Shown in pieces: positions 1-64,000 of a stretch of DNA of 64,000 bases; position 1 is the first letter of the stretch, and every line of letters starts with the position of its first letter. Source of the stretch: Candidatus Desulfofervidus auxilii (GTDB lineage: Bacteria > Desulfobacterota > Desulfofervidia > Desulfofervidales > Desulfofervidaceae); assembly GCA_030262725.1 (NCBI GenBank), contig JAJSZS010000004.1, forward strand, positions 60,639-124,638. The letters run 5' to 3'. Both the position numbers and the translations under genes were made by a program. The notes under the pieces are model-generated. The model had not been told where the DNA came from and searched no databases. It saw only the letters and a program-made list of their open reading frames with translations.

Positions 1-333
1 AGAAAGAGGCTTATATTTTGAATAGGCTTCTTTTACTTTAAATGAAATTTTTTGATAAAAACCTGCTGGCAATTGAATTTTGGCAAGTAAAATTTGTTTA
101 TTAAGAAGGGAAAGGGCATCTATTTTTTTTAGTGTTGGGGTAGAATTAAATGTTAAACCAGACTTATCCTCTATCTGGATGGTCTCTAAAACGAATTTTA
201 CACTGACTGGGCGACCTACAGTTTGAAGGTATATTATCAACTCACCTTGTTTTTCAGATATTTCTCTAGAAAAAGGAACACAGCTAAGAATAAAAAATAA
301 AATAAAAATAGAAAAATAAGAAATATATCTCAT
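1..333 (-). CDS. putative lipoprotein, N-terminal part (runs off the window)
   Basis: An open frame starts at ATG 333 on the minus strand and runs off the left edge, so only the first 111 codons are visible. A strong AGGAGG ribosome site lies about 6 bases upstream. The protein begins with a basic residue, a hydrophobic stretch and a lipobox-like FILSC, so it is probably a lipid-anchored envelope protein. The rest is beta-prone and polar and I recognise no domain. It lies just downstream of the toxin gene in the same direction. The function is unknown; the start and lipobox are what I can defend. Confidence 0.6.
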   Translation of the reverse strand, partial: MRYISYFSIFILFFILSCVPFSREISEKQGELIIYLQTVGRPVSVKFVLETIQIEDKSGLTFNSTPTLKKIDALSLLNKQILLAKIQLPAGFYQKISFKVKEAYSKYKPLS

Positions 334-348
334 TAGTTTCCTCCTAAC

Positions 349-792
349 TCACTTAAATGGGTTCACTGCCTTTATTTCTTTTATATTTTTAAAATCATTT
401 ACATTTATTGTATAAATGGTAGAAATTCCCTTACTGAGCATAGTAGCTACTAAAAATATATCAAAAAACCTTTGAGCACAAATATTATATTTATGCCCTA
501 ATTCAATAGCAATTTTTAATACTTCTTCTGTAGGATAAATTTTTCTTATAAAATCTGCTTCTAAATATTTCTTTACTTCTTCTTTAGCTACTTGTGGAGA
601 CAAAGGTTTTTCCACTCTTTTTCTGTCCGTTATAACAGCATAAAACTCAACAAGATTTTGGATTGAGACATAAGTCTTTAAAATACCTTTTTCGGCTTTT
701 TCTCTTAGTGCCTTGGCTTTACTATGAAAAGGAGAGGCTTTATTGGCTGCATAGACAAGAATATTAGTATCAAACAGAACTTGAACGTCCAT
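349..792 (-). CDS. PIN-domain ribonuclease toxin (VapC family)
   Basis: This 147-residue protein fits the single-domain PIN ribonuclease family, the toxin half of many toxin-antitoxin pairs that cut RNA using Mg2+. The expected acidic site is visible: D8 in LFDTNILVY, E49 in NLVEF, D111 in FFDIFL and D133 in the final NVNDF segment. The gene overlaps the antitoxin reading frame upstream by 23 bases, which implies translational coupling. The RNA target cannot be read from sequence. The antitoxin is Phd/YefM-like rather than a classic VapB, a common alternative pairing. Identity as PIN toxin is quite sure; activity is not tested. Confidence 0.85.
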   Translation of the reverse strand: MDVQVLFDTNILVYAANKASPFHSKAKALREKAEKGILKTYVSIQNLVEFYAVITDRKRVEKPLSPQVAKEEVKKYLEADFIRKIYPTEEVLKIAIELGHKYNICAQRFFDIFLVATMLSKGISTIYTINVNDFKNIKEIKAVNPFK

Positions 793-1012
793 TGTAAATA
801 TCTTTCCTTCTTATAGTGCCTTTTATTGCACCAAGATCATATTCACCAAAAATAATCTTTTGATTTCTTTTAAGCCTCCTATATTCCTCAATGGGAAGAA
901 GCACTGCTACTGGACGTCCCCTTTTTTCTAAGATTATAGGCCCTTCAATTTCAACTTGTTTAATCAATTTAGAGATTTGACTCCTCAATTTAGATAAATT
1001 AATTGTCTGCAT
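770..1012 (-). CDS. Phd/YefM-type antitoxin
   Basis: This 80-residue protein begins QTINLSKLRSQISKLIKQV and continues GPIILEKRGRPVAVLLPIEEY, the hallmark of the Phd/YefM antitoxin fold: an N-terminal DNA-binding half, then a C-terminal tail that wraps the toxin. It precedes and overlaps the PIN toxin gene, the usual antitoxin-first order. A TTGACA/TATGTT promoter with a perfect TGTTTAAACA palindrome over its -10 lies just upstream, which fits autorepression by the antitoxin or the complex. A ribosome site (GAGGT) precedes the ATG. The family call is secure; autoregulation is inferred from the operator position. Confidence 0.82.
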   Translation of the reverse strand: MQTINLSKLRSQISKLIKQVEIEGPIILEKRGRPVAVLLPIEEYRRLKRNQKIIFGEYDLGAIKGTIRRKDIYNGRSSSV

Positions 1013-1033
1013 AAATTTACCTCTTTAATTGTT

Positions 1034-1067
1034 TGTTTAAACATAGCATATAATAAATGACTGTCAA
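1034..1067 (-). promoter_or_regulatory. promoter and palindromic operator of the Phd/PIN pair
   Basis: On the minus strand TTGACA (1062-1067) is followed after 16 bases by TATGTT (1040-1045). The perfect palindrome TGTTTAAACA (1034-1043) overlaps this -10 box, a typical place for antitoxin autorepression. Promoter and operator roles are inferred. Confidence 0.55.
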
Positions 1068-1076
1068 GTTAAGTTT

Positions 1077-2204
1077 TTAAAAGTTAGAACTGCCATGATA
1101 GTGACATTCTGAGCATGGTTTTCCAGTATGATCTCTATAATGGCAACGCAAACAAAGTGTTTTCCAACCATCATGAGTATCTGCTGTAACATTAGTAATA
1201 TTGCCATTCACTTCTTTTCTTATTAAATACTTATATGAATAAGAACCATGAGGTTCATGACAATCCAGACAGGATAAGACATAATTAGATACAGCAGTTA
1301 CATCATAAGGAGGCTTTATTATAGGTTGTCCATCACGATAATCTCTACTTCTTATTGCATTTCCATGTTTATCTGTATTCCAATTTATAGGGGTATGAGA
1401 AAGACCATAACTGCCCATATCATAAACATGACAGTCTTGACAGAAGCTAACATAATCAATAGTTTTTTGTGCTTGAGTATTTAAATCACAACTAGCACCA
1501 TCTGGTTCACAAGCAGTAGTACTATTATGACGATAAGGTGCCTGATATTTATTAGGAGCATAATCATTCATTGTCTGAGTCCAAAGCTCATTATGAGCAG
1601 AAGGTTTAGATATGGCAGAATAATTAGGATCACCTGGATTTTCTTTATTTCTTCTGGCTAAATGAGGATTGTGGCAGGCACAACAGGGATTTGAATCTTC
1701 TTTGAACCAGGAAGAAAAATTTGTTTTAGCAAAGTCCCAAACATCATAAAGATTATGGTAAGAATTTTGATTGAATGCCTCATATATACTGTCAATGCTA
1801 GAATCAGTATATCCACCAAAAGTGCGGCTATAATTATAATTAGTAAAATTTGGTGTTTGTAAACTAGTTGCATCAGTGTAACAATGACAATAAAAGCAAA
1901 AATTATCAGATTGTTCATAAGAACCTGTAGATTTACCACTAAAATTGTCTGCAAAAAGACAGAATGCAGAAGCATCTCCTGATGAAGGCGTTGGCTCTCC
2001 TCCATCAATACTTGCATGCTGCTCATGACAATGAGCACAGTTACCTCTAGCATAGCCACTTAATTCAGTCACATCTCTTTTTACACCATAACTGTTATTA
2101 CCATGGGCAGAATTAAGATAAGGGCCAGCTATGACTATGTGGCTAGTGTTTAAAACCAAAATAATTGAGATTATAAGAGAAAGTTTTTGAATCCAATCTT
2201 TCAT
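1077..2204 (-). CDS. multiheme c-type cytochrome, seven CxxCH
   Basis: This 375-residue exported protein has an N-terminal signal peptide (basic MKDWIQK, hydrophobic core, likely cleavage after VIAG) and seven heme-attachment motifs: CAHCH, CFYCH, CCACH, CQDCH, CLDCH, CLRCH and CSECH. Long low-complexity, Asn/Ser/Tyr-rich linkers separate the heme motifs, unlike the compact dodecahemes nearby. It should carry up to seven covalent hemes in the periplasm or on the outer surface. It follows another seven-heme gene with 9 bases between them, so both are likely co-transcribed. The heme count is read directly; a role in extracellular or syntrophic electron transfer is inference. No close named family is recognised. 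Confidence 0.8.
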   Translation of the reverse strand: MKDWIQKLSLIISIILVLNTSHIVIAGPYLNSAHGNNSYGVKRDVTELSGYARGNCAHCHEQHASIDGGEPTPSSGDASAFCLFADNFSGKSTGSYEQSDNFCFYCHCYTDATSLQTPNFTNYNYSRTFGGYTDSSIDSIYEAFNQNSYHNLYDVWDFAKTNFSSWFKEDSNPCCACHNPHLARRNKENPGDPNYSAISKPSAHNELWTQTMNDYAPNKYQAPYRHNSTTACEPDGASCDLNTQAQKTIDYVSFCQDCHVYDMGSYGLSHTPINWNTDKHGNAIRSRDYRDGQPIIKPPYDVTAVSNYVLSCLDCHEPHGSYSYKYLIRKEVNGNITNVTADTHDGWKTLCLRCHYRDHTGKPCSECHYHGSSNF

Positions 2205-2213
2205 AAATCTCTC

Positions 2214-3266
2214 CTAATCCTTTGTTGTATGGCAAACATTACACCCATTTGTTCCACTACCTGGCCATCCTTGATAATCCCAACGCAATATATCTGGATA
2301 AGGAGAAGCATGTGGACGATGACAGGAAAGACAAGAAACTTGATCCTGTCCTGGTGTTACAGTTGAGCTAGCTCCTGTCATACTTGTTAAAGTGCTTTCA
2401 AGTCTAGCTATAGGAGCTAAAGGATTATATGTTGTATAATTTGCATATTCACCACTATTTGGTAAGGCAATATCTGATGGATGCCTTTTCCAATGCTCAG
2501 TATTTTCTCCATAAAATCCCCAATGACATGCAGCACAAAATCTACTTATAGAATGAGATTTACCTGAATAATCCCCTGAACTAGCAGCACCACAATATTC
2601 ATTATGGTCACTTGAGCTTACATCATATTCCCAATCATCATCTTCTATACCTGCAACCCCATAAAAATTATAACTACCTTGCTGGAAAGTATATGGATGG
2701 AAAGAGTCAAGGCTTAAAAACCTATATTTAACTTCCTCATCATCACCTACAACTGGGCCACTATCATCTCCATGATGTTTTGGATTATGACAAAAGATAC
2801 ATTTAGTAAGCTCCATATTACCACTACCATGACAACTACTGCAGGTTTTACCACTCACAAAACCAGGGGTTTGAGTAAAATTTGGATCTTTACTTACGCC
2901 AGGAATAGCAGTTACATTATGACCACATCCATCACAGCCATTGGCTACCCAATAAAAATTTCCACCTGCTAATGGATTTGTTGGCTCTTGGGTATTATAA
3001 ACAATGGGAACACTGCTTTTTCCACTTCCTGCACCAATTTCCTTTATGGTTTGACTATCGTTTGAAGAATGACACCCTACACAGTCATTTACTAATAAAT
3101 ATTCTCTTGGCCCACCTTTCTCCCAATAAGATGGCCATGGACTTTGACTGGAATGCATTGTATGACAATTTGAACAAACACCTGTTACCTTAGCCAGAAG
3201 ATAGGTAGGAAATAAACAAATAATTAATAAAAATACTATTAAATAACTTTTTTTTTGTTCATACAT
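2214..3266 (-). CDS. multiheme c-type cytochrome, seven CxxCH plus one degenerate site
   Basis: I choose ATG 3266 (350 aa). An upstream in-frame TTG at 3302 would put extra charged residues before the signal peptide and lies almost at the predicted transcription start. The protein has a hydrophobic export signal, then CSNCH, CVGCH, CSSCH, CIFCH, CAACH, CLSCH and CNVCH. An eighth cysteine pair, CDGCGH, has one residue inserted before the histidine, so normal heme ligation there is doubtful. CSNCHTMHSS and CLSCHRPHAS resemble motifs in periplasmic multiheme proteins of sulfate and metal reducers. It heads a two-gene unit with the following seven-heme cytochrome. Exact redox partners are unknown. 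Confidence 0.8.
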   Translation of the reverse strand: MYEQKKSYLIVFLLIICLFPTYLLAKVTGVCSNCHTMHSSQSPWPSYWEKGGPREYLLVNDCVGCHSSNDSQTIKEIGAGSGKSSVPIVYNTQEPTNPLAGGNFYWVANGCDGCGHNVTAIPGVSKDPNFTQTPGFVSGKTCSSCHGSGNMELTKCIFCHNPKHHGDDSGPVVGDDEEVKYRFLSLDSFHPYTFQQGSYNFYGVAGIEDDDWEYDVSSSDHNEYCGAASSGDYSGKSHSISRFCAACHWGFYGENTEHWKRHPSDIALPNSGEYANYTTYNPLAPIARLESTLTSMTGASSTVTPGQDQVSCLSCHRPHASPYPDILRWDYQGWPGSGTNGCNVCHTTKD

Positions 3267-3315
3267 CACATTTTTTTTACTGCCTATCTTTATTTTTGTC
3301 AATTTATCTCTTCAT

Positions 3316-3321
3316 ATTATA
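3316..3321 (-). promoter_or_regulatory. -10 box for the seven-heme cytochrome pair
   Basis: A perfect TATAAT is present on the minus strand; transcription would begin near 3309, about 43 bases before ATG 3266. The -35 region is weak (a GACA core with a long 19-base spacer), so this is a tentative promoter. Confidence 0.4.
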
Positions 3322-3355
3322 TCGGAAAAAAATATTCTTTTGTCCGACATTTAAA

Positions 3356-3403
3356 ATTCAAAAAAATAGGGAGCTCATTCCTTTAAAAGGAATTCGCTCC
3401 CTA
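3356..3403 (-). terminator. intrinsic terminator after the dodecaheme cytochrome pair
   Basis: A long inverted repeat joins TAGGGAGC to GCTCCCTA around an inner ATTCCTTT/AAAGGAAT stem (3367-3403). Read on the minus strand it is followed by a run of seven T, as expected of a Rho-independent terminator. It separates the two cytochrome transcription units. Confidence 0.8.
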
Positions 3404-3421
3404 AATAATCAAAATTTTCTT

Positions 3422-4282
3422 TTACCTTATTGTTGCCTCTGCCGGCAGATTATGTGGATCTATATGGCATTTCAAACAATCAGGAAATTGCTTAAGTAAT
3501 GCTTCACTATGAGACTGAGGATGACATTCTGTGCATTTAGGAATATATTTATGTACATTATGACATTCTACACAAGCGACATCATGATGCTTACTTAAAC
3601 TTGCATCTAAAGTCTCCATAATCTCTCCATGACAAACACCACATATCTCATTAGGTGTCTCTTCTGCATATTTTAATGGTCTAACCGGTGAATGCACTGG
3701 ATGACATTCCAAACATTGTTCATTTGTAGTTAATGTTGCTAAATGAGGCTCATGACAATCCATACAATTAGGAATATAACCATGTTTTTCATGACATAGA
3801 GAACAAGATTGCTCACTATGCAAACTAGGATATTGTTTCATCTCATCACCTATCTTACCATGACAAGTAAGGCAATTATTTTCTAACATTGTTGACATAG
3901 GTATTTTCTTTGGGGCATGTGGTTCAACATGACACTCCATACATTTGGCTAAAGTCTCTCCATGATATAATCCATGACAATTTTCACATTTTGGCATAAT
4001 TTCAGCCCAGTTTTGTTTTATAGGATTATACATATGAAATTGTTCATGACAATCAGTACAATAAATCTGATGTCTCCCACCTTCTTTACGAATCAAATTA
4101 TAAATTGGACTATGACACTGACCGCATTCAACAGGTGTTAATTTTTTAGGCTCTTCTGCATAAAGAGAAGATACTTCTTTTTGTGGCTCAACAGAAGGTG
4201 CAACCTTCTCTTTTGGTGTTGGAGGAACACACGCTGCCAAGATAAAAATTACTATTACTAAAAATACAAACTTACCCTTCAT
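3422..4282 (-). CDS. lipoprotein dodecaheme cytochrome c
   Basis: This 286-residue protein starts with a lipoprotein signal (FVFLVIVIFILAAC, lipobox LAAC) and then carries twelve CxxCH motifs in about 220 residues: CGQCH, CTDCH, CENCH, CMECH, CLTCH, CSLCH, CMDCH, CLECH, CGVCH, CVECH, CTECH and CLKCH. The motifs fall into three similar four-heme blocks of about 75 residues, suggesting triplication of a tetraheme unit. It lies 11 bases after a paralogous soluble dodecaheme gene and shares its heme spacing. The lipid anchor should hold it on a membrane face. A role in electron transfer between membrane and periplasm or outside the cell is inference. Confidence 0.85.
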   Translation of the reverse strand: MKGKFVFLVIVIFILAACVPPTPKEKVAPSVEPQKEVSSLYAEEPKKLTPVECGQCHSPIYNLIRKEGGRHQIYCTDCHEQFHMYNPIKQNWAEIMPKCENCHGLYHGETLAKCMECHVEPHAPKKIPMSTMLENNCLTCHGKIGDEMKQYPSLHSEQSCSLCHEKHGYIPNCMDCHEPHLATLTTNEQCLECHPVHSPVRPLKYAEETPNEICGVCHGEIMETLDASLSKHHDVACVECHNVHKYIPKCTECHPQSHSEALLKQFPDCLKCHIDPHNLPAEATIR

Positions 4283-4293
4283 AAATTTCCTCC

Positions 4294-5097
4294 TTATTTA
4301 ATCAAATCATGCGCACCTTTATGACACATATTACATTCAGGAAAATTGACTAACATAGTTTGAGGGTGGGGAGTACCATGGCAAGTTTCACATGCAGGTA
4401 TTACTGCATGTTTGGCGCGATGGCAATAAACACAGGTTAAATCATGATGTTTTGTTTTATTTTTATCTAACATATCCGCTACATCATCATGACATGCAGC
4501 ACAGTAATTATTAGGTATATCAGACCCATAACCAATTACTAAAGGCTTATGTGGAGGATGACAAGTAAGACAATCTTCATTTTTCATTTCTGCTGTATGA
4601 GGTGAATGACAACGCAAACAAGGTGGTATCTCTCTATGGCGAGTATGACATTCATTACATCCTAAGTCCGTATGAGAACTTGGATGCTCCTTTAATTCTT
4701 TACCTTGAGCAGCATGACAAGTAAGACATGGTTCCACAATTTTGCCTTCAAATTTTATATTTAAAGGTTGATGAGGATTTGTATGACAACCAGCACAATT
4801 TTCAAGTTCAAAATGAGGCTCTCCTGAGTGGCACATATCACAAGCAGGAATAATCTCTTCTTTTGCTACCATTGGAGGGTGACCTTCATGACAGTCAAGA
4901 CAACCTATTTCTGTCTTATGCTTTGCACCATTTTCATCCACTTGTTTTACTATCTGAGGATGGCACTTGATGCAATCTTGATCTGTTAATTCTGCAGTTG
5001 GTTCTGTAGTTGTTTCAGCATAAGTTATATAAACTGAAAAAATAATACTAATAATTAAAGAAAAACACACATAGAATTTCCGCAAACCACAATTCAT
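4294..5097 (-). CDS. periplasmic dodecaheme cytochrome c
   Basis: I choose ATG 5097 (267 aa), which has a GGGGGA ribosome site; an earlier in-frame ATG at 5136 lies upstream of the predicted transcription start. A signal peptide ends near TYA/ETT. Twelve CxxCH motifs follow: CIKCH, CLDCH, CDMCH, CAGCH, CLTCH, CNECH, CLRCH, CLTCH, CAACH, CVYCH, CETCH and CNMCH, in three four-heme repeats. Alignment by eye with the next gene shows matching heme order and conserved phrases such as HPPHKPL and PACETCH, so the two are tandem paralogues. This copy has a cleavable signal while its partner is a lipoprotein, which could split them between soluble and anchored pools. Confidence 0.85.
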   Translation of the reverse strand: MNCGLRKFYVCFSLIISIIFSVYITYAETTTEPTAELTDQDCIKCHPQIVKQVDENGAKHKTEIGCLDCHEGHPPMVAKEEIIPACDMCHSGEPHFELENCAGCHTNPHQPLNIKFEGKIVEPCLTCHAAQGKELKEHPSSHTDLGCNECHTRHREIPPCLRCHSPHTAEMKNEDCLTCHPPHKPLVIGYGSDIPNNYCAACHDDVADMLDKNKTKHHDLTCVYCHRAKHAVIPACETCHGTPHPQTMLVNFPECNMCHKGAHDLIK

Positions 5098-5126
5098 TCC
5101 CAATCCCCCTTTTATCTTTAGCTTGC

Positions 5127-5155
5127 TAAATAGCATTTCTGCTTTTTTCTGTCAA
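5127..5155 (-). promoter_or_regulatory. promoter of the dodecaheme cytochrome operon
   Basis: Minus-strand TTGACA (5150-5155), a 17-base spacer and TATTTA (5127-5132) preceded by TGC, an extended -10. The predicted start near 5120 leaves a 23-base leader containing the GGGGGA ribosome site, which supports ATG 5097. Confidence 0.6.
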
Positions 5156-6084
5156 GTAAAAAATTTCTTGTTTTTAAAGATAATAAGTGCATGAGTGAAA
5201 TGGCTTCCTTTAATAAGTGGAGTAGAAAAAGAAAAAGAAAATATTTTTAAATTTATTTTTAATTTCTCACTTATCTTTTTTTCATGCATTATTAGATTTG
5301 GCATTTTTTCAACATTTCCAAAACAATAAATTAGCAGCAATCCATCAATATTTAATCGTTTTAGGGCTTTAATATAAAGTTCTTCCAAAATAGCCTCAAT
5401 CTCATCTTCTCTATCCTGAGTTAAAAGATTCTGTTTTATATATTCGGGAATATTTGAAAGGTAAATCATGTCAAAATATTCATTAAATTCTTCCAAAGCA
5501 GTTTCAATGGAAAGATTGAATAAATAATAGGGCTTTATTGCTTTTTTGGCTTTTAAAAATGAGCTTTCATCAATAAAATGGGGAATAAGATGAGCAAATG
5601 TGAGTTCACGCTGATTTGGCGATAAAAAATTATTTCCATCTACATTTTTATCAAGCCAATCTTTAGCAGCAGATGAAAGATAAGGGCGTAGTTTTAAATA
5701 AATACTTTTTTTCTCAAAAGGGGTTACTGAAGGAAAGAGAGAATTTTGATAGTAAGGAGCAAATAAGGTTCTAAATGATTTGAAAGAAAGATATTTAATA
5801 GCAGCCTTTTTTAATTCATTAATAAAACAGGCTTTTCTAGCAATATCTACTGCCCAAATTTCTTTTACACCCAGTGACCAAAGATTAAGTATATTATCAC
5901 CTGAATTAGCAATAATTAAAACCTTTTTCCCTTGCCAAGGAAATTTATGCCAAATAAGAAATGGAAAGTCTGTGGCTAAAATATAAGGTTCTGCTTCTAT
6001 GTCAAAACCACTTTCACTTTTTAAAGAAAGTTTTTCAGATAAACGGTAAATCTCATCTTGTGAAAAGCTTGCCTTATCTTTCAT
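5152..6084 (-). CDS. DUF3419 (BtaA-like) SAM-dependent protein
   Basis: This 310-residue protein has a Rossmann-like SAM segment, VLIIANSGDNILNLWSLGV, followed by EIWAVDIARKACFINELKKAA. This matches the DUF3419 family, whose best-known member BtaA moves the aminocarboxypropyl group of SAM onto diacylglycerol in betaine-lipid synthesis. Whether this copy acts on lipids is not shown. It is transcribed divergently from a long-chain acyl-CoA synthetase gene only 22 bases away, a lipid-related neighbour that mildly supports the idea. No ribosome site is visible before its ATG. The family is reasonably sure, the substrate is not. Confidence 0.65.
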   Translation of the reverse strand: MKDKASFSQDEIYRLSEKLSLKSESGFDIEAEPYILATDFPFLIWHKFPWQGKKVLIIANSGDNILNLWSLGVKEIWAVDIARKACFINELKKAAIKYLSFKSFRTLFAPYYQNSLFPSVTPFEKKSIYLKLRPYLSSAAKDWLDKNVDGNNFLSPNQRELTFAHLIPHFIDESSFLKAKKAIKPYYLFNLSIETALEEFNEYFDMIYLSNIPEYIKQNLLTQDREDEIEAILEELYIKALKRLNIDGLLLIYCFGNVEKMPNLIMHEKKISEKLKINLKIFSFSFSTPLIKGSHFTHALIIFKNKKFFT

Positions 6085-6106
6085 TTTTTGAAAAAATAGA
6101 AAAACT

Positions 6107-7918
6107 ATGAATCATTTAAACACTTTAAAGGAGCTTTTTCAAGAAACAGTTACTCATCATTCAAACCTTCCTTTTTTGGAAATATGGGACGGAGAAAAAT
6201 ATCTTTATTTTAATTATAAGGATATTGAAAAATTTGTGTATAAACTTGGAGCAGGATTAAATAAATTAAGACTCATTTCAGGTGAAAAAATAGCCTTATT
6301 AGGAGAAAATTCACCAGGTTGGATTGTCTGTTATCTGGCAATCGTTTGTGGTGGATGGGTAGCTGTGCCTTTGGATAAAGAGTTAAAAACAAAAGAAATA
6401 TTAAAACAGATTAAATTTTCAGAAGCAAAAATACTTTTTATTTCAGAAACAATTTCGCCAAATTTTAAAGGTATAAAGCCTGATGGATTTAAAATTTATA
6501 AATTTGATCCTTTTTTAAAAAAGGATATATCTGGATTGATGGATGAAGATGAAAATGAGCAAAAAATTTATAAAGAAAGACAAATAGAAAAAAATCAGCT
6601 CGCCTCTATTGTCTTTACATCTGGAACTACAGGTGCAGCTAAAGGTGTTATGCTTACACATTATAATTTTGTTAGTGATATCATTGCTTCTTGTAAACGT
6701 ATTTATTTTTCCCATAAGGATAAAATGCTCCTTGTCCTACCACTTCATCATACATTTGCCCTTACTGCTGGATTCTTTTGTCCTATGTATCGTGGAGCAT
6801 CTATAATAATAGAAAATAATAAGGCAAGGATAATTAAGGTCTTTCAGGAAAAAAGACCTACAGTTATGATTGGTGTGCCAAGACTATATGAAGTCTTTTA
6901 TAATAAAATAGAAGCAGAAATAAAGAAAAAAGGAAATTTAGAAAAATGGGAAAAAGCTATTAATTTTGTAAAAAAAGTAAAAAAAATTACTGGTATTAAT
7001 GTTGGTCGTCTTGTATTTCGGAAATTACATAAACAATTAGGAGGCAAAATAAAACTTTTTGTAAGTGGTGGTGCCCCTTTACCACCAAATTTGGCTTATA
7101 AGTATTTTAATCTTGGCATTCCCCTTTTGCAGGGATGGGGGATGAGTGAACTTGCTCCGGTTGGTAGTATATTACCTTATAGTAAATGGCGTTTTTATTT
7201 TACTCATTTTTATGAAAAAAGGATAGCCTCTATTGGACCACCATTAGATGGACTTAAGATGGAACTCATTGATGTGCCAGAAAAGGGGCTTTATATCAAT
7301 CTGGGAGAAAAGGAAGGAGAATTGATTGTCTCTGGGCCAATGTTAACACCAGGTTATTATAAAGATGAAAAGGCTAATCAAAAGGTCTTTATAGAAGTTA
7401 ATGGAGAAATTTGGTTTAAAACAGGGGACATAGGAAAAAAAGATGAAGAGGGCAATTTTTATATTACAGGTCGTTCAAAATATGTTATTGTTACTTCAGA
7501 AGGGAAAAATGTCCATCCTGAAGAGATAGAAGAGGTATTGGATCAAAGTCCACTCATTCAGGAATCACTTGTTTTAGGACATAAAGATCATAAAGGAGAG
7601 AAAATTGTAGCTATCATTGCCCCTCACACAGAAAATCTAAAACAATATTTAAAAGAATTAAATCTTGCTTTTAATTGGGAAAATATTTATGAAGTCATTT
7701 ATAAAGAAATGCAAAAACAATTAAAGAATATTGCAAACTATAAATGGCCTTCTGATTTTGCTATCACTGATTATAATGAAGAAAAAGAAGAATTTGAAAC
7801 TTTTGAAAAAACAACTACTTTAAAAATTAAAAGAGATTTATATAAATTTTCCCTTTTTGATAGTTATCAAACCCTTAAAAAGGGTGGTTGGAGAAAGATA
7901 TTTTTTAAAAGATTATAA
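6107..7918 (+). CDS. long-chain acyl-CoA synthetase (AMP-forming)
   Basis: This 603-residue member of the adenylate-forming superfamily activates a fatty acid to acyl-AMP and then acyl-CoA. The P-loop-like motif FTSGTTGAAKGVMLTH is at about residues 170-185. GWGMSELAP supplies the A5 motif, GDIGKKDEEGNFYITGRSK the A7/A8 region, and GKNVHPEEIEEVL the C-terminal hinge. Length and motifs match FadD15-like bacterial enzymes. It starts 22 bases from the divergent DUF3419 gene with no obvious ribosome site, and ends two bases before the convergent uvrB. Chain-length preference cannot be read. It could serve fatty acid degradation or recycling of free fatty acids. Confidence 0.88.
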   Translation: MNHLNTLKELFQETVTHHSNLPFLEIWDGEKYLYFNYKDIEKFVYKLGAGLNKLRLISGEKIALLGENSPGWIVCYLAIVCGGWVAVPLDKELKTKEILKQIKFSEAKILFISETISPNFKGIKPDGFKIYKFDPFLKKDISGLMDEDENEQKIYKERQIEKNQLASIVFTSGTTGAAKGVMLTHYNFVSDIIASCKRIYFSHKDKMLLVLPLHHTFALTAGFFCPMYRGASIIIENNKARIIKVFQEKRPTVMIGVPRLYEVFYNKIEAEIKKKGNLEKWEKAINFVKKVKKITGINVGRLVFRKLHKQLGGKIKLFVSGGAPLPPNLAYKYFNLGIPLLQGWGMSELAPVGSILPYSKWRFYFTHFYEKRIASIGPPLDGLKMELIDVPEKGLYINLGEKEGELIVSGPMLTPGYYKDEKANQKVFIEVNGEIWFKTGDIGKKDEEGNFYITGRSKYVIVTSEGKNVHPEEIEEVLDQSPLIQESLVLGHKDHKGEKIVAIIAPHTENLKQYLKELNLAFNWENIYEVIYKEMQKQLKNIANYKWPSDFAITDYNEEKEEFETFEKTTTLKIKRDLYKFSLFDSYQTLKKGGWRKIFFKRL

Positions 7919-7920
7919 TT

Positions 7921-9909
7921 TTACCCCCATTTAAGAGCAATTGCTTCAAGCTCCTTGATTTTATCTCTCAAAATAGCTGCCCTTTCAAATTCTAAAGCCT
8001 CTGCAGCAGCATACATTTCTTTTTTTAAACGGGCAATCTCTTGATCAAGTTCTTCACGACTATGATATTCTATTTCAGGCTCTTTAATCAAACCTACCTC
8101 AGTATAATCTGCTTCATAAATAGAAGTGATAATATCATCTATTTTCTTTTTAATAGTGGCTGGAGTAATATTATGTTTTTTATTGTATTCTTCTTGAATC
8201 TTTCTTCTCCTTTCTGTCTCAATTATTGCCAAACGCATAGATTGAGTTATTTCATTGGCATAAAAGATTACTTCTCCATGTACATTTCTGGCAGCCCTTC
8301 CACAAGTTTGGATTAAAGAACGTTGAGAACGCAAAAAACCTTCTTTATCTGCATCTAAGATAGCTACTAAAGATACTTCAGGCAAATCAAGCCCCTCTCT
8401 TAGTAAGTTTATTCCAATTAATACATCAAATTCCCCTTTTCTTAAATCTCTAATAATTTGCACCCTTTCTAATGTATCAATATCTGAATGCATATATTTA
8501 ACCCTTATACCTAAATTGGCATAGTATTCAGTTAAATCTTCAGCCATCCTTTTTGTTAAAGTAGTAACAAGCACACGTTCACCCCTTGCTGCTCGTTTTT
8601 TAATCTCACTTAATAAATCATCTACTTGATTATTTGCTGGTCTGACATGAATCTTTGGATCCATCAGACCTGTAGGTCTAATGATCTGTTCTATCACTCG
8701 CCCTTTTGCCTTTTTTAACTCATAATCCCCTGGGGTAGCTGAAACATAGATTACCTGATTGATTCTTTCCTCAAACTCTTCAAAATTTAAAGGACGATTA
8801 TCTAAAGCTGAAGGCAAACGCCAGCCATATTCAACCAAAGTCTCTTTACGAGAACGATCTCCAACATACATTCCTCTGATTTGAGGCACTGTAATGTGGC
8901 TCTCATCAATAAAAAGAAGATAATCATCAGGAAAATAGTCAAGCAATGTATATGGAGGTTCTCCAGGAGCACGTCCATCTAAATAGCGGGCATAATTTTC
9001 AATGCCATGACAATAACCCAGTTCTGCCATCATCTCTAAATCAAAAAGAGTACGCTCACGAATACGTTGTGCTTCTATTAAGCGGTTTTGTTTTAAGAAA
9101 AATTCAACTCTTTCTTCCATTTCTTTTTTAATCGCTTCAATTATATCAATAAGACTACCTCCTTCAGCTAAATAATGAGTAGCAGGATGAAGGATAACCT
9201 CACTTACCCTTTGCCTTGTTTTCCCTCTTAAAGGGTCAATAAGATAAATAGCTTCAACCATATCATCAAAAAATTCTATTCTTACTGCTTCATCCTCTTC
9301 ATAAGCAGGAAATATTTCTATACGCTCACCACGCACACGAAAGGTGCCACGTTTAAATTCAATGTCATTACGTTGATATTGCATATCTATCAATTTTCTT
9401 ATAACTGTATCACGATCCCTTTGCTCTCCTTCTACCAAAATCAGATGATGTGCATGATAAGCCTTAGGAGAACCAAGCCCATAAATGCATGATACACTAG
9501 CTACAATAATGACATCTCTTCTGGTTAAAAGGGCATGAGTTGCCCTGTGACGTAAACGATCAATTGTATCATTAATAGAAGCATCTTTAGCAATATAAGT
9601 ATCTGTTTCTGGAATGTATGCCTCTGGCTGATAATAATCATAATAACTTACAAAAAATTCTACTGCATTTTCCGGGAAAAGCCTTTTAAATTCTCCATAA
9701 AGTTGTGCAGCCAAAGCCTTATTTGGAGCAATCACTAGAGTAGGTTTTTGTACCTGAGCAATGATATTGGCCATGGTAAAGGTTTTGCCAGAACCAGTTA
9801 CTCCTAAAAGGACTTGATGCTTTATCCCTTTTTTTATCCCTTCTACTAAGGCAGAAATTGCCTTTGGTTGATCACCTTTTGGTTTGAAATCAGAAACAAG
9901 TTTAAACAT
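7921..9909 (-). CDS. uvrB: excinuclease ABC subunit B
   Basis: UvrB is the damage-verifying helicase-like subunit of nucleotide excision repair; it binds UvrA, clamps damaged DNA and recruits UvrC. The protein shows Walker [10 protein letters not shown], the beta-hairpin region around [12 protein letters not shown], helicase motifs such as DESH and QTCGRAARN, and the C-terminal UVR motif ([19 protein letters not shown]) that contacts UvrC. I use ATG 9909 ([18 protein letters not shown], 662 aa), which matches the family start; an upstream TTG at 9948 adds a Phe-rich extension. No other uvr gene is in the window. It converges with the acyl-CoA synthetase gene. Confidence 0.97.
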
Positions 9910-9969
9910 AAATTTAAAAAATTTTATCGCAAAAAAGGGATTTGGCAAGATTAAAGGGTCAGTATATTT

Positions 9970-10812
9970 TTACATTAAAACTTTAAGTTGATATGAAAAA
10001 TAAAGTTTAATCCCTTTCTCCTCAATATATTTCCTTACTTGAGGAGAAGCTTGATAAGTAACTACAACAAAAAGCCTCTCTCCAGGAAATAAATGCTCTA
10101 TTCGAGAAAGCTTTTTAAGAAAAAGATCTATATCTCTTTTCTTAAGCTGTGTCTTACACTCACCGAGTATCCAAATTGAACTTCCATCCTTTTTCCCTCT
10201 ACCTAAAAGATTTATTTCCTCATAACGATTTGGAGAAATTTCTATAAAATCTCTTTTTATCTCCTCTATCTCTATACCAAAATCTCTTTTAATTAGCTCT
10301 GGAAGACCTAAGTAGGCTCTGTCCTCAAGAATATATCCAACTGTATGAGATAGTCCTCCAAGCTCCTCCCTTGTCTTTTTGTGTTCGCCTATAAGTTTCC
10401 TAAGCTCCTCCTCTGTCTTTTTCTGTGCCTCTGCCAACTCATTTAGCCTTATCTCTGTCTTTTTCTGTGCCTCTGCCAACTCATTTAGCCTTATCTCTGT
10501 CTTTTTCTGTGCCTCTGCTAATTCATTTACTCTTGCCTCTGTCTTTTTCTGTGCCTCTGCTAGCTCTTGAACCGCTGTTTCTAGTCTGCCAATCCTTCTC
10601 TCTGATTCTTCTTGAGCCTTCGTTAACCTCTCTATTGCTTCCCATACCCTTTGAAAACTTTCCTCAGTCTTTTTTGCAAACTCTAAAAATTCCTTCCTTG
10701 TTATAGATTCTTCCCTTTGTTTCTCTACTTCTTCTAAAAGCGCAATCAAAACTTCCCTTATAGTAGGATCAACCGCTTCCAATCTCTTTATCAACTCTAT
10801 ACTAAATGGCAC
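9970..10812 (-). CDS. coiled-coil protein with PD-(D/E)XK nuclease-like C-terminus
   Basis: I start at GTG 10812, which has a perfect AAGGAGGT site and gives an N-terminus (MPFSIELIKRLEAVDP) that matches a paralogue at 61000. The 280-residue protein has a short helical head and a long coiled coil built from near-identical 14-residue repeats (ELAEAQKKTEIRLN). Next comes a segment shared with the paralogue (EHKKTREELGGLSHTVGY) and an alpha/beta C-terminal domain with EINLLGRG and then ILGECKTQL. The E...ECK pattern resembles the PD-(D/E)XK nuclease core and DUF3782-type proteins of thermophiles. Function is unknown; nuclease activity is only suggested by motif. Confidence 0.65.
   Translation of the reverse strand: MPFSIELIKRLEAVDPTIREVLIALLEEVEKQREESITRKEFLEFAKKTEESFQRVWEAIERLTKAQEESERRIGRLETAVQELAEAQKKTEARVNELAEAQKKTEIRLNELAEAQKKTEIRLNELAEAQKKTEEELRKLIGEHKKTREELGGLSHTVGYILEDRAYLGLPELIKRDFGIEIEEIKRDFIEISPNRYEEINLLGRGKKDGSSIWILGECKTQLKKRDIDLFLKKLSRIEHLFPGERLFVVVTYQASPQVRKYIEEKGIKLYFSYQLKVLM
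10411..10567 (-). repeat. tandem 42-bp repeats inside the coiled-coil gene
   Basis: Four nearly identical copies start at 10411, 10453, 10495 and 10537 (the last is partial). The 42-bp period equals 14 codons, two heptads of coiled coil, so copy-number change would stay in frame and lengthen the rod by a fixed amount. Confidence 0.85.
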
Positions 10813-10869
10813 AATTACCTCCTTTAACAAAACTAAATCTTTTTAATTAATATGTCAAATACCAGTGAT

Positions 10870-11451
10870 TTAAGATTCGGAAAATAATGCCTTTTCTACT
10901 AATTCACATATAATATGACCTATCATAATGTGAGCTTCTTGAATACGTGGGGTATCTTTTGAAGGAACCTTTATTAAATATTTACATAAACCATCAAATT
11001 TTCCGCCACCTTTCCCAGTCATTCCTACTGTTATCATACCAATCTCATTGGCAGTTTCTAAAGCCCTTATTACATTTTTAGACATACCAGAAGTAGATAT
11101 TCCAACTAAAATATCTCCTTTTTTGCCTTTTGCTTTTATCAATCTTGAAAAAACTTCATCATAAGAATAATCATTTGCCACTGCTGTTAGGTATGATGTA
11201 TTTACATGAAGGGCTTCAGCAAAAAGGGGTGCCCTTTCAAGATAAAATTTCCCTGACAATTCTGCTGCTAAATGCTGGGCATCTGCAGCACTGCCTCCGT
11301 TTCCACAAAAAAATACCTTTCCATCATTTTTAAATGTATTTATCATAATCTCTGCAACTTCTTTAATTATATTAAGTAGGCTTTTATCTTCCAAAATCAT
11401 CTTTTTAATATTTATTGAATCATTTATAGCTCTTGTAATGGTTTCTAGCAT
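10870..11451 (-). CDS. gmhA: phosphoheptose isomerase (sedoheptulose 7-phosphate isomerase)
   Basis: GmhA converts sedoheptulose 7-phosphate to D-glycero-D-manno-heptose 7-phosphate, the first step to the heptose of lipopolysaccharide core or of other heptosylated glycans. The 193-residue SIS-fold protein shows FFCGNGGSAADAQHLAAELSG, the GISTSGMSKNV phosphate-binding loop, and TPRIQEAHIMIGHIICELVE with the catalytic Glu/His region. Length is normal. A GGAGGT ribosome site precedes the ATG. It follows the transglycosylase gene on the same strand with 13 bases between, so both are probably co-transcribed and concern the envelope. No other heptose gene is in the window. Confidence 0.93.
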   Translation of the reverse strand: MLETITRAINDSINIKKMILEDKSLLNIIKEVAEIMINTFKNDGKVFFCGNGGSAADAQHLAAELSGKFYLERAPLFAEALHVNTSYLTAVANDYSYDEVFSRLIKAKGKKGDILVGISTSGMSKNVIRALETANEIGMITVGMTGKGGGKFDGLCKYLIKVPSKDTPRIQEAHIMIGHIICELVEKALFSES

Positions 11452-11464
11452 AAAACCTCCAAAT

Positions 11465-12946
11465 TTACATTGTTTTTATTTTTAATTTATCACCAGGATG
11501 AATAAGAGGAGATTGAAGATTATTTAAAAGCATAATTTCTTTTGGAGTAGTTTTAAAACGGCGTGCAATGTCCCAAAGTGTATCACCTTTTTTCACTTTA
11601 TAAATAATAATCTTTGTAACAATAGGAATAATCAATTGATCACCAGGTTGAAGATAACCTTTAATTTTATTCAATTTTTTTAAATGATTAATAGAAACAT
11701 TAAAAAGTCGTGCAATGTCCCATAAAGTATCACCAGATTTTACTGTATAAATTATTTTTAATTTACCACTTTTTTCATCTTTTTCTACATAAACTCGCTT
11801 ACGCGGTTCACCATAAGGAATAAGTAATTTTTGACCTGGTCTAAGCAAATAGGGAGGTGAAAGATTGTTTAATTTTGCAATAAAATGAATATATTTACGA
11901 CTTTTCTTAGCAATTTCCCAAAGTGTATCTCCAGATTTTACTGTATAAATATAAAAATGTGGAAAAATTTCTGTTGTCTCTATCTGAGCTTGAAGGGCAG
12001 CTGTTACTATTTCTATTTTTTCTTTAGGAACTCGTAAAAAATAGGGATAAGGTGGTGTAAAAGGGCGCTTTAAAGCAGGATTTAACATTTTTAATTTACT
12101 TAATTTTATACCTGTATCCTGAGCTAAAGTAAAAAGATCAGCTAAACCTGTTGTAGTCACTTTTTCGTAATTCCATGGGATTTCGGATTCTATATTAAAA
12201 CCATATTTTTTTGGATTTTTAGCAATAGTTATAATAGCTAACCACTTAGGCACGTAATTCTTTGTTTCAAGTTTCATCTCTTTAGCTTTTTTAATAAGAC
12301 ACCAATAATCTTTTGTTTTATATTTTTTCAAAAGTCTTTGAATAATACCATGTCCAGCATTATAAGCAGCAGCAGCCAAATACCAGTCATTAAATTGGTT
12401 ATAAAGGTCTTTTAAATATGCAGCTGCTGCTTTAGTAGCAAGTTCTGGGTCTTTTCTCTCATCTACCCATTCATCAATTTTTAAGCCATATTGATAAGCT
12501 GTAGTAGCAATAAATTGCCAAGGGCCACAGGCATGAGAAGGAGAATAAGCATGATTATCAAAACCACTTTCAATAAAGACTAAATAAAATAATTCTCTTG
12601 GCAAACCTTCTTTTACCAAAATTTTTTCCATCATCTGTTTATAATAACGAGCTAATGTAAAATGTTTCTTTAGTGAACTTCTTCCTTTGGATGTGTGAGT
12701 ATAATAATAAAGATATGCTTTAACTCTTTCATTTAAAACTATAGGTATAGTAGGAACTTTTTTAATTGATTGTGAAATAACAGTTATTTTTTTAGCTTGA
12801 ACTACTGGCTTCTTTAGATGAGGTTTAATTTCTTCTTTTTTTACCTTTGGTATTTTTTCTTGAAGTGGTTTTTTCGACTTACGCTGATGGGGAGCACAGC
12901 TAAATAATAAAATTCCACATAATAGAATTTTTAAAACATTCCCCAT
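11465..12946 (-). CDS. mltD: membrane-bound lytic transglycosylase with three LysM domains (MltD-like)
   Basis: This 493-residue lipoprotein (lipobox LLFSC, Cys17) should sit in the outer membrane and cleave peptidoglycan glycan strands to 1,6-anhydro products. The SLT domain spans about residues 112-215 with catalytic Glu126 in LVFIESGFDNHAYSPSHACGP and the AAAYNAGHG motif. Three LysM peptidoglycan-binding repeats follow at about 334-377, 400-441 and 449-490, each with a KSGDTLW or KKGDTLW core. The lysine-rich linker after the lipobox is probably extended. No ribosome site is visible; a promoter only three bases away suggests a leaderless transcript. It precedes gmhA. Confidence 0.92.
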   Translation of the reverse strand: MGNVLKILLCGILLFSCAPHQRKSKKPLQEKIPKVKKEEIKPHLKKPVVQAKKITVISQSIKKVPTIPIVLNERVKAYLYYYTHTSKGRSSLKKHFTLARYYKQMMEKILVKEGLPRELFYLVFIESGFDNHAYSPSHACGPWQFIATTAYQYGLKIDEWVDERKDPELATKAAAAYLKDLYNQFNDWYLAAAAYNAGHGIIQRLLKKYKTKDYWCLIKKAKEMKLETKNYVPKWLAIITIAKNPKKYGFNIESEIPWNYEKVTTTGLADLFTLAQDTGIKLSKLKMLNPALKRPFTPPYPYFLRVPKEKIEIVTAALQAQIETTEIFPHFYIYTVKSGDTLWEIAKKSRKYIHFIAKLNNLSPPYLLRPGQKLLIPYGEPRKRVYVEKDEKSGKLKIIYTVKSGDTLWDIARLFNVSINHLKKLNKIKGYLQPGDQLIIPIVTKIIIYKVKKGDTLWDIARRFKTTPKEIMLLNNLQSPLIHPGDKLKIKTM

Positions 12947-12955
12947 TTGACGGAA

Positions 12956-12985
12956 AGTATAGCTTTATATAATATGGCATGTTAA
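12956..12985 (-). promoter_or_regulatory. promoter of the transglycosylase-gmhA unit
   Basis: Minus-strand TTAACA (12980-12985), an 18-base spacer and TATACT (12956-12961). The predicted start near 12949 is three bases before the ATG, which has no Shine-Dalgarno, so the mRNA is probably leaderless. Confidence 0.5.
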
Positions 12986-13022
12986 TATACTATAAAAAAA
13001 TTTTTGGCAAGAGATTTTTGAA

Positions 13023-14339
13023 GTGAAAAAAGTTTATCTCCTTTCTTTGGGTTGTCCTAAAAATTTAGTAGATAATGAAATCCTTTCTACCCTCTTACAA
13101 GAAAAAGAATTTGAAATAGTTAATGACCCTAATGAAAGTGAAATAATTTTAATTAGTACATGTGCATTTATTCGATTGGCAGTAGAAGAAACAATTGAAT
13201 CTATTCTTGAACTTGCTCATTTAAAACAACCTTATCAAAAACTTGTTGTTATTGGTTGCTTAGTAGAACGATATAAAGATCAATTACCATCACTTTTACC
13301 AGAAGTAGATGCTTGGATTGGAATTAAAAGTCTGCCTTATTTACCAGATTGGTTAGAAAAAAACTCTTTACCAAAATTATCTTTAGAAGGCCCTGGATGG
13401 CAAAAAGCTGATTATTTTAAACGTATACCCTCTAATCCATTTACAGCTTATGTAAAAATTGCTGAAGGTTGCTCAAATCATTGCACTTTCTGTACTATTC
13501 CTAAAATTAGAGGTCCACTTAAAAGCCGTCCTATAGAGGAAATTGTTACTGAAGTAGAACAGTTAGTAAAACAGGGAATAAAAGAGATTGTACTTGTAGC
13601 ACATGAAACATCTGCTTATGGACTTGACCTTTATGGTAAAGCTTCATTAACTTCACTTCTTAAAACTTTAGATAAAACTGGTGTTACATGGTTACGGATA
13701 CTTTATGTCCATCCTCAACGTGCTTTTTCTTTAATAGAAGCATTTAATGCCTGTTCACATCTTACACCTTATTTAGATATTCCTATTCAGCACATAGATA
13801 CTAAAGTATTGAAAAGTATGGGCAGAGGGATGAAAGAAAAAGATTTAAGAGAGATTATTCTTTTTTTAAAAAAACACTTGCCAAATGTTAAACTACGTAC
13901 TACTGTAATGGTAGGTTTTCCAACAGAAACAGAAGAAGCATTTAAAAAATTGTTATCTTTTCTTGAAGAAGTAGCTTTTGATCATTTGGGGGTTTTTAAA
14001 TATTCTGCAGAAGAAGGCACTGCTGCTTTTAAGTTAGGAGATAAAGTACCAGAAGAAGTAAAAGATGAAAGATTTGAAATAGTAATGAATTTACAACAAG
14101 AAATTGCACGAAAAAAACATCAAAATTATGTAGGTACTAAAGAAACTGTCTTTATTGACCGTTTAGAAGAAGGTTATGTGGCCGTAGGACGTACACCTTG
14201 GCAAGCTCCTGAAATAGATGGTGAAGTGTATATTACAAAAGGAGAAGCCTTGCTAGGAGAAATAAAAAAAGTAAAAATAATTGATGCTTATGATTATGAT
14301 TTAATAGGAATTATAACAGGGCCTTCTAATAATTTTTGA
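13023..14339 (+). CDS. rimO: ribosomal protein S12 methylthiotransferase
   Basis: RimO is a radical-SAM enzyme that adds a methylthio group to a conserved aspartate of ribosomal protein S12. The 438-residue protein has an N-terminal domain with three cluster-binding cysteines (C11 in SLGCPKN, C47 in STCAF, C79 in IGCLVE). The radical-SAM triad C150/C154/C157 lies in GCSNHCTFCTIPKIRG, and a C-terminal TRAM domain follows. The GCPKN start and RGPLKSRP phrase separate it from the tRNA-modifying MiaB. The start codon is GTG. It is followed 12 bases later by Hsp20 and lon, probably in one unit. Confidence 0.93.
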   Translation: MKKVYLLSLGCPKNLVDNEILSTLLQEKEFEIVNDPNESEIILISTCAFIRLAVEETIESILELAHLKQPYQKLVVIGCLVERYKDQLPSLLPEVDAWIGIKSLPYLPDWLEKNSLPKLSLEGPGWQKADYFKRIPSNPFTAYVKIAEGCSNHCTFCTIPKIRGPLKSRPIEEIVTEVEQLVKQGIKEIVLVAHETSAYGLDLYGKASLTSLLKTLDKTGVTWLRILYVHPQRAFSLIEAFNACSHLTPYLDIPIQHIDTKVLKSMGRGMKEKDLREIILFLKKHLPNVKLRTTVMVGFPTETEEAFKKLLSFLEEVAFDHLGVFKYSAEEGTAAFKLGDKVPEEVKDERFEIVMNLQQEIARKKHQNYVGTKETVFIDRLEEGYVAVGRTPWQAPEIDGEVYITKGEALLGEIKKVKIIDAYDYDLIGIITGPSNNF

Positions 14340-14351
14340 AGGAGGTTTTAA

Positions 14352-14783
14352 ATGAAAATAAATCTTGAAGAAGAATTTGAAAAAATGAATCAAAGAATTA
14401 GGACTTTAATGGATTCAATTTTTCAACAAATGTCACCATGGCCTGTATTGTCAGGTAGTTGGATACCGGATATGGATGTATTTGAGACAGATAAAGAGCT
14501 GATTATTATAATAGATGCAGCTGGCGTAAATAAAGAGGATTTTAATATTACTCTTGAGGGCAATATTTTACGCATCAGTGGTTATCGCAATGAGCCTATA
14601 AATCCTTATCCACGTCGTCCTCATCAAATAGAGATTCATTATGGGCCCTTTGAACGTGTATATCGATTGCCTTGTGCAGTTAAAACAGAAGGGATTGCTG
14701 CTTCTTATCGGAATGGATTATTAGAAATCCGATTACCTAAAAAAGGTGTTACTGTTGTTAAAAAGATTGAAGAAAGGGGATAA
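14352..14783 (+). CDS. small heat-shock protein (Hsp20/alpha-crystallin)
   Basis: This 143-residue ATP-independent chaperone holds unfolding proteins. The alpha-crystallin domain covers about residues 38-135: MDVFETDKELIIIIDAAGV at its start, then GNILRISGYR, YGPFERVYRLP and the closing GLLEIRLPKK. It lacks a C-terminal I-x-I tail of clear form. An AAGGAGGT ribosome site precedes ATG. It sits three bases upstream of lon, so holdase and protease are probably made together, a sensible quality-control pairing. No CIRCE or HrcA site is visible upstream, where rimO is only 12 bases away. Confidence 0.92.
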   Translation: MKINLEEEFEKMNQRIRTLMDSIFQQMSPWPVLSGSWIPDMDVFETDKELIIIIDAAGVNKEDFNITLEGNILRISGYRNEPINPYPRRPHQIEIHYGPFERVYRLPCAVKTEGIAASYRNGLLEIRLPKKGVTVVKKIEERG

Positions 14784-14785
14784 TA

Positions 14786-17110
14786 ATGCCTGAAGAAATA
14801 TCTATTCCAAAAGAAATATCAATTTTACCTTCTCGTGATATGGTTTTATTTCCTAAAATGATGGTTCCTTTTGTTATTACTGATTCAAATTTAATTAAGC
14901 TTGTAGATGATGTCCTTGTTAGTAATAAAATTATTGGTATTGTTACTATGAAAAAAGATGAGGAATCAAAAAAACCTCCAGAAAATCTTTATCAAATAGG
15001 ATGTGCAGCTCAAATATTAAAGATGTCAAAGGTACCAGATGTGGGAGTACGTTTAATGGTGCAGGGTTTAGCCCGTATACGCATTATGGAATATATTCAA
15101 ATAGAACCATATCTTAGAGCAACAGTTTCTCCACATTATGATGTGTTTGAAAAGGATGTAGAGATAGATGCATTAATTACCAATATTCGTGGACTTTTTC
15201 GAAAAGTAGTAGAACTTTCTCCCTATTTGCCTTCAGAATTAAGTATTATGGCTATGAATGTAGAAGACCCTGGAATGCTTGCAGATATGGTAGCTTCTAC
15301 TCTCAATATCTCTAAAGAAGACAAACAAAAGGTACTTGAGAGCTTTGATGTAAAAGAACGCATGAGAGAAGTTGTACGCTTTCTTAATCGTGAAATTGAA
15401 GTTTTAGAACTAGCAAATAAGATTCAGGCACAAGTAAAGGAAGATATGGATAAAGCCCAGCGGGAATATTTTTTACGACAGCAATTAAAGGCTATTATGA
15501 AAGAACTAGGAGAAAAAGATGAACGTGAAGCAGAAATAGAAGAATTAAGAGCAAAAATTAAAGAAAAAAATTTACCAGAAGCTGCAGCAAAAGAGGCAGA
15601 AAGAGAATTGAATCGTTTGGCACGTATGAATCCAGCTTCACCTGAATATGTAGTTGCAAGAACATACTTAGATTGGATTTTAGAATTACCTTGGAATGAA
15701 AGCACTCAAGACAATATTGATATCGCTATAGCTAGAAAAATTCTTGATGAAGACCATTATAATTTAGAAAAAGTTAAAAAAAGAATGTTAGAATATTTGG
15801 CAGTTAGAAAACTCAAACCAGATGCAAAAGGTTCTATCCTTTGTTTTGTAGGCCCACCAGGTACAGGCAAAACTTCTCTTGGCAAATCTATTGCTAGAGC
15901 ATTGGGAAGAAAGTTTGTACGTGTGTCGTTAGGAGGAATAAGAGATGAAGCTGAAATCAGAGGACATCGCCGAACCTATGTTGGTGCCATGCCAGGAAAG
16001 ATCATTCAAGGTCTTAAAAAAGCAGGTTCAAATAATCCTGTTTTTATGCTTGATGAAATTGATAAATTGGGAGCAGATTTTAGAGGTGACCCTTCCGCGG
16101 CACTTTTAGAAGTACTTGATCCAGAACAAAATTATGCGTTTGTTGACCATTATCTTGGTGTTGAATTTGATTTATCAAAGGTGATGTTTATTTGCACAGC
16201 CAATATTTTAGACACTATTCCAGGACCATTACGTGATAGGATGGAAATTCTTGAGTTGCCAGGTTATACAGTTCAAGAAAAAGTACAAATTGCTGAAAAA
16301 TATCTTATCCCTAGACAACTTGACGCACATGGTCTTAATGAAAATCATTTAAAATTTGATCCTAAAGCTATTGAAAAAATCATACTTAATTACACGCGAG
16401 AAGCTGGTTTAAGAAATCTAGAAAGACAAATAGCAGCTATCTGTCGCCAAGTAGCTGTTGAAGTGGCAGAAGGGAAAAAACAATCAGAATTTATTACTCC
16501 TGAAAATGTTAGCAATTTTTTAGGTCCTCCAAAATTCTATCGAGAAGTGGCTGAAAGAACAGTTGAGCCTGGCGTAGCAACAGGACTTGCCTGGACACCC
16601 ACTGGTGGTGAAATTATGTTTGTAGAAGCAACCAAGATGCGAGGAAAAAAGTCATTAACCCTTACTGGTTCATTAGGTGAAGTAATGAAAGAATCAGCAG
16701 AAACTGCTTTAAGTTATGTACGATCAAAAGCTGCTCATTTTGGTATACCTGAAGATTTTTATGAAAATAATGATATTCATATCCATGTTCCTGCAGGTGC
16801 TATTCCAAAAGATGGGCCTTCAGCTGGCATTACTATTTGTACAGCTTTAGTCTCTTTATTAACAGAAAAACCAGTAAGAAATGACTTGGCTATGACTGGT
16901 GAAATTACTCTTAGAGGTCTTGTTTTACCTGTTGGTGGAATTAAAGAAAAAGTGCTTGCTGCACATTTAGCTGGTATAAAATATGTTGCATTACCAAAAA
17001 AGAATAAAAATGATTTAGAAGAGGTGCCAAAAGAGGTGAAAGAAAGTATAAAATTTTTATTTATAGAAAAAGTAGAAGAAATTGTGGATTTTGCTTTAAA
17101 GGAAAAATAA
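14786..17110 (+). CDS. lon: ATP-dependent protease Lon
   Basis: Lon is a homohexameric AAA+ serine protease that degrades misfolded and regulatory proteins in the cytoplasm. The 774-residue protein has the N-terminal substrate domain (starting ILPSRDMVLFPKMMVPF), a coiled-coil region, Walker A GPPGTGKT at 356-363, and Walker B VFMLDEIDKL. The C-terminal protease domain has catalytic Ser679 in PKDGPSAG and Lys722 in GGIKEKVLAAH. Length is that of bacterial LonA. It follows the Hsp20 gene by three bases and is followed at once by a PHP-domain gene. Identity is certain. Confidence 0.98.
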   Translation: MPEEISIPKEISILPSRDMVLFPKMMVPFVITDSNLIKLVDDVLVSNKIIGIVTMKKDEESKKPPENLYQIGCAAQILKMSKVPDVGVRLMVQGLARIRIMEYIQIEPYLRATVSPHYDVFEKDVEIDALITNIRGLFRKVVELSPYLPSELSIMAMNVEDPGMLADMVASTLNISKEDKQKVLESFDVKERMREVVRFLNREIEVLELANKIQAQVKEDMDKAQREYFLRQQLKAIMKELGEKDEREAEIEELRAKIKEKNLPEAAAKEAERELNRLARMNPASPEYVVARTYLDWILELPWNESTQDNIDIAIARKILDEDHYNLEKVKKRMLEYLAVRKLKPDAKGSILCFVGPPGTGKTSLGKSIARALGRKFVRVSLGGIRDEAEIRGHRRTYVGAMPGKIIQGLKKAGSNNPVFMLDEIDKLGADFRGDPSAALLEVLDPEQNYAFVDHYLGVEFDLSKVMFICTANILDTIPGPLRDRMEILELPGYTVQEKVQIAEKYLIPRQLDAHGLNENHLKFDPKAIEKIILNYTREAGLRNLERQIAAICRQVAVEVAEGKKQSEFITPENVSNFLGPPKFYREVAERTVEPGVATGLAWTPTGGEIMFVEATKMRGKKSLTLTGSLGEVMKESAETALSYVRSKAAHFGIPEDFYENNDIHIHVPAGAIPKDGPSAGITICTALVSLLTEKPVRNDLAMTGEITLRGLVLPVGGIKEKVLAAHLAGIKYVALPKKNKNDLEEVPKEVKESIKFLFIEKVEEIVDFALKEK

Positions 17111-17113
17111 AAA

Positions 17114-17974
17114 ATGGAACTCATAGATCTACATACTCATTCTACTGCTTCGGATGGCTCTTTTAATCCAGAAGAATTAGTTTTATTAGCTAAAAAAACA
17201 GGTTTAAAGGCAATTGCTCTTACTGATCATGATACTGTAGAGGGACTCGATAAGTTTTTAGAAACAGGCAAAAAAATAAATTTGGAAACCATACCTGGAG
17301 TAGAATTAAGTGCTTATTTTGAAAAAGGGACTCTTCATATTTTAGGTTATTTTTTAGATTATCATAATAAAACCTTTCTTTCTCGCTTAAAAAGTTTTCA
17401 AGAAGCAAGAGCAGAGCGTAATCCAAAGATTATTAAAAAACTTCAGGATTTAGGTATTGCTATTACTTATGAAGAAGTAAAACTCATTTCTGGTGGTGGG
17501 CAAATCGGTCGCCCACATATTGCTAGGGTTTTGGTAGAAAAAGGAATAGTAAAGGATTTTGATACAGCATTTGAGCAATTTTTGAAAAAGGGGGCTCCGG
17601 CTTATGTGGAAAAAGAACGTATAGAACCAAAGGAATGTATTGAAATGATAATAGCAGCTAATGGTATACCAGTATTAGCCCATCCATTTACCCTTCATTT
17701 AGATAATGAAGCTTTGGAAGCCTTTATAAAAAAGTTAAAAAATTGGGGACTTGGAGGAATAGAAGTTTATTATACTGAACACACACCTGAACAAACAGCT
17801 TATTATATTCAGCTTGCTCAAAAATTTGAACTTTGTATAACAGGAGGCTCTGATTTTCATGGAAAAAATAAAGAAGGGATTGTTTTAGGAAAAGGATATG
17901 GGAATTTGGAAGTGCCTTATTATTTATTAGAAAGATTAAAAGAAAAATGGGAAAAAGATTATAAGGGGGTATAA
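17114..17974 (+). CDS. PHP-domain phosphoesterase (RNase AM/YciV-like)
   Basis: This 286-residue PHP-fold metal-dependent phosphoesterase has the first metal motif DLHTHSTASDG and ALTDHDTVEGL, then HILGYFLD, IGRPHIARVLV, VLAHPF and the closing ITGGSDFHG. These match the YciV/TrpH family, of which E. coli RNase AM acts as a 5'-3' exoribonuclease on short RNAs and on nucleoside bisphosphates. The substrate here is inferred by family only. It is placed directly after lon and before a ferritin-like gene (two bases), in one run of plus-strand genes. Confidence 0.85.
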   Translation: MELIDLHTHSTASDGSFNPEELVLLAKKTGLKAIALTDHDTVEGLDKFLETGKKINLETIPGVELSAYFEKGTLHILGYFLDYHNKTFLSRLKSFQEARAERNPKIIKKLQDLGIAITYEEVKLISGGGQIGRPHIARVLVEKGIVKDFDTAFEQFLKKGAPAYVEKERIEPKECIEMIIAANGIPVLAHPFTLHLDNEALEAFIKKLKNWGLGGIEVYYTEHTPEQTAYYIQLAQKFELCITGGSDFHGKNKEGIVLGKGYGNLEVPYYLLERLKEKWEKDYKGV

Positions 17975-17976
17975 AG

Positions 17977-18492
17977 ATGAACTCTACTGAAACTATTTTA
18001 ACAGATATTGAGAAAAAATTAGACAGTCTTCGTAAGCTTTATTTGGAAGCAAAAGGAAAGGTTTTTCATCCTCTTTGCCAAAAGGTTTTTGAAATTTTAG
18101 CAAAGGAAAAAGAAAAACATTTAGAAAGAATAAAAGAAATAAAAGCATCTATGAAAAAAGGAAAGAGTTGGATAGTGGATAGATGGTTGTGGGATGTTGG
18201 TCAAGGTATTCCTAATCCCCTTACTCGTCTTTCAGAATTTTCTAATCTTCCTTTATGTACAGCTGAAGAATTAAAATGGCTTGATGAAATAATGGAAAAA
18301 GAAGAAAAATTTTATCATTTTATGGATGAAAAAGTAAAAAAAGCATTACAACCTTTAGTTAAAAGATTTTATTTAAGTCTCGCTTATGAAAGTAGAGGCT
18401 GTTATCTTCTACTTTTAGAAACAAAAGATTGTTTAGCACATCCTGAACTTTGGCAACAGCGTATAGAAGCTGTTTTTATAGACGGAGTATAA
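17977..18492 (+). CDS. ferritin-like (rubrerythrin-related) helical protein
   Basis: This 171-residue all-helical protein contains ILAKEKEKHLERIKEI, which looks like the E..H half of a ferritin/rubrerythrin di-iron site, and KEEKFYHFM further on. The second half, where a full site would repeat, reads AYESRGCYLLLLE and lacks a clear ExxH. The metal site is therefore incomplete by eye and could be altered or lost. There is no rubredoxin-like C-terminal domain. It sits between the PHP phosphoesterase and an RNase Z-like hydrolase with one- to two-base gaps, so it belongs to that operon. Function is unknown. Confidence 0.55.
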   Translation: MNSTETILTDIEKKLDSLRKLYLEAKGKVFHPLCQKVFEILAKEKEKHLERIKEIKASMKKGKSWIVDRWLWDVGQGIPNPLTRLSEFSNLPLCTAEELKWLDEIMEKEEKFYHFMDEKVKKALQPLVKRFYLSLAYESRGCYLLLLETKDCLAHPELWQQRIEAVFIDGV

Positions 18493-18493
18493 A

Positions 18494-19240
18494 ATGCCAG
18501 AAATTATTATTATTGGCTCAGGCACAGGCATCCCCCGTTTAGAAAGGGCGTCGCCAGCTATTTTGTTAAAAACACAAAATTCAACAATTTTACTTGATAG
18601 TGGTCCTGGTACATTGCGACAATTGTTAAAAGTAAATGTTTCATTCTCTCAATTAGATCTCATTCTTTATACTCATTTACATCCTGATCATGTCACTGAT
18701 TTAATTCACTTTCTTTTTGTGTCTAGATGTAATTTTCAGCGAAAAAAACCTGTTTTTATTTGGGGACCTCCTGGCTTTTTAAAATTTTATAATGCTTTAA
18801 AAGAAGCCTTTGGTTATTGGGTGGAAGTACCAGAAATAACCCTTTTAGAAATTCATCCACAAACTATTTGGGCCTATGAAGATGTACAAATTAAACCATT
18901 TACTACTATACATACAGAAAATAGCCAAGGATATATTTTAAAGACAGAAGGGAAAAAGATTTGTTATACAGGAGATACTGATTTTAGTGAAAATTTAATA
19001 AATGCAGTAAAAGAAGCTGATTTACTTATTTGTGAAGCTTCTTTTCCTTCATTTAAAAAGGTTGAAGGACATTTAACACCAGTGTTGGCAGGTAAGCTGG
19101 CAAATTTGGCAAAGGTAAAATGTCTTTTGCTTACTCATATTTATCCGGAATGTGACGCTATAGATATTGTTTCTGAATGCCGTAAATATTATGACAACCC
19201 ACTTATTATTGCTCAAGACCTGCTTCAGATTAAGATATAA
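18494..19240 (+). CDS. metallo-beta-lactamase-fold hydrolase (RNase Z-like)
   Basis: This 248-residue MBL-fold protein has the zinc motif THLHPDHVTDL, GSGTGIPRLERASP at the N-terminus, CYTGDT with the bridging aspartate, EASF, and a final LLTHIYP histidine. The layout matches RNase Z/ElaC-like phosphodiesterases. The length is below full tRNase Z (about 300 residues) and no clear exosite insert is visible, so tRNA 3' processing is only one possibility. It is the last gene of the rimO-to-hydrolase run and converges on dnaJ eight bases later with no terminator seen. Confidence 0.8.
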   Translation: MPEIIIIGSGTGIPRLERASPAILLKTQNSTILLDSGPGTLRQLLKVNVSFSQLDLILYTHLHPDHVTDLIHFLFVSRCNFQRKKPVFIWGPPGFLKFYNALKEAFGYWVEVPEITLLEIHPQTIWAYEDVQIKPFTTIHTENSQGYILKTEGKKICYTGDTDFSENLINAVKEADLLICEASFPSFKKVEGHLTPVLAGKLANLAKVKCLLLTHIYPECDAIDIVSECRKYYDNPLIIAQDLLQIKI

Positions 19241-19248
19241 AATGAGAT

Positions 19249-20163
19249 TTAAAGTCCTAATCTAGCTAATTCTTCTAGTAATCTTTTTTGTTCTGATGTA
19301 AGATATCTAGGCACTTGAATTAATACCTTTATATAAAGGTCACCACGACCTCCACTTAGTTTAGGCATACCATAACCTTTTAAACGTAGTTTAGTATTAG
19401 GCTGTGTTCCAGGAGGTATTTTCACTTCTAATGTTTTGCCATCTATTGTAGGTACATTAATAGTAGTGCCAAGAGCTGCTTGAGTAAAGGTAATTGTGCG
19501 ATCAATATAAAGGTCATCGCCTTCACGTGTAAAGAGTGGATGATCCAATATACGAATTTTGATATAAAGGTCACCTGCTATGCCACTTGGCCCATATTCT
19601 CCTTTGCCTGCTAAACGTAATTTTTGACCTGTTTTTACACCAGGCGGAATCTTAACAATTATTCTTTCCTGCCTCCCACCCCGTTCATAAGCAATGGTCT
19701 TTTCTCCACCTTTTGCAGCTTCCTCTAAGGTAATAGCTAATTCATATATGAGATCAGGTCCCTTTACTGGAGCATGTCTTGTACGAACATAACTAAAAGG
19801 ATCACTATAGGTATAACTTCTGCGTCCAGCGCGTGCACCTCTACCAAAAATATAGCTAAAGAAGTCTTCAGTATCAAAGCCAAGGTCTTTAAGTAAATCT
19901 CCAATGTCAAATCCACGAAAGATATCTTCAGTAGTATAATGCTCATGAAACGCAGCACCCATAGCATCATATTGCCGCCTTTTTTCTGGGTCACTTAAAA
20001 CAGCATACGCTTCATTAATCTCTTTAAACTTTTCTTCTGCCTCTTTGCTCTTGTTACGGTCAGGATGATACTTTAAAACCAAGCGCCTATAAGCACGCTT
20101 TATCTCCTCTTGTGTAGCATTCCTTGGTACACCAAGAATTTCATAATAATCTTTCACTTTCAT
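19249..20163 (-). CDS. DnaJ-family co-chaperone, CbpA type
   Basis: I start at ATG 20163 with a GGAGGAGG site (304 aa). The J-domain occupies residues 5-68 with the HPD triad at 33-35, which triggers DnaK ATP hydrolysis. A short Gly/Phe-poor linker and two beta-rich C-terminal substrate domains follow ([40 protein letters not shown]). There is no CxxCxGxG zinc finger, so it is CbpA-like rather than full DnaJ. It lies back to back with a universal stress gene, sharing a 90-base divergent promoter region, and close to Hsp20 and lon. A stress-related co-chaperone is the natural reading. Confidence 0.92.
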
Positions 20164-20176
20164 TCCTCCTCCGATT

Positions 20177-20205
20177 AAGATAAACACTCACTCTTTTAGT
20201 GTCAA
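20177..20205 (-). promoter_or_regulatory. promoter of the CbpA-type dnaJ gene
   Basis: Minus-strand TTGACA (20200-20205), 17-base spacer, TATCTT (20177-20182). The predicted start near 20170 leaves only about seven bases before the ATG, so the leader would begin inside the GGAGGAGG site. Its -35 is five bases from the -35 of the divergent usp promoter. Confidence 0.65.
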
Positions 20206-20210
20206 GGATA

Positions 20211-20239
20211 TTGACAAGTTAAAATATTTAGGCTGTAAT
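20211..20239 (+). promoter_or_regulatory. promoter of the tandem universal stress protein gene
   Basis: TTGACA (20211-20216), 17-base spacer, TGTAAT (20234-20239). Predicted start near 20246, ten bases before ATG 20256, so the AAGGAGG site is at the very 5' end of the mRNA. Confidence 0.65.
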
Positions 20240-20255
20240 GCCTTAAGGAGGAAAA

Positions 20256-21185
20256 ATGGAAGAAAAAATTGAGAAACGTGTATTATTGGCTGTGGATGAT
20301 TCTACATATGCCTTAAAAGCGGCAGAATATATTGCACGTATATTTAAAGAAGATGAATATTTCAATGTCAATCTAATCCATGTAATGCCTCCTTTACCTC
20401 CTATTATTTTTGAAACCCATGATGATATAGAATTTAAACGTTGGCAAATGACATATCGACCAAAACTTGAAAAAAAATATAAAGAAAAAGCCAATAGCAT
20501 TTTAGAAAAAGTTATAACTTTTTTAAAAGGTCTTGGTTGGCCAGATGAGCGTTTTGAAAAAATTGCATTGTCAGGAAGATCTGGACCTGCACCAGATCTT
20601 CTTTTTTATGCTGAACAAGGTCTTTTTGATGCGTTAGTATTAGGAAGACGTGGCATAAGTAAATGGGAAAAAATAATTGTAGGGAGTGTAACAGATAAAA
20701 TTATTCATGCAGAAAAAACAATACCCATATGGATTGTTGTAGAACCTATTCCTTCAAAAAAGGTACTTATAGCTATAGATGGTTCAGAAAATGCTTTAAG
20801 GGCGGCTGACCATGTTGGTTTCATCTTTTCTGGTAGAAATGATATAGAAATTATTTTAATTCATATAATAAAAATCAACTTTATAGGGGAAATTTATCCA
20901 GAAAAATGGCAAAAAGCTGTAGAAAAAGTTGCTATTTCATTTATAGAAAAAGCAAAAACAATGCTTATTAAAGCAGGTTTTTCTGAGAAAAATGTTAAGA
21001 CAGTTATCAAAACTACAACTAAGGATATAGCTAAGGAAATTCTTGAATATCAAGAAAAAGAAAATATAGGAACTATTGCTATGGGTAGACGTGGTGTTTC
21101 TAGATTGAAGGCATTTTTTCTTGGAAGTGTTTCTAATAAAGTATTGAATATGATAGAAAAAGGAGCAGTTTGGGTAGTGGATTAG
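20256..21185 (+). CDS. tandem universal stress protein (two UspA domains)
   Basis: This 309-residue cytoplasmic protein has two UspA domains, roughly residues 5-160 and 168-308. Each begins with a beta strand and DDS or DGS (VLLAVDDSTYALKAAEYIA; VLIAIDGSENALRAADHVG). Each ends with a nucleotide-loop-like motif, LVLGRRGISKWEKIIVGSVTDK and IAMGRRGVSRLKAFFLGSVSNKV. These GxRG...GS loops suggest ATP binding. Usp proteins support survival under starvation or stress, but their biochemical role is poorly defined. It has its own consensus promoter divergent from dnaJ and leads into the TIM-barrel isomerase and archease genes. Confidence 0.92.
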   Translation: MEEKIEKRVLLAVDDSTYALKAAEYIARIFKEDEYFNVNLIHVMPPLPPIIFETHDDIEFKRWQMTYRPKLEKKYKEKANSILEKVITFLKGLGWPDERFEKIALSGRSGPAPDLLFYAEQGLFDALVLGRRGISKWEKIIVGSVTDKIIHAEKTIPIWIVVEPIPSKKVLIAIDGSENALRAADHVGFIFSGRNDIEIILIHIIKINFIGEIYPEKWQKAVEKVAISFIEKAKTMLIKAGFSEKNVKTVIKTTTKDIAKEILEYQEKENIGTIAMGRRGVSRLKAFFLGSVSNKVLNMIEKGAVWVVD

Positions 21186-21186
21186 T

Positions 21187-21999
21187 ATGAATTTTTTTGT
21201 AAATGTCCCTTATGATTTATTATGTAGTAAGTATCTTTCTTTATTTATTGAAAACCATATTAATCCAGAGATTTATTTTTCACCACAATTATTAGATAAA
21301 TGGCCTGAAGATGAATTTAAGTCTTTGGCTAAAGAGCTAGAAAAACATCATCTTAAAGTAAGTTTTCATGCCCCATTTTATGACCTTGTTCCTGGTGCTA
21401 TAGACAACAAAATAAGACAAGTTACACAAGAAAGATTAAATGAAATTTTTCTTCTTGTCCCAATATTTAAAGCAGTAGCTGTAGTTGCTCATTTAGGATA
21501 TGATCCAAGAATTTATGGAAATCATAAAGAAGAATGGCTTAAAAATAGTCTTAAAACTTGGGAAAAATTTATTCCATTAGTTGAAAGACTTAAAGTTTAT
21601 TTTAATCTTGAAAATGTATTTGAGCCAACACCAGAAATTTTTTTAGAAACTTTTAAAAATATTTCTTCTCCTTGGATGGGAATATGCTTTGATATTGGTC
21701 ATATTTATGCTTTTACTAATTCTACTCTCAAAGACTGGGAAATTATCTTTCCCTATATTAAACAGCTTCATTTACACGATAATAGAGGCAAAAAAGATGA
21801 GCATATAGGACTTGGCAAAGGCAACATAAATTTTATATCCCTTTTTTCCCTTTTAAAAAAATATAAAAGATATCCTATCATTACTTTAGAACCACACACT
21901 GAAGAGGCATTTTGGGATAGTTTAAAATATTTAAATAACTTGCCAGAAGATATTAAAAAATTTTTAACTCAATGTAATGAAGCGTTACGAAATCATTGA
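21187..21999 (+). CDS. sugar phosphate isomerase/epimerase-like TIM barrel (AP endonuclease 2 fold)
   Basis: This 270-residue protein fits the xylose-isomerase-like TIM-barrel superfamily. Visible metal-site style motifs are VSFHAPFYD, VVAHLGYDP, FNLENVFEP, GICFDIGHIYAF, QLHLHDNRGKKDEHIGLGKGNI and ITLEPHTEEAFW. The FDxGH and LHDNRGxxDEHxxxGxG elements are typical of sugar phosphate isomerase/epimerases and of endonuclease IV relatives. The reaction cannot be decided. It starts one base after the usp stop codon and its end overlaps the archease start by 23 bases, so all three are likely co-translated. Confidence 0.75.
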   Translation: MNFFVNVPYDLLCSKYLSLFIENHINPEIYFSPQLLDKWPEDEFKSLAKELEKHHLKVSFHAPFYDLVPGAIDNKIRQVTQERLNEIFLLVPIFKAVAVVAHLGYDPRIYGNHKEEWLKNSLKTWEKFIPLVERLKVYFNLENVFEPTPEIFLETFKNISSPWMGICFDIGHIYAFTNSTLKDWEIIFPYIKQLHLHDNRGKKDEHIGLGKGNINFISLFSLLKKYKRYPIITLEPHTEEAFWDSLKYLNNLPEDIKKFLTQCNEALRNH

Positions 22000-22393
22000 A
22001 CACACTGCTGATATAGGTATTAGAATATTTGGAAGAGATAAAAAAGAATTACTTTTAAATGCAGCTTATGGATTTTTTGATGTCATTACTGATCTCAAAA
22101 AGGTTGAAATCAAATCTACATGTTATATTGAAGTTAGAGGAGAAACATTTGAGGAGCTTTTTTTTAATTGGCTAGATGAGCTACTCTTTGTCTTTGATAC
22201 AAAAGGATTTATAGGAAAGGATGTTAAAATTGAGGAATTAAAAACAAGTGTTATAAAGGCTAAATTAAAGGGAGAAAAATTTGATTTTAAAAAACATCCA
22301 TTAAAAACCCAAATAAAGGCAATTACTTATCACAATTTAAATGTCACTTATCATGACAATCTTTGGGAGGCAGAAGTCCTTTTTGATATTTAA
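21977..22393 (+). CDS. archease
   Basis: Archease is a small metal-binding protein that helps the RNA ligase RtcB reach its guanylylated state and widens its nucleotide use. The 138-residue protein has the family start YEIIEHTADIGIRIFG with the metal-site His and Asp, VRGETFEELFFNWLDELLF in the middle, and KAITYHNL near the end, with the usual length. No rtcB gene is in the window, so the partner must lie elsewhere if present. The start overlaps the preceding gene. It converges with a methyltransferase gene; the two stop codons interlock in TTAA. Confidence 0.88.
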   Translation: MKRYEIIEHTADIGIRIFGRDKKELLLNAAYGFFDVITDLKKVEIKSTCYIEVRGETFEELFFNWLDELLFVFDTKGFIGKDVKIEELKTSVIKAKLKGEKFDFKKHPLKTQIKAITYHNLNVTYHDNLWEAEVLFDI

Positions 22394-22956
22394 ATTTTCT
22401 TTAATATACAAGTAAGCTCTGTTTTTTTCAGTATTTTATAAAAATTTTTAAATGCCTTTTCTGGATTAAACTTTTTTAAATGAGGCCCATAAATTATTAA
22501 TATAGTTCCTGATTTTGTTTCTTTATTTAATTTTTCTATAAGCTTTTTTTCCTCCCATGTTCCCCAAAAACAGTAATATAAAACATCATATTTATTTAAA
22601 TCCTCTTCAAAAAAATCCTTTTGAATAAAATTAATTTTTTCTACATTGAAATATTCTTTAAATTCAGATTTCAATCTTTGAGCACAATCAAACAAAACAG
22701 AATTATACTCAATACCTGTAACTTCTACATCTTCCCATAAACTTGCTAATATAAAAGCTACTCTTCCATCACCACTACCTAAATCAATAATTTTTGACTT
22801 AGGTTTTATAAAAGGCTTCAAAAAATTGGCAAGACTTATAACCTCATCTATATCTGAACTTACAAATTGACCTTTTTCTAAAAGTTCATATTCTTCAGGA
22901 ATCTTTCTCTTTTTTTGATATGCCTGTTTAATAATTTCAATAATTTTTTCTTTCAA
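22390..22956 (-). CDS. class I SAM-dependent methyltransferase
   Basis: This 188-residue protein has a clear SAM-binding motif I, IIDLGSGDGRVAFILASL, then VTGIEYNSVLFDCAQRLK (acidic residue of motif II) and DVLYYCFWGTWEEKKLIEKL. It looks like a small Rossmann methyltransferase of the type seen for lysine or small-molecule methylation; the Dot1-like LGSGDGR and EYN combination hints at protein methylation, weakly. The start overlaps the stop of the small cysteine-containing protein upstream by four bases (ATGA). The run ArsA, small protein, methyltransferase looks like one operon. The substrate is unknown. Confidence 0.75.
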   Translation of the reverse strand: MKEKIIEIIKQAYQKKRKIPEEYELLEKGQFVSSDIDEVISLANFLKPFIKPKSKIIDLGSGDGRVAFILASLWEDVEVTGIEYNSVLFDCAQRLKSEFKEYFNVEKINFIQKDFFEEDLNKYDVLYYCFWGTWEEKKLIEKLNKETKSGTILIIYGPHLKKFNPEKAFKNFYKILKKTELTCILKKI

Positions 22957-23168
22957 CCTTCTACTTCTATTTTCTCTACTTTTTTCTTTTCCTTTTTTTG
23001 TAATTCAGCAATACGTTCATCAATCAAAGACTTAAAAGCTTCAAGCACCTCAATCCTTGCCTTTCGTAAATGTTCAAAAAATTTTTCATATTTTTTTTGT
23101 TTTGCTGAAAGACATTTTATAAAAAAACAAATAGGACAAAAAACCTCCTCTCTTTCCTTTTCACTCAT
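22953..23168 (-). CDS. small conserved-looking helical protein with CPICFFIKC
   Basis: This 71-residue protein has a cysteine cluster near the N-terminus (CPICFFIKC, residues 11-19), followed by a long charged helix rich in Lys and Glu (FFEHLRKARIEVLEAFK, then ERIAELQKKEKKK). The cysteines could bind zinc or be redox-active. It overlaps both neighbours, ArsA by eight bases and the methyltransferase by four, and this translational coupling supports a real gene. It may be an accessory factor of the ArsA ATPase; that is inference. I do not recognise the family. Confidence 0.6.
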   Translation of the reverse strand: MSEKEREEVFCPICFFIKCLSAKQKKYEKFFEHLRKARIEVLEAFKSLIDERIAELQKKEKKKVEKIEVEG

Positions 23169-24354
23169 TTTCTCCTCCTTTGAAAGTAATTGTTAAAACT
23201 TTACCTTCAATTTTTGCTTTTTCTGGTTGAGAGAGGACAAAGGAACGAGGTAATAAAATATGCTTTTTAAAACTTCCTATTCTTACAATAAGTTCGTCAC
23301 TACTTTTAGTCAATTCAATCTCATCTTTAGTAACAAAAGGTAAATAGAGTCGTAATAAATATTGGCCATTTTCTTTTAAAAAATCATATGGTTTTTGTTG
23401 ATAAAGTACAGCTATAGGATCCTTATCTTTATAAATTTTATCTGCAAGTTGAGAAAGTTTTTCATATCCAACAATTTCTTCAGAAGAAAAAGGAACATAA
23501 AAAAGTGGAATAGGAGAAAAATAATCTTGTGCTAATTTAATATATTCTTTTTGCCATTCTCGCCTAAAAGAAAGAAATGGTTCTTGAATCTCTTCTGGAA
23601 TAACACGATTGATAATAATAGCATCTGTACAAATATGATAAAGATTAAAATAAAGGTATGCTCTTTGTGTTTCTTTTAAAACCATACGTTCTGGATTAGT
23701 TACAAGTCTTACTGTAGTAATTTCAGGATTAGTTAAAAGCCGATCAACACCTTCAAGACGTTGAAATAACGATTCAATAGTATCAAAGTAAGCTTCTTCA
23801 GGTAATGGAACATCACTAAAACGTTTGGCAAATGGTCTCATATATCGAATGACTCTTCTCTCCACTTTAAAAATCTTTTTCATATACCATTCAAGAGCAG
23901 TTGGAATGCTAACAAAACGGATAGATTCTCCTGTTGGAGCACAATCAAGAATAATTACATTATAAGTATTATTTCGATAATAACGATTTAAATATAATAA
24001 AGAACTAACTTCTTCCATACCTGGAAGAATAGCTAGTTCTTCAGCTAATACTTCCTCAAAACCAGATATGTTTAAAAGCACAGAGAGATATTTATGTATT
24101 TCCCCCCAATGCTTTTTTAACTCTTCTTGAACATCCAATTCTTGAATATAAAGATTTTCAGAAACCTTAACAGGCTTACCTTTATTTCTATCCATAAGAC
24201 CACGTTCAAGATCAAATGCATCACTTAGACTATGAGCAGGATCAAGAGACATAATAAGTGTACGTTGTCCCTTTTGAGCAGATTTAATCCCTGTTGCTGC
24301 TGCTAAAGTAGTTTTACCTACACCTCCCTTTCCTGCAAAAAGAATGACACGCAT
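23161..24354 (-). CDS. ArsA/Get3-family ATPase with C-terminal HSP20-like domain
   Basis: This 397-residue protein starts with the deviant Walker A AGKGGVGKTTLAAATG (signature lysine K9, P-loop K14). It continues with SLDPAHSLSDAFD and LDCAPTGESIRF, matching the ArsA/Get3 ATPase fold. The last 75 residues (YLRLYLPFVTKDEIEL to GKVLTITFKG) look like the HSP20-like domain appended to bacterial ArsA homologues. It is half the size of the double-domain arsenite pump ATPase and no arsB or arsR lies nearby, so arsenic export is unlikely. A chaperone or targeting role for membrane or metal-cofactor proteins is plausible but unproven. Confidence 0.82.
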   Translation of the reverse strand: MRVILFAGKGGVGKTTLAAATGIKSAQKGQRTLIMSLDPAHSLSDAFDLERGLMDRNKGKPVKVSENLYIQELDVQEELKKHWGEIHKYLSVLLNISGFEEVLAEELAILPGMEEVSSLLYLNRYYRNNTYNVIILDCAPTGESIRFVSIPTALEWYMKKIFKVERRVIRYMRPFAKRFSDVPLPEEAYFDTIESLFQRLEGVDRLLTNPEITTVRLVTNPERMVLKETQRAYLYFNLYHICTDAIIINRVIPEEIQEPFLSFRREWQKEYIKLAQDYFSPIPLFYVPFSSEEIVGYEKLSQLADKIYKDKDPIAVLYQQKPYDFLKENGQYLLRLYLPFVTKDEIELTKSSDELIVRIGSFKKHILLPRSFVLSQPEKAKIEGKVLTITFKGGENE

Positions 24355-24418
24355 TATTTAATTCTAACTCGCTTTTAAAATTTTTGAAAGAATAAAATAT
24401 GGGAAAAATAAAGACAAA

Positions 24419-24447
24419 ATTATACTGTTTTATTTGATTGTTTTTAA
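24419..24447 (-). promoter_or_regulatory. promoter upstream of the ArsA-like gene
   Basis: Minus-strand TTAAAA (24442-24447), 17-base spacer and perfect TATAAT (24419-24424), giving a 58-base leader to the ATG at 24354. The whole 112-base gap between this gene and the iron-sulfur protein gene holds no reading frame. Confidence 0.5.
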
Positions 24448-24466
24448 AGTAATAATTATCAACAAA

Positions 24467-25798
24467 TTATGCCTTTAATCCTTCAGGAATTTCAATTGTC
24501 TCCATTAATAAATCTATCATAAATACATTGCGCATTTTTAATCCATAAGTGTGAATAATATCTTCAATACCGCTATGACAATTATGGCAAGGAGTAACTA
24601 CTATTGTTGCTCCTGTTGCTGCTAATTGTTCTGCTTTTATTTTATTGCTATCCACCCTTTTTTTCTTCCAAGGAGGACCACAATTGATTACACCACCACC
24701 AGCACAGCAACAATAATTGTATTCTTCATTTGGCCACATTTCTCTAAAATCTTCACACATTTCTCTTAATAAACGCCTTGCACACTTCATCAATCCTCTT
24801 CCTCTCATAATATTACAAGGATCATGGAAAGTCACAGGGTCTTTTATCTTACGTACAATCTTAATTTTACCATCTCGCAATAATTCATAATAAAATTGAA
24901 TAGCATGAATAACAGGAATAGGATGCATTTTCCAGCCTAACCACCTATTACCTACATCATAAACAGATCTAAAGGCATGTCCACATTCACCCATAACAAT
25001 CTTTTTTACTTTAAGACGCATAGCTGCTTCAAAATGAGCCTTTTTAATCCGACCCATAATTTCCCAATCACCTGAATACATAGCCATATCACTATTATCC
25101 CAACCATCAAAAGAGGGCATAGTCCAATTAATACCAGCCACAGTAAACAATACTGCAGCAGAATATATCAATTGAGCTCTAATTTTAGGTTCAGGGGCAA
25201 TGATTGAATACATAATATCTGCCCCCTCTTTATCCAATGGAATCCTCAAACTTGGTATTTCAGCTTGTGCTTCTTCTTCCTGCCATTGCAAAGTATCTAT
25301 CCACTCATCCTGCTTAACCCACATCTGATTCATAGTAACAGAATGACTATTTACTGTATCTTGTAAATATTGAGGCACAATACCAAGGAAGTGGCAAATT
25401 CGACGTACAAGACTTAAAAGATAAGCCATATCTATACCAAATGGGCAATATTGAACACAGCGTTTACAAAGATTACATTCTGTATAGGCAATTTCAGCAG
25501 CTTGTTTAATAAAATCAGGAGTTACCTTACCTTTATTTTTCAACATTGGCCAAATAGTTTGCTTTATCTTTGCTACTGGGGCAAAAGTAGGGTCACCATC
25601 ATTAGAAAGATAATGATGACAAGCATTAGCACACAATCCACAATGAATACAAGTATCTACATAAATTTTCATTCGTGCTAGACCTTCTCCACTTAATACC
25701 CGATTAATTATTCTTTCTATTTTGTCAGGAGTTAATTTTTTTGCCCCTTCCTCTAAACCTAAATCTGTTATATCCCACTTTTTTACTCTTTCTATCAT
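24467..25798 (-). CDS. HdrD/DsrK/TmcB-like iron-sulfur protein with CCG domains
   Basis: This 443-residue cytoplasmic-type protein carries two [4Fe-4S] ferredoxin motifs (CIHCGLCANAC and CNLCKRCVQYCPFG). Two CCG-type segments follow (HDPCNIMRGRG with YNYCCCAGGGVIN, and TPCHNCHSGIEDI), which in HdrB/HdrD, DsrK and TmcB bind a non-cubane cluster. The full-length match and the GWKMHPIPVIHA style are closest to TmcB or DsrK of sulfate reducers. Those proteins take electrons from a membrane complex to a disulfide or thiol-like acceptor in the cytoplasm. The usual membrane and cytochrome partners are not adjacent. An Rrf2 regulator gene lies immediately upstream. An AAGGAGGGG site precedes ATG. Confidence 0.82.
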   Translation of the reverse strand: MIERVKKWDITDLGLEEGAKKLTPDKIERIINRVLSGEGLARMKIYVDTCIHCGLCANACHHYLSNDGDPTFAPVAKIKQTIWPMLKNKGKVTPDFIKQAAEIAYTECNLCKRCVQYCPFGIDMAYLLSLVRRICHFLGIVPQYLQDTVNSHSVTMNQMWVKQDEWIDTLQWQEEEAQAEIPSLRIPLDKEGADIMYSIIAPEPKIRAQLIYSAAVLFTVAGINWTMPSFDGWDNSDMAMYSGDWEIMGRIKKAHFEAAMRLKVKKIVMGECGHAFRSVYDVGNRWLGWKMHPIPVIHAIQFYYELLRDGKIKIVRKIKDPVTFHDPCNIMRGRGLMKCARRLLREMCEDFREMWPNEEYNYCCCAGGGVINCGPPWKKKRVDSNKIKAEQLAATGATIVVTPCHNCHSGIEDIIHTYGLKMRNVFMIDLLMETIEIPEGLKA

Positions 25799-25868
25799 TT
25801 TTCCCCTCCTTAATTTAGATTAAGATATTCATAGACCTTTTTATCTTTTTTAAAAAATTAAAAATATA

Positions 25869-26384
25869 TCAAAATTTTTTAAGACAACCGGATTCCTTTA
25901 TCTCTTTAATTTCATTAAAAAAACCCTCTCCTTCTTCTGTAACCTCCTCATCTCCTCGCATATTTTTACGACATGAAAAATTTATTTTGGAAGCAAGCTC
26001 TGAAATACTTGTATTCTCTAAAAAATCCATTATTTGATTCCTAATAAAACCCCATTTGGGATACAATGGACAATTTCTATATTGATCACAAGGATGAAGA
26101 CTAAATAAACAACGCCATAAAGCTTGTTTTCCTTCAATAGCCCTTACCACCTCTGCTATAGATATAGCAGAAGGAGGACGAGCAAATTGAATACCACCTT
26201 TTTTACCTTTTGCAGAATTAAGAATACCTGCCTTTACTAATGTCCGAATAAGTTTAGCAAGAAAATCACAAGGGATACCTGTAGAATCAGATAACTCCCT
26301 CACATGCACTGGTCGACCTTGCCTGCGTGCTGCTAACTCTATAAGGGCCATTACAGCGTATGTACTTGCCATTGAATAAAGCAT
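25869..26384 (-). CDS. Rrf2-family iron-sulfur transcription regulator
   Basis: This 171-residue Rrf2 protein has a winged-helix N-terminus (MLYSMASTYAVMALIELAAR, PCDFLAKLIRTLVKAGI, KGKKGGIQFARPP) and a three-cysteine cluster region, CLFSLHPCDQYRNC, as in IscR/NsrR/RsrR proteins that sense Fe-S status, NO or redox state. An extra C-terminal tail contains one more Cys. It lies 70 bases upstream of the TmcB/DsrK-like gene on the same strand and may control it. Its own promoter ends about five bases before the ATG, and AGCATAAT direct repeats flank the start, possible operators. Confidence 0.9.
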   Translation of the reverse strand: MLYSMASTYAVMALIELAARRQGRPVHVRELSDSTGIPCDFLAKLIRTLVKAGILNSAKGKKGGIQFARPPSAISIAEVVRAIEGKQALWRCLFSLHPCDQYRNCPLYPKWGFIRNQIMDFLENTSISELASKINFSCRKNMRGDEEVTEEGEGFFNEIKEIKESGCLKKF

Positions 26385-26395
26385 AATTTGTAAGC

Positions 26396-26424
26396 ATAAT
26401 AATGGTTTATTTATATATTGTCAA
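26396..26424 (-). promoter_or_regulatory. promoter of the Rrf2 regulator gene
   Basis: Minus-strand TTGACA (26419-26424), 17-base spacer, TATTAT (26396-26401). Predicted start near 26389 is five bases before ATG 26384, so nearly leaderless. The plus-strand repeat AGCATAAT occurs at 26380-26387 and 26393-26400, overlapping the -10 and start: a candidate operator. Confidence 0.7.
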
Positions 26425-26451
26425 GCTTTTTTAACTCCCAAAATCCGCGAT

Positions 26452-26539
26452 TGGTGCCGAAGAGGGGATTTGAACCCCTACGGGAAAACCCCACCAGATC
26501 CTGAATCTGGCGCGTCTGCCAATTCCGCCACTTCGGCAC
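26452..26539 (-). tRNA. tRNA-Leu (anticodon CAG)
   Basis: The minus strand folds as an 88-base class II tRNA. The acceptor stem is GTGCCGA/TCGGCAC with encoded CCA, the D-loop region is TGGCGGAATTGGCAGAC, the anticodon stem CCAGA/TCTGG encloses the loop TTCAGGA (anticodon CAG, plus-strand 26501-26503), a long variable arm follows, and the T-loop is GGTTCAAATCC. Class II shape and CAG identify leucine. Confidence 0.96.
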
Positions 26540-26567
26540 TTGCTTTTTTCAGTAAATTTTCTATAAA
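26540..26567 (+). promoter_or_regulatory. ribF promoter (shares its -10 region with the tRNA promoter)
   Basis: TTGCTT (26540-26545), 16-base spacer, TATAAA (26562-26567). Its -10 overlaps the minus-strand -10 used for the tRNA, so this looks like one bidirectional element. Start predicted near 26575, 22 bases before the ATG. Confidence 0.45.
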
Positions 26568-26586
26568 GAAAAATCTCTTTTGTCAA
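26560..26586 (-). promoter_or_regulatory. tRNA-Leu promoter
   Basis: Minus-strand TTGACA (26581-26586), a short 15-base spacer and TATAGA (26560-26565). Start would fall near 26553, about 14 bases before the mature tRNA 5' end. The short spacer lowers certainty. Confidence 0.45.
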
Positions 26587-26596
26587 GCAAGGCATT

Positions 26597-27523
26597 ATGA
26601 AGGTTATTAATTCTTTAGAAGAGATTAAAAAACCTTTCTCAAAAGCAGTTATTACTATAGGCAATTTTGATGGTGTCCATCTTGGACATCAGAGTTTATT
26701 TCAAAAAGTTAAAGAGCGAGCTAAAATTATAAAAGGTACTTCTATTGTTATTACTTTTGACCCACATCCAGTAAAAGTCATTACTGGAAAACATATACCT
26801 TTAATCACCCCTTTACCACGTAAATTAGAGCTTATTGCTGCTCAAGGTATAGAAGTAACCATTTGTTTACCTTTTACAAAAGAATTTTCTCAAATTTCAG
26901 CAGAAGAATTTGTAAAAGAAATTCTAATTAAAAAAATTGGAATGAAAGAGATAGTTATTGGTTATAATTATACATTTGGTCGAAAAAGAGAAGGGAATGT
27001 TGAACTCTTAAAAATCTTAGGAGAAAAATTAGGATTTAAAGTACATGTAATAGAACCAGTAATGATTAATGGGCAAATAGTAAGCAGTAGTTTAGTAAGA
27101 GAATTAATTACCGCTGGAAAAGTAGATAAAGTAAAGGATTTTCTCAGTCGTTATTATCAAGTAGTAGGAAAAGTAATTCCTGGACATGGTCGAGGTGGCC
27201 GTTTACTTGGCATTCCTACAGCTAATCTTGCCCTTATAAACGAAGTTTTTCCAAAACCAGGTGTTTATGCAGTAGAAGTAATTTATCAAAAAAATCGTTA
27301 TCAAGGTGTAGCTAATATTGGTTTTAATCCTACCTTTGGCAATAATACCCTTTCAGTAGAAACGCACATCCTTGATTTTAATGAAAATATTTATGACAAA
27401 ACTATTAAATTAAACTTTATAAAACGTTTACGCGATGAGAAAAAATTTAAAAGTATACAGGATTTGGCTGATCAAATTAAAAAAGATATTGAAGTTGCTA
27501 GGGAAATATTGCCTCCTGTTTAG
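26597..27523 (+). CDS. ribF: bifunctional riboflavin kinase/FAD synthetase
   Basis: RibF phosphorylates riboflavin to FMN and adenylates FMN to FAD. The 308-residue protein has the N-terminal nucleotidyltransferase domain (ITIGNFDGVHLGHQSLFQK, ITFDPHPVKV, GYNYTFGRKREG) and the C-terminal kinase domain (GRVIPGHGRGGRLLGIPTANL equivalent, GVANIGFNPTFGNN, KLNFIKRLRDEKKF). Length is normal. There is no FMN riboswitch in the short upstream region. The gene is divergent from tRNA-Leu, and its 3' end overlaps the start region of the MEMO1-AMMECR1 gene. Confidence 0.95.
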   Translation: MKVINSLEEIKKPFSKAVITIGNFDGVHLGHQSLFQKVKERAKIIKGTSIVITFDPHPVKVITGKHIPLITPLPRKLELIAAQGIEVTICLPFTKEFSQISAEEFVKEILIKKIGMKEIVIGYNYTFGRKREGNVELLKILGEKLGFKVHVIEPVMINGQIVSSSLVRELITAGKVDKVKDFLSRYYQVVGKVIPGHGRGGRLLGIPTANLALINEVFPKPGVYAVEVIYQKNRYQGVANIGFNPTFGNNTLSVETHILDFNENIYDKTIKLNFIKRLRDEKKFKSIQDLADQIKKDIEVAREILPPV

Positions 27524-28955
27524 TTTTTTCATACCTCATATATGTGAGGCAATAACACGCCCTCCTGCTGTTGCTGGAAGGTGGTATCCAGCAGATAAAA
27601 ATTCTTTAAAAAAAGAAATTAAATCTTTTTTAAAAAATGTTAATTTGCCTCCTTTACCAGAAAAAATTAATGCATTAATAGTCCCTCATGCTGGTTATAT
27701 ATTTTCTGGCCAAACAGCAGCTTATGCTTATAAGGCAATTGTAGGAAAACATTATAAATGGATAGTTATTTTTGCCCCTTCTCATTATGCTCGTTTTTAT
27801 GGTGCCTCTACTTTTGATGTAGAAGCTTATGAAACCCCTTTAGGAAAAGTTTTTGTGGACAGAAAAATAGTAAAGGCTCTTTTAAAAGAACCAATTTTTA
27901 ATGAATATGTTGTAGCTCATTTAAGAGAACATGCTATAGAAGCACAATTACCATTTTTGCAAATGGTTTTAAAAGAATTCAAATTAATACCAATTTTAAT
28001 TGGAAATATAAATAAAAAAGACTTAAAAGAAATGGCAAAAATTATTAAAAAAGTTTTTGATAATAAAATAAAAGACACTCTTTTTATTGCTAGCTCTGAT
28101 TTTACTCATTTTGGCCCTACTTATGGTTATATGCCTTTTAAAGAAAAGATTCCTGAAAATATAAAAAAATTAGATATGGATGCCATTAAATTTATTCTTA
28201 AAACAGATCCAGAAGGATTTTTAAATTATGTTAAAGAAAAAAAAGCTACTATTTGTGGTATTTATCCCATTGCCTTAACTCTTTGGCTTCTTCCTAAAAA
28301 GGCAAAAGGTTATCTTTTACACTATACAACTTCAGGAAAAATTATTGGTGATTACACTAATTCAGTAAGTTATGCTGCTATTATTTTAGATGAAAATTTT
28401 TCTCTAACAAAAGAAGAGAAAAAAGCACTTTTAAAATTAGCTAGATTTACTTTGGCATATTATTTTGAACATAATAAGCTTCCTGATTTTTCAAAAATTC
28501 CTATAAAATTAACACCAGCTTTAAAAGAAAAAAAAGGGGCTTTTGTAACTTTAAAAAAACATGGAAAATTAAGGGGATGCATTGGTTTTATAATGCCTTT
28601 GTTCCCTCTTTATGAAGCTGTGATGCAAGCTAGCCTTCGTGCAGCTTTTAATGATCCTAGATTTTTCCCTTTAGATAAAAGTGAATTATCTCAAATAAAA
28701 ATAGAAATCTCTGTTTTAGGTCCAATCATTCCAGTTAAAAAGACTGAAGAAATAAAGATTGGTCGTGATGGTCTTATTGTTAAAATGGGCAATTATCAAG
28801 GATTACTTTTACCTCAAGTAGCAACAGAGTTAAATCTAAATAGAATCCAATTTTTAGAACTTACCTGCCGCAAAGCTGGACTCCCTCCTTGGGCTTGGAA
28901 AGATAAAGATACTCTTATTTATCGCTTTTCTGCTGAAGTATTTGGAGAAAATTAG
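27489..28955 (+). CDS. MEMO1-AMMECR1 fusion protein (AmmeMemoRadiSam system B+A)
   Basis: This protein joins two AmmeMemoRadiSam components. Residues about 20-300 form a MEMO1/dioxygenase-like domain (RPPAVAGRWYP, VPHAGYIFSGQTAAYAYK, REHAIEAQLPFLQ, SSDFTHFG, with conserved His). The last 170 residues form an AMMECR1 domain (GAFVTLKKHGKLRGCIGF, RAAFNDPRFFPL). I prefer a TTG start at 27489, which gives a signal-peptide-like MKLLGKYCLLFSFFIPHICEA; an ATG at 27435 would overlap ribF by 89 bases. Export is thus suggested but not certain. The third, radical-SAM partner is not adjacent. It converges with the MerR-TPR gene, sharing stop bases. Confidence 0.85.
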   Translation: MKLLGKYCLLFSFFIPHICEAITRPPAVAGRWYPADKNSLKKEIKSFLKNVNLPPLPEKINALIVPHAGYIFSGQTAAYAYKAIVGKHYKWIVIFAPSHYARFYGASTFDVEAYETPLGKVFVDRKIVKALLKEPIFNEYVVAHLREHAIEAQLPFLQMVLKEFKLIPILIGNINKKDLKEMAKIIKKVFDNKIKDTLFIASSDFTHFGPTYGYMPFKEKIPENIKKLDMDAIKFILKTDPEGFLNYVKEKKATICGIYPIALTLWLLPKKAKGYLLHYTTSGKIIGDYTNSVSYAAIILDENFSLTKEEKKALLKLARFTLAYYFEHNKLPDFSKIPIKLTPALKEKKGAFVTLKKHGKLRGCIGFIMPLFPLYEAVMQASLRAAFNDPRFFPLDKSELSQIKIEISVLGPIIPVKKTEEIKIGRDGLIVKMGNYQGLLLPQVATELNLNRIQFLELTCRKAGLPPWAWKDKDTLIYRFSAEVFGEN

Positions 28956-29788
28956 TTATCTTCTAAACGTTGGCGAGCATATTCTGCCCACTCACTATCA
29001 GGATCAAGCTCTAAATAAATGCGCCAACATTTTTTTGCCTCTTTTAATTCTCCTTTTTTCTCTAAAAGACGGGCGAGATTAAAATAGGCATCAGCAAATT
29101 CAGGATCTTCATAAATAGCTTTTTGATAAAATAAAATGGCATTTTTTATATCTCCCTTTTCTTCAAGAAGATTGGCCAAATTATAATTTGCTTCAGGATG
29201 ATTAGGATTTAATGAAAGTGCTTTTCGATAATAATTTTCTGCTTCATCAAGAATACCAAATTGATACTGAATATTTCCAAGATTTACTAAAGCATTTATA
29301 TGATTAGGATCAGAAGAAAGAATTCTTAAATAATATTCCTTTGCTCTCTCCAACTGACCTTCTTCCTCGTATTGAAGGGCTTGAAAAAACCACTCTTCTA
29401 TCACATTTACAGGAAAATGAATAATTTCTGATTTGGAGTGAAAAAAGTCTAAGAGTAATTGTCCATTTGGATCAATCTTTAAACCTTTTCTATCAAAAAT
29501 AATCTTTTTCCCTACAATTGAGACCTTCATCTCTGCTAAAGGATATTTAATTTCTGGCATAAGTTTTTTAAAGCGTTCAAGAGAATCTCTTATCTTTCTC
29601 AAAGAAACACCTTTTTCTTGCAACTCTTTTATTGTTTTAAAGGCAACTAAAGCTTTAAAATCAAAATAAACTTTCCCTTTTTCCTTTTTTATATATGGAA
29701 TAAGACCTTTCCTTTCCCAATAGCGAATTTGGCTTTCAGATATCCCTAATAATTTTGCTATTTCTTTTTGATCAAAAAGAAAACGCAT
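28952..29788 (-). CDS. MerR-type HTH regulator with TPR repeats
   Basis: This 278-residue protein has an N-terminal MerR winged helix (QKEIAKLLGISESQIRYWERKGLIP, then YFDFKALVAFKTIKELQEKG) and a C-terminal array of three to four TPR units (NHINALVNLGNIQYQFG, HPEANYNLANLLEEKG, FADAYFNLARLLEKKG). The MerR effector cysteines are absent; instead the TPR rod would bind a protein partner. It overlaps the 3' end of the ligase gene by 17 bases and is the last gene of the run that includes Ku and the MoxR/VWA pair, so it may regulate that operon. It ends with a TTAG shared with the convergent gene. Confidence 0.8.
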   Translation of the reverse strand: MRFLFDQKEIAKLLGISESQIRYWERKGLIPYIKKEKGKVYFDFKALVAFKTIKELQEKGVSLRKIRDSLERFKKLMPEIKYPLAEMKVSIVGKKIIFDRKGLKIDPNGQLLLDFFHSKSEIIHFPVNVIEEWFFQALQYEEEGQLERAKEYYLRILSSDPNHINALVNLGNIQYQFGILDEAENYYRKALSLNPNHPEANYNLANLLEEKGDIKNAILFYQKAIYEDPEFADAYFNLARLLEKKGELKEAKKCWRIYLELDPDSEWAEYARQRLEDN

Positions 29789-30695
29789 TTTTAATTAATT
29801 TTAAAAATACTGGACTTCTAAAACAACCTTTTTTTGTTATTTCTTGAAAAATCACCTCACATTTTAAAATTGGTTTTACCCAATGGACATTCTTAAAAGG
29901 TGATTTAACAACACCTTTTTTTGTCTCTATCTTTTTTAATAATGTTAAAAGCAAACTCAATTCCTCTTCTGTAAAGCCAGTCCCTACCTTTCCCCGATAT
30001 TTCCATTTCCCTTCTTCTTGTGTGGCTAAGACAAGGGCTCCTATAAAGCCTTTTCTTTCCCCTTTGCCCTCAGTATAACCAACGATATAACAAATAGCTG
30101 AATGCTTTGGTTTTATTTTCAACCAATAACGGGATCTTTTTCCTATAATGTAAGGACTATCTTTTGCTTTAGCCATTATACCTTCAAGACCTTGCTCTAA
30201 CACTTTTTTAAAAAAGGTAATTCCCTTTTCTTCTATATAACGAGATTCAACTAAATATTCTGATTCTTCAAGAATTTGTTTTAACAATTCTTTTCTTTTT
30301 ATAAGTGGCATTTCTACATAACTTTTGTCGTTTAAAAATAAAAGGTCAAAAGCAATATAAGTGGCAGGCAAATCTCTAGAAAGCAATGTTATTTTTATGG
30401 AATTGGTAGCATGCTCTCTCTGTTGTAATAAATTAAAATCTGGTTTCCCATCTCTTAATATCACTATTTCACCATCAAGAATGGCATTTTTAGCTTTAAT
30501 ACATTTAACAATTTGCTTTAATTCAGGATATCTATCAGTAATATCCATTAGACGCCGATTTTGAAGATAAATTTTTCCTTCTTTTAAAAATAAAATACAT
30601 CTTGTCCCATCCCATTTAATTTCAAATATATGCCTTTTTGAATCAAATGGTTCAGAAGAATATGCTAGCATAGGAGAAATTTTTTCATTAAGCAT
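29772..30695 (-). CDS. ATP-dependent DNA ligase (LigD-ligase-domain type)
   Basis: This 307-residue protein contains only the adenylation and OB parts of an ATP-dependent ligase. The catalytic lysine motif is FEIKWDGTRCILF. ILDGEIVIL, FDLLFLN, EGIMAKAKDSPYIIGKRSRYWLKIKP and EVIFQEIT follow as the usual motifs III-VI. It lacks the polymerase and nuclease domains found in full LigD. It directly abuts the Ku gene (no gap), the standard pairing for bacterial non-homologous end joining of DNA breaks. A start with TTG-free ATG at 30695 is fine. No separate LigD polymerase is in the window. Confidence 0.92.
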   Translation of the reverse strand: MLNEKISPMLAYSSEPFDSKRHIFEIKWDGTRCILFLKEGKIYLQNRRLMDITDRYPELKQIVKCIKAKNAILDGEIVILRDGKPDFNLLQQREHATNSIKITLLSRDLPATYIAFDLLFLNDKSYVEMPLIKRKELLKQILEESEYLVESRYIEEKGITFFKKVLEQGLEGIMAKAKDSPYIIGKRSRYWLKIKPKHSAICYIVGYTEGKGERKGFIGALVLATQEEGKWKYRGKVGTGFTEEELSLLLTLLKKIETKKGVVKSPFKNVHWVKPILKCEVIFQEITKKGCFRSPVFLKLIKNAFSF

Positions 30696-31541
30696 TTAAG
30701 CCTTTTTTCTCACTTTTTTAGCTTTAGTCTTTTTCCCAGCTACAGCCATCTTCTTCTTTGGCACTTCAGCCACTTCTTCAATGCTTCTTTGCAAAGCATC
30801 CATAAGACTAATAACTTTCTCCTTTTCTACTTTAGGTGAAACTTTTATCTCCTCACCCTCAGCCTTAGCTTTAATAATAGCCATAAGGGTCTCTGTATAT
30901 TCATCACGATATTTTTCAGGCTCAAAATTGCCACTTAAATTATCTATAAGTATCTTGGCCATATTGAGTGCCTTTTGATCTATTTGAATCTTTTTTATTT
31001 TTTCTATATCTTCTATTTCTTTTAAATTTTTAATTTCTTGATGATAATAAAGAGTAAAGGCTATCATAGTGCCATTATAGGGTTTTAGAGCTAGCAAATA
31101 TTCTCTATTCCTCATAACAATTTTAGCTAATGCTGCTTTTTTTGTCTCTATCATTGCTTGATGAAAAAGGGCAAATGCCTCAAAACCTGCCTCTCCATCT
31201 GGAGCTAGATAATGTGAATTAGAATAATAAATAGGATGTATTTCACTATCATCAACAAATTGGATAATTTCAATAAAATCAGTTGATTCTCTTTTTGCCT
31301 TCTCAATGTCTTCATCAGTGACAATAATATATCGGTCTTTTCCATATGGATAACCTTTCACTATTTCTTCAGGACTAAGCCGTTTACCACACTTTGAACA
31401 AACTTTCTCTAATTTGACTTTTCCCAAACAATCTTTATGCAATAAATTGAAATGAATGGATTTTTGACTTATGGCATGATACATTTTAATAGGAATAAGT
31501 ACAAGACCACATTTTAAATGACCTTTCCAAACAGCCTTCAT
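30696..31541 (-). CDS. ku: Ku protein (bacterial non-homologous end joining)
   Basis: Bacterial Ku forms a homodimeric ring on DNA ends and recruits an ATP-dependent ligase. The 281-residue protein begins MKAVWKGHLKCGLVLIPIKMY and has the Ku core (FNLLHKDC, CSKCGKRLSPEEIVKGY, YYLAPDG equivalent, ALAKIVMRNREYL). A Lys-rich C-terminal tail (KKKMAVAGKKTKAKKVRKK) is of the type known to aid DNA binding. A KCSKC-type pair, VCSKCG, could hold zinc. An AAGGAG site precedes the ATG, only 21 bases after the GXGXG gene, so it seems to belong to the MoxR/VWA operon. Confidence 0.95.
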   Translation of the reverse strand: MKAVWKGHLKCGLVLIPIKMYHAISQKSIHFNLLHKDCLGKVKLEKVCSKCGKRLSPEEIVKGYPYGKDRYIIVTDEDIEKAKRESTDFIEIIQFVDDSEIHPIYYSNSHYLAPDGEAGFEAFALFHQAMIETKKAALAKIVMRNREYLLALKPYNGTMIAFTLYYHQEIKNLKEIEDIEKIKKIQIDQKALNMAKILIDNLSGNFEPEKYRDEYTETLMAIIKAKAEGEEIKVSPKVEKEKVISLMDALQRSIEEVAEVPKKKMAVAGKKTKAKKVRKKA

Positions 31542-31562
31542 GTTTTTCTCCTTAAAATATTT

Positions 31563-32363
31563 TTAAATTTTTACCCAATCATTTTTCCATTGATAAACTT
31601 TACCACCATAGCGATCAGCTGTAATAGACTTTATCTCCCCTTTTATCCAAATATGTCCTCCTTGCATCTCCTCACCTACCCAAAAACCAGCATTTCCTTC
31701 TACAAAAATTTCTCCTCCTTTCATCCTCATACCTAAAGTATCTCTTACATCACCATAAATCTCTATTCTTCCACCCCTCATCCCCTGCCCTACCCAGCTT
31801 CCTGCATTACCATGAACAATAATAAGTCCATCTTTCATCCAACGTCCTAAATAACCACCCACATTACCAAAAACCTCTATTTTCCCTCCTTCCATTTCCA
31901 CACCGAGATAATAAGGCAAATGTCCATCTTGCAAAGTTAATATACCTTTACTGTGACGATAACCTAGACCAGAAACAGTACCATAATGGGTAAGATCAAG
32001 ATAAAGATGCGTATCATAGCGCATAACATAATGACAAAGACCAGCTATAAAACAGCCTAATAAACCACCCCCAACATACTTTGGCAATATTTGGTGAAAA
32101 AACATATCTAATTCTTCAAGATGAATATCATAGTCTATAGCACACCTTTTGGCAAAAATAAAAATATTCTCAATATGTTTGGCTACTTCCCAAGCTTTTA
32201 ACCCTTTCACAAAATTCACATATTCTTTTGCCATTTCATCCAATTTATCATAACTAGATTTTATTGCCCTTTCATAATAAGCTCTTCTTTTTTCTTTAAG
32301 TAAATCTCTTTTTAAGTTAAGAATATTGGGATTTTTTTCAAGTAATTTCTTTATCCCTGACAT
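31563..32363 (-). CDS. GXGXG-motif beta-helix protein (GltB-C/FwdC-like)
   Basis: I start at ATG 32363 (266 aa); an upstream TTG at 32372 is also possible. The first 130 residues are mostly helical and unfamiliar (IHLEELDMFFHQILPKYVGG). The second half is a right-handed beta-helix of GXGXG repeats: VEMEGGKIEVFGNVGGYLG, MRGGRIEIYGDV, MKGGEIFVEGNAGFWVG, MQGGHIWIKGEI. This fold closes glutamate synthase and occurs in FwdC of formylmethanofuran dehydrogenase, where it is structural. No such enzyme is encoded here. It is the third gene after the AAA+ ATPase and VWA protein, overlapping the latter, so it may be a scaffold or client of that pair. Confidence 0.75.
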   Translation of the reverse strand: MSGIKKLLEKNPNILNLKRDLLKEKRRAYYERAIKSSYDKLDEMAKEYVNFVKGLKAWEVAKHIENIFIFAKRCAIDYDIHLEELDMFFHQILPKYVGGGLLGCFIAGLCHYVMRYDTHLYLDLTHYGTVSGLGYRHSKGILTLQDGHLPYYLGVEMEGGKIEVFGNVGGYLGRWMKDGLIIVHGNAGSWVGQGMRGGRIEIYGDVRDTLGMRMKGGEIFVEGNAGFWVGEEMQGGHIWIKGEIKSITADRYGGKVYQWKNDWVKI

Positions 32364-33873
32364 AACGAGCAAAACTTTTTCCTATAGCTATGTTAGGGAT
32401 GTCTCTCTCATCTTCTATCTCAACAAATGTCACCCATGATGGCAAAGCTTGCTTAAGCATTTGATATTGGCTTTCAAAACCATAAGTTCTCCCCACATCT
32501 GTTTTGATCCAAATAATGGTAAGTCGCTGTTTTAAGTGAGAGAGTATTTTTATTAAAGAAGAAAGATTGTCTATACCTGCATCTGTAATAAGAATACAAT
32601 CTACATTTCCTACTTTATTTATATAATGTTTAAACTCTTCTATATGAAGAGTAGTACCGCCTGTTTGATGAAACTTAAGCAATTGATATACTTTGTATCT
32701 TTCCCTTGTTGGAAATAACTCTATATTTTTATCAGAAAAATTAATAACACCTACTTTAGCCCCAGCTTCAAAATAATTCCTGGCAATAGCAAATGCTGCC
32801 AAAACTGCATAAGAAAGCTCTCTATCAGGGTGTTTCATACTACCTGAAGAATCAATTACTATCACTGCATCTGGCACTTTTACTTTACATTCTCCTTCAA
32901 AATAACTCATTTCATAACGTTTTGAGATGCCAGGAAGGATCTGTCCATAGCTTTCAATAAAACTATATGTTTCAATAGGATCCTCTAAAGAGAAATCTTT
33001 TATTTCTGAAGGATAAAGAGAATCTGTCTTTTCTATGCCAGAAATATATATAGCATAACGTTGTGCTCTTATTTCATACCAAGCAGTTTCTGGTGGGATA
33101 AATGGTGATGCTTTTTCTTTTTTCCCTGGTTGAATTCCTAATCCCTTTTCTACTAAGAAAGGTTTTCCATAAACTTCTTGAGCAATTTTTTCAAATTCTC
33201 TAATATCTACTTCATTGGCAATTTCATTCATAGCCTTTTTTATTTCATGTGGACAAAAATTTTCCCAAGAAAAAAAGGAAAATGGCCATTTAATATCTTC
33301 AATTAAGTCTTCAATAATTTTTGCAAATTGTTTTATATTGTTTTTTAGACGAGCTCGTCCTGTGTCCAAAAAATCTATTTGAAAGAGGGCATCAAGTTTT
33401 TCCTTAAGTTTCTCATCTATTTTTATTTCACCAAAATAAAGACCTGTTACTTCTTGATAAAATGCACGCAAAAGATGATCTGCTTTATTTATTACAGGCA
33501 TCTCTTGATAAAGTTGAGCTATTTCTTTTAATCCTTTATTTATAATTAAATCTAAATTAGCAATGACATCATCAAAGAGATTTCTTATAATAACTTTATG
33601 TTTACGCTCACCCAGCCAATTTGTTTCTAAAATAATTGTTTTTACATCATATGGATGTTTTGCCCAGTGATTAAGTTCATGATGAAAAACACCAATAATA
33701 GCATTTTGTGAAAGGTTAGAAATAAATTCCTTTCCTAAAAGAATTTTATATTTTGATGTTTTAAAATTTACTTCACTTGTTGTTACATTAGCAATTTCAA
33801 ATTCAATAATAGGTGGATAATAAAGATCTGCCCTTGCTTTTTGAAAAAGTGGTTTTAAATAATTTTTATCCAT
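32338..33873 (-). CDS. VWA-domain protein with HExxH metallopeptidase-like N-terminus (DUF2201-like)
   Basis: This 511-residue protein joins two parts. Near the N-terminus is VFHHELNHWAKHPYD, an HExxH zinc motif (H65, E66, H69), as in putative metallopeptidases placed in front of VWA domains. In the C-terminal half is a von Willebrand A domain with an intact MIDAS, VIVIDSSGSM (D341, S343, S345), plus TGGTTLH and CILITDAG. Such proteins usually work with a MoxR-type AAA+ ATPase, and that gene lies immediately upstream (adjacent stop and start). Peptidase activity is not shown. The 3' end overlaps the GXGXG gene by 26 bases. The pair resembles RavA-ViaA in concept only. Confidence 0.82.
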   Translation of the reverse strand: MDKNYLKPLFQKARADLYYPPIIEFEIANVTTSEVNFKTSKYKILLGKEFISNLSQNAIIGVFHHELNHWAKHPYDVKTIILETNWLGERKHKVIIRNLFDDVIANLDLIINKGLKEIAQLYQEMPVINKADHLLRAFYQEVTGLYFGEIKIDEKLKEKLDALFQIDFLDTGRARLKNNIKQFAKIIEDLIEDIKWPFSFFSWENFCPHEIKKAMNEIANEVDIREFEKIAQEVYGKPFLVEKGLGIQPGKKEKASPFIPPETAWYEIRAQRYAIYISGIEKTDSLYPSEIKDFSLEDPIETYSFIESYGQILPGISKRYEMSYFEGECKVKVPDAVIVIDSSGSMKHPDRELSYAVLAAFAIARNYFEAGAKVGVINFSDKNIELFPTRERYKVYQLLKFHQTGGTTLHIEEFKHYINKVGNVDCILITDAGIDNLSSLIKILSHLKQRLTIIWIKTDVGRTYGFESQYQMLKQALPSWVTFVEIEDERDIPNIAIGKSFARYVRDKEIT

Positions 33874-35199
33874 TTAAACTCCCTGTTTCAATGCTTTAAA
33901 AAAGGGATGGTCAATGCGTTCTGCTAAATCAATAACTGTTTTTGTATCACCACTTTTTAAAGCAAGATATGCTTCTATTTGATAATCTCTATGTTCTTCC
34001 CAGCGTTTTTTTACATCTTTTATAATTTCATTAAGAGCATAAAAGGCATCACCTGTCTCTTTTTCGGTCTCTCTAACCTTTGCTATTCTTTCATCACTTA
34101 TGCTTGCCCTATGCCAAAGTACATAAGGAAAAACTGCTTGTAAGTGTTCAAGTGTAACTTCTTTTTCTCCATTTATCCAAGCCATAGCCTTTGCATAACG
34201 AAACAAACTTTGTTCTGCTCGATGAGAAATACTGTAAATATCAGCACAAATATAATTTTTATAATGACAACCACCACAACGGGAAAAATCCTTTTGTAAC
34301 CCTTTTTGACAATAAACTTCTTGCCCTAAATAATCTAAAAAAAGCTCTACATCATCAGAAACAGAAATATTTTCAATCTCTTCTCTTATCTCCTCCATTT
34401 CTTCTCTAGTAGGAATTTTAACAGAAATGCCTTCTTCTTTTAATCTTTTTTCTAATTCTTTTTTAAATTCTTCAGAAACCTTTTCAATATATTTTACTAC
34501 TTTTTCAGCCTCTTCTGTCTTATTGTGATTCAAAACAAAATCAAGCATCTTCTTTGAAAGCTCTCTATGACTTAAAACTTTATCATCAATCCCCCTACGT
34601 ACAAATCTTTTCCTTATTGGATGGAGCCTTGCTGTTTCTACTGCCAAATCAAAACGGTCAAGAAGAGGTGGAATCAAACGAGTTGTACCCAAATCCTGAT
34701 AATTTATTGTTGCAAAAAACGCCTTTTTTTCTTTAAAAATAATTGTCTCTCCTCGCCAATTCCAGATATTTCTTTCCACTTCATTAAGGAGCATACTTTG
34801 CTTTCCTACTGGCAATCTATTTATCTCATCAATAATAACTACAGGAGCAAATGGCACTACACGCCATCTCACCACTTCTTTACCTTCTTTCTGCAAAGCA
34901 GCTAAATCTAAAGTAGCTTTTATCTTTTCCTCTGTTTGCTCAGGATGGCCAGAAATAGTAGTTGCTTGAACAAACTCAAGTGGAAGCCCTTTTACAAGAC
35001 TTGAAAGTCTTTCACTAGATGTAGTCTTACCACTTCCATAACCGCCAAAAATAAGCTCTTTTCCATTTAAAATAAGGGTAATAAGACCAAAAAGTGCAAC
35101 TGGCTCATACCGCTCTTGACAGATAAGCAATTCATCACCAAAATAAAAACGATCCTTTATTGTTTCATACAAGCTCCTTACTTTTTCAAGATTTTCCAT
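33874..35199 (-). CDS. MoxR-like AAA+ ATPase with a four-cysteine insert
   Basis: This 441-residue AAA+ protein of the MoxR type shows Walker A IFGGYGSGKTTSS, Walker B VVIIDEINRL, and the LLDRFDL sensor/arginine-finger region. After a long charged helical hairpin it carries four cysteines, C297, C308, C311 and C318, in a CX10CX2CX6C pattern, fit for zinc or a [4Fe-4S] cluster and unusual for the family as I know it. It is the first gene of the run AAA+, VWA, GXGXG, Ku, ligase, MerR-TPR. MoxR/VWA pairs remodel or activate partner proteins, often inserting metals or cofactors. No ribosome site is seen; the promoter predicts a leaderless start. Confidence 0.85.
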   Translation of the reverse strand: MENLEKVRSLYETIKDRFYFGDELLICQERYEPVALFGLITLILNGKELIFGGYGSGKTTSSERLSSLVKGLPLEFVQATTISGHPEQTEEKIKATLDLAALQKEGKEVVRWRVVPFAPVVIIDEINRLPVGKQSMLLNEVERNIWNWRGETIIFKEKKAFFATINYQDLGTTRLIPPLLDRFDLAVETARLHPIRKRFVRRGIDDKVLSHRELSKKMLDFVLNHNKTEEAEKVVKYIEKVSEEFKKELEKRLKEEGISVKIPTREEMEEIREEIENISVSDDVELFLDYLGQEVYCQKGLQKDFSRCGGCHYKNYICADIYSISHRAEQSLFRYAKAMAWINGEKEVTLEHLQAVFPYVLWHRASISDERIAKVRETEKETGDAFYALNEIIKDVKKRWEEHRDYQIEAYLALKSGDTKTVIDLAERIDHPFFKALKQGV

Positions 35200-35205
35200 A
35201 AATTA

Positions 35206-35234
35206 ATCGTAACTCAAATATCATGTTTAGCCAA
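35206..35234 (-). promoter_or_regulatory. promoter of the MoxR/VWA/Ku/ligase run
   Basis: Minus-strand TTGGCT (35229-35234), 17-base spacer, TACGAT (35206-35211); both boxes match four of six. The predicted start falls on the first base of the ATG at 35199, and no Shine-Dalgarno is present. Confidence 0.45.
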
Positions 35235-35252
35235 GATGTAATTAAAACTTTA

Positions 35253-35281
35253 TTGACATCTTTTAAACAGCAGCTTATCAT
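35253..35281 (+). promoter_or_regulatory. promoter of the HAD-argGH-dap operon
   Basis: TTGACA (35253-35258), exactly 17 bases, then TATCAT (35276-35281), the best sigma-70-type match in the window. Predicted start near 35288, two bases before ATG 35290: a leaderless mRNA. Confidence 0.75.
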
Positions 35282-35289
35282 GCAATACG

Positions 35290-35973
35290 ATGAAACTAGT
35301 GTTATTTGATGTTGATAATACATTGATAAGAACACCAAAAAGCCACATTTTTGCATTTTTAAGTGCCATAAAAGATGTTTATGGAATTGAAATTACTCTA
35401 GAGGAATTCAAAAAAGCTGATACACCAGGTCTAACAGATCCAGAAATTTTATTTTCTGTTTTAGCAGACAAAATAAGTAAAAATTTTATTGAAGAAAAAC
35501 TTCTTTTTTGTTTAAAACAGATTGAAATTTCTTTTCCAAAATATTTAATAAATGAAACATTAGAAATATTGCCTGGAGTAAAAAAATTGCTGGAAATTCT
35601 TATAAAAAATAACACAGCTTTAGGTATTGTTACTGGAAATTTAGAATCCATAGCTTGGAAAAAATTGAAAAAAGCTAATATTGATTTTTATTTCAGTATA
35701 GGTGCCTTTGGAAGTGATTTAAAACAAAGGGCTGATTTAGTTAAGCTGGCGATAAAAAGGGCAAAAAAGCATTTTAATCAATCTTTTGATTTTATATATC
35801 TTATTGGTGATACACCAAGGGATGTAGCTGCAGGTAAAAAAGTAGGAATAAACACTATTGCAGTAGCCACAGGCAATTGTCCTAAAGAAGTTCTTAAAGA
35901 AACAGAAGCTGATTTGGTAGTAGAAAATTTATTAGAAAATAAATTACTTGAATATTTAAATGTAAAAAGATGA
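35290..35973 (+). CDS. HAD-superfamily phosphatase (phosphoglycolate phosphatase-like)
   Basis: This 227-residue haloacid dehalogenase-family hydrolase has motif [11 protein letters not shown] (nucleophile D8, acid D10), motif II GIVTGN, motif III lysine near LKQRADLVK, and motif [19 protein letters not shown] helical cap lies between motifs I and II. The pattern resembles Gph phosphoglycolate phosphatases, but the substrate cannot be assigned. It is the first gene of a long operon that continues at once with argG (four-base ATGA overlap). The start codon is about two bases from the predicted transcription start. Confidence 0.85.
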
Positions 35974-37175
35974 AAAAAGAAATTGGCAAAATAGTACTAG
36001 CTTATTCAGGAGGATTAGATACTTCAGTAATTTTAAAATGGCTTAAGGAAAAATATGAATGTGAGGTAATTGCTTTTGTAGCAGATGTAGGTCAGGAAGA
36101 AGAACTTGAAGGACTTGAAGAGAAAGCAAAAGCAACAGGAGCAGATAAATTTTATTTAGTAGATTTAAAAGAAGAGTTTGTCCGTGATTTTGTATTTCCT
36201 GCTTTTAGAGCAAATGCTGTTTATGAAGCAGGGTATCTTTTGGGAACTTCTTTAGCAAGACCTGTAATTGCCAAAAAGCAAGTAGAGATTGCTTTAGAAG
36301 AAAGGGCAGATGCTGTAGCACATGGGGCAACGGGTAAAGGAAATGATCAAGTAAGATTTGAACTTACTTACATGGCATTAGCACCGCATCTAAAAATCAT
36401 TGCTCCTTGGAGGGAATGGAATTTTAAAGGAAGGAGTGATTTAATTACTTATGCTCAAAAAAAAGGCATTCCAGTAGAAGTTACTTTAGAAAAACCATAC
36501 AGTATAGATAGAAATCTTTTGCATATTAGTTATGAAGGAGGTATTCTAGAAGACCCATGGAAAGATCCACCTCAAGATATGTTTAAGCTTACTATTGCAC
36601 CAGAAAAGGCTCCGGATGAACCAGAAGAGATTACAATAAAGTTTGAGAAAGGAAATCCAGTAGCAATAAATGATGAAGAATTAAGTCCGGCAAATTTACT
36701 TTCCTATCTTAATAAAATAGGTGGCAGGCATGGCATAGGACGCTTGGATATTGTTGAAAATCGTTTTGTTGGCATTAAGTCTAGAGGTGTATATGAAACA
36801 CCTGGTGGTACTATATTAAGAATTGCCCATCAGGCACTTGAGACAATTACTATGGATAGAGAAGTAATGCATTTAAGGGATAGTCTTATTCCTCGTTATG
36901 CAGAATTGATATACTATGGTTTTTGGTTCTCTCCAGAAAGAGAAGTCTTACAGACCTTTATGGACAAATCTCAAGAGAATGTAACTGGAGAGGTACGGTT
37001 AAAGCTTTATAAAGGACAATGTATAGTAGTAGGAAGGCGCTCTCCCTATAGCCTTTATTCACCTGAATTGGCTACTTTTGAAGCAGGCACAGGCTATACA
37101 CCAAAAGATGCAGAAGGTTTTATCAGATTACATGGTCTCCGCTTAAGGATGTGGCATCAACGAGGTAAACGATGA
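35970..37175 (+). CDS. argG: argininosuccinate synthase
   Basis: ArgG joins citrulline and aspartate with ATP to form argininosuccinate, the penultimate step to arginine. The 401-residue protein starts [21 protein letters not shown], the N-type ATP pyrophosphatase loop (SGGLDTS), and contains [24 protein letters not shown] and [14 protein letters not shown]. Length is standard. It overlaps the HAD gene and argH by four bases each, so three proteins are translationally coupled. No ArgR box is evident upstream of the operon. Confidence 0.97.
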
Positions 37176-38542
37176 AACTTTGGGGGGGCAGATTTTCTAA
37201 AGAAACAGCTAAAGAAGTAGAAGAATTTACAAGCTCCCTTTCTTTTGATAAACGGCTTTATAAACAAGATATTTTTGGAAGCATTGCTCATGTAAAAATG
37301 CTTTCAAAACAAGGTATTATTTCAGAAAAAGATGCAAAAGCTATTATTAAAGCTTTAGAAGAAATTAAAAAAGAGATTGAAAAAGGTAATTTTAAATTTC
37401 TTCCTTCTGATGAAGATATTCATACTGCAATTGAACGGGTTTTAAGAGAAAAATTAGGTAATATTGCAGCCAAATTACATACCGCCAGAAGTAGAAATGA
37501 TCAGATTGTTTTAGATATGCGTCTTTTTTTAAAAGAAGAAATAAAAGAAATAATTAAACTTATACAAAATTTACAAAAAGTTCTTTTAAGCTTAGCAAAG
37601 AAAAATATAGATATTATTCTTCCAGGATACACGCATTTGCAACGTGCTCAACCTGTGCTTTTATCTCACCATTTATTAGCCTATGTAGAGATGTTTAAAC
37701 GGGATATAGAGAGATTTAAAGATTGCTATAGAAGAGTAGATGTTATGCCTCTTGGAAGCGCTGCTTTGGCTGGAACATCTTTCCCAATAGACAGAGATTA
37801 TGTAGCAGAATTATTAGGATTTTCTCAAATAAGTCAAAATAGCATGGATGCTGTAAGTGATAGGGATTTTATATTGGAATTTTTAAGTAATTCTACCATC
37901 CTTGCTATGCATTTAAGTCGGATGGCTGAAGAATTAATAATTTGGAATACACAGGAATTTAACTTTATTGAAATAGATGATGCCTTTTGCACAGGTAGCA
38001 GCATCATGCCTCAGAAAAAAAATCCAGATGTGCTTGAACTTATTAGAGGTAAAACTGGACGAGTGTATGGCAATCTAATAGCAGTTTTAACCATGATGAA
38101 AGGGTTGCCTTTAACTTATAATCGGGATATGCAGGAAGATAAGGAACCTTTATTTGACACAATTGATACTATTAAACCTTCATTAAAATTATTAGCCATT
38201 TTATGGGAAAATATAAAATTCAAAAAAGAAAATATGATTAAAGCAACTGAAAAAGGATTTTTACTTGCTACTGATTTGGCAGATTATTTAGTAACAAAAG
38301 GATTGCCATTTCGTGAAGCTCATAATTTAGTAGGGGAAATAGTTAAATATTGTCAAGAAAAAGGGAAAGAACTTTATGAACTTTCTATAAAAGAAATTAA
38401 GAAATTTTCTGATTTGTTTGAAGATGACATAAAAGAAGTACTTAATATAGAAAATGCTATTAAAAGGAAAAAATCTTTTGGAGGTACTGCCCCAGATGAA
38501 GTAAAAAGACAAATAGAACTTATAGAGAGGGAGATTCAATGA
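37172..38542 (+). CDS. argH: argininosuccinate lyase
   Basis: ArgH splits argininosuccinate to arginine and fumarate. The 456-residue protein opens with [10 protein letters not shown] and contains [28 protein letters not shown] and the superfamily signature [23 protein letters not shown] with the catalytic serine loop. It overlaps argG and, by ATGA, the small lipoprotein gene that follows. Together with argG it covers the last two steps of arginine synthesis; the earlier arg genes are not in the window. Confidence 0.97.
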
Positions 38543-38697
38543 AAATTTTTTTAATTTTAATTATTTTCTTATTTCTTTTTAATTGTGGGGTAAAAACACC
38601 TCCAGAGGTGCCAAAGAAAGAAAGTTATTCAAGAGGGACAAAATGCACCACTTTCATTATAAAAATGGAGAGCTATATGCCGAAGATGTCCCTTTAA
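38539..38697 (+). CDS. tiny LptM/YifL-like lipoprotein overlapping lysA
   Basis: This 52-codon frame starts by ATGA overlap with argH and encodes [19 protein letters not shown] followed by TPPEVPKK. A short hydrophobic signal, a lipobox FNC and then CGxK with prolines is the pattern of LptM (YifL), a small outer-membrane lipoprotein that helps mature the LptD translocon. YifL-like genes sit before lysA or dapF in many proteobacteria, as here. The last 19 codons overlap the lysA start in another frame, so only the first 35 residues are likely conserved. The family call rests on motif and place, not on a search. Confidence 0.65.
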   Translation: MKIFLILIIFLFLFNCGVKTPPEVPKKESYSRGTKCTTFIIKMESYMPKMSL

Positions 38698-39899
38698 GAA
38701 AGATTGCTGAAGAAGTAGGAACTCCCTGTTATATTTATAGTCAGGCTACACTTACTCATCATTTCAATGTCTTTGACCATGCTTTTAAAAACATACCTCA
38801 TCTTACCTGCTATTCTGTAAAGGCAAATAGTAATATTGCTCTTTTACACCTTTTTGCTTCTTTGGGTGGTGGAGCAGATGTAGTTTCAGGAGGAGAACTG
38901 TTTAAGGCTTTAAAAGCAGGGGTCTCACCAAAAAAAATTGTCTTTTCTGGTGTAGGCAAAACAGAAGAAGAAATAGAAATGGCACTTAAAACAGGTATTT
39001 TAATGTTTAATGTAGAATCTGAAGCAGAACTTGAGACAATAGAAAAGATAGCTAAAAGATTAGAAAAAAAAGCCCCTATTGCCTTAAGAGTTAATCCAGA
39101 TATTGATCCCAAAACACATCCCTATATCTCTACTGGTTTAAAAAAACATAAATTTGGTATTGAAATGTCACAAGCAAAAGAGCTTTATTTTAAAGCATTA
39201 AAAATGCCTCATTTAGAAATAATTGGTATTGATTGCCATATCGGTTCACAGGTAACTAGCTTGGCACCTTTTCTTGAAGCATTGGAGCGAATTAAATTAC
39301 TTTGGCATGAATTGGAAAAAAAAGGTATAAAACTAAATTATCTGGATATGGGAGGAGGATTAGGTATTCCCTATCATGAAGAAGAACCACCACATCCAAC
39401 AGATTATGCAAAAGCTATTATAGAGGCAGCAAAGGATTTACATTGCACATTGATTTTTGAGCCAGGACGGGTTATTGTAGGAAATGCTGGTATATTATTA
39501 GTCAAGGTATTATATCTAAAAAAAACAAGTGAAAAACAATTTGTTATTGTAGATGGTGCCATGAATGACCTCATTCGTCCAAGTCTTTATGGAGCTTATC
39601 ATGAAATAAAACCTATCATTAAAAAAGATGGTCCTAAAATTTTAGCTGATATAGTAGGCCCTATATGTGAAACAACAGATTTCTTTGCCAGAGATAGAGA
39701 AATATCCTCTATTAAAAAGGGAGATTTATTAGCAATAATGAGTGCTGGTGCCTATGGTTTTGTAATGAGCTCAAATTATAATTCTCGTCTAAGATCACCA
39801 GAAGTGCTTGTCAATGGAGAAAAATACTGGGTTATTCGGCGGCGTGAGAGCTATGAAGATTTGGTAAGGCTTGAGGAGATCCCAGCATGGCTGAAATAG
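38643..39899 (+). CDS. lysA: diaminopimelate decarboxylase
   Basis: LysA converts meso-diaminopimelate to lysine with PLP. I start at ATG 38643 (418 aa) because an AGAGGG site precedes it and MHHFHYKNGELYAEDVPLRK matches the family start; an earlier in-frame start at 38583 falls inside the small lipoprotein gene. Key sites are the PLP lysine K60 in CYSVKANSN, DVVSGGEL, GLKKHKFG, DCHIGSQ, EPGR and the Cys-containing GPICETTDF. The 3' end overlaps dapF by 13 bases. It belongs to a lysA-dapF-dapA-dapB-dapL block that covers lysine and murein diaminopimelate supply. Confidence 0.96.
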   Translation: MHHFHYKNGELYAEDVPLRKIAEEVGTPCYIYSQATLTHHFNVFDHAFKNIPHLTCYSVKANSNIALLHLFASLGGGADVVSGGELFKALKAGVSPKKIVFSGVGKTEEEIEMALKTGILMFNVESEAELETIEKIAKRLEKKAPIALRVNPDIDPKTHPYISTGLKKHKFGIEMSQAKELYFKALKMPHLEIIGIDCHIGSQVTSLAPFLEALERIKLLWHELEKKGIKLNYLDMGGGLGIPYHEEEPPHPTDYAKAIIEAAKDLHCTLIFEPGRVIVGNAGILLVKVLYLKKTSEKQFVIVDGAMNDLIRPSLYGAYHEIKPIIKKDGPKILADIVGPICETTDFFARDREISSIKKGDLLAIMSAGAYGFVMSSNYNSRLRSPEVLVNGEKYWVIRRRESYEDLVRLEEIPAWLK

Positions 39900-40723
39900 A
39901 AGATTTTAATGGACTTAAATTTTACAAATTAACTGGAAGCGGCAATGACTTCATTATCATAGATGACCGTAAGGAAAAAATAAAAGAAAAAAATTTTTCA
40001 TTTTTGGCTTCTCGTCTTTGCCGAAGACAATGGTCTATTGGTGCAGATGGTCTAATTATTATTCGTAATTCAAAAAAAGCTAATTTTAAATGGCACTTTT
40101 TCAATGCAGACGGTAGCGAAGCAGAGATGTGTGGTAATGGTGGAAGGTGTGTTGCACGTTTAGCTTATGATTTAGGTATAACTAAAGAGAAGCTTACTTT
40201 TGAAACAAAATCAGGGATTATCTATGCTGAAGTAGAAGAAAATAAAGTAAAACTTTCTCTTACACCACCATCTGATTTAAAGTTAAATATTAGATTAAAA
40301 CTTAATGAAAAAGACTATATTGCACATTTTGTTAATACTGGTGTACCTCATACTATAATTCTTGTTGAAGACTTAGAAAATATCCCAGTAAAGGAGCTCG
40401 GAAGGAAAATACGTTTTCATCCTTATTTTCAGCCAGCAGGCACAAATGTAGATTTTGTTCGTATTATTTCAGAAAAAGAAATAGAAATACGCACTTATGA
40501 AAGAGGGGTAGAAGATGAAACTTTAGCCTGTGGTACTGGAGCAGTAGCAAGCGCAGTAATTGCTTTTAAACTTAAAAAATTAAAATCACCAATAAAAGTA
40601 AAAACAAAAAGTGGAGAAATATTAGAGATATTTTTTAATGAAAAGCTTACAGAAGTTTTTTTAAGAGGAGAAACAAGATTTATTTGTGAGGGTAAGATCT
40701 TTGACGAAGCTTTGAAAGAATGA
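39887..40723 (+). CDS. dapF: diaminopimelate epimerase
   Basis: DapF interconverts LL- and meso-diaminopimelate without cofactor, using two cysteines. Both are visible: MCGNGGRC and ACGTGA. The start LKFYKLTGSGNDFIIIDDR and GTNVDFV are family hallmarks; 278 residues is normal. It overlaps lysA by 13 bases and is followed 18 bases later by dapA. The presence of DapF together with DapL fits the aminotransferase route, where LL-DAP is made directly and then epimerised. Confidence 0.96.
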   Translation: MAEIEDFNGLKFYKLTGSGNDFIIIDDRKEKIKEKNFSFLASRLCRRQWSIGADGLIIIRNSKKANFKWHFFNADGSEAEMCGNGGRCVARLAYDLGITKEKLTFETKSGIIYAEVEENKVKLSLTPPSDLKLNIRLKLNEKDYIAHFVNTGVPHTIILVEDLENIPVKELGRKIRFHPYFQPAGTNVDFVRIISEKEIEIRTYERGVEDETLACGTGAVASAVIAFKLKKLKSPIKVKTKSGEILEIFFNEKLTEVFLRGETRFICEGKIFDEALKE

Positions 40724-40741
40724 AATAAAAGGAGGAAAATC

Positions 40742-41614
40742 ATGTTTAAAGGTGCAATTACAGCCTTAGTAACACCTTTTAAAGATGGTGAAGTAGATGA
40801 AGAGGCTTATAGGAATTTGATTGAATGGCAAATAGAACAGGGAATAGATGGTCTTGTACCAGTAGGAACAACTGGAGAATCAGCTACTTTATCTCATGAA
40901 GAGCATAAAAGAGTAGTAAAAATTTGTGTTGAGACAGTGAAAAAGAGGGTGCCTGTAATTGCAGGTGCAGGTTCAAATTCTACTAGAGAAGCATTAGATT
41001 TAGTAGAATTTGCTAAAGAAGTTGGAGCAGATGCTGCTTTATTAGTTACACCATATTATAATAAGCCTACTCAAGAAGGGCTTTATCAGCACTATAAGTA
41101 TTTAGCTGAAAAGACTGGTTTCCCTTTAGTACTTTACAATGTACCTAGCAGAACTAGTGTGAACCTCTTACCACAAACTGTAGCCCGCTTAGCTGAAATA
41201 AAAAATATTGTGGCTATTAAAGAAGCTTCAGGAAGTTTGAAGCAGGCTAGCGAAATTGTCTCCCTTTGTGGCGATAAGATTACAGTCATATCAGGCGATG
41301 ACTTTAATACTTTACCCCTATTATCTATTGGAGCTACTGGAGTAATTTCTGTAGCCAGTAATGTTATGCCAAAGGAAGTAAGTGAAATGTGTCATGCCTT
41401 CTTTGAAAATGATTTAGAAAAAGCAAAAAATATTCATTTTAAGCTCTTTCCTTTATTTCAGGCTATGTTTTATGAAACAAATCCTATTCCAGTAAAAACT
41501 GCCCTTGGATTAATGGGAAAAATTAAGCCTGAATTACGTTTGCCCTTATGTCCAATGTCTGAAGCAAATTTAGCAAAATTAAAAGAAGTTTTAAGTAATT
41601 TAGGACTAATTTAG
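40742..41614 (+). CDS. dapA: 4-hydroxy-tetrahydrodipicolinate synthase
   Basis: DapA condenses pyruvate with aspartate semialdehyde, the committed step to diaminopimelate. The 290-residue TIM-barrel protein has GAITALVTPFKDGEVD, PVGTTGESATLSHEEH, YNVPSRTSVN, the Schiff-base lysine in IVAIKEASGSL, and SGDDFNTLP. An AGGAGG ribosome site precedes its ATG. It sits between dapF and dapB. Feedback by lysine is usual in the family but cannot be read here. Confidence 0.97.
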   Translation: MFKGAITALVTPFKDGEVDEEAYRNLIEWQIEQGIDGLVPVGTTGESATLSHEEHKRVVKICVETVKKRVPVIAGAGSNSTREALDLVEFAKEVGADAALLVTPYYNKPTQEGLYQHYKYLAEKTGFPLVLYNVPSRTSVNLLPQTVARLAEIKNIVAIKEASGSLKQASEIVSLCGDKITVISGDDFNTLPLLSIGATGVISVASNVMPKEVSEMCHAFFENDLEKAKNIHFKLFPLFQAMFYETNPIPVKTALGLMGKIKPELRLPLCPMSEANLAKLKEVLSNLGLI

Positions 41615-41624
41615 AGGAGAAAAA

Positions 41625-42431
41625 ATGATTAAAACTATTGTAGCTGGTATTTGTGGAAGAATGGGCTCTACTATTGCTCGCTTAGTATATGCAGACAAAG
41701 ATATGGAGCTTTGTGGTGGTTTTGAAAGATCGGATCATCCAAAAATAGGTGCAGATATAGGCGAAGTCATTGGTATAGGTCAGCTTGGGATTAAGATTGT
41801 TGAAAATCTAGAAGAAATAATTGAAAAAGCAGATGTTATTATTGATTTTACTTTCCATACTGCTTCATTAAATCATCTTAAAATTGCCAAACAATATAAT
41901 AAGCCTATTGTTATTGGAACAACGGGATTTACACAACAAGAGATAGAAGAAATGAAAAAAATGGCAGATGAAGTTAAATGTGTGTTAAGTCCGAATATGA
42001 GTGTTGGAGTAAACTTATTATTTAAAGTTGTACCGCAGATAGCTACTATATTAGGCGAAGATTATGATATAGAAATTGTAGAAATGCATCACCGGATGAA
42101 AAAAGATGCTCCTAGTGGTACGGCTGTAAAATTAGCCCAGCTCATTGCTCAAGCAATGAATAGAGATCTGGACAAGGTAGGAGTGTATGGAAGAAAAGGA
42201 ATAGTTGGTGAAAGAAAATCCGAAGAGATTGGAGTGCTTGCCCTAAGGGGTGGTGATGTAGTAGGAGAACATACTATTTATTTTGCTGGTTTGGGTGAAA
42301 GGATTGAAGTAACTCATCGTGCCTCTTCAAGAGAGACCTTTGCTAGAGGGGCATTAAGGGCAGCTAAATGGATTGTAAAACAAAGAGAAAATGGAATTTA
42401 TGATATGCTTGATGTATTGGGATTGAAATAG
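41625..42431 (+). CDS. dapB: 4-hydroxy-tetrahydrodipicolinate reductase
   Basis: DapB reduces the DapA product to tetrahydrodipicolinate with NAD(P)H. The 268-residue protein shows the dinucleotide loop VAGICGRMGSTIARL, IDFTFHTASLNHL, GTTGFT, SPNMSVGVNLLF and the substrate motif MHHRMKKDAPSGTAVKLA. Length is standard. A GAGGAG site precedes the ATG; ten bases separate it from dapA and nine from dapL, typical operon spacing. Confidence 0.97.
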   Translation: MIKTIVAGICGRMGSTIARLVYADKDMELCGGFERSDHPKIGADIGEVIGIGQLGIKIVENLEEIIEKADVIIDFTFHTASLNHLKIAKQYNKPIVIGTTGFTQQEIEEMKKMADEVKCVLSPNMSVGVNLLFKVVPQIATILGEDYDIEIVEMHHRMKKDAPSGTAVKLAQLIAQAMNRDLDKVGVYGRKGIVGERKSEEIGVLALRGGDVVGEHTIYFAGLGERIEVTHRASSRETFARGALRAAKWIVKQRENGIYDMLDVLGLK

Positions 42432-42440
42432 GAGGCTAAT

Positions 42441-43613
42441 ATGGATTTTCCATTTGCAGAACGATTAAGACAATTGCCACCTTACCTTTTTGCTGAATTG
42501 GATAGGTTAAAAGAAGAGACCATAGCAAAGGGTGTTGATGTCATTGATTTGGGAGTTGGTGATCCAGATATCCCTACCCCATCACATATTGTAGAGAAAT
42601 TAAAGAAAGCGGCAGAAAGACCAGAAAATCATCGTTATCCCAGTTATGTTGGGATGCTTTCCTTTAGACAGGCAGTAGCTGAGTGGTATGAAAGACGTTT
42701 TGGGATAAAACTTAATCCTAAAAGAGAAGTTTTAACGCTTATTGGCTCTAAAGAGGGAATTGCCCATCTGCCTTTGGCTTTCATAAATCCAGGAGATATT
42801 GTTTTAGTACCTACACCAGCTTATCCTGTCTATCATATTGGTACTATATTTGCTGGTGGTAAACCATATTTTATGCCCCTTCTTGAAGAAAATGGCTTTT
42901 TACCAGACTTGGATAAAATTCCTTCTGACATTGCTAGGAAGGCAAAGATAATGTTTTTAAATTATCCTAACAATCCAACAGCAGCAGTAGCTGAAACAGA
43001 TTTTTTTGAAAAAGTAGTTGCTTTTGCAAGAAAATATGAAATTATGGTCTGCCATGATGCTGCTTATACAGAATTATATTATGACAATTATAAACCTATA
43101 AGCTTTTTAAATATTCCTGGAGCAAAGGATGTAGGAATTGAATTTCATTCTTTATCTAAAACTTATAATATGACTGGATGGCGAATAGGTTTTGCTGTAG
43201 GCAATGAAAAAATTATTTCTGGTTTAGGAAAGATAAAAAGCAATGTTGATTCAGGTGTATTTCAAGCAATACAGGAAGCAGGTATCACTGCTCTTGAGAG
43301 TGATGAATCTATTGTAGAAAAAAACCGCAAGATTTATCAAGAAAGACGCGATTTAATGGCAAATGGTTTAAAAGAATTGGGATTTAAATTAGATATACCT
43401 AAAGCAACTTTTTATTTATGGGTAAAAGTACCTGAAGGATATAGCTCAGAAAAATTTTGTCAATTATTGTTAACTCAAGCAGGTATTGTTGTAACACCAG
43501 GTCATGGATTTGGAGAACCAGGTGAAGGTTATTTTAGAATAGCTTTAACTGTTTCTATTCAGAGATTGAAAGAGGCTTTGAAACGCTTAAAAAATTTAAA
43601 ATTTTATGCATAA
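42441..43613 (+). CDS. dapL: LL-diaminopimelate aminotransferase
   Basis: This 390-residue class I PLP aminotransferase has [51 protein letters not shown] and the PLP lysine in [18 protein letters not shown]. The N-terminal phrase and its place directly after dapB identify it as DapL, which makes LL-diaminopimelate from tetrahydrodipicolinate in one step and replaces DapD, DapC and DapE. None of those genes is seen nearby, in line with the DapL pathway. It overlaps folK by eight bases. Confidence 0.9.
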
Positions 43614-44091
43614 GGCATTTATTGGCATAGGTTCAAACTTGGGTGACAAAAAGGCTTATTGTAAAAAAGCTCTTATTTTATTAAATGCCTTACCTAAAAC
43701 AAAGGTAAAAAAAACCTCTTCTTTTTATTTAACAGAACCTGTTGGAGAAAAAGCACAACCTTGGTTTATTAATCTAGTTGCCTTTTTGGAAACAGAATTA
43801 AATCCTTATACATTATTTTTTTGGTTAAAGCACATTGAACATCTAATGGGACGCTTTCGCACTTGGGATAAAGGACCGCGTATTATTGATTTGGATCTCT
43901 TGTTATATGATGAATTGATAATAAATACACCAACCCTTACTATACCTCATCCTCGCCTTCATGAGCGAGGATTTGTATTAGCTCCTTTAGCTGAAGTTGC
44001 CATGGAAGAAAAACATCCAATTTTAAAGCAAAATATTAAACAATTGTGGTCAAAGTGTAAATATAAAGGATGGGTAATAAGAATAAAATGA
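43606..44091 (+). CDS. folK: 2-amino-4-hydroxy-6-hydroxymethyldihydropteridine pyrophosphokinase
   Basis: FolK (HPPK) transfers pyrophosphate from ATP to hydroxymethyldihydropterin in folate synthesis. The 161-residue protein has [29 protein letters not shown] and the signature [14 protein letters not shown] followed by [18 protein letters not shown]. It overlaps dapL at its start and the YHS-domain gene at its end by 22 bases. No other folate gene is adjacent, so the placement in the lysine operon is probably opportunistic. Confidence 0.95.
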
Positions 44092-44348
44092 GAATTATTT
44101 TTTATATATTATTAGCAGTTTCAATATATTATCTTTTGAAAAGTATATTTAAGTCAAAGCCTTCTGTTAAAAAAACCACAAGCAATTCTTTATGGCAAAT
44201 ACAAGATGAATTGGTAAAAGACCCTATGTGTGGTGTTTATATACCAAAGAAAAAGGCAACGGTTGCTAAAATAAAAGGCAGGGTTTACTATTTCTGTTCA
44301 AAAAAATGCATGGAAGAATATAAAAAACAGTTGGAGGAGAAAAAATGA
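44070..44348 (+). CDS. membrane-anchored YHS-domain (metal-binding) small protein
   Basis: This 92-residue protein has one N-terminal membrane helix ([15 protein letters not shown]) and a C-terminal YHS/TRASH-like module, [18 protein letters not shown] and [15 protein letters not shown], with three cysteines that could bind a metal ion. Such modules are found in copper-handling and other metal proteins, but here no transporter is adjacent. It overlaps folK by 22 bases and the transaldolase gene by four bases. The exact role is unknown. Confidence 0.75.
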
Positions 44349-44998
44349 AATTTTTTGTAGACACAGCTAATATAGATGAAATTAGACAGGCAAAGGAAAT
44401 GGGGATGGCTGATGGTGTAACTACAAATCCTACTTTAGTGGCAAAAGAAAATAAACCTTTTCGTACTCTTATTGAAGAAATATGCAGTATTGTAGATGGC
44501 CCAGTAAGTGTAGAAGTAGTAAGTCAGGAAGCAGATGAAATGGTGAAAGAAGCAAAGGATTTAGTAAAGATTGCTGAAAATATTGTTATAAAAATTCCTA
44601 TGACTATTGAAGGAATAAAGGCTACAAAAATACTTTCTACACAAGGTATAAGAATAAATATGACACTTGTATTCTCTCCATTACAAGCACTTTTAGCAGC
44701 AAAAGCTGGAGCAGCTTATGTAAGCCCATTTGTTGGCAGATTAGATGATATTGGCCATGATGGAATGAAACTAGTAGAGCAGATTGTAAATATTTATGAT
44801 GTTTATGGTTTTACAACAGAAATCATTGTGGCTAGCATACGTCATCCTTTGCATGTATTAAGAGCAGCTTTGTTAGGAGCAGACATTGCAACGATTCCAT
44901 TTAGAGTAATTAAACAATTGGCAAAGCATCCATTAACAGACATTGGATTAAAAAAGTTTTTGGATGATTGGCAAAAGGTAGCTAATAAAATTTTATAA
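44345..44998 (+). CDS. transaldolase/fructose-6-phosphate aldolase (short TalC type)
   Basis: This 217-residue protein of the short transaldolase family starts [16 protein letters not shown] and has [13 protein letters not shown], the Schiff-base lysine in [27 protein letters not shown] and SPFVGRLDD. Members either act as transaldolase in the non-oxidative pentose phosphate pathway or as fructose-6-phosphate aldolase; sequence alone by eye does not settle which, though organisms of this kind usually use it as transaldolase. A GGAGGAGAAAAA site precedes the ATG, which overlaps the previous gene by four bases. Confidence 0.9.
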
Positions 44999-45010
44999 AA
45001 ATGAATACTA

Positions 45011-45553
45011 ATGACTTTAACTTTAGCCAATCATCTCACTTTATTAAGACTAACAGCCATTCCATTTCTTATCCTTTTTCTTTCTTATCCATATAAATGG
45101 TGTTCTTTTTTGAGTGCTTTAATCTTCTTTTTAGCCATTTTAACGGATTTTTTAGATGGTTTTTTTGCACGACGTCAAAAACAAATTACTACTTTAGGAA
45201 AACTTTTAGACCCTTTAGCAGATAAACTTTTAATAACAGCTGCATTAATTATGTTAATCTCTTTAAAAAGAGTACCTGCATGGATGGCATTTCTTATTAT
45301 TGCCAGAGAAATAGCAGTTACTGGATTAAGAAGTATCCTTGCTAGTGAAGGGATTGTGCTTGCAGCTAGCAAGAAGGGAAAGTGGAAATTTGTCCTTCAA
45401 AGTCTTGCTATCTTTTGCCTTATTCTTCACTATCCTTATTTTAATATTGACTTTCACAAAATAGGTATAATTTTACTTTGGATAGCTATATTTTTTACTC
45501 TTTGGTCAGGCATAAAATATTTTATGCAATTTTATAAAGCTATATCAAAATAA
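45011..45553 (+). CDS. pgsA: CDP-diacylglycerol-glycerol-3-phosphate 3-phosphatidyltransferase
   Basis: PgsA makes phosphatidylglycerophosphate, the precursor of phosphatidylglycerol, at the inner membrane. The 180-residue protein has several membrane helices and the CDP-alcohol phosphotransferase signature [19 protein letters not shown], followed by [11 protein letters not shown] (D-x2-DG-x2-AR ... G-x3-D-x3-D). It starts [19 protein letters not shown], the usual N-terminal form. It is placed 12 bases after the transaldolase gene and 11 before the ferredoxin gene in the same operon. Confidence 0.92.
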
Positions 45554-45564
45554 GGGAGAAAATA

Positions 45565-45846
45565 ATGAGAAGATGGGGAAGAAGGCGTCATATGAGAAGA
45601 AGGTGTGGATGGAGAATGTGTATTTTAAATTATAAACCAACACCAAGACACAAAATTTATCCAAAGATTACACCTATTGTCAATGAAGAAAAATGTATAG
45701 GTTGTGGTAAGTGTGCTAAACGTTGTCCGGTGGGAGCTATTACTATTTCAGATAAAAAGGCACATATTGATTCTGCCTTATGTATAAATTGTGGACAATG
45801 TATTTTAGCTTGTCCTAAGGGAGCAATTGATTACTACAAATATTAA
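45565..45846 (+). CDS. 2x[4Fe-4S] ferredoxin with Arg/Trp-rich N-terminus
   Basis: This 93-residue protein ends in a classic bacterial two-cluster ferredoxin: [19 protein letters not shown] and [18 protein letters not shown], with all eight cysteines. In front lies an unusual tail, [19 protein letters not shown], very basic and with two further cysteines, then a linker. Such a tail could contact nucleic acid or a membrane surface or a partner protein, which is inference. A GGGAG site precedes the ATG. It is the last gene of the long operon begun at 35290; 104 bases of non-coding sequence follow before the convergent FmdE gene. Confidence 0.88.
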
Positions 45847-45950
45847 AAGATAGCCAAATTCCTTCTTGTGCCTCTTTTTATCAATCTTTACCTTATTTTT
45901 GCCCTCTTGAAAAATCAATTTTGAAAATACAGGAGGAAAATGTAAGCATT

Positions 45951-46571
45951 CTATTCTTTATATCCAGAACAAGGGATACATAATAATTTATTATTTTTAA
46001 CCCTAATCTTACTTCCAAATACAACTTCACCACATTTTTCACAAAAAACAGGTGGGCCTTCTTGAACATAAATATATTGATATTCATAAACATCACTTAT
46101 TTTGAATATATCCTCTTCAGGTAAATTTAATACCCGATTAACTGCTGCCTCAGCAATCTCAGGTTCAATCTCTTCTGGAGGAATACCCTGTTTTCTTCTT
46201 TCCATAAAAGGAGAACTCATTGCTTGAGCAATAAATTCAGGCTTAATGGCTACCCTTACTGCTTTATTTTCTATGACATTAATTAAAACAAAAGCCATCT
46301 TATTGTAATTTAATTTTTCACAATTGCCCTTTCCATAAGTACAGCCAGTTGCCATCATTACACCATCTAAGAAACATTGCATTAAATGTCCAGTACCTGT
46401 TTCAGAAATCAATGCTAATTCTTTACTTTTCGCCCTTCCCACTCCTAATTTCCTTCTTGCTAAAAGACCTGCCCTTAATCCTAAAGGCATGGCTGGACAC
46501 AAATGTCCATGAAAATATAATCCATGTTCAAACATCTCTTTTAATTCAGGATCCTTAATATCAATAGCCAT
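45951..46571 (-). CDS. FmdE-family protein (formylmethanofuran dehydrogenase subunit E-like)
   Basis: This 206-residue protein has an N-terminal FmdE domain (LYFHGHLCPAMPLGLRAG, SETGTGHLMQCFLDGVMMATGCTYGKGN) with Cys/His residues that bind metal, and a C-terminal zinc-ribbon-like pair (VFCEKCGEVVFG and LLCIPCSGY). FmdE proteins are common in sulfate reducers that lack formylmethanofuran dehydrogenase; they may act in molybdenum or tungsten cofactor handling, but the role is not settled. An AAGGAGGT site precedes the ATG. It is a single-gene unit. Confidence 0.88.
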   Translation of the reverse strand: MAIDIKDPELKEMFEHGLYFHGHLCPAMPLGLRAGLLARRKLGVGRAKSKELALISETGTGHLMQCFLDGVMMATGCTYGKGNCEKLNYNKMAFVLINVIENKAVRVAIKPEFIAQAMSSPFMERRKQGIPPEEIEPEIAEAAVNRVLNLPEEDIFKISDVYEYQYIYVQEGPPVFCEKCGEVVFGSKIRVKNNKLLCIPCSGYKE

Positions 46572-46718
46572 TTTTACCTCCTTAGATAAATATATTTAAA
46601 TATGTCAATATAATAATTTAACCTGCATTTTAAATAAATTCAAGTATAAAAATTATCATAGAAAAAACAAAAGGCTTACTTGTGTTTTTTGGAATCTTAA
46701 CCAATTTAAAATTTTTCA
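46572..46718. other. non-coding spacer between fmdE-like gene and the pyr promoter
   Basis: AT-rich sequence with the ribosome site of the FmdE gene at its left end. I see no reading frame, tRNA, terminator or riboswitch fold here; it presumably holds the FmdE promoter, for which a TTGACA at 46603-46608 (minus) is visible without a good -10. Confidence 0.5.
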
Positions 46719-46748
46719 TTGACAATAAAGTTTACTCTGTGGTATTAA
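46719..46748 (+). promoter_or_regulatory. pyrBC promoter
   Basis: TTGACA (46719-46724), 18-base spacer, TATTAA (46743-46748). Predicted start near 46755, only four bases before the leader ATG at 46759. Confidence 0.6.
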
Positions 46749-46758
46749 AAATAAAAGT

Positions 46759-46797
46759 ATGTTTTATTTAAATAAATTGCACCTCCTTATTATATAA
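46759..46797 (+). CDS. pyr leader peptide candidate (12 codons)
   Basis: A short frame, MFYLNKLHLLII then TAA, starts about four bases after the predicted transcription start and has no Shine-Dalgarno, so it would be translated from a leaderless mRNA. Its stop codon (46795-46797) lies in the 3' arm of the terminator hairpin. A ribosome finishing this peptide would cover the hairpin and block termination. The coding sequence is U-rich on the RNA, as in enterobacterial pyrL, where slow transcription at low UTP lets the ribosome catch up. Translation is unproven; position and geometry are the evidence. Confidence 0.45.
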   Translation: MFYLNKLHLLII

Positions 46798-46811
46798 GGA
46801 GGTGTTTTTTT
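46780..46811 (+). terminator. intrinsic terminator/attenuator in front of pyrB
   Basis: CACCTCCTTAT (46780-46790), a three-base loop, ATAAGGAGGTG (46794-46804): an 11-bp perfect stem, followed by seven T. It lies inside the pyrBC leader, 13 bases before the pyrB start, so it must act as an attenuator. The arms equal the anti-Shine-Dalgarno sequence of 16S rRNA and a perfect Shine-Dalgarno. Confidence 0.85.
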
Positions 46812-46820
46812 ATGGAGTAA
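46812..46820 (+). promoter_or_regulatory. start-stop mini frame (ATG GAG TAA) ahead of pyrB
   Basis: The AAGGAGGTG arm of the hairpin is followed after seven bases by ATG GAG TAA, ending three bases before the pyrB ATG. The strongest ribosome site in the leader therefore points at a two-codon frame, and pyrB also has its own weaker GGAG (46814-46817). Reinitiation could contribute to control. Role inferred. Confidence 0.4.
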
Positions 46821-46823
46821 AAA

Positions 46824-47771
46824 ATGCCATTTTTTTCTAAAAAACATTTATTGGGCATAGAAGATTTATCAGCTGAAGAAATAAAGTTTATTTTACAAAC
46901 AGCTGAAGCAATGAAAGAAATCTCCTTTAGAGATATAAAAAAGGTGCCTACTTTAAGAGGAAAAACTATAGTCACTTTTTTTTATGAACCAAGCACACGC
47001 ACAAGAGTTTCTTTTGAAATCGCTGCTAAACGTTTAAGTGCAGATACAGTAAATATTTCAGCCTCTACAAGTAGTTTAGTGAAGGGAGAAACTTTATTAG
47101 ATACAGTTAAAAATCTTCAGGCAATGCAGCCTGATATCTTCATCATTCGACATTCCCAAGCAGGAGCACCACATTTTATTGCTAAACATATTGATGCATC
47201 AGTAATAAATGCAGGTGATGGCATGCATGAACATCCAACACAAGCTTTATTGGATGCTTTTAGTATTAAAGAAAAAAAAGGAAAGATTGAGGGACTTGAA
47301 ATTGCTATTATAGGTGACATTGCTCATAGCAGAGTAGCTAGATCAGATATCCTTTTATTTACAAAACTTGGAGCAAATGTAAGAATATCTGGCCCCCCTA
47401 CTCTAATCCCACCTTATATAGAAAGTCTTGGAGCAAAATATTGTTTTTATATAGAGGATGCTATAGATGGTGCTGATGTAGTTATTGCCTTAAGAGTACA
47501 AAGGGAACGTCTTAAACAAGTGCTTTTCCCTGATTTAAGAGAATATGCACTTCAATTTGGGCTTAATAAAAAACGTCTTATTTTTGCTAAAAAAAATGCT
47601 ATTTTGCTTCATCCGGGCCCTGTTAATTGGGGTGTGGAATTAGATCCAGAGATTATGGAACTGCCATTTACCATTATTTTGGATCAGGTAACAAATGGAG
47701 TAGCAGTAAGAATGGCATTATTATATCTGCTTGGAACACAAAGAGGTTTAAATGATGAAATGGCTCATTAA
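46824..47771 (+). CDS. pyrB: aspartate carbamoyltransferase catalytic subunit
   Basis: PyrB makes carbamoyl aspartate from carbamoyl phosphate and aspartate, the first committed step to pyrimidines. The 315-residue protein has the carbamoyl phosphate motif [22 protein letters not shown], the lysine-containing [11 protein letters not shown] loop and [17 protein letters not shown]. Where I expect HPGPVNRG in relatives, this copy reads HPGPVNWG. No regulatory PyrI gene follows; pyrC does, overlapping by 20 bases, as in Bacillus-type and many delta-type operons. Expression is probably set by the leader attenuator. Confidence 0.96.
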
Positions 47772-49041
47772 GGGTGGTCGGGTAATTGACCCAAGTCAGA
47801 ATTTAGATGCAGAGTTAGACATTTTAATAGAAAATGATGTAATAAAAGCATTAGAGAAAAATATTTCTGCTGATGATGTAGAAATAATAGATGCTAAAGG
47901 AAAGATTGTCACACCTGGTCTTATTGATGTCCATGTCCATTTAAGAGAACCTGGTTTTGAATATAAAGAAACTATTGAATCTGGTCTTATGGCAGCAGTA
48001 GCAGGTGGTTTTACAGCAGTTTGTTGCATGGCCAATACCAACCCAGTAAATGATAATCAAGAAGTTACCCGTTATCTTTTAAAAAAAGCATCTGAATATC
48101 ATCTAGCCAGACTTTATCCTATTGGTGCTGTAAGTAAAGGTTTAAAAGGCGAAGAAATGGCACCTATTGGAGAGTTAAAAGAAGCAGGGGTTGTAGCACT
48201 TTCTGATGATGGAAATCCTATTTTAAATAGTGGATTTTTAAGGCGTGCTTTAGAGTATGCAAAATATTTTAATTTACCAATTATTTCTCATGCAGAGGAT
48301 AAAAATCTTGCACCTTATGGTGTTATGAATGAAGGAAAAATAGCTACAAGACTTGGATTGCCAGCTATTCCTGCTGAAGCTGAAGAGATTATGATCTTTA
48401 GAGATATAAAATTGGCTGAGCTTACAAATTGGCATATCCATATTGCCCATGTAAGCACAGCAGGTGGTGTAAAGTTAATTAAAGAGGCAAAAGAAAAGGG
48501 TATTAAAGTTACAGCTGAAACATGCCCTCATTATTTCACACTAACAGAGGAAGCAGTTAAGGATTACAATACAAATGCAAAAGTAAGCCCACCTTTACGC
48601 ACAGAAGTTGATGTAGAAGCCATTAAACAGGGATTAAAAGATGGCACAATTGATATCATTGCTACTGACCATGCCCCTCATCATCCATTAGAAAAGGAAG
48701 TACCGTTTGAAGAGGCACCAAGTGGTATTATTGGATTAGAAACTGCTTTACCCATTTCTTTAAAATTAATAGAAGCAGGCATATTAAGCTGGTCAGAATT
48801 AGTTACAAAAATGAGCTATTTACCTGCAAAAATTTTTAATTTACCTGGTGGCACTTTAAAGCCAGGTAGTCCAGCAGATATCACTATTATTGATCCTGAA
48901 TCTAAATATCGTATTGATGTTAATGCCTTTTTTTCAAAGGCACGCAATTGTCCATTTAATGGCTGGGAAGCAAAAGGCAAAGTTATTATAACAATTGTAG
49001 ATGGAAAAATAGTTTATAACTTAACCCATAAATTCCTTTAA
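47752..49041 (+). CDS. pyrC: dihydroorotase
   Basis: PyrC closes carbamoyl aspartate to dihydroorotate. The 429-residue protein belongs to the long PyrC type of the amidohydrolase superfamily: metal motif [52 protein letters not shown] and [11 protein letters not shown]. The pairing with pyrB by overlap fits formation of a PyrB-PyrC complex as in Aquifex, which is inference. Its 3' end overlaps the convergent phosphomannomutase gene by 21 bases, so no terminator fits between them. Confidence 0.96.
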
Positions 49042-50373
49042 TTTTTCTTCTACCATTTTACGAATCTCATCAAGCCTTTTTTCACTCTGTGCTTCAAAAC
49101 GTAAGACAAGCACAGGTTGAGTATTAGAAGAGCGTATAAGTGCCCAGCCATCATCAAGAATAATACGTACACCATCAATAGTTACAGTATTAAAATGTTT
49201 AGAGAAATATTCTTGTGCCTTTTTAACAACATCAAACTTTATCTCATCAGGACAAGGAATCCTAATTTCTGGTGTATAATAAGTCTTTGGCAAATCAGAT
49301 ATAAGCTCACTTGGTTTTTTTCCTGTTTTATCTATAATTTCTAAAAAACGCAGTGATGCATAAACAGCATCATCAAATCCAAAAAAACGATCTGCAAAAA
49401 ACAAATGCCCACTCATCTCTCCTGCTAAAAGTGCCTTTTCCTCTTTTAATTTATTCTTAATTACTGAATGACCTACTTTCCACATAATGGGCTTTCCACC
49501 ATGATGAGCAATGTCTTCAAAAAGCAATTGAGAACACTTCACTTCACCAATAATCTTAGCACCAGGATGTTCTTTTAAAATATCTCGTGAAAAGATAATT
49601 AATAATTGATCCCCCCAAAGAATATTTCCATTTTCATCCACTACTCCAAGACGATCCCCATCCCCATCATAGGCAAAACCTACATCTGCTCTTTCTTTTT
49701 TTACAGTATCAATCAAATCTTTAAGATTTTCTATTACAGTAGGATCAGGAAAATGATGAGAAAAATTCCCATCTATTTCACAATAAAGTGGCATTACTTC
49801 ACATCCCTTTCCCTCAAATGCTGGTAAGGCAACAATACCAGCTACACCATTTCCTGCATCTATAACCACCTTATGTTTTCTTTCAATGCGAATATTTTTA
49901 TTTAAAAAATCAAGATAATCAGGGATAATATCATATGTTTTATAATCTCCTTGCCCTTTTTCATAATCTTCTTTCTCCATAATTTTGCGCAATTTTTGAA
50001 TCTGTTCACCAAAAAGTGTCTCTTTACCTGCACAGATTTTAAAACCATTATATTCAGGAGGATTATGACTACCTGTAACAGCAATTCCTCCTTCTTTATC
50101 TAGATGAAAAATACTAAAATAAACTACAGGAGTAGGACATACACCAACATCTGTTACATTACACCCTGTAGAAAGAATACCTTTAACTAGTACTTCTTTT
50201 AATTTTGGAGAGCTTAAACGACCATCTCTCCCAATCACTACTTCTTTATATCCTAGACGCCGAATATAAGTGCCATATGCCTTACCTAAATGTTCTACTA
50301 CTTTTTCAGTAAGATCCTTATCAACTGTACCTCTTACATCATATTCTCTAAAAATTAGGGGATTGGGCTTCAT
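49021..50373 (-). CDS. phosphomannomutase/phosphoglucomutase
   Basis: This 450-residue alpha-D-phosphohexomutase interconverts the 1- and 6-phosphates of mannose and/or glucose for nucleotide-sugar and exopolysaccharide synthesis. The active serine lies in GIAVTGSHNPPEYNGFK, the metal loop in FAYDGDGDRLGVVDE, the sugar loop in GEMSGHLFF, and the phosphate loop in IRSSNTQPVLVLRFEA. This AlgC-like set of motifs suggests dual PMM/PGM use. It directly abuts the radical-SAM gene and could feed the polysaccharide locus at the right end. Confidence 0.93.
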   Translation of the reverse strand: MKPNPLIFREYDVRGTVDKDLTEKVVEHLGKAYGTYIRRLGYKEVVIGRDGRLSSPKLKEVLVKGILSTGCNVTDVGVCPTPVVYFSIFHLDKEGGIAVTGSHNPPEYNGFKICAGKETLFGEQIQKLRKIMEKEDYEKGQGDYKTYDIIPDYLDFLNKNIRIERKHKVVIDAGNGVAGIVALPAFEGKGCEVMPLYCEIDGNFSHHFPDPTVIENLKDLIDTVKKERADVGFAYDGDGDRLGVVDENGNILWGDQLLIIFSRDILKEHPGAKIIGEVKCSQLLFEDIAHHGGKPIMWKVGHSVIKNKLKEEKALLAGEMSGHLFFADRFFGFDDAVYASLRFLEIIDKTGKKPSELISDLPKTYYTPEIRIPCPDEIKFDVVKKAQEYFSKHFNTVTIDGVRIILDDGWALIRSSNTQPVLVLRFEAQSEKRLDEIRKMVEEKLKEFMG

Positions 50374-51783
50374 TTATACCTCCTCAATAAGCATTGATTT
50401 TATATCCAATTCCTTTAACCAATTAAGAAACTCTTTATTTTTTCTCTGCCATTCATAAGTAAGTTTTAATGCATAAAGAGAAATCTGTGCAGAAAGAAAT
50501 TTCCTATCAAGGAGGCGTTTAAAGGTATTTTTTAAAGAATAAAAAGTTTTATGTGCCTTTATTACTGCTTTTTGTAAAGCATAAGGTGAAAAATTTTTAG
50601 GGGAAAAAACAATGTGTAAGCCATCATAAAGAGACCAATTATGAGAAAGAATTCGTTTATTCTTACACATCTCTTCATAAACAGGAGTACCTGGCAATGG
50701 AGTTAATATAGCAAATTGAACTGAACCAATTTTATGTTTTAAAGCAAATTTAACAGTATTATCTATTACTGTTGGCGTATCTTTATCCAATCCAAAGATA
50801 AACATACCATGAATATGAAACTGACACTTATTTATTGCGCTAATAGCCTTTATAATATCCTTAATTGATTGCCTTTTATTCATCTCTTTAAGGCTTTTAG
50901 GATTGACAGACTCAAAACCAATATAAAAGCCATCACAATGAGTATCTTTTGCAAGTGAAAGCAATTTTGGATAACGGGCAATATCTACTCTTACTTGTGT
51001 AGACCAACTAAAAGAAAAATCCTCTTCTTTCATAGCCAAAAGCAATGATTCAGCCTTTTTTGGATTGGCTATAAAATTATCATCATAGAAAAAAATATGA
51101 TAATGACAATCATTATATTGTTTTAATTCATCAATAACATGTTCAACAGAACGATATCTTATCTTACGACCAAACATACGGGTAACAGAACAAAATTTAC
51201 AATTATAGGGACATCCTCTTGAAGTTTGAATTGGAATAATCTTTTTAACCAACCCCTTTATTCCCTTTTGCCAGCCATATATTAGAGAAAAATCAGGATA
51301 AGGTAGACTGTCTAAATTATTAATTAGAGGTGATACTTCATTATGATAAAATTTGCCGTTCTCCTGCCAACTTAACCCTTTTACATGAGAAAAAGATCTT
51401 TTTCCTTCTAATGCTTCTAAGAGCTCTAAAATGGCTATTTCTCCTTCTCCTTTTATAACAAAATCTGCAAAATTTAATGCCTCTTCTGGCAAAAAAGTAA
51501 CATGAGGACCACCCATTACTATTGGAATATTCATATTTTTAATCTTTTTTGCCAAATAATATGCCCGAATAGCAGTAGCTGTAAGTGTAGAAATACAAAC
51601 AATATCTGCTTTTTTAATTTGAGACCAATCTAATGGGGCAATCTCTTCTATAAAAACTTTAGTTTTATAACCAAATTTTTTAAGAATAGTAGCTAATAAA
51701 ATAGTACCTAAACGAGGAAGTTTAAATCTAGAAAAAAAATGAGGTGTTTCTGGCCTTGGTTCAATAAAAATAATATATTTCAT
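50374..51783 (-). CDS. B12-binding-domain radical SAM protein
   Basis: This 469-residue protein has an N-terminal cobalamin-binding-like Rossmann domain (KADIVCISTLTATAIRAYYLA and IVMGGPHVTFLPEEALNFAD). The radical-SAM centre is SRGCPYNCKFCSVTRMFG with CxxxCxxC, and a C-terminal helical region of about 120 residues follows. This is the BchE/HpnP class that methylates or rearranges unactivated carbons; the substrate is unknown, and hopanoid or lipid work is only one option. It overlaps the methyltransferase/reductase gene by four bases, so a methyl or one-carbon supply link is possible. Confidence 0.85.
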   Translation of the reverse strand: MKYIIFIEPRPETPHFFSRFKLPRLGTILLATILKKFGYKTKVFIEEIAPLDWSQIKKADIVCISTLTATAIRAYYLAKKIKNMNIPIVMGGPHVTFLPEEALNFADFVIKGEGEIAILELLEALEGKRSFSHVKGLSWQENGKFYHNEVSPLINNLDSLPYPDFSLIYGWQKGIKGLVKKIIPIQTSRGCPYNCKFCSVTRMFGRKIRYRSVEHVIDELKQYNDCHYHIFFYDDNFIANPKKAESLLLAMKEEDFSFSWSTQVRVDIARYPKLLSLAKDTHCDGFYIGFESVNPKSLKEMNKRQSIKDIIKAISAINKCQFHIHGMFIFGLDKDTPTVIDNTVKFALKHKIGSVQFAILTPLPGTPVYEEMCKNKRILSHNWSLYDGLHIVFSPKNFSPYALQKAVIKAHKTFYSLKNTFKRLLDRKFLSAQISLYALKLTYEWQRKNKEFLNWLKELDIKSMLIEEV

Positions 51784-53606
51784 AAAATTTCTCCTAATAT
51801 TTTATTTACCATCTCCACCCTCCCCATAGGCGCACTAATTTGCACCCCCTGAACTAAATCTTTTACTGCCTCTAATGTCTCTCTTGCAATAGCTATCCCT
51901 TCAGCTATAGCTGCCTCACCACTTGGAGACTTAGCCATCCTTTCTACAATTTCATCAGGCACAACCACTCCTGGCACCTCTGTCTTCATAAACACAGCTG
52001 CTTTATAGCTTCTTAAAGGCCAAATACCAGCAATAATAGGAATATTTAAATGTTTCACTTGTATAACAAAATTTTCTAATGCCTTTACATCAAATATTGG
52101 TTGAGTAATGGCAAATTCAGCTCCAGCTTCAACCTTTTTTTCAAATTTTTCTATTTCACGCTCTAAATTAAGAGCCATTGGATTTACACCTACCCCAACT
52201 AAAAAGCCTGTTGCTCCATTAATAGGCCTTCCTATTAAATCTAATCCACGATTTAAATTCTGAACTAAACGTACAAGACTAATAGAATCTAAGTCAAAAA
52301 CAGCTGTAGCATCTGGATAATCTCCCAATTTAGGTGGATCCCCAGTAATAATAAGCAAATTACGCAATCCCAAAGCATAACTTCCAAGCAAATCTGCCTG
52401 AAGACCAATTAAGTTTCTATCTCTACAACAGACATGAAGTAAAGTTTCTATGCCTATCCTTTCTATCAAAATAGCTAAAGCTTGCGCACTCATACGAGCA
52501 GTCGCTCTTGGCCCATCAGGAATATTTATTACATCTATTTTCATCTCCTTTAAAATCTTTGCCTTCTCCAATATCTTGCTAGGATTAGGACTTTTAGGTG
52601 GTGTTAACTCTACACTAACAACAAATTTTTTATTAGCAATCTTTTTTGCCAATCTTGAACGCTCAGCTAAGGGTACAACTGGAGGGGTGGATGGTTTATT
52701 TAAAATAGATTCACGCACACTTTCTATCCGTATCATCCTACCAGGACTTAATGAACGTACTGCTGAACGCACTGCCTTAATATCCTCAGGTGTAGTCCCA
52801 CAACAACCACCAACAATCTTAACACCTTTTTGAAGATAATATCTTGTATACTTTGCTAAATATTCTGGAGTACAAAGATAAATCTTTCTTCCCTCTATCT
52901 TTCTTGGAAAACCTATACTAGGTTGAGCTACAAGAGGTAAAGTAGCCTTATCTTTTACAATATCTATCAGTTCCAAAATATGTTTTGCCCCTTGACAACA
53001 ATTGAATCCCCAAGCCACTATTCCACTTTTCTCTATAGGTTCAATAATTTCACTAACATGTTCACCAGAAAGCAAATGCTCTCCATCATCAATTGTTATT
53101 TCCGCTACTATTGGCAATTTTGTCCATTGTTTAATTAAATTTATAGTAATAAGAAGGGCATCTAAATGTAAAAAACTTTCTAAAATAAAAAAATCTACAC
53201 CTTCAGCCAAGGTCTTAACTTGCTCTTCATAGCCTTTATAAAAATCTTCTTCTTTAAAAGGTGGATTAACATAAGGATAAATAGGGCCAATTGTACCAGC
53301 TACAAAAAGTTCATTACCTGCTATTTCCCTAGCTAATTTAACCCCTGCTTGATTAATAGCAATAATCTTTTTTTCCAAGCCATAGTTTTTTAAATGCCAA
53401 TAATTAGCACCAAAGGTATTTGTACTTAAAATATCTGCACCAGCTTTGGCATAAGCAATATGTATATCCTGCACCAAATCAGGAGCAGAAAGATTAATTT
53501 CATCAAAGCAAGCATTTATATAAACACCTTTTCGATAAAGCATTGTACCCATAGCACCATCACAAACAAGCACATTTTCTTTTAGAGCTTCAACAAACCT
53601 GGACAT
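51780..53606 (-). CDS. bifunctional homocysteine S-methyltransferase/methylenetetrahydrofolate reductase
   Basis: I start at ATG 53606 (608 aa), which has a GGAGGA site; a GTG at 53618 is less likely. The N-terminal half is a homocysteine methyltransferase barrel (VLVCDGAMGTMLYRKG, GADILSTNTFGAN, zinc cysteines in GFNCC and VGGCCGTTPED). The C-terminal half is MetF-like (VSVELTPPKSPNPSKIL, HVCCRDRN, ITGDPPKLGDYP, FAITQPIFD). The fusion links reduction of methylene-THF to methionine synthesis. The B12 domain of full MetH is absent here. Expressed with the downstream radical-SAM and phosphomannomutase genes. Confidence 0.92.
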   Translation of the reverse strand: MSRFVEALKENVLVCDGAMGTMLYRKGVYINACFDEINLSAPDLVQDIHIAYAKAGADILSTNTFGANYWHLKNYGLEKKIIAINQAGVKLAREIAGNELFVAGTIGPIYPYVNPPFKEEDFYKGYEEQVKTLAEGVDFFILESFLHLDALLITINLIKQWTKLPIVAEITIDDGEHLLSGEHVSEIIEPIEKSGIVAWGFNCCQGAKHILELIDIVKDKATLPLVAQPSIGFPRKIEGRKIYLCTPEYLAKYTRYYLQKGVKIVGGCCGTTPEDIKAVRSAVRSLSPGRMIRIESVRESILNKPSTPPVVPLAERSRLAKKIANKKFVVSVELTPPKSPNPSKILEKAKILKEMKIDVINIPDGPRATARMSAQALAILIERIGIETLLHVCCRDRNLIGLQADLLGSYALGLRNLLIITGDPPKLGDYPDATAVFDLDSISLVRLVQNLNRGLDLIGRPINGATGFLVGVGVNPMALNLEREIEKFEKKVEAGAEFAITQPIFDVKALENFVIQVKHLNIPIIAGIWPLRSYKAAVFMKTEVPGVVVPDEIVERMAKSPSGEAAIAEGIAIARETLEAVKDLVQGVQISAPMGRVEMVNKILGEIL

Positions 53607-53683
53607 AACTTCCTCCACATGTTTTGAATAGAATGCCTTAAAATTTTATAAAAAGCAAGAGCAATTAAAGAGCTTATAAAGTA

Positions 53684-53736
53684 TTTACAAAAGTAAAATT
53701 AAAATATATACTAAAGTAAATCTAAAAATATACTAA
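53684..53736 (+). promoter_or_regulatory. promoter and direct-repeat operator of the VapBC pair
   Basis: TTTACA (53684-53689), 17-base spacer, TATACT (53707-53712). The repeat ATATACTAA occurs at 53706-53714, over the -10, and again at 53728-53736, a 22-bp step of about two helix turns, suitable for cooperative binding by a ribbon-helix-helix antitoxin. Operator role inferred. Confidence 0.6.
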
Positions 53737-53746
53737 TGAGGTAAAT

Positions 53747-53965
53747 ATGAAGAGAATAATGATAACTATAGAAAAAGAATTATTAAAAAAAATTGATGCA
53801 ATAACTAAAAATAGAAGTGCTTTTATTAGAAATGCAGTAATAGATTATTTAAAAAAAATAGAAAAAGAAAAAAAACTGGAGCAGTTAATTAGCGAGATTG
53901 AAAAAAGCAAAATAAAAGTTCCTAAAGATTTTAAATTTAGTAGAGAAGACATTTATGAAACATAA
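53747..53965 (+). CDS. ribbon-helix-helix antitoxin (CopG/VapB-like)
   Basis: This 72-residue protein opens with a ribbon-helix-helix DNA-binding fold (RIMITIEKELLKKIDAITK, NRSAFIRNAVIDYLKK) and ends with a charged tail, typical of antitoxins that repress their own promoter and neutralise a PIN toxin through the tail. The gene overlaps the PIN gene by 11 bases. A GAGG site precedes ATG, and paired ATATACTAA repeats lie over its promoter. The call is firm by fold and context. Confidence 0.85.
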   Translation: MKRIMITIEKELLKKIDAITKNRSAFIRNAVIDYLKKIEKEKKLEQLISEIEKSKIKVPKDFKFSREDIYET

Positions 53966-54359
53966 AGCATTTGTTGATACTAATGTCCTTATTTATCTTT
54001 ACTCAGAAGATGAAATAAAAAGAAAAATTGCTCAGAATATTATAAAAACATTTTATGTTATTATTAATACTCAAGTTATAGGAGAATTTGTGACTGTACT
54101 TACCAGAAAACTTGGTTACAATAAAGAAATAGCAATAATGGAGGCGAAAAGAATAGTAAAAGTTTTTGAAATTTTACCTATTGATTCTGATACAGTAAAA
54201 TTAACATTTTGCGTTTTTAAAGATTATATGTTTTCTTATTTTGATGCTCAGATTGTAGCTTCGGCACTTTTATCTGAATCAGATATCTTATTCAGTGAAG
54301 ATATGCAAGATGGATTACAGGTATATAGTAAACTAATTATAAAGAATCCATTTAAATAA
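53955..54359 (+). CDS. vapC: PIN-domain toxin (VapC)
   Basis: This 134-residue single-domain PIN ribonuclease has acidic residues D8 (AFVDTNVLIYL), E44 (VIGEFVTVL), D97 (YFDAQIVA) and D116 (FSEDMQDG). The last segment, SDILFSEDMQDGLQVYSKL, is typical of VapC C-termini. It pairs with the upstream ribbon-helix-helix antitoxin. Its stop codon TAA overlaps the pyrF start (TAATG), so toxin and an essential pyrimidine gene are translationally linked, an odd arrangement. Activity on tRNA or rRNA is usual for the family but not shown here. Confidence 0.88.
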   Translation: MKHKAFVDTNVLIYLYSEDEIKRKIAQNIIKTFYVIINTQVIGEFVTVLTRKLGYNKEIAIMEAKRIVKVFEILPIDSDTVKLTFCVFKDYMFSYFDAQIVASALLSESDILFSEDMQDGLQVYSKLIIKNPFK

Positions 54360-55069
54360 TGATAAAAAATATCCCTCTTAACAAAAGGATAATCTTTGCT
54401 TTAGATGTACCTACTGAAGAAGAAGCAAAAAGCCTGGTGAAAAAATTTGAAAGACAAATTAAATTTTACAAAGTAGGACTAGAGCTTTTTTTAGCAAGTT
54501 GGTTTAAAATAGTTGATTGGCTATTAGAAAGAGATTTAGAAGTAATGCTTGATTTGAAATTTTTTGATGTACCGCAAACTGTTGCCTCTGCTGTAAAACA
54601 ATTAAAGAATCGGGGAATTTCCTTTGCTACTGTACATGGTAATGATGCTATTTTAAAAGCAGCCAATGAAGCAAAAGAGGGTATAAAAATTTTAGCAGTA
54701 ACAGTACTTACCAGTTTGGATGAAGCTGATTTAAAAGATTTAGGGTTTCAATGTAATGTAGAAGAATTAGTACTTTCTCGTGCTAAAAGGGCATTAGAGC
54801 TTGGTTGTGATGGAGTAGTTAGTTCAGGGCTTGAAGCAAAAAAGTTGAGAAAATGTTTGGGAAACCATTTTTTAATTGTGACACCTGGCATAAGACCTGT
54901 TAAAAATCAGAAAGATAATCAAAAACGCATTGTGACTGTGAAAGAGGCATTTTTAAATGGAGCTGATTATGTAGTCATTGGACGACCTCTTAGAAAAGCT
55001 AAAAATCCTTATCAATTAATTGAAAAATTACAAGAGGAAATAGTGGAAGCACTCTCTGAATTAAGTTAA
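54359..55069 (+). CDS. pyrF: orotidine 5'-phosphate decarboxylase
   Basis: PyrF makes UMP from OMP, the last step of pyrimidine synthesis. The 236-residue TIM barrel has RIIFALDVPTEEEA, the catalytic DLKFFDVPQTV with Asp-x-Lys-x2-Asp pattern, TVHG, VTPGIRPV, DNQKR and DYVVIGRPL. It starts on the last base of the VapC stop codon and has no promoter of its own that I can see, so it seems to depend on the toxin-antitoxin promoter. Its stop codon interlocks with that of the convergent kinase in TTAA. Confidence 0.96.
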   Translation: MIKNIPLNKRIIFALDVPTEEEAKSLVKKFERQIKFYKVGLELFLASWFKIVDWLLERDLEVMLDLKFFDVPQTVASAVKQLKNRGISFATVHGNDAILKAANEAKEGIKILAVTVLTSLDEADLKDLGFQCNVEELVLSRAKRALELGCDGVVSSGLEAKKLRKCLGNHFLIVTPGIRPVKNQKDNQKRIVTVKEAFLNGADYVVIGRPLRKAKNPYQLIEKLQEEIVEALSELS

Positions 55070-56958
55070 GTTTCTTCTTCAAGTATTTCTTTTATCTTTT
55101 TAGCTAAATCAGAAATACTAAAAGGTTTTTGAATAAAATTGGCTTTTTTTACTTCAATGCCATAGCTAGCAACAATACTCTCTGGATGTCCGGACATATA
55201 AAGCACACGTATATCAGGCCTCAATGCTTTTATCCTATCAGCAACCATTTTTCCATCCATACCAGGCATAATCACATCGGTAAAAAGAAGATGAATAGTC
55301 TCTTTATAACTCTGACTTATACTAATTGCTTCTTCTCCATCTTGTGCTTCTAATACCTGATATCCACATATTTCAAGAAACTCTTTAATAATTTCTCTTA
55401 CTGCTTTTTCATCTTCTACCAATAAAACTGTTTTTGGTTTTGAAGATATTTTTTCTAAATCTTTCTTAGATATTTCCTTTTCTTTTACTCTAGGCAAATA
55501 AATTTTAAATGTAGTGCCCTGCCCTACTTCACTATATACTGTAATGTGACCTTTATGTTGTTTAACAATATTGTAAACTATTGATAAACCCAAGCCAGCT
55601 TCTGGTTGATCTTTTTTAGTAGTAAAAAATGGCTCAAAAATATGTTCTTTTATTTCTTCTGTCATACCACAACCAGTATCACTTATAGCTAGCAATACAT
55701 ATTCTCCTGATTCCCAACCTAAATCAGGAGGAACATAATTTTCCTCTAATACTATATTAGCTGTTTCTATAAAAATCCTTCCTCCTTTCGGCATAGCCTC
55801 CTTTGCATTTTTTACTAAATTCAAAATCACTTGTTTAAAATGAAAAGGGTCTATCTCAACAAACCATAATTCAGGCGTAAGATTTGTCTTTATCTCAATG
55901 CCTTCGCCAACCAGATATTGCAATTCTTTTTCTATTTCAAGAATAAATTCATTGAGATTTATTATTTTAACTTCAATAATAATTTTTTTCCCACTAATAA
56001 TTAAAAGCTGATTTATAAAATTATTTGCCTTTTGAGTTGCATTTTTAATTTCCAAAATGTATTTATGTAAAGGCGAAGTCGCTGGCAAAAAATTAAGAAG
56101 AAGCTCACTATAACCACCTATTACTGTAAGTAAATTATTAAAACCATAAGCTACTCCCCTAGCCAAACGACTAACCGCTTCCATTTTTTGACTTAATAAT
56201 AACCAATCTCTAAAATGATGCTGCTCAGTTAGAGTCTGATAAAGCCTTTGTGTTTCAGATAAATCTTCTTTTAATCTTGTTAATTTAAAATAAACAGCAA
56301 ATGCCTTTGCAGCAGTATCTAATAAATAAATATCTTCTTCTGACCATTTCCGAGATTTTTCTGTATCATCAAAACCTACAAAGCCAAATAATTCTTGCTC
56401 TAAAAAAATTGGAACAATTAAGACAGAACGAACTCCTTGTGTTTCAAACAATTCCCTTTCTTTAATAGCTTCTTGAGGAATTTTTGAAACATCAGAGATA
56501 ATAATATTTTCATTTTTCTTAAGTTTTTCTATAAACCAAGTAAAGTTTGCAACTTCTATACCCTGAAGATTTTGATGGGGAAAAACCCCTGATGCGCACC
56601 ATTCTATAATATTATCTATCTTTCCCTCCTGAAATATAAAAATATAAGCTCGACTAACTTTTGCTGTCTTTCCTAAAATACTTAGTACTTCTTCAAGATT
56701 AACTATTTTATCAGAAAAAACAAAATTAACTAAACGATTTATAGCCTCTAAATGATGAGCAGTTTCTATTTTCGGGAGTTTTTTGCCTAAGATCTCAGAT
56801 TTTTCTAATCCAATAGCTTCTATTGCTGCCTTATTTGCTTCTAAAATTGTCAAATCTTTGTCAAAAATAATTATGCCAAAAGAAAAGGCATCTAAAATAG
56901 AACTAATTAATATCTTTAAATTTATGGCTTCTTTGTTTAAAAAATCCCGCCCTTCCAT
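55066..56958 (-). CDS. hybrid histidine kinase (PAS-GAF-HisKA-like-HATPase-REC) lacking the phospho-His
   Basis: The 630-residue cytoplasmic sensor has a PAS domain (about 10-75), a GAF domain (about 85-235), a dimerisation helix, a HATPase domain and a C-terminal receiver. The HATPase has NLVKNAKEAMPKGG, SDTGCGM, FEPFFTTKK and GLGLSIVYNIV. The receiver keeps Asp561 in LFTDVIMPGMDG and Lys611. Where relatives read AHDFNNLL, this protein reads AYGFNNLL: Tyr271 replaces the phospho-acceptor histidine. It may therefore not autophosphorylate, and might act as a phosphatase, a partner in heterodimers or a receiver fed by another kinase. No membrane segment is visible. It converges with pyrF. Confidence 0.85.
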   Translation of the reverse strand: MEGRDFLNKEAINLKILISSILDAFSFGIIIFDKDLTILEANKAAIEAIGLEKSEILGKKLPKIETAHHLEAINRLVNFVFSDKIVNLEEVLSILGKTAKVSRAYIFIFQEGKIDNIIEWCASGVFPHQNLQGIEVANFTWFIEKLKKNENIIISDVSKIPQEAIKERELFETQGVRSVLIVPIFLEQELFGFVGFDDTEKSRKWSEEDIYLLDTAAKAFAVYFKLTRLKEDLSETQRLYQTLTEQHHFRDWLLLSQKMEAVSRLARGVAYGFNNLLTVIGGYSELLLNFLPATSPLHKYILEIKNATQKANNFINQLLIISGKKIIIEVKIINLNEFILEIEKELQYLVGEGIEIKTNLTPELWFVEIDPFHFKQVILNLVKNAKEAMPKGGRIFIETANIVLEENYVPPDLGWESGEYVLLAISDTGCGMTEEIKEHIFEPFFTTKKDQPEAGLGLSIVYNIVKQHKGHITVYSEVGQGTTFKIYLPRVKEKEISKKDLEKISSKPKTVLLVEDEKAVREIIKEFLEICGYQVLEAQDGEEAISISQSYKETIHLLFTDVIMPGMDGKMVADRIKALRPDIRVLYMSGHPESIVASYGIEVKKANFIQKPFSISDLAKKIKEILEEET

Positions 56959-57008
56959 TTGTACTCTATAGCATAATTAAAAGAACGTGCCTTTTTACTC
57001 AAACTTAA

Positions 57009-57998
57009 TTAATTTGTCAACCGAATTTTTAAATTTTGAAGTCTTTGATGCCACTGCCAAGCTGTCTCAATGGTAGTTTTAAAATCAAATTGAGGATGCC
57101 AACCTAGAATAGACTTTGCCTTTTGACTACTGGCAATAAGGACTGGAGGGTCACCAAAACGGCGTTTCCAGGCAATGGTTTTTATTTTTTTTCCTGTAAC
57201 TTTTTCTACCTCCTTAATAACTTCTTTAACTGAATATCCCCTTTCTGTCCCTAAATTAAAAACATCACTTTTATTTGTTGCTAATAAATATTCTAATGCC
57301 AAAATATGAGCATCTGTTAAATCTTTAACATGAATATAATCTCTTATACATGTTCCATCAGGAGTAGGATAATCAGTGCCAAAAATCTTTATATTTTCAC
57401 TATTTCCTATAGCAACATCCAATATTAAAGGTATTAAATGTGTTTCGGGCTCATGCCATTCACCAATTTCTCCATCTGGATCAGCCCCAGCAGCATTAAA
57501 ATAACGAAGAGAAATATATCTTAAACCATATGCATGATGATAATCTTCAAGTATTTTTTCTATCATGAATTTTGTTCGACCATAAGGGCTTATTGGATTT
57601 TGTGGATGATTTTCAGGAATAGGAATCTCTTGAGGTTCACCATAAATAGCGCATGTGGAAGAAAAAATAAAATAATTTATTCCAAAATCAAGCATAATAT
57701 TAAGAAGATTTAAAGTATTTTTCAAATTATTCACATAATATTTCTTTGGATCACTTACAGATTCTCCCACATAAGTAAAAGCAGCAAAATGCATTACTGC
57801 CTTAATAGGATTATTCTTAAAAATCTGCTTTAATTTTTCAGTATCATTTAAGTCCGCTAAAACAAATTTTCCCCAACGAACAAATTCCCTATGCCCATAA
57901 ACAAGATTATCAATTACCAAAGTTTCATACCCTTTTTTATAAAGCATCTTATTCACATGCGAACCAATATAACCAGCCCCACCAGTAATAAGGATCAT
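57009..57998 (-). CDS. galE: UDP-glucose 4-epimerase
   Basis: GalE interconverts UDP-glucose and UDP-galactose (or N-acetyl forms) with bound NAD. The 329-residue extended SDR protein has ILITGGAGYIGSHV, VMHFAAFTYVGES, the catalytic serine in FSSTCAIYG and the YxxxK pair in SPYGRTKFM, RYFNAAGADPDGEIGE and RDYIHVKDL. It directly follows a NusG-family gene with no gap, so it is probably read together with it. It likely supplies galactose units for surface polysaccharide. Confidence 0.94.
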   Translation of the reverse strand: MILITGGAGYIGSHVNKMLYKKGYETLVIDNLVYGHREFVRWGKFVLADLNDTEKLKQIFKNNPIKAVMHFAAFTYVGESVSDPKKYYVNNLKNTLNLLNIMLDFGINYFIFSSTCAIYGEPQEIPIPENHPQNPISPYGRTKFMIEKILEDYHHAYGLRYISLRYFNAAGADPDGEIGEWHEPETHLIPLILDVAIGNSENIKIFGTDYPTPDGTCIRDYIHVKDLTDAHILALEYLLATNKSDVFNLGTERGYSVKEVIKEVEKVTGKKIKTIAWKRRFGDPPVLIASSQKAKSILGWHPQFDFKTTIETAWQWHQRLQNLKIRLTN

Positions 57999-58535
57999 CT
58001 ATTCTACCTTTTCAATCAATGAATGATGAAGCTCCACCCTAGCTTGTCCAAATGCTAAAAATAATAAAACCCTCACCCTACCCTTATCTGAAGTCCAACA
58101 TTCAAAAATACCATAAATATCTTTAAAAGGCCCTCTTGTTATTTTAATCTTATCATCCTTTTTCAAATGCCTTTTTCGAATAATCCCATCTGGATGTTCC
58201 AATGCTTTAATCTTTTCTATTAATTCGTCCTTTATTGGCGTAGGGTTCGCTGAATCAAGAAGTATTTTAGCTACTCCGCGTGTCCATCTTACTTCATGTA
58301 AAGACTCTTTAGCTACAAAACGTGCAAAAATATATTGTGGAAATAGTGGTTTGTGGACAAGCTTACTTTTGCCTGCATGAAATACTACCACTTCCATTTT
58401 TGGAAGATAGATTTCTATATTTTTTTGACGTAAGAAAAAGGCTGCTTTTTCTTCTTCTCTATTTTTTGTTTGAACTACATACCAACACTTGCGGGTAAGA
58501 TAACTATCTTTCACATAATCATTATAATTTCTCAC
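57999..58535 (-). CDS. NusG-family antitermination protein (RfaH/UpxY-like paralogue)
   Basis: This 178-residue protein has the NusG N-terminal domain (CWYVVQTKNREEEKAAFFLRQ, YLPKMEVVV, PLFPQYIFARF, RWTRGVAKIL) and a C-terminal KOW domain (DDKIKITRGPFKDIYGIFE). The extra distance from housekeeping NusG and its place next to galE suggest an RfaH or UpxY-type factor that lets RNA polymerase read long polysaccharide operons. The start is a GTG at 58535 with an overlapping AAGGTG; the first 15 residues are uncertain. No ops or JUMPstart element was found. Confidence 0.85.
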   Translation of the reverse strand: MRNYNDYVKDSYLTRKCWYVVQTKNREEEKAAFFLRQKNIEIYLPKMEVVVFHAGKSKLVHKPLFPQYIFARFVAKESLHEVRWTRGVAKILLDSANPTPIKDELIEKIKALEHPDGIIRKRHLKKDDKIKITRGPFKDIYGIFECWTSDKGRVRVLLFLAFGQARVELHHSLIEKVE

Positions 58536-58556
58536 CTTAAAAAATCAAGTTACTGC

Positions 58557-58585
58557 TTGACCTTTAATACAAAATTAATTAGTAT
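58557..58585 (+). promoter_or_regulatory. promoter of the CysH-family gene
   Basis: TTGACC (58557-58562), 17-base spacer, TAGTAT (58580-58585); predicted start near 58592, 19 bases before ATG 58611. The 75-base gap to the divergent NusG-like gene must also hold that gene's promoter, which I could not place. Confidence 0.45.
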
Positions 58586-58610
58586 TTTAAAAACATTTAG
58601 GGAAAATCCA

Positions 58611-59300
58611 ATGGATGAAGAAAGACTTAATCAATGGTCCTTAGAACAAAAAGAAAAAGAAAGTAGAAAAATTATAAGAGAAGCAATAGAAAAATATGAC
58701 GAAGACAAAATAGCCGCTGCTTGGTCAGGAGGAAAAGACTCTACTACAGTACTTCACCTTATTAAGCAGGAATTTGGCAAAATCATTATACCAGTAGTAT
58801 TTATTGATACTTCAGTAAAATTTCCCGAAATATATGCTTTTAGAGACAAATTAGCAAAAGAATGGAACTTAAATTTAACTATTATTAAAAATGAAGAAGC
58901 CTTAAAAACAATAAAAATTGCTGAGAATAAACAAGAATGCTGTTATTTACTTAAAACTTTACCTTTGCGTAAAATTATTGAATCAAATGGTTGGCAAGCC
59001 TTAATTACAGCAGTACGTTGGGATGAACAAGAAGCTAGAAAAAATGAAACTTACATTTCTCCAAGAGAAAATCCTTCACATATAAGAATTCATCCAATTC
59101 TTCATTTTCGTGAAATAGACATTTGGTCTTACATAAGAAAATATAACGTACCTTATTGTGAATTGTATCATAAAGGTTATCGTTCATTAGGTTGTATGCC
59201 CTGCACAAAATTAGGTTCAGCTAAAGGGCCTGAAAGAAGTGGTCGAGATCAAAATAAAGAAGAAATAATGCAAAGATTAAGGGATTTGGGATATTTCTAA
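58611..59300 (+). CDS. PAPS reductase/CysH-family PP-loop protein
   Basis: I start at ATG 58611 (229 aa) with AGGGA upstream; earlier in-frame starts run into the divergent promoter region. The P-loop AAAWSGGKDSTTVLH (S39-S44) marks the ATP-pyrophosphatase superfamily, and GYRSLGCMPCTKLGSAKGPERSGR is the PAPS/APS-reductase-type C-terminal segment. The final ECGLH cysteine of classic CysH is missing, so simple thiol reduction of PAPS is doubtful. CysD-like sulfate adenylyltransferase or a sulfotransfer role for the neighbouring polysaccharide genes is possible. QECCYLLKTLPLRK carries a Cys pair. The exact reaction is open. Confidence 0.75.
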   Translation: MDEERLNQWSLEQKEKESRKIIREAIEKYDEDKIAAAWSGGKDSTTVLHLIKQEFGKIIIPVVFIDTSVKFPEIYAFRDKLAKEWNLNLTIIKNEEALKTIKIAENKQECCYLLKTLPLRKIIESNGWQALITAVRWDEQEARKNETYISPRENPSHIRIHPILHFREIDIWSYIRKYNVPYCELYHKGYRSLGCMPCTKLGSAKGPERSGRDQNKEEIMQRLRDLGYF

Positions 59301-59321
59301 CATAATCTATTTGCATTGAAA

Positions 59322-60626
59322 ATGTTTTTTAGTAAATTATTTTCTAAAAATTCCCAACACAAAAAAGCAGTTATCATTGGTCTAGATGGAACACCCTATT
59401 CCTTACTTAAAAACTTAATAAATCAAGGGAAATTGCCTAATATGGCCCAGATTTTTTCTCAAGGTTATTTTGGCCCTACTACTGTATGTCTACCCGAAAT
59501 CTCATCTGTTTCATGGACATCCTTTATGACTGGTGCAAATTCAGGTATGCATGGCATCTATGGTTTTATGGATTTTAAACCAGGTACTTATGAACTATAT
59601 TTTCCCAATTTTTATGATTTAAAAATACCTACTATATTTGATGAGCTTGGACAAAAAGGCAAAAGATCAATTGTTATCAATTTACCTTCTACTTATCCAG
59701 CTAGAGAAATACCTGGAATATTAATTTCTGGTTTTGTAGCAATTGATTTAAAAAAAGCAGTTTATCCCTTATCACTCTTATCCAAACTTGAAGAATTTAG
59801 CTATCAAATTGATATAGACACTGCTAAAGCAAGAAATGATCATGATTTTTTAATTAAAGATTTAGACAAAACTTTAAAAGTACGTGAAAAAGTTGCTAAC
59901 TATCTTTGGGAAAAAGAAGATTGGGACTTATTCATGGTGGTCATTACTGGTACTGACCGTCTACAACATTTTCTTTTTGACGCTTATGTAGATGAAAATC
60001 ATCCCTATCATCAAGCTTTTATTGAATATTATCAAAAAATTGATGCATTTATTGGCCGCATTTATGAAAAATATACTAAATTAAAGGCTGAAAAAACCTT
60101 CTTTATGCTTTCGGATCATGGTTTTACCCAGATTAAAACCGAAGTTTATATCAATAGATGGCTATTTGAAAATAATTACTTAAAATTTAATACTGATACC
60201 CCTAAAATGGTCTCTGATATTGGCCCTGGTACTATTGCTTTTGCCTTAGATCCATCTCGTATTTATATTAATTTAAAAGAAAAATATCCTTTAGGTACAG
60301 TAGAAAAAAAAGATTATGACCGACTTCGTGAAGAATTAAAAAGCGCATTTTTAGAAATTAAATATGAAGGTGAACCCATTTTAAGACAAGTATTTTTTAA
60401 AGAAGATATTTATGATGGCCCATATTTAAATCAAGCACCTGATTTAGTACTTCTTTCAAAACATGGCTTTGATTTAAAAGCTACTGTTCAAAGAAACACT
60501 ATTTTTGGACACAGTGGTCTTCAAGGTATGCATACTTATGATGATGCTTTCTTTTTCTGCGATAAAGGAATTAAGTGTAAAAATATCTTTGAAATTAAAG
60601 AAAAGATAATAAGTGTTTTAGATTAA
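59322..60626 (+). CDS. alkaline phosphatase-superfamily phosphodiesterase/nucleotide pyrophosphatase-like
   Basis: This protein of about 434 residues belongs to the type I phosphodiesterase/nucleotide pyrophosphatase group. It has VIIGLDGTPYSLLKNLI (first metal Asp), SSVSWTSFMTGANSGMHGIYGF with the nucleophile Thr/Ser, TGTDRLQHFLFDAY (Asp/His metal site), MLSDHGF and FGHSGLQGMHTYD. I use ATG 59322; a TTG at 59316 is an alternative. No signal peptide is visible. Such enzymes act on nucleotides, phospholipid headgroups or sulfates; the neighbouring CysH-family and polysaccharide genes suggest a surface-glycan task, as inference. Confidence 0.8.
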   Translation: MFFSKLFSKNSQHKKAVIIGLDGTPYSLLKNLINQGKLPNMAQIFSQGYFGPTTVCLPEISSVSWTSFMTGANSGMHGIYGFMDFKPGTYELYFPNFYDLKIPTIFDELGQKGKRSIVINLPSTYPAREIPGILISGFVAIDLKKAVYPLSLLSKLEEFSYQIDIDTAKARNDHDFLIKDLDKTLKVREKVANYLWEKEDWDLFMVVITGTDRLQHFLFDAYVDENHPYHQAFIEYYQKIDAFIGRIYEKYTKLKAEKTFFMLSDHGFTQIKTEVYINRWLFENNYLKFNTDTPKMVSDIGPGTIAFALDPSRIYINLKEKYPLGTVEKKDYDRLREELKSAFLEIKYEGEPILRQVFFKEDIYDGPYLNQAPDLVLLSKHGFDLKATVQRNTIFGHSGLQGMHTYDDAFFFCDKGIKCKNIFEIKEKIISVLD

Positions 60627-60772
60627 ATAAAAGAGAGAAAAAAATTTCCTATATTAAAAATTTCACTTAAATTAATGTAAAAAAAGTGGAAAAATTTTTC
60701 CCATTAAAAGAAAAAAAATTCATCATATTTTTATCAAAAAATAATTTTTATAAATTTATTCGGCACTTTTGT

Positions 60773-60790
60773 TTGGCATATTTCTTGCTT
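60773..60790 (+). promoter_or_regulatory. sigma-54 (-24/-12) promoter-like site
   Basis: TTGGCATATTTCTTGCTT has the invariant GG (60775-60776) and GC (60787-60788) exactly ten bases apart and the wider TTGGCA/TTGC consensus of RpoN promoters. XrtA/PEP-CTERM exopolysaccharide loci are often under RpoN control, and such a locus begins 2 kb downstream. Start would be near 60800, about 27 bases before a terminator hairpin. Confidence 0.55.
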
Positions 60791-60826
60791 TATTTAAAAT
60801 TTCTGGTAAAATTGTTATTAAAATTT

Positions 60827-60852
60827 AAGCCCTATTAAAATAGGGCTTTTAT
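60827..60852 (+). terminator. hairpin terminator or attenuator
   Basis: AAGCCCTAT (60827-60835), loop TAAA, ATAGGGCTT (60840-60848), then TTTATATT. A nine-bp stem with a modest T run, just after the sigma-54-like site. Confidence 0.65.
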
Positions 60853-60932
60853 ATTAGATAATTTGATTAAATATCGAAAATTTTTGCTTTTTTCAGGTTA
60901 GACAATCTAACCTGAATGGCGGAGCTATATTT

Positions 60933-60998
60933 ACGTTTTAACGTTTCAACGTTCAAACGTGTTAACGTTCCAACGTGCTAATGTTCAAACGTATCAAC
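60933..60998. repeat. array of eight degenerate 8-bp repeats (ACGTKYMA-like)
   Basis: Eight units in perfect 8-bp phase, for example ACGTTTTA, ACGTTTCA, ACGTTCAA, ACGTGTTA, ACGTTCCA and ACGTGCTA. The first four bases stay ACGT (once ATGT) and the last is always A, while the middle three vary. The array ends two bases before the ATG of the PD-(D/E)XK-like gene and replaces its ribosome site. A second shorter array is at 63210. Confidence 0.85.
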
Positions 60999-60999
60999 T

Positions 61000-61659
61000 A
61001 TGCCAATAAGTATCGCCTTAATTAGAAAATTAGAAGAAGTAGAACCTCGTTTAAGAGGAGTTCTATTTGCCATTTTAGAAGAAATAGAACAACAAAGAGA
61101 AGAAACTGTCACAAAGAAAGAATTTAACGAACTAAAAGAAATTGTAAAAGAGCTGGCCGAAGCTCAAAAACGCACTGAACAAAGGGTAGAAGAATTAGCT
61201 CAGGCACAAAAACGCACTGAAGAAGAATTACAAAAATTAATCAAAGAGCATGCTAAAACAAGAGAACAAGTTGGTGGATTATCCATTACTGTTGGTTATG
61301 TTTTAGAAAATGAAGCAATGAAGGCATTACCCACTCTTTTAGAACAAGAATTCGGTTTAAAAGTAGAAGGAAAATTTGTGCGAAAATTTGTAAAAGATAA
61401 AAAAGGAAAACATATTGAGGTAAATATTATTGGTGAAGCAGTAAAAAATAGTAAAAAGATAGTTATTATTGGCCAGTCAAAACTACGGCTTTCAAAAGAA
61501 GACATTTTGGAGTTTTTAAGGGATAAAATAATACCCTTTGAAGAAATATTTGAAGAAATTTTTCCCATTTTAGTAACCCATATGATCACTCAACCTGATG
61601 TAGAAGAATATGCTTATAAACATGGAATAAAAAGAATATATTATTCATACGAATTTTAA
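61000..61659 (+). CDS. coiled-coil PD-(D/E)XK-like protein, paralogue of the 9970 gene
   Basis: This 219-residue protein begins [20 protein letters not shown], has two coiled-coil repeats ([19 protein letters not shown]), a shared [21 protein letters not shown] segment and the alpha/beta C-terminal domain. Here the motif reads EVNIIGEA then IIGQSKLRL, so the ECK triad of the paralogue is QSK. Relative to the copy at 9970 the coiled coil is shorter by whole 14-residue units. No Shine-Dalgarno is visible, since the 8-bp array abuts the ATG. It is followed one base later by a Uma2-family gene. The function is unknown and possibly defence-related. Confidence 0.65.
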
Positions 61660-61660
61660 C

Positions 61661-62212
61661 ATGGCTATAGCAATCCCAAAAAAGAAAAAATATACCTATG
61701 AAGATTATGCAAAACTCCCTGAAGGTGCTCCTTATCAGCTTATCAATGGAGAATTAATTATAACACCAGCTCCAACGCCTTATCATCAGTATATTAGTGG
61801 CAATATTTATAGTATCTTAAAAGAGTTTGTAGAAAAAAACAATTTAGGCCAGGTATATTATTCTCCTATTGATGTTTACTTTGAAGAAACAGAAACTTAT
61901 CAACCTGACATAATTTTTATCTCTAAAGAAAGGTTAAATATTATAAAAGAAACAAAAATAGAAGGAGCACCCAATTTAATAATAGAAATCCTTTCTCCTG
62001 CCACTGCTTATTATGATTTAAGGAAAAAATTTAAAGTTTATGAGAAACATGGCGTTAAAGAATATTGGATTGTAGATCCTGAAGAAAAAAGCATTGAAAT
62101 TTATATCAACGAAAAACAAAAATTTATCCTCGTTGAAACTAAAAATAAAACAGGTACTATAAAATCGCAATTACTTAAAAATTTCGAAATAGAGCTTGAA
62201 AAAATATTTTAA
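61661..62212 (+). CDS. Uma2-family (DUF820) endonuclease-like protein
   Basis: This 183-residue PD-(D/E)XK-fold Uma2 protein has YTYEDYAKLPEGAPYQLINGELI, PTPYHQYISGNIYSIL, VYFEETETYQPDIIFIS (active Asp), and APNLIIEILSPATAYYDLRKKFKVYEKHGVKEYWIVDPEEK with the Glu-x-Leu and Lys positions. Uma2 genes are very abundant in cyanobacteria and found in many thermophiles; their function is poorly known and links to mobile DNA have been suggested. It sits one base after another PD-(D/E)XK-like gene and before an MNT gene, making a small accessory cluster. Confidence 0.88.
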   Translation: MAIAIPKKKKYTYEDYAKLPEGAPYQLINGELIITPAPTPYHQYISGNIYSILKEFVEKNNLGQVYYSPIDVYFEETETYQPDIIFISKERLNIIKETKIEGAPNLIIEILSPATAYYDLRKKFKVYEKHGVKEYWIVDPEEKSIEIYINEKQKFILVETKNKTGTIKSQLLKNFEIELEKIF

Positions 62213-62228
62213 TTTCAATTAAACACTA

Positions 62229-62645
62229 ATGTATAAAAGATTTAATTTGTCCAATAAAAATAAACAAAAATTGCTTAAACAACTTAAAGAATTCCTTAAA
62301 AAGAAAAAAGAAATTCAATTTGCTTATCTTTTTGGTTCCTTCAAAGAAGAAAACACCTTTAGAGACATTGACGTTGCTGTGTATTTAACCCACCTTAAAG
62401 ACTTAGCTATTGATTATGAATTGGAATTAGAAGTGTTATTGCAAAATAAATTTAATTATCCTTTTGATGTGAGAATTTTAAATCGAGCGCCTCTTTCATT
62501 TTGTTACGAAGTAATAAAATCAGGAATATTACTTTTTTCTTCAAATGATGAAATAAGAGCTGAATTTGAAGAGTATGTAATTTTAATGTATCTTGATTTT
62601 GCTTATTATCAAAAGAATTATCTATATGAGGTCTTAGGGGCTTGA
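62229..62645 (+). CDS. MNT-domain nucleotidyltransferase (MntA-like antitoxin)
   Basis: This 138-residue minimal nucleotidyltransferase has the active-site pattern YLFGSFKEENTFRDIDVAVYL (GS...DxD). MntA antitoxins usually inactivate an adjacent HEPN RNase by AMPylation. No HEPN gene follows here; the next 57 bases run to the deacetylase gene. The sequence after a GGGG run (62636-62639) stays open in another frame for about 19 codons, so a one-base indel could have shortened the protein; this is not decided. It may be a solitary or decayed pair. Confidence 0.8.
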   Translation: MYKRFNLSNKNKQKLLKQLKEFLKKKKEIQFAYLFGSFKEENTFRDIDVAVYLTHLKDLAIDYELELEVLLQNKFNYPFDVRILNRAPLSFCYEVIKSGILLFSSNDEIRAEFEEYVILMYLDFAYYQKNYLYEVLGA

Positions 62646-62702
62646 AATATCTGAAATTATCAGTGCATTAGAAAAATTTAGCTCTATTATTAAACTAAAT
62701 CA

Positions 62703-63578
62703 ATGAACCTAATAAACGCCTTAACTATTGACTTAGAAGACTATTTTCAAGTAGAAGCATTTGCTTCAAGAATAAATTATAATGATTGGGATAATTATCC
62801 TTGCCACATAGAAAAAAATACAAAAAAAATTTTAGATATTTTAGACTTTTATCAAATAAAAGCTACATTTTTTTGCTTAGGTTGGATTGCAAAAAGATAT
62901 CCATTATTAATAAAAACCATTGCTCAAAAAGGACATGAAATTGCTTCTCACGGTTATGCTCATAAGCCGATTTATAAACAGTCACCAAAGGAGTTTAGAG
63001 AAGATATAAAAAGGACAAAAAATATACTTGAAGACATCATTGGAAAACCAGTATTTGGTTATCGTGCCCCTACTTATTCCATTACTCAAAAAACACTTTG
63101 GGCTTTAGAAATCCTTGCTGAAGAAGGCTATAAATATGATTCAAGCATTTTCCCTATTAAACATGATTTATATGGTATACCAAATGCACCTAGATTTCCA
63201 TTTGTAGTTATGTTTCAACGTGTAAACGTTCAAACATGCCAACGTCTTTTTGAATTCCCTTTAACTACATTGCGGATTTTAAACTTAAATATCCCTATTG
63301 CTGGAGGTGGTTATTTTAGATTATTCCCTTATGTATTCATTAAAAATGCCCTAAAATATATAAATATTAAAGAAAAAAAACCATTTATCTTCTACTTTCA
63401 CCCTTGGGAATTAGACCCAAATCAACCTCGCATAAACCATATACCTTGGCGCTCCCGCTTTAGACATTATGTAAATTTGCATAAAACTGAAAAAAAACTA
63501 AAAAAACTCTTATTAGACTTTAAATTTAATACAGTTTTAAAAATATTAAACAATAAAATAAGATTTTATGAATCTTAA
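62703..63578 (+). CDS. polysaccharide deacetylase of the XrtA/PEP-CTERM type (DUF3473)
   Basis: This 291-residue NodB-fold deacetylase removes acetyl groups from a surface glycan. Motifs are ALTIDLEDYFQVEAF (Asp pair), ATFFCLGW, GHEIASHGYAHKP (metal His), FGYRAPTYSI and, near the end, FYFHPWELDPNQPRI, which with the following FRHYVNLHK marks the DUF3473 tail of XrtA-associated deacetylases. At residues 170-182 the sequence MFQRVNVQTCQRL is encoded by an 8-bp repeat array (63210-63246) and looks like an insert in a surface loop. It overlaps the Wzz-like gene by 11 bases. Confidence 0.88.
   Translation: MNLINALTIDLEDYFQVEAFASRINYNDWDNYPCHIEKNTKKILDILDFYQIKATFFCLGWIAKRYPLLIKTIAQKGHEIASHGYAHKPIYKQSPKEFREDIKRTKNILEDIIGKPVFGYRAPTYSITQKTLWALEILAEEGYKYDSSIFPIKHDLYGIPNAPRFPFVVMFQRVNVQTCQRLFEFPLTTLRILNLNIPIAGGGYFRLFPYVFIKNALKYINIKEKKPFIFYFHPWELDPNQPRINHIPWRSRFRHYVNLHKTEKKLKKLLLDFKFNTVLKILNNKIRFYES
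63210..63246. repeat. second 8-bp repeat array, inside the deacetylase gene
   Basis: ATGTTTCA, ACGTGTAA, ACGTTCAA, ACATGCCA and the partial unit ACGTC follow each other in 8-bp phase, the same motif as the intergenic array at 60933. Here the array is translated. Confidence 0.75.
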
Positions 63579-64000
63579 AGATTATATAGAAATATTATTG
63601 AGAAGAAAATGGTATATTATTATACCATTTATTTTATTTAGCATTGGTAGCGTTTTGCTAGCAAAATCATTGCCTGATATTTATCGAGCTTATACTTTAA
63701 TTTTAGTCCAACCTCAAAAAATACCATCTCGCTATGTTACTCCTACTGTAGAAGAAGACATTGAAGAAAGACTTCGAACAATTAGAGAACAAATTTTAAG
63801 TAGGACGACTTTAGAAAAAGTAGTTAATGAGTTTAATCTTTATCCTGAATTAAGAAAAACAAAACCAATGGAAGATGTTATAAATATGATGAGAAACCGT
63901 ATTGAAGTAAAAGTTCAAAAATCTCAAGTTTTTAGCGTATCTTATGAAGACAGAGATCCTATTGTTGCTATGAAAGTAGCTAATAGACTTGCTACTTTGT
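63568..64000 (+). CDS. Wzz-family chain-length/exopolysaccharide transport protein, N-terminal part
   Basis: The first 144 codons are visible and run off the right edge. The protein starts MNLKDYIEILLRRKWYIIIP with a membrane helix (FILFSIGSVLLAKSLPD), then a periplasmic region with VQPQKIPSRYVTPTVEEDIEERLRTI cut across here as a coiled-coil-rich stretch. This is the Wzz/GumC/XrtA-chain-length pattern that controls polymer length and export at the inner membrane. It overlaps the deacetylase gene by 11 bases. It marks entry into an exopolysaccharide operon continuing to the right. Confidence 0.85.
   Translation, partial: MNLKDYIEILLRRKWYIIIPFILFSIGSVLLAKSLPDIYRAYTLILVQPQKIPSRYVTPTVEEDIEERLRTIREQILSRTTLEKVVNEFNLYPELRKTKPMEDVINMMRNRIEVKVQKSQVFSVSYEDRDPIVAMKVANRLATL

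Follow-up and report, generated by a model that had tools for sequence, protein, structure and literature searches.

A MoxR-VWA-GXGXG gene trio beside a predicted Ku-ligase-MerR/TPR end-joining cassette in Candidatus Desulfofervidus auxilii

Six genes lie on the minus strand at positions 28952..35199 of the window, by which we mean the whole 64,000-nucleotide stretch of Candidatus Desulfofervidus auxilii DNA analyzed here, and they raise the question of whether a MoxR/VWA machine and the end-joining proteins Ku and ligase form a single system. The window's list of open reading frames bore out the order given by the first-pass annotation, which from 5' to 3' on that strand is a MoxR-type AAA+ ATPase, a VWA protein, a GXGXG protein, Ku, an ATP-dependent ligase and a MerR-TPR protein, and domain profiles matched the families. 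We read the run as two modules side by side, with a probability of roughly 0.57: a MoxR-VWA-GXGXG trio that is likely an ATP-driven remodelling chaperone, and a Ku-ligase-MerR/TPR set predicted to be an end-joining cassette. In other genomes each of the two is found again as a unit, mostly without the other beside it. The features discussed below are:

33874..35199, minus strand: MoxR-type AAA+ ATPase, 441 aa, first trio gene (AAA_5 and AAA_lid_2)
34246..34311, minus strand: Cys4 motif C-x10-C-x2-C-x6-C, ATPase residues 297-318 (alignment)
32338..33873, minus strand: VWA protein, 511 aa (VWA_2 match)
33667..33681, minus strand: HELNH, VWA protein residues 65-69, a decayed zincin-like motif (homologue alignment)
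32902..33018, minus strand: two strands, residues 286-293 and 318-324, flanking conserved S308/G310/P314, a candidate 'finger' (model secondary structure)
32839..32853, minus strand: MIDAS core DSSGS, residues 341-345, with T407 and D431 (homologue alignment)
31563..32372, minus strand: GXGXG protein, 266 aa from the ATG at 32363 (PF01493)
30696..31541, minus strand: Ku, first gene of the NHEJ module (TIGR02772, Ku_bact, 284.3 bits, cut-off 150)
29772..30695, minus strand: NHEJ-type ATP-dependent DNA ligase, 307 aa, ligase domains only (TIGR02779, NHEJ_ligase_lig, 266.3 bits, cut-off 227.75)
28952..29788, minus strand: MerR-HTH and TPR protein, third gene of the NHEJ module (MerR_1 and TPR)

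The first-pass annotation had pointed to tight junctions and to one plausible promoter in front of the run. The junctions are as it described, being in order 0 bp, an overlap (26 bp from the ATG of the GXGXG gene), 21 bp, 0 bp and an overlap of 17 bp, but such spacing is not special here, as 34 of 45 same-strand junctions in the window measure 21 bp or less with overlaps counted (61 ORFs, that is 65 minus four nested inside others). The promoter at 35206-35234 did not hold up: read directly it is TTGGCT-17-TACGAT, an 8/12 match to consensus that falls below the 9/12 threshold of our promoter scan, and the scan had no minus-strand entry at these positions. Promoter-like sites in the region numbered 31 against 26.2 ± 5.7 expected, which is not above chance; promoter scanning of this region was uninformative.

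The trio's VWA gene was found in 16 of 99 related genomes (17 matches minus a spurious one in G039, to residues 325-392 at E 5.7e-4 within a 971-aa frame) and in 6 of 176 genomes of a Thermodesulfovibrio order. Eight close loci and 19 distant ones had all three trio genes; since the three recur as a unit, it is sound to suggest that the AAA+/VWA pair and the GXGXG protein work together. In genome G099 no GXGXG gene followed the VWA gene, and G001 had no MoxR gene within the 14.2 kb stretch compared. Our literature search found no description of a MoxR-VWA-GXGXG combination, which, as the annotation had supposed, is undescribed as far as we know. Homologues are present in Archaeoglobus, by name.

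Might all six genes act together, with the AAA+/VWA/GXGXG machine loading or removing Ku-ligase complexes at DNA ends? The run is tight and same-strand, and the trio and NHEJ modules directly adjoin in two of the genomes examined, from two phyla, namely the window's own and a Thermodesulfovibrio (locus L005), though the VWA proteins of the two are only ~52% identical. However, the tandem arrangement of the window is replaced in L005 by a convergent one on opposite strands, so that the modules do not form one operon there, and the same-family genome G001 has the VWA and GXGXG genes followed by an M28 peptidase gene, and has no Ku. Ku itself occurs in 10 of the 99 related genomes and 43 of the 176 of the Thermodesulfovibrio order, and of the genomes with the trio VWA gene one of the 16 and two of the 6 also have it, which is chance level (Fisher p = 1.0 and 0.64). 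Among 33 Ku-bearing Desulfobacterota the trio VWA gene was found in 6, the window's genome being the sole one with it and Ku on one contig; in G541, G588 and G610, whose assemblies are fragmented, Ku and trio lie on separate contigs but may still be close together. A narrower comparison favors a link: the trio is present in 4 of 7 genomes, from four families, whose Ku is at least 50% identical to the window's, as against 2 of 26 other Ku-bearing Desulfobacterota (p = 0.011, post hoc; 3/6 vs 2/26 and p = 0.034 without the window's genome). Yet the three other trio genomes with this Ku type carry the distant trio version rather than the window's, and the window's Ku type stands without a trio match in G048, G512 and G628 (50-54% identical), as does a 40% identical one in G640. 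The annotation had held that trios common without Ku and ligase would reduce the link to chance adjacency, and trios are indeed largely found without Ku, but the adjacency in two phyla and the post hoc excess with the window's Ku type point the other way. Its single break-repair system including Ku and ligase is not supported, given the rarity of Ku in trio genomes, the opposite strands in L005 and the recurrence, described next, of Ku-ligase-MerR/TPR on stretches without trio genes, and we regard joint action of the six genes as quite unlikely.

A MerR/TPR homologue follows Ku and ligase in G101, G541 and G640 and follows Ku in G095, and the start of one is visible at a contig end in G610. 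No trio gene accompanies Ku-ligase-MerR/TPR in G541 (4.5 kb stretch, with the ligase match in two pieces in different frames) or G640 (16 kb), nor Ku-MerR/TPR in G095 (13 kb stretch). We compared 30 Ku loci (L045, L047 and L069-L096) with flanks of ~1.5 kb, a part of all Ku matches in the 176-genome cohort, so MerR/TPR neighbors are undercounted. In the window, both Ku and the NHEJ ligase score above cut-off, as expected for bacterial NHEJ, and the ligase also exceeds the Pfam cut-offs for PF01068 and PF04679 (DNA_ligase_A_M/C) and for PF01331, a related capping-enzyme fold (30.6 vs 29.6 bits). Conventional bacterial NHEJ, in the part of the source available to us, pairs Ku with a LigD that carries polymerase and phosphoesterase domains (PMC7719229); the window likewise has Ku and an NHEJ-type ligase as adjacent genes, whereas polymerase and phosphoesterase domains are not combined in its ligase-only enzyme, which is thus not the 'conventional' form, and its MerR/TPR protein is extra. 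The partly available literature on Ku with TPR or MerR proteins yielded nothing on point. In the predicted cassette Ku and ligase would seal breaks, and the MerR/TPR protein would regulate or scaffold them.

In the trio, the ATPase has a Walker A motif, GGYGSGKT, at residue 52 and a Walker B segment, VVIIDEINR, at residue 120 (positions taken from P0149, 99% identical to the window's protein). The Walker A pattern is kept in 58 of 62 MoxR homologues, the MoxR-type lid (AAA_lid_2) is also present, and the ATPase adjoins VWA/GXGXG in loci from two phyla. Between the AAA+ core and the lid lies the Cys4 motif, kept in 22 of 22 aligned MoxR proteins of trio loci (9 close ones with x10/x2/x6 spacing, 13 distant ones with x11/x3/x6) and in 62 of 62 database homologues, the search region for which included the motif itself. 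The pattern is likely a metal or Fe-S site.

The VWA protein scored 25.6 bits against VWA_2, slightly below the 27-bit cut-off, and in its predicted model a helical N-terminal part and a low-confidence linker (238-260) precede a C-terminal VWA domain. D341, S343, S345, T407 and D431 are invariant in 94/94 close, 8/8 intermediate and 13/13 distant homologues, so that a complete MIDAS (DxSxS, T, D) is present in 115 of 115 aligned rows, 13 of them from distant loci, with P0107-P0120 and four short rows of P0001-P0106 omitted. S308 and P314 are kept in the same 115 of 115, and the two extra strands that flank them are a candidate finger, a role suggested by analogy with NorD as the available text of two reports presents it (PMC9976466, PMC13036017). 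The first-pass annotation had called this an HExxH+VWA protein, and both elements exist, the HExxH at residues 65-69 and the VWA domain with its intact MIDAS, but the former is no conserved catalytic motif (81/94 close, 2/8 intermediate and 0/13 distant homologues). A metallopeptidase was rejected, the motif glutamate being absent from 13 of 13 distant versions. Structurally the VWA part resembles the MIDAS domains of Rea1/Mdn1, at 12% identity. Searching the PDB with a sequence profile of the VWA alignment yielded no meaningful match, and structure match lists were filled by the VWA domain, leaving the N-terminal part without a fold assignment.

The GXGXG protein combines an N-terminal helical domain with an FwdC-like beta-helix in a model of P0121 (98% identical, pLDDT 90.4). 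It scored 102.4 bits against TIGR03122 (FwdC), below the 130.65 cut-off, and one distant version scored 74.8 bits; the best Foldseek match of the model was FwdC (8rja_C, E 2.2e-4). Because alignment A1 contains FwdC-like rows, FwdC matches obtained from it are partly built in, and the likeness is carried by the TIGR03122 and Foldseek matches, although the model behind the latter was also built on A1. The GXGXG beta-helix is common to this protein, FwdC/FhcC and the glutamate synthase GXGXG domain, whereas its own N-terminal helical domain, its score below the FwdC cut-off and its encoding with MoxR/VWA distinguish it from FwdC.

Pairs of MoxR and VWA proteins occur widely, many of them with no known client. 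Beside NorQ/NorD they include CoxD/CoxE, RavA/ViaA and CbbQ/CbbO, and the nor, cox and cbb operons encode the client enzyme beside the pair. In Rea1, ring and MIDAS share one polypeptide and belong to the AAA+ motor; in the trio, ATPase and MIDAS are on separate proteins. Like the four pairs, the trio has a MoxR-clade AAA+ gene beside a gene for a protein with a helical N terminus and a C-terminal VWA domain with intact MIDAS, and likely shares ATP-driven client remodelling with them. It differs from NorQ/NorD-type pairs in its conserved beta-helix protein, in the Cys4 of its ATPase and in the absence of a constant neighboring client gene, and no NCBIfam model scored above cut-off for its MoxR or VWA protein. 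For NorQD, the available portions of two reports describe metal insertion and a client activity that depends on the MIDAS (PMC9976466, PMC13036017).

The trio most likely works as a remodelling chaperone that is driven by ATP and has a third subunit. The MoxR protein would form a ring on which the VWA protein would dock, probably via the finger between its two extra strands; the MIDAS metal would grip an acidic residue of the client, which the FwdC-like beta-helix protein would present or stabilize, and ATP hydrolysis would twist the client open for a metal cofactor to be inserted or repaired. The Cys4 is a probable binding site for Zn or an Fe-S cluster and could make the motor respond to redox state. 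The gene for the client probably lies elsewhere; across the 25 loci compared, no gene cluster beyond the trio itself was shared by more than 3.

As a first guess, tentative and a correlational lead, the clients may be W/Mo enzymes of the aldehyde:ferredoxin oxidoreductase (AOR) family. AOR-family genes occur in 16/16 trio genomes vs 66/83 non-trio ones (one-sided p = 0.037), at family-median densities of 2.3 vs 0.77 per Mb (one-sided p = 0.002); AOR was one of four families tested (Ku, dsrA, AOR and FwdB), and its counts come from one search per cohort without an unrelated control enzyme. The association is weak in the Thermodesulfovibrio order (5/6 vs 86/170, p = 0.12); G100 has the trio and is absent from the AOR matches, and three trio genomes have only two AOR-family copies. 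Two other candidates were rejected, sulfate reduction as a partner (dsrA above cut-off in 10/16 trio vs 40/83 non-trio genomes, p = 0.41) and FwdB as client (above cut-off in 0/16 trio genomes). A bolder form of the proposal, which we think unlikely, is that the trio may be an undescribed class of anaerobe cofactor-insertion machine, in which an AAA+ ring with its own metal or Fe-S site would grip W/Mo enzymes via a MIDAS adaptor and an FwdC-like beta-helix mimicking a natural subunit, and, only when conditions are reducing, would open them so that the cofactor can be loaded or repaired.

It is very unlikely, in our estimate, that the trio is instead a MoxR-vWA ternary conflict (defense) system with a new third component. 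Its distribution is patchy (6/176 in one order), one neighbor (L001:2565-3083) is an HSDR_N_2 protein (type I restriction R N-terminus), and the layout of MoxR, vWA and a third conserved protein matches that of conflict systems, whose third component, in the part of the source available, is VMAP, iSTAND, FtsH or a beta-propeller (PMC7159879). The trio's third component is an FwdC-like beta-helix, though, and its three proteins in the window carry no effector domain; moreover, that neighbor is the sole clear restriction-type gene among 20 annotated ones, the others including Lon, UvrA-like, guanylate kinase, RecQ, RNase III and metabolic genes. PADLOC gave no model match for VWA or GXGXG and a weak one for MoxR, and across the window's run it gave HTH, TPR and weak AAA-level matches only.

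It is highly improbable that the trio builds an enzyme like formylmethanofuran dehydrogenase in which the GXGXG protein would serve as the true C subunit. FwdC is that protein's best family and structural match, and an FmdE-family gene lies at 45951-46571, but the protein falls below the FwdC cut-off with a different N-terminal part. FwdB (TIGR03129) is above cut-off in two of the 99 genomes, both of them without the trio; the 16 trio genomes gave weaker matches at 1e-40 only in G045 and G080, and the window's genome gave none at that level.

Six closely packed genes that include Ku and ligase invite reading as a repair super-operon, a tempting error that the present evidence corrects. The repeated presence of the MerR/TPR protein next to Ku and ligase offers a smaller lead on the control of minimal end joining. 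In anaerobes close to sulfate reducers, the trio presents a version of MoxR/VWA whose third, conserved subunit has a recognizable fold and whose motor bears a conserved metal-type motif, and it thereby offers a way into the question of how such machines select their clients.

The six genes lie on the window's minus strand as the first-pass annotation described, but its proposal of a single module was, on present evidence, a wrong joining within a real run. The tight junctions it had pointed to are real, although they are the norm for this region (21 bp or less at 34 of 45 same-strand junctions; 61 ORFs), and the promoter it had placed ahead of the run is, read directly, a weak 8-of-12 match, in a scan that returned no promoter excess. 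Region-wide tight packing and a weak promoter match thus do little to favor a single operon of six genes. We favor two adjoining modules (probability roughly 0.57): a trio of MoxR-type AAA+, VWA and GXGXG genes, likely encoding a remodelling chaperone, and a predicted end-joining cassette of Ku, ATP-dependent ligase and MerR-TPR genes. The GXGXG protein has a 75%-identical homologue named Ca. Desulfofervidus auxilii. An ORF at 27435-28955, in which Memo (PF01875) and AMMECR1 (PF01871) domains are fused, runs towards the MerR-TPR gene from the opposite strand, and the two share 4 bp.

The trio occurs in the order MoxR-VWA-GXGXG at eight loci with VWA proteins close to the window's, and as MoxR-GXGXG-VWA at 19 loci with distant ones (27-33% identical; 28-31% among Ku-bearing Desulfobacterota). 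Genome G009 carries both versions; in G005 a distant trio is accompanied by a close version divided between two contigs. In G001, VWA-GXGXG is present and MoxR absent from the 14.2 kb stretch; in G099, no GXGXG follows VWA, and the contig stops before any MoxR. The 20 annotated trio neighbours include an M28 peptidase, RNase III, RecQ, Lon, a UvrA-like protein, guanylate kinase, acyl-CoA dehydrogenase and one HSDR_N_2 protein. Non-trio clusters reach at most 3 of 25 loci, leaving no constant extra partner gene there; the conserved unit is therefore the trio itself, with any client probably encoded elsewhere. In G001, of the window's family, an M28 peptidase ORF (L028:8267-9975) starts 28 bp inside the GXGXG gene's end, a junction as tight as those of the window's run. 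Beside a distant trio in G015 (L035:840-8458) stand Lon and an ATPase of the ArsA type that shares 57.6% identity with the window's ArsA (23161-24354). The window's own Lon (14786-17110) and ArsA genes are some 7 to 14 kb away from its trio.

Ku-ligase-MerR/TPR likewise recurs in full order, in G541 (64, 67 and 60% identity; ligase in two pieces), G640 (39, 51 and 32%) and the Thermodesulfovibrio genome G101 (52, 58 and 50%), where it is convergent with a trio. There the GXGXG and MerR-TPR genes overlap tail-to-tail by 4 bp (L005:12206-12209). G610 has Ku, ligase and the beginning of MerR/TPR at a contig end, and G095 has Ku then a MerR/TPR protein (29% identity). No trio genes were found on the stretches from G541 (4.5 kb), G640 (16 kb), G610 (8.4 kb) or G095 (13 kb). 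The MerR-HTH/TPR protein repeatedly stands directly behind Ku-ligase, or Ku, in distant lineages:

MerR-HTH/TPR genes following Ku-ligase or Ku
28952-29788, minus strand: window
L005:12206-13045: G101
L143:1967-2800: compared locus
L151:9219-10025: compared locus
L104:4971-5786: compared locus

At L086, L094 and L106 a shorter TPR protein adjoins Ku. We class the Ku part as an NHEJ module of the ligase-only form, supplemented by the MerR/TPR protein; the accessible part of an NHEJ survey (PMC7719229) contains neither "MerR" nor "tetratricopeptide".

Neighbourhood comparison did not bear out the proposed co-occurrence of trio and Ku. The VWA protein matched in 17 of 99 relatives (16 after removal of one short spurious match), 6 of 176 genomes in the order of the Thermodesulfovibrio genome and 3 of 295 sampled from its phylum; Ku was found in 10/99 and 43/176 (40 over cut-off). 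Only one and two genomes of the 99 and 176 cohorts held both (Fisher p = 1.0 and 0.64), which argues against the six genes acting together. Ku matching the window's at 1e-40 occurred in 33 of 395 Desulfobacterota genomes, six of them with the VWA protein, a share near the background of 16/99 (p = 0.79); Ku and the VWA protein were on one contig in the window's genome only. A tree of 29 Ku sequences grouped the window, G101 and G048 apart from other sampled Ku (support 0.99). In the VWA tree, G101 joined two genomes of Nitrospirota, G333 and G398 (support 1.0); its placement with the window was not firm (0.45). The modules may have met on more than one occasion, or an ancient linkage may have been lost many times.

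We nevertheless retain joint action of all six genes as an unlikely reading, because trios are more frequent in genomes with the window's Ku type than in other Ku-bearing ones. With the 33 Ku-bearing genomes split post hoc at 50% identity to the window's Ku, the trio occurred in 4 of 7 at or above this value (the window's genome, G541, G588 and G610) and 2 of 26 others (p = 0.011), or 3/6 versus 2/26 without the window's genome (p = 0.034). The three lacking it (G048, G512, G628) belong to one family; G101, from another phylum, shows the same pattern. In G541, G588 and G610 the trio is the distant version, with Ku on other contigs of fragmented assemblies. Since few families are involved, shared ancestry may account for the excess.

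Returning to the two-module reading, the trio is a gene unit with conserved motifs and fold matches, of the MoxR/VWA kind with the GXGXG protein as a novel third component. In the accessible part of their description (PMC7159879), MoxR-vWA ternary systems have different third components. Searches of the accessible literature found no paper combining MoxR, von Willebrand factor and GXGXG, none with both MoxR and Desulfofervidus and, among the matches listed, no formylmethanofuran dehydrogenase paired with MoxR or von Willebrand. For NorQ/NorD, the accessible parts of two papers (PMC9976466, PMC13036017) describe a VWA finger entering the AAA+ pore, client activity dependent on residues of the VWA metal site (MIDAS), and a complex that supports metal insertion. 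The analogy with NorQ/NorD makes an ATP-driven remodelling chaperone the most likely role of the trio, its third subunit being the one that would handle a client: the ATPase would form a ring, the components would dock, and the client would be gripped and receive its cofactor.

The formylmethanofuran dehydrogenase subunit FwdB is an unlikely client, exceeding the cut-off in 2/99 genomes and 0/16 with the trio. The window's genome has no FwdB match at 1e-40, despite a FwdC-like protein; an FmdE-family gene (PF02663, 113 bits) lies at 45951-46571. dsrA did not track the trio (10/16 trio genomes versus 40/83 others). Aldehyde:ferredoxin oxidoreductase (AOR)-family genes, counted as AFOR_N matches at 1e-20, occurred in 16/16 trio genomes versus 66/83 others (one-sided p = 0.037), with median copies per Mb of 2.65 versus 0.91 by genome and 2.3 versus 0.77 by family (7 versus 47 families; one-sided p = 0.002). 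The second cohort gave 5/6 (exception G100) versus 86/170 (p = 0.12). With AOR one of four families tried and phylogeny partly corrected, this association is a correlational lead on the client. The AAA+/VWA/GXGXG unit is real and recurring, and merits experiment.
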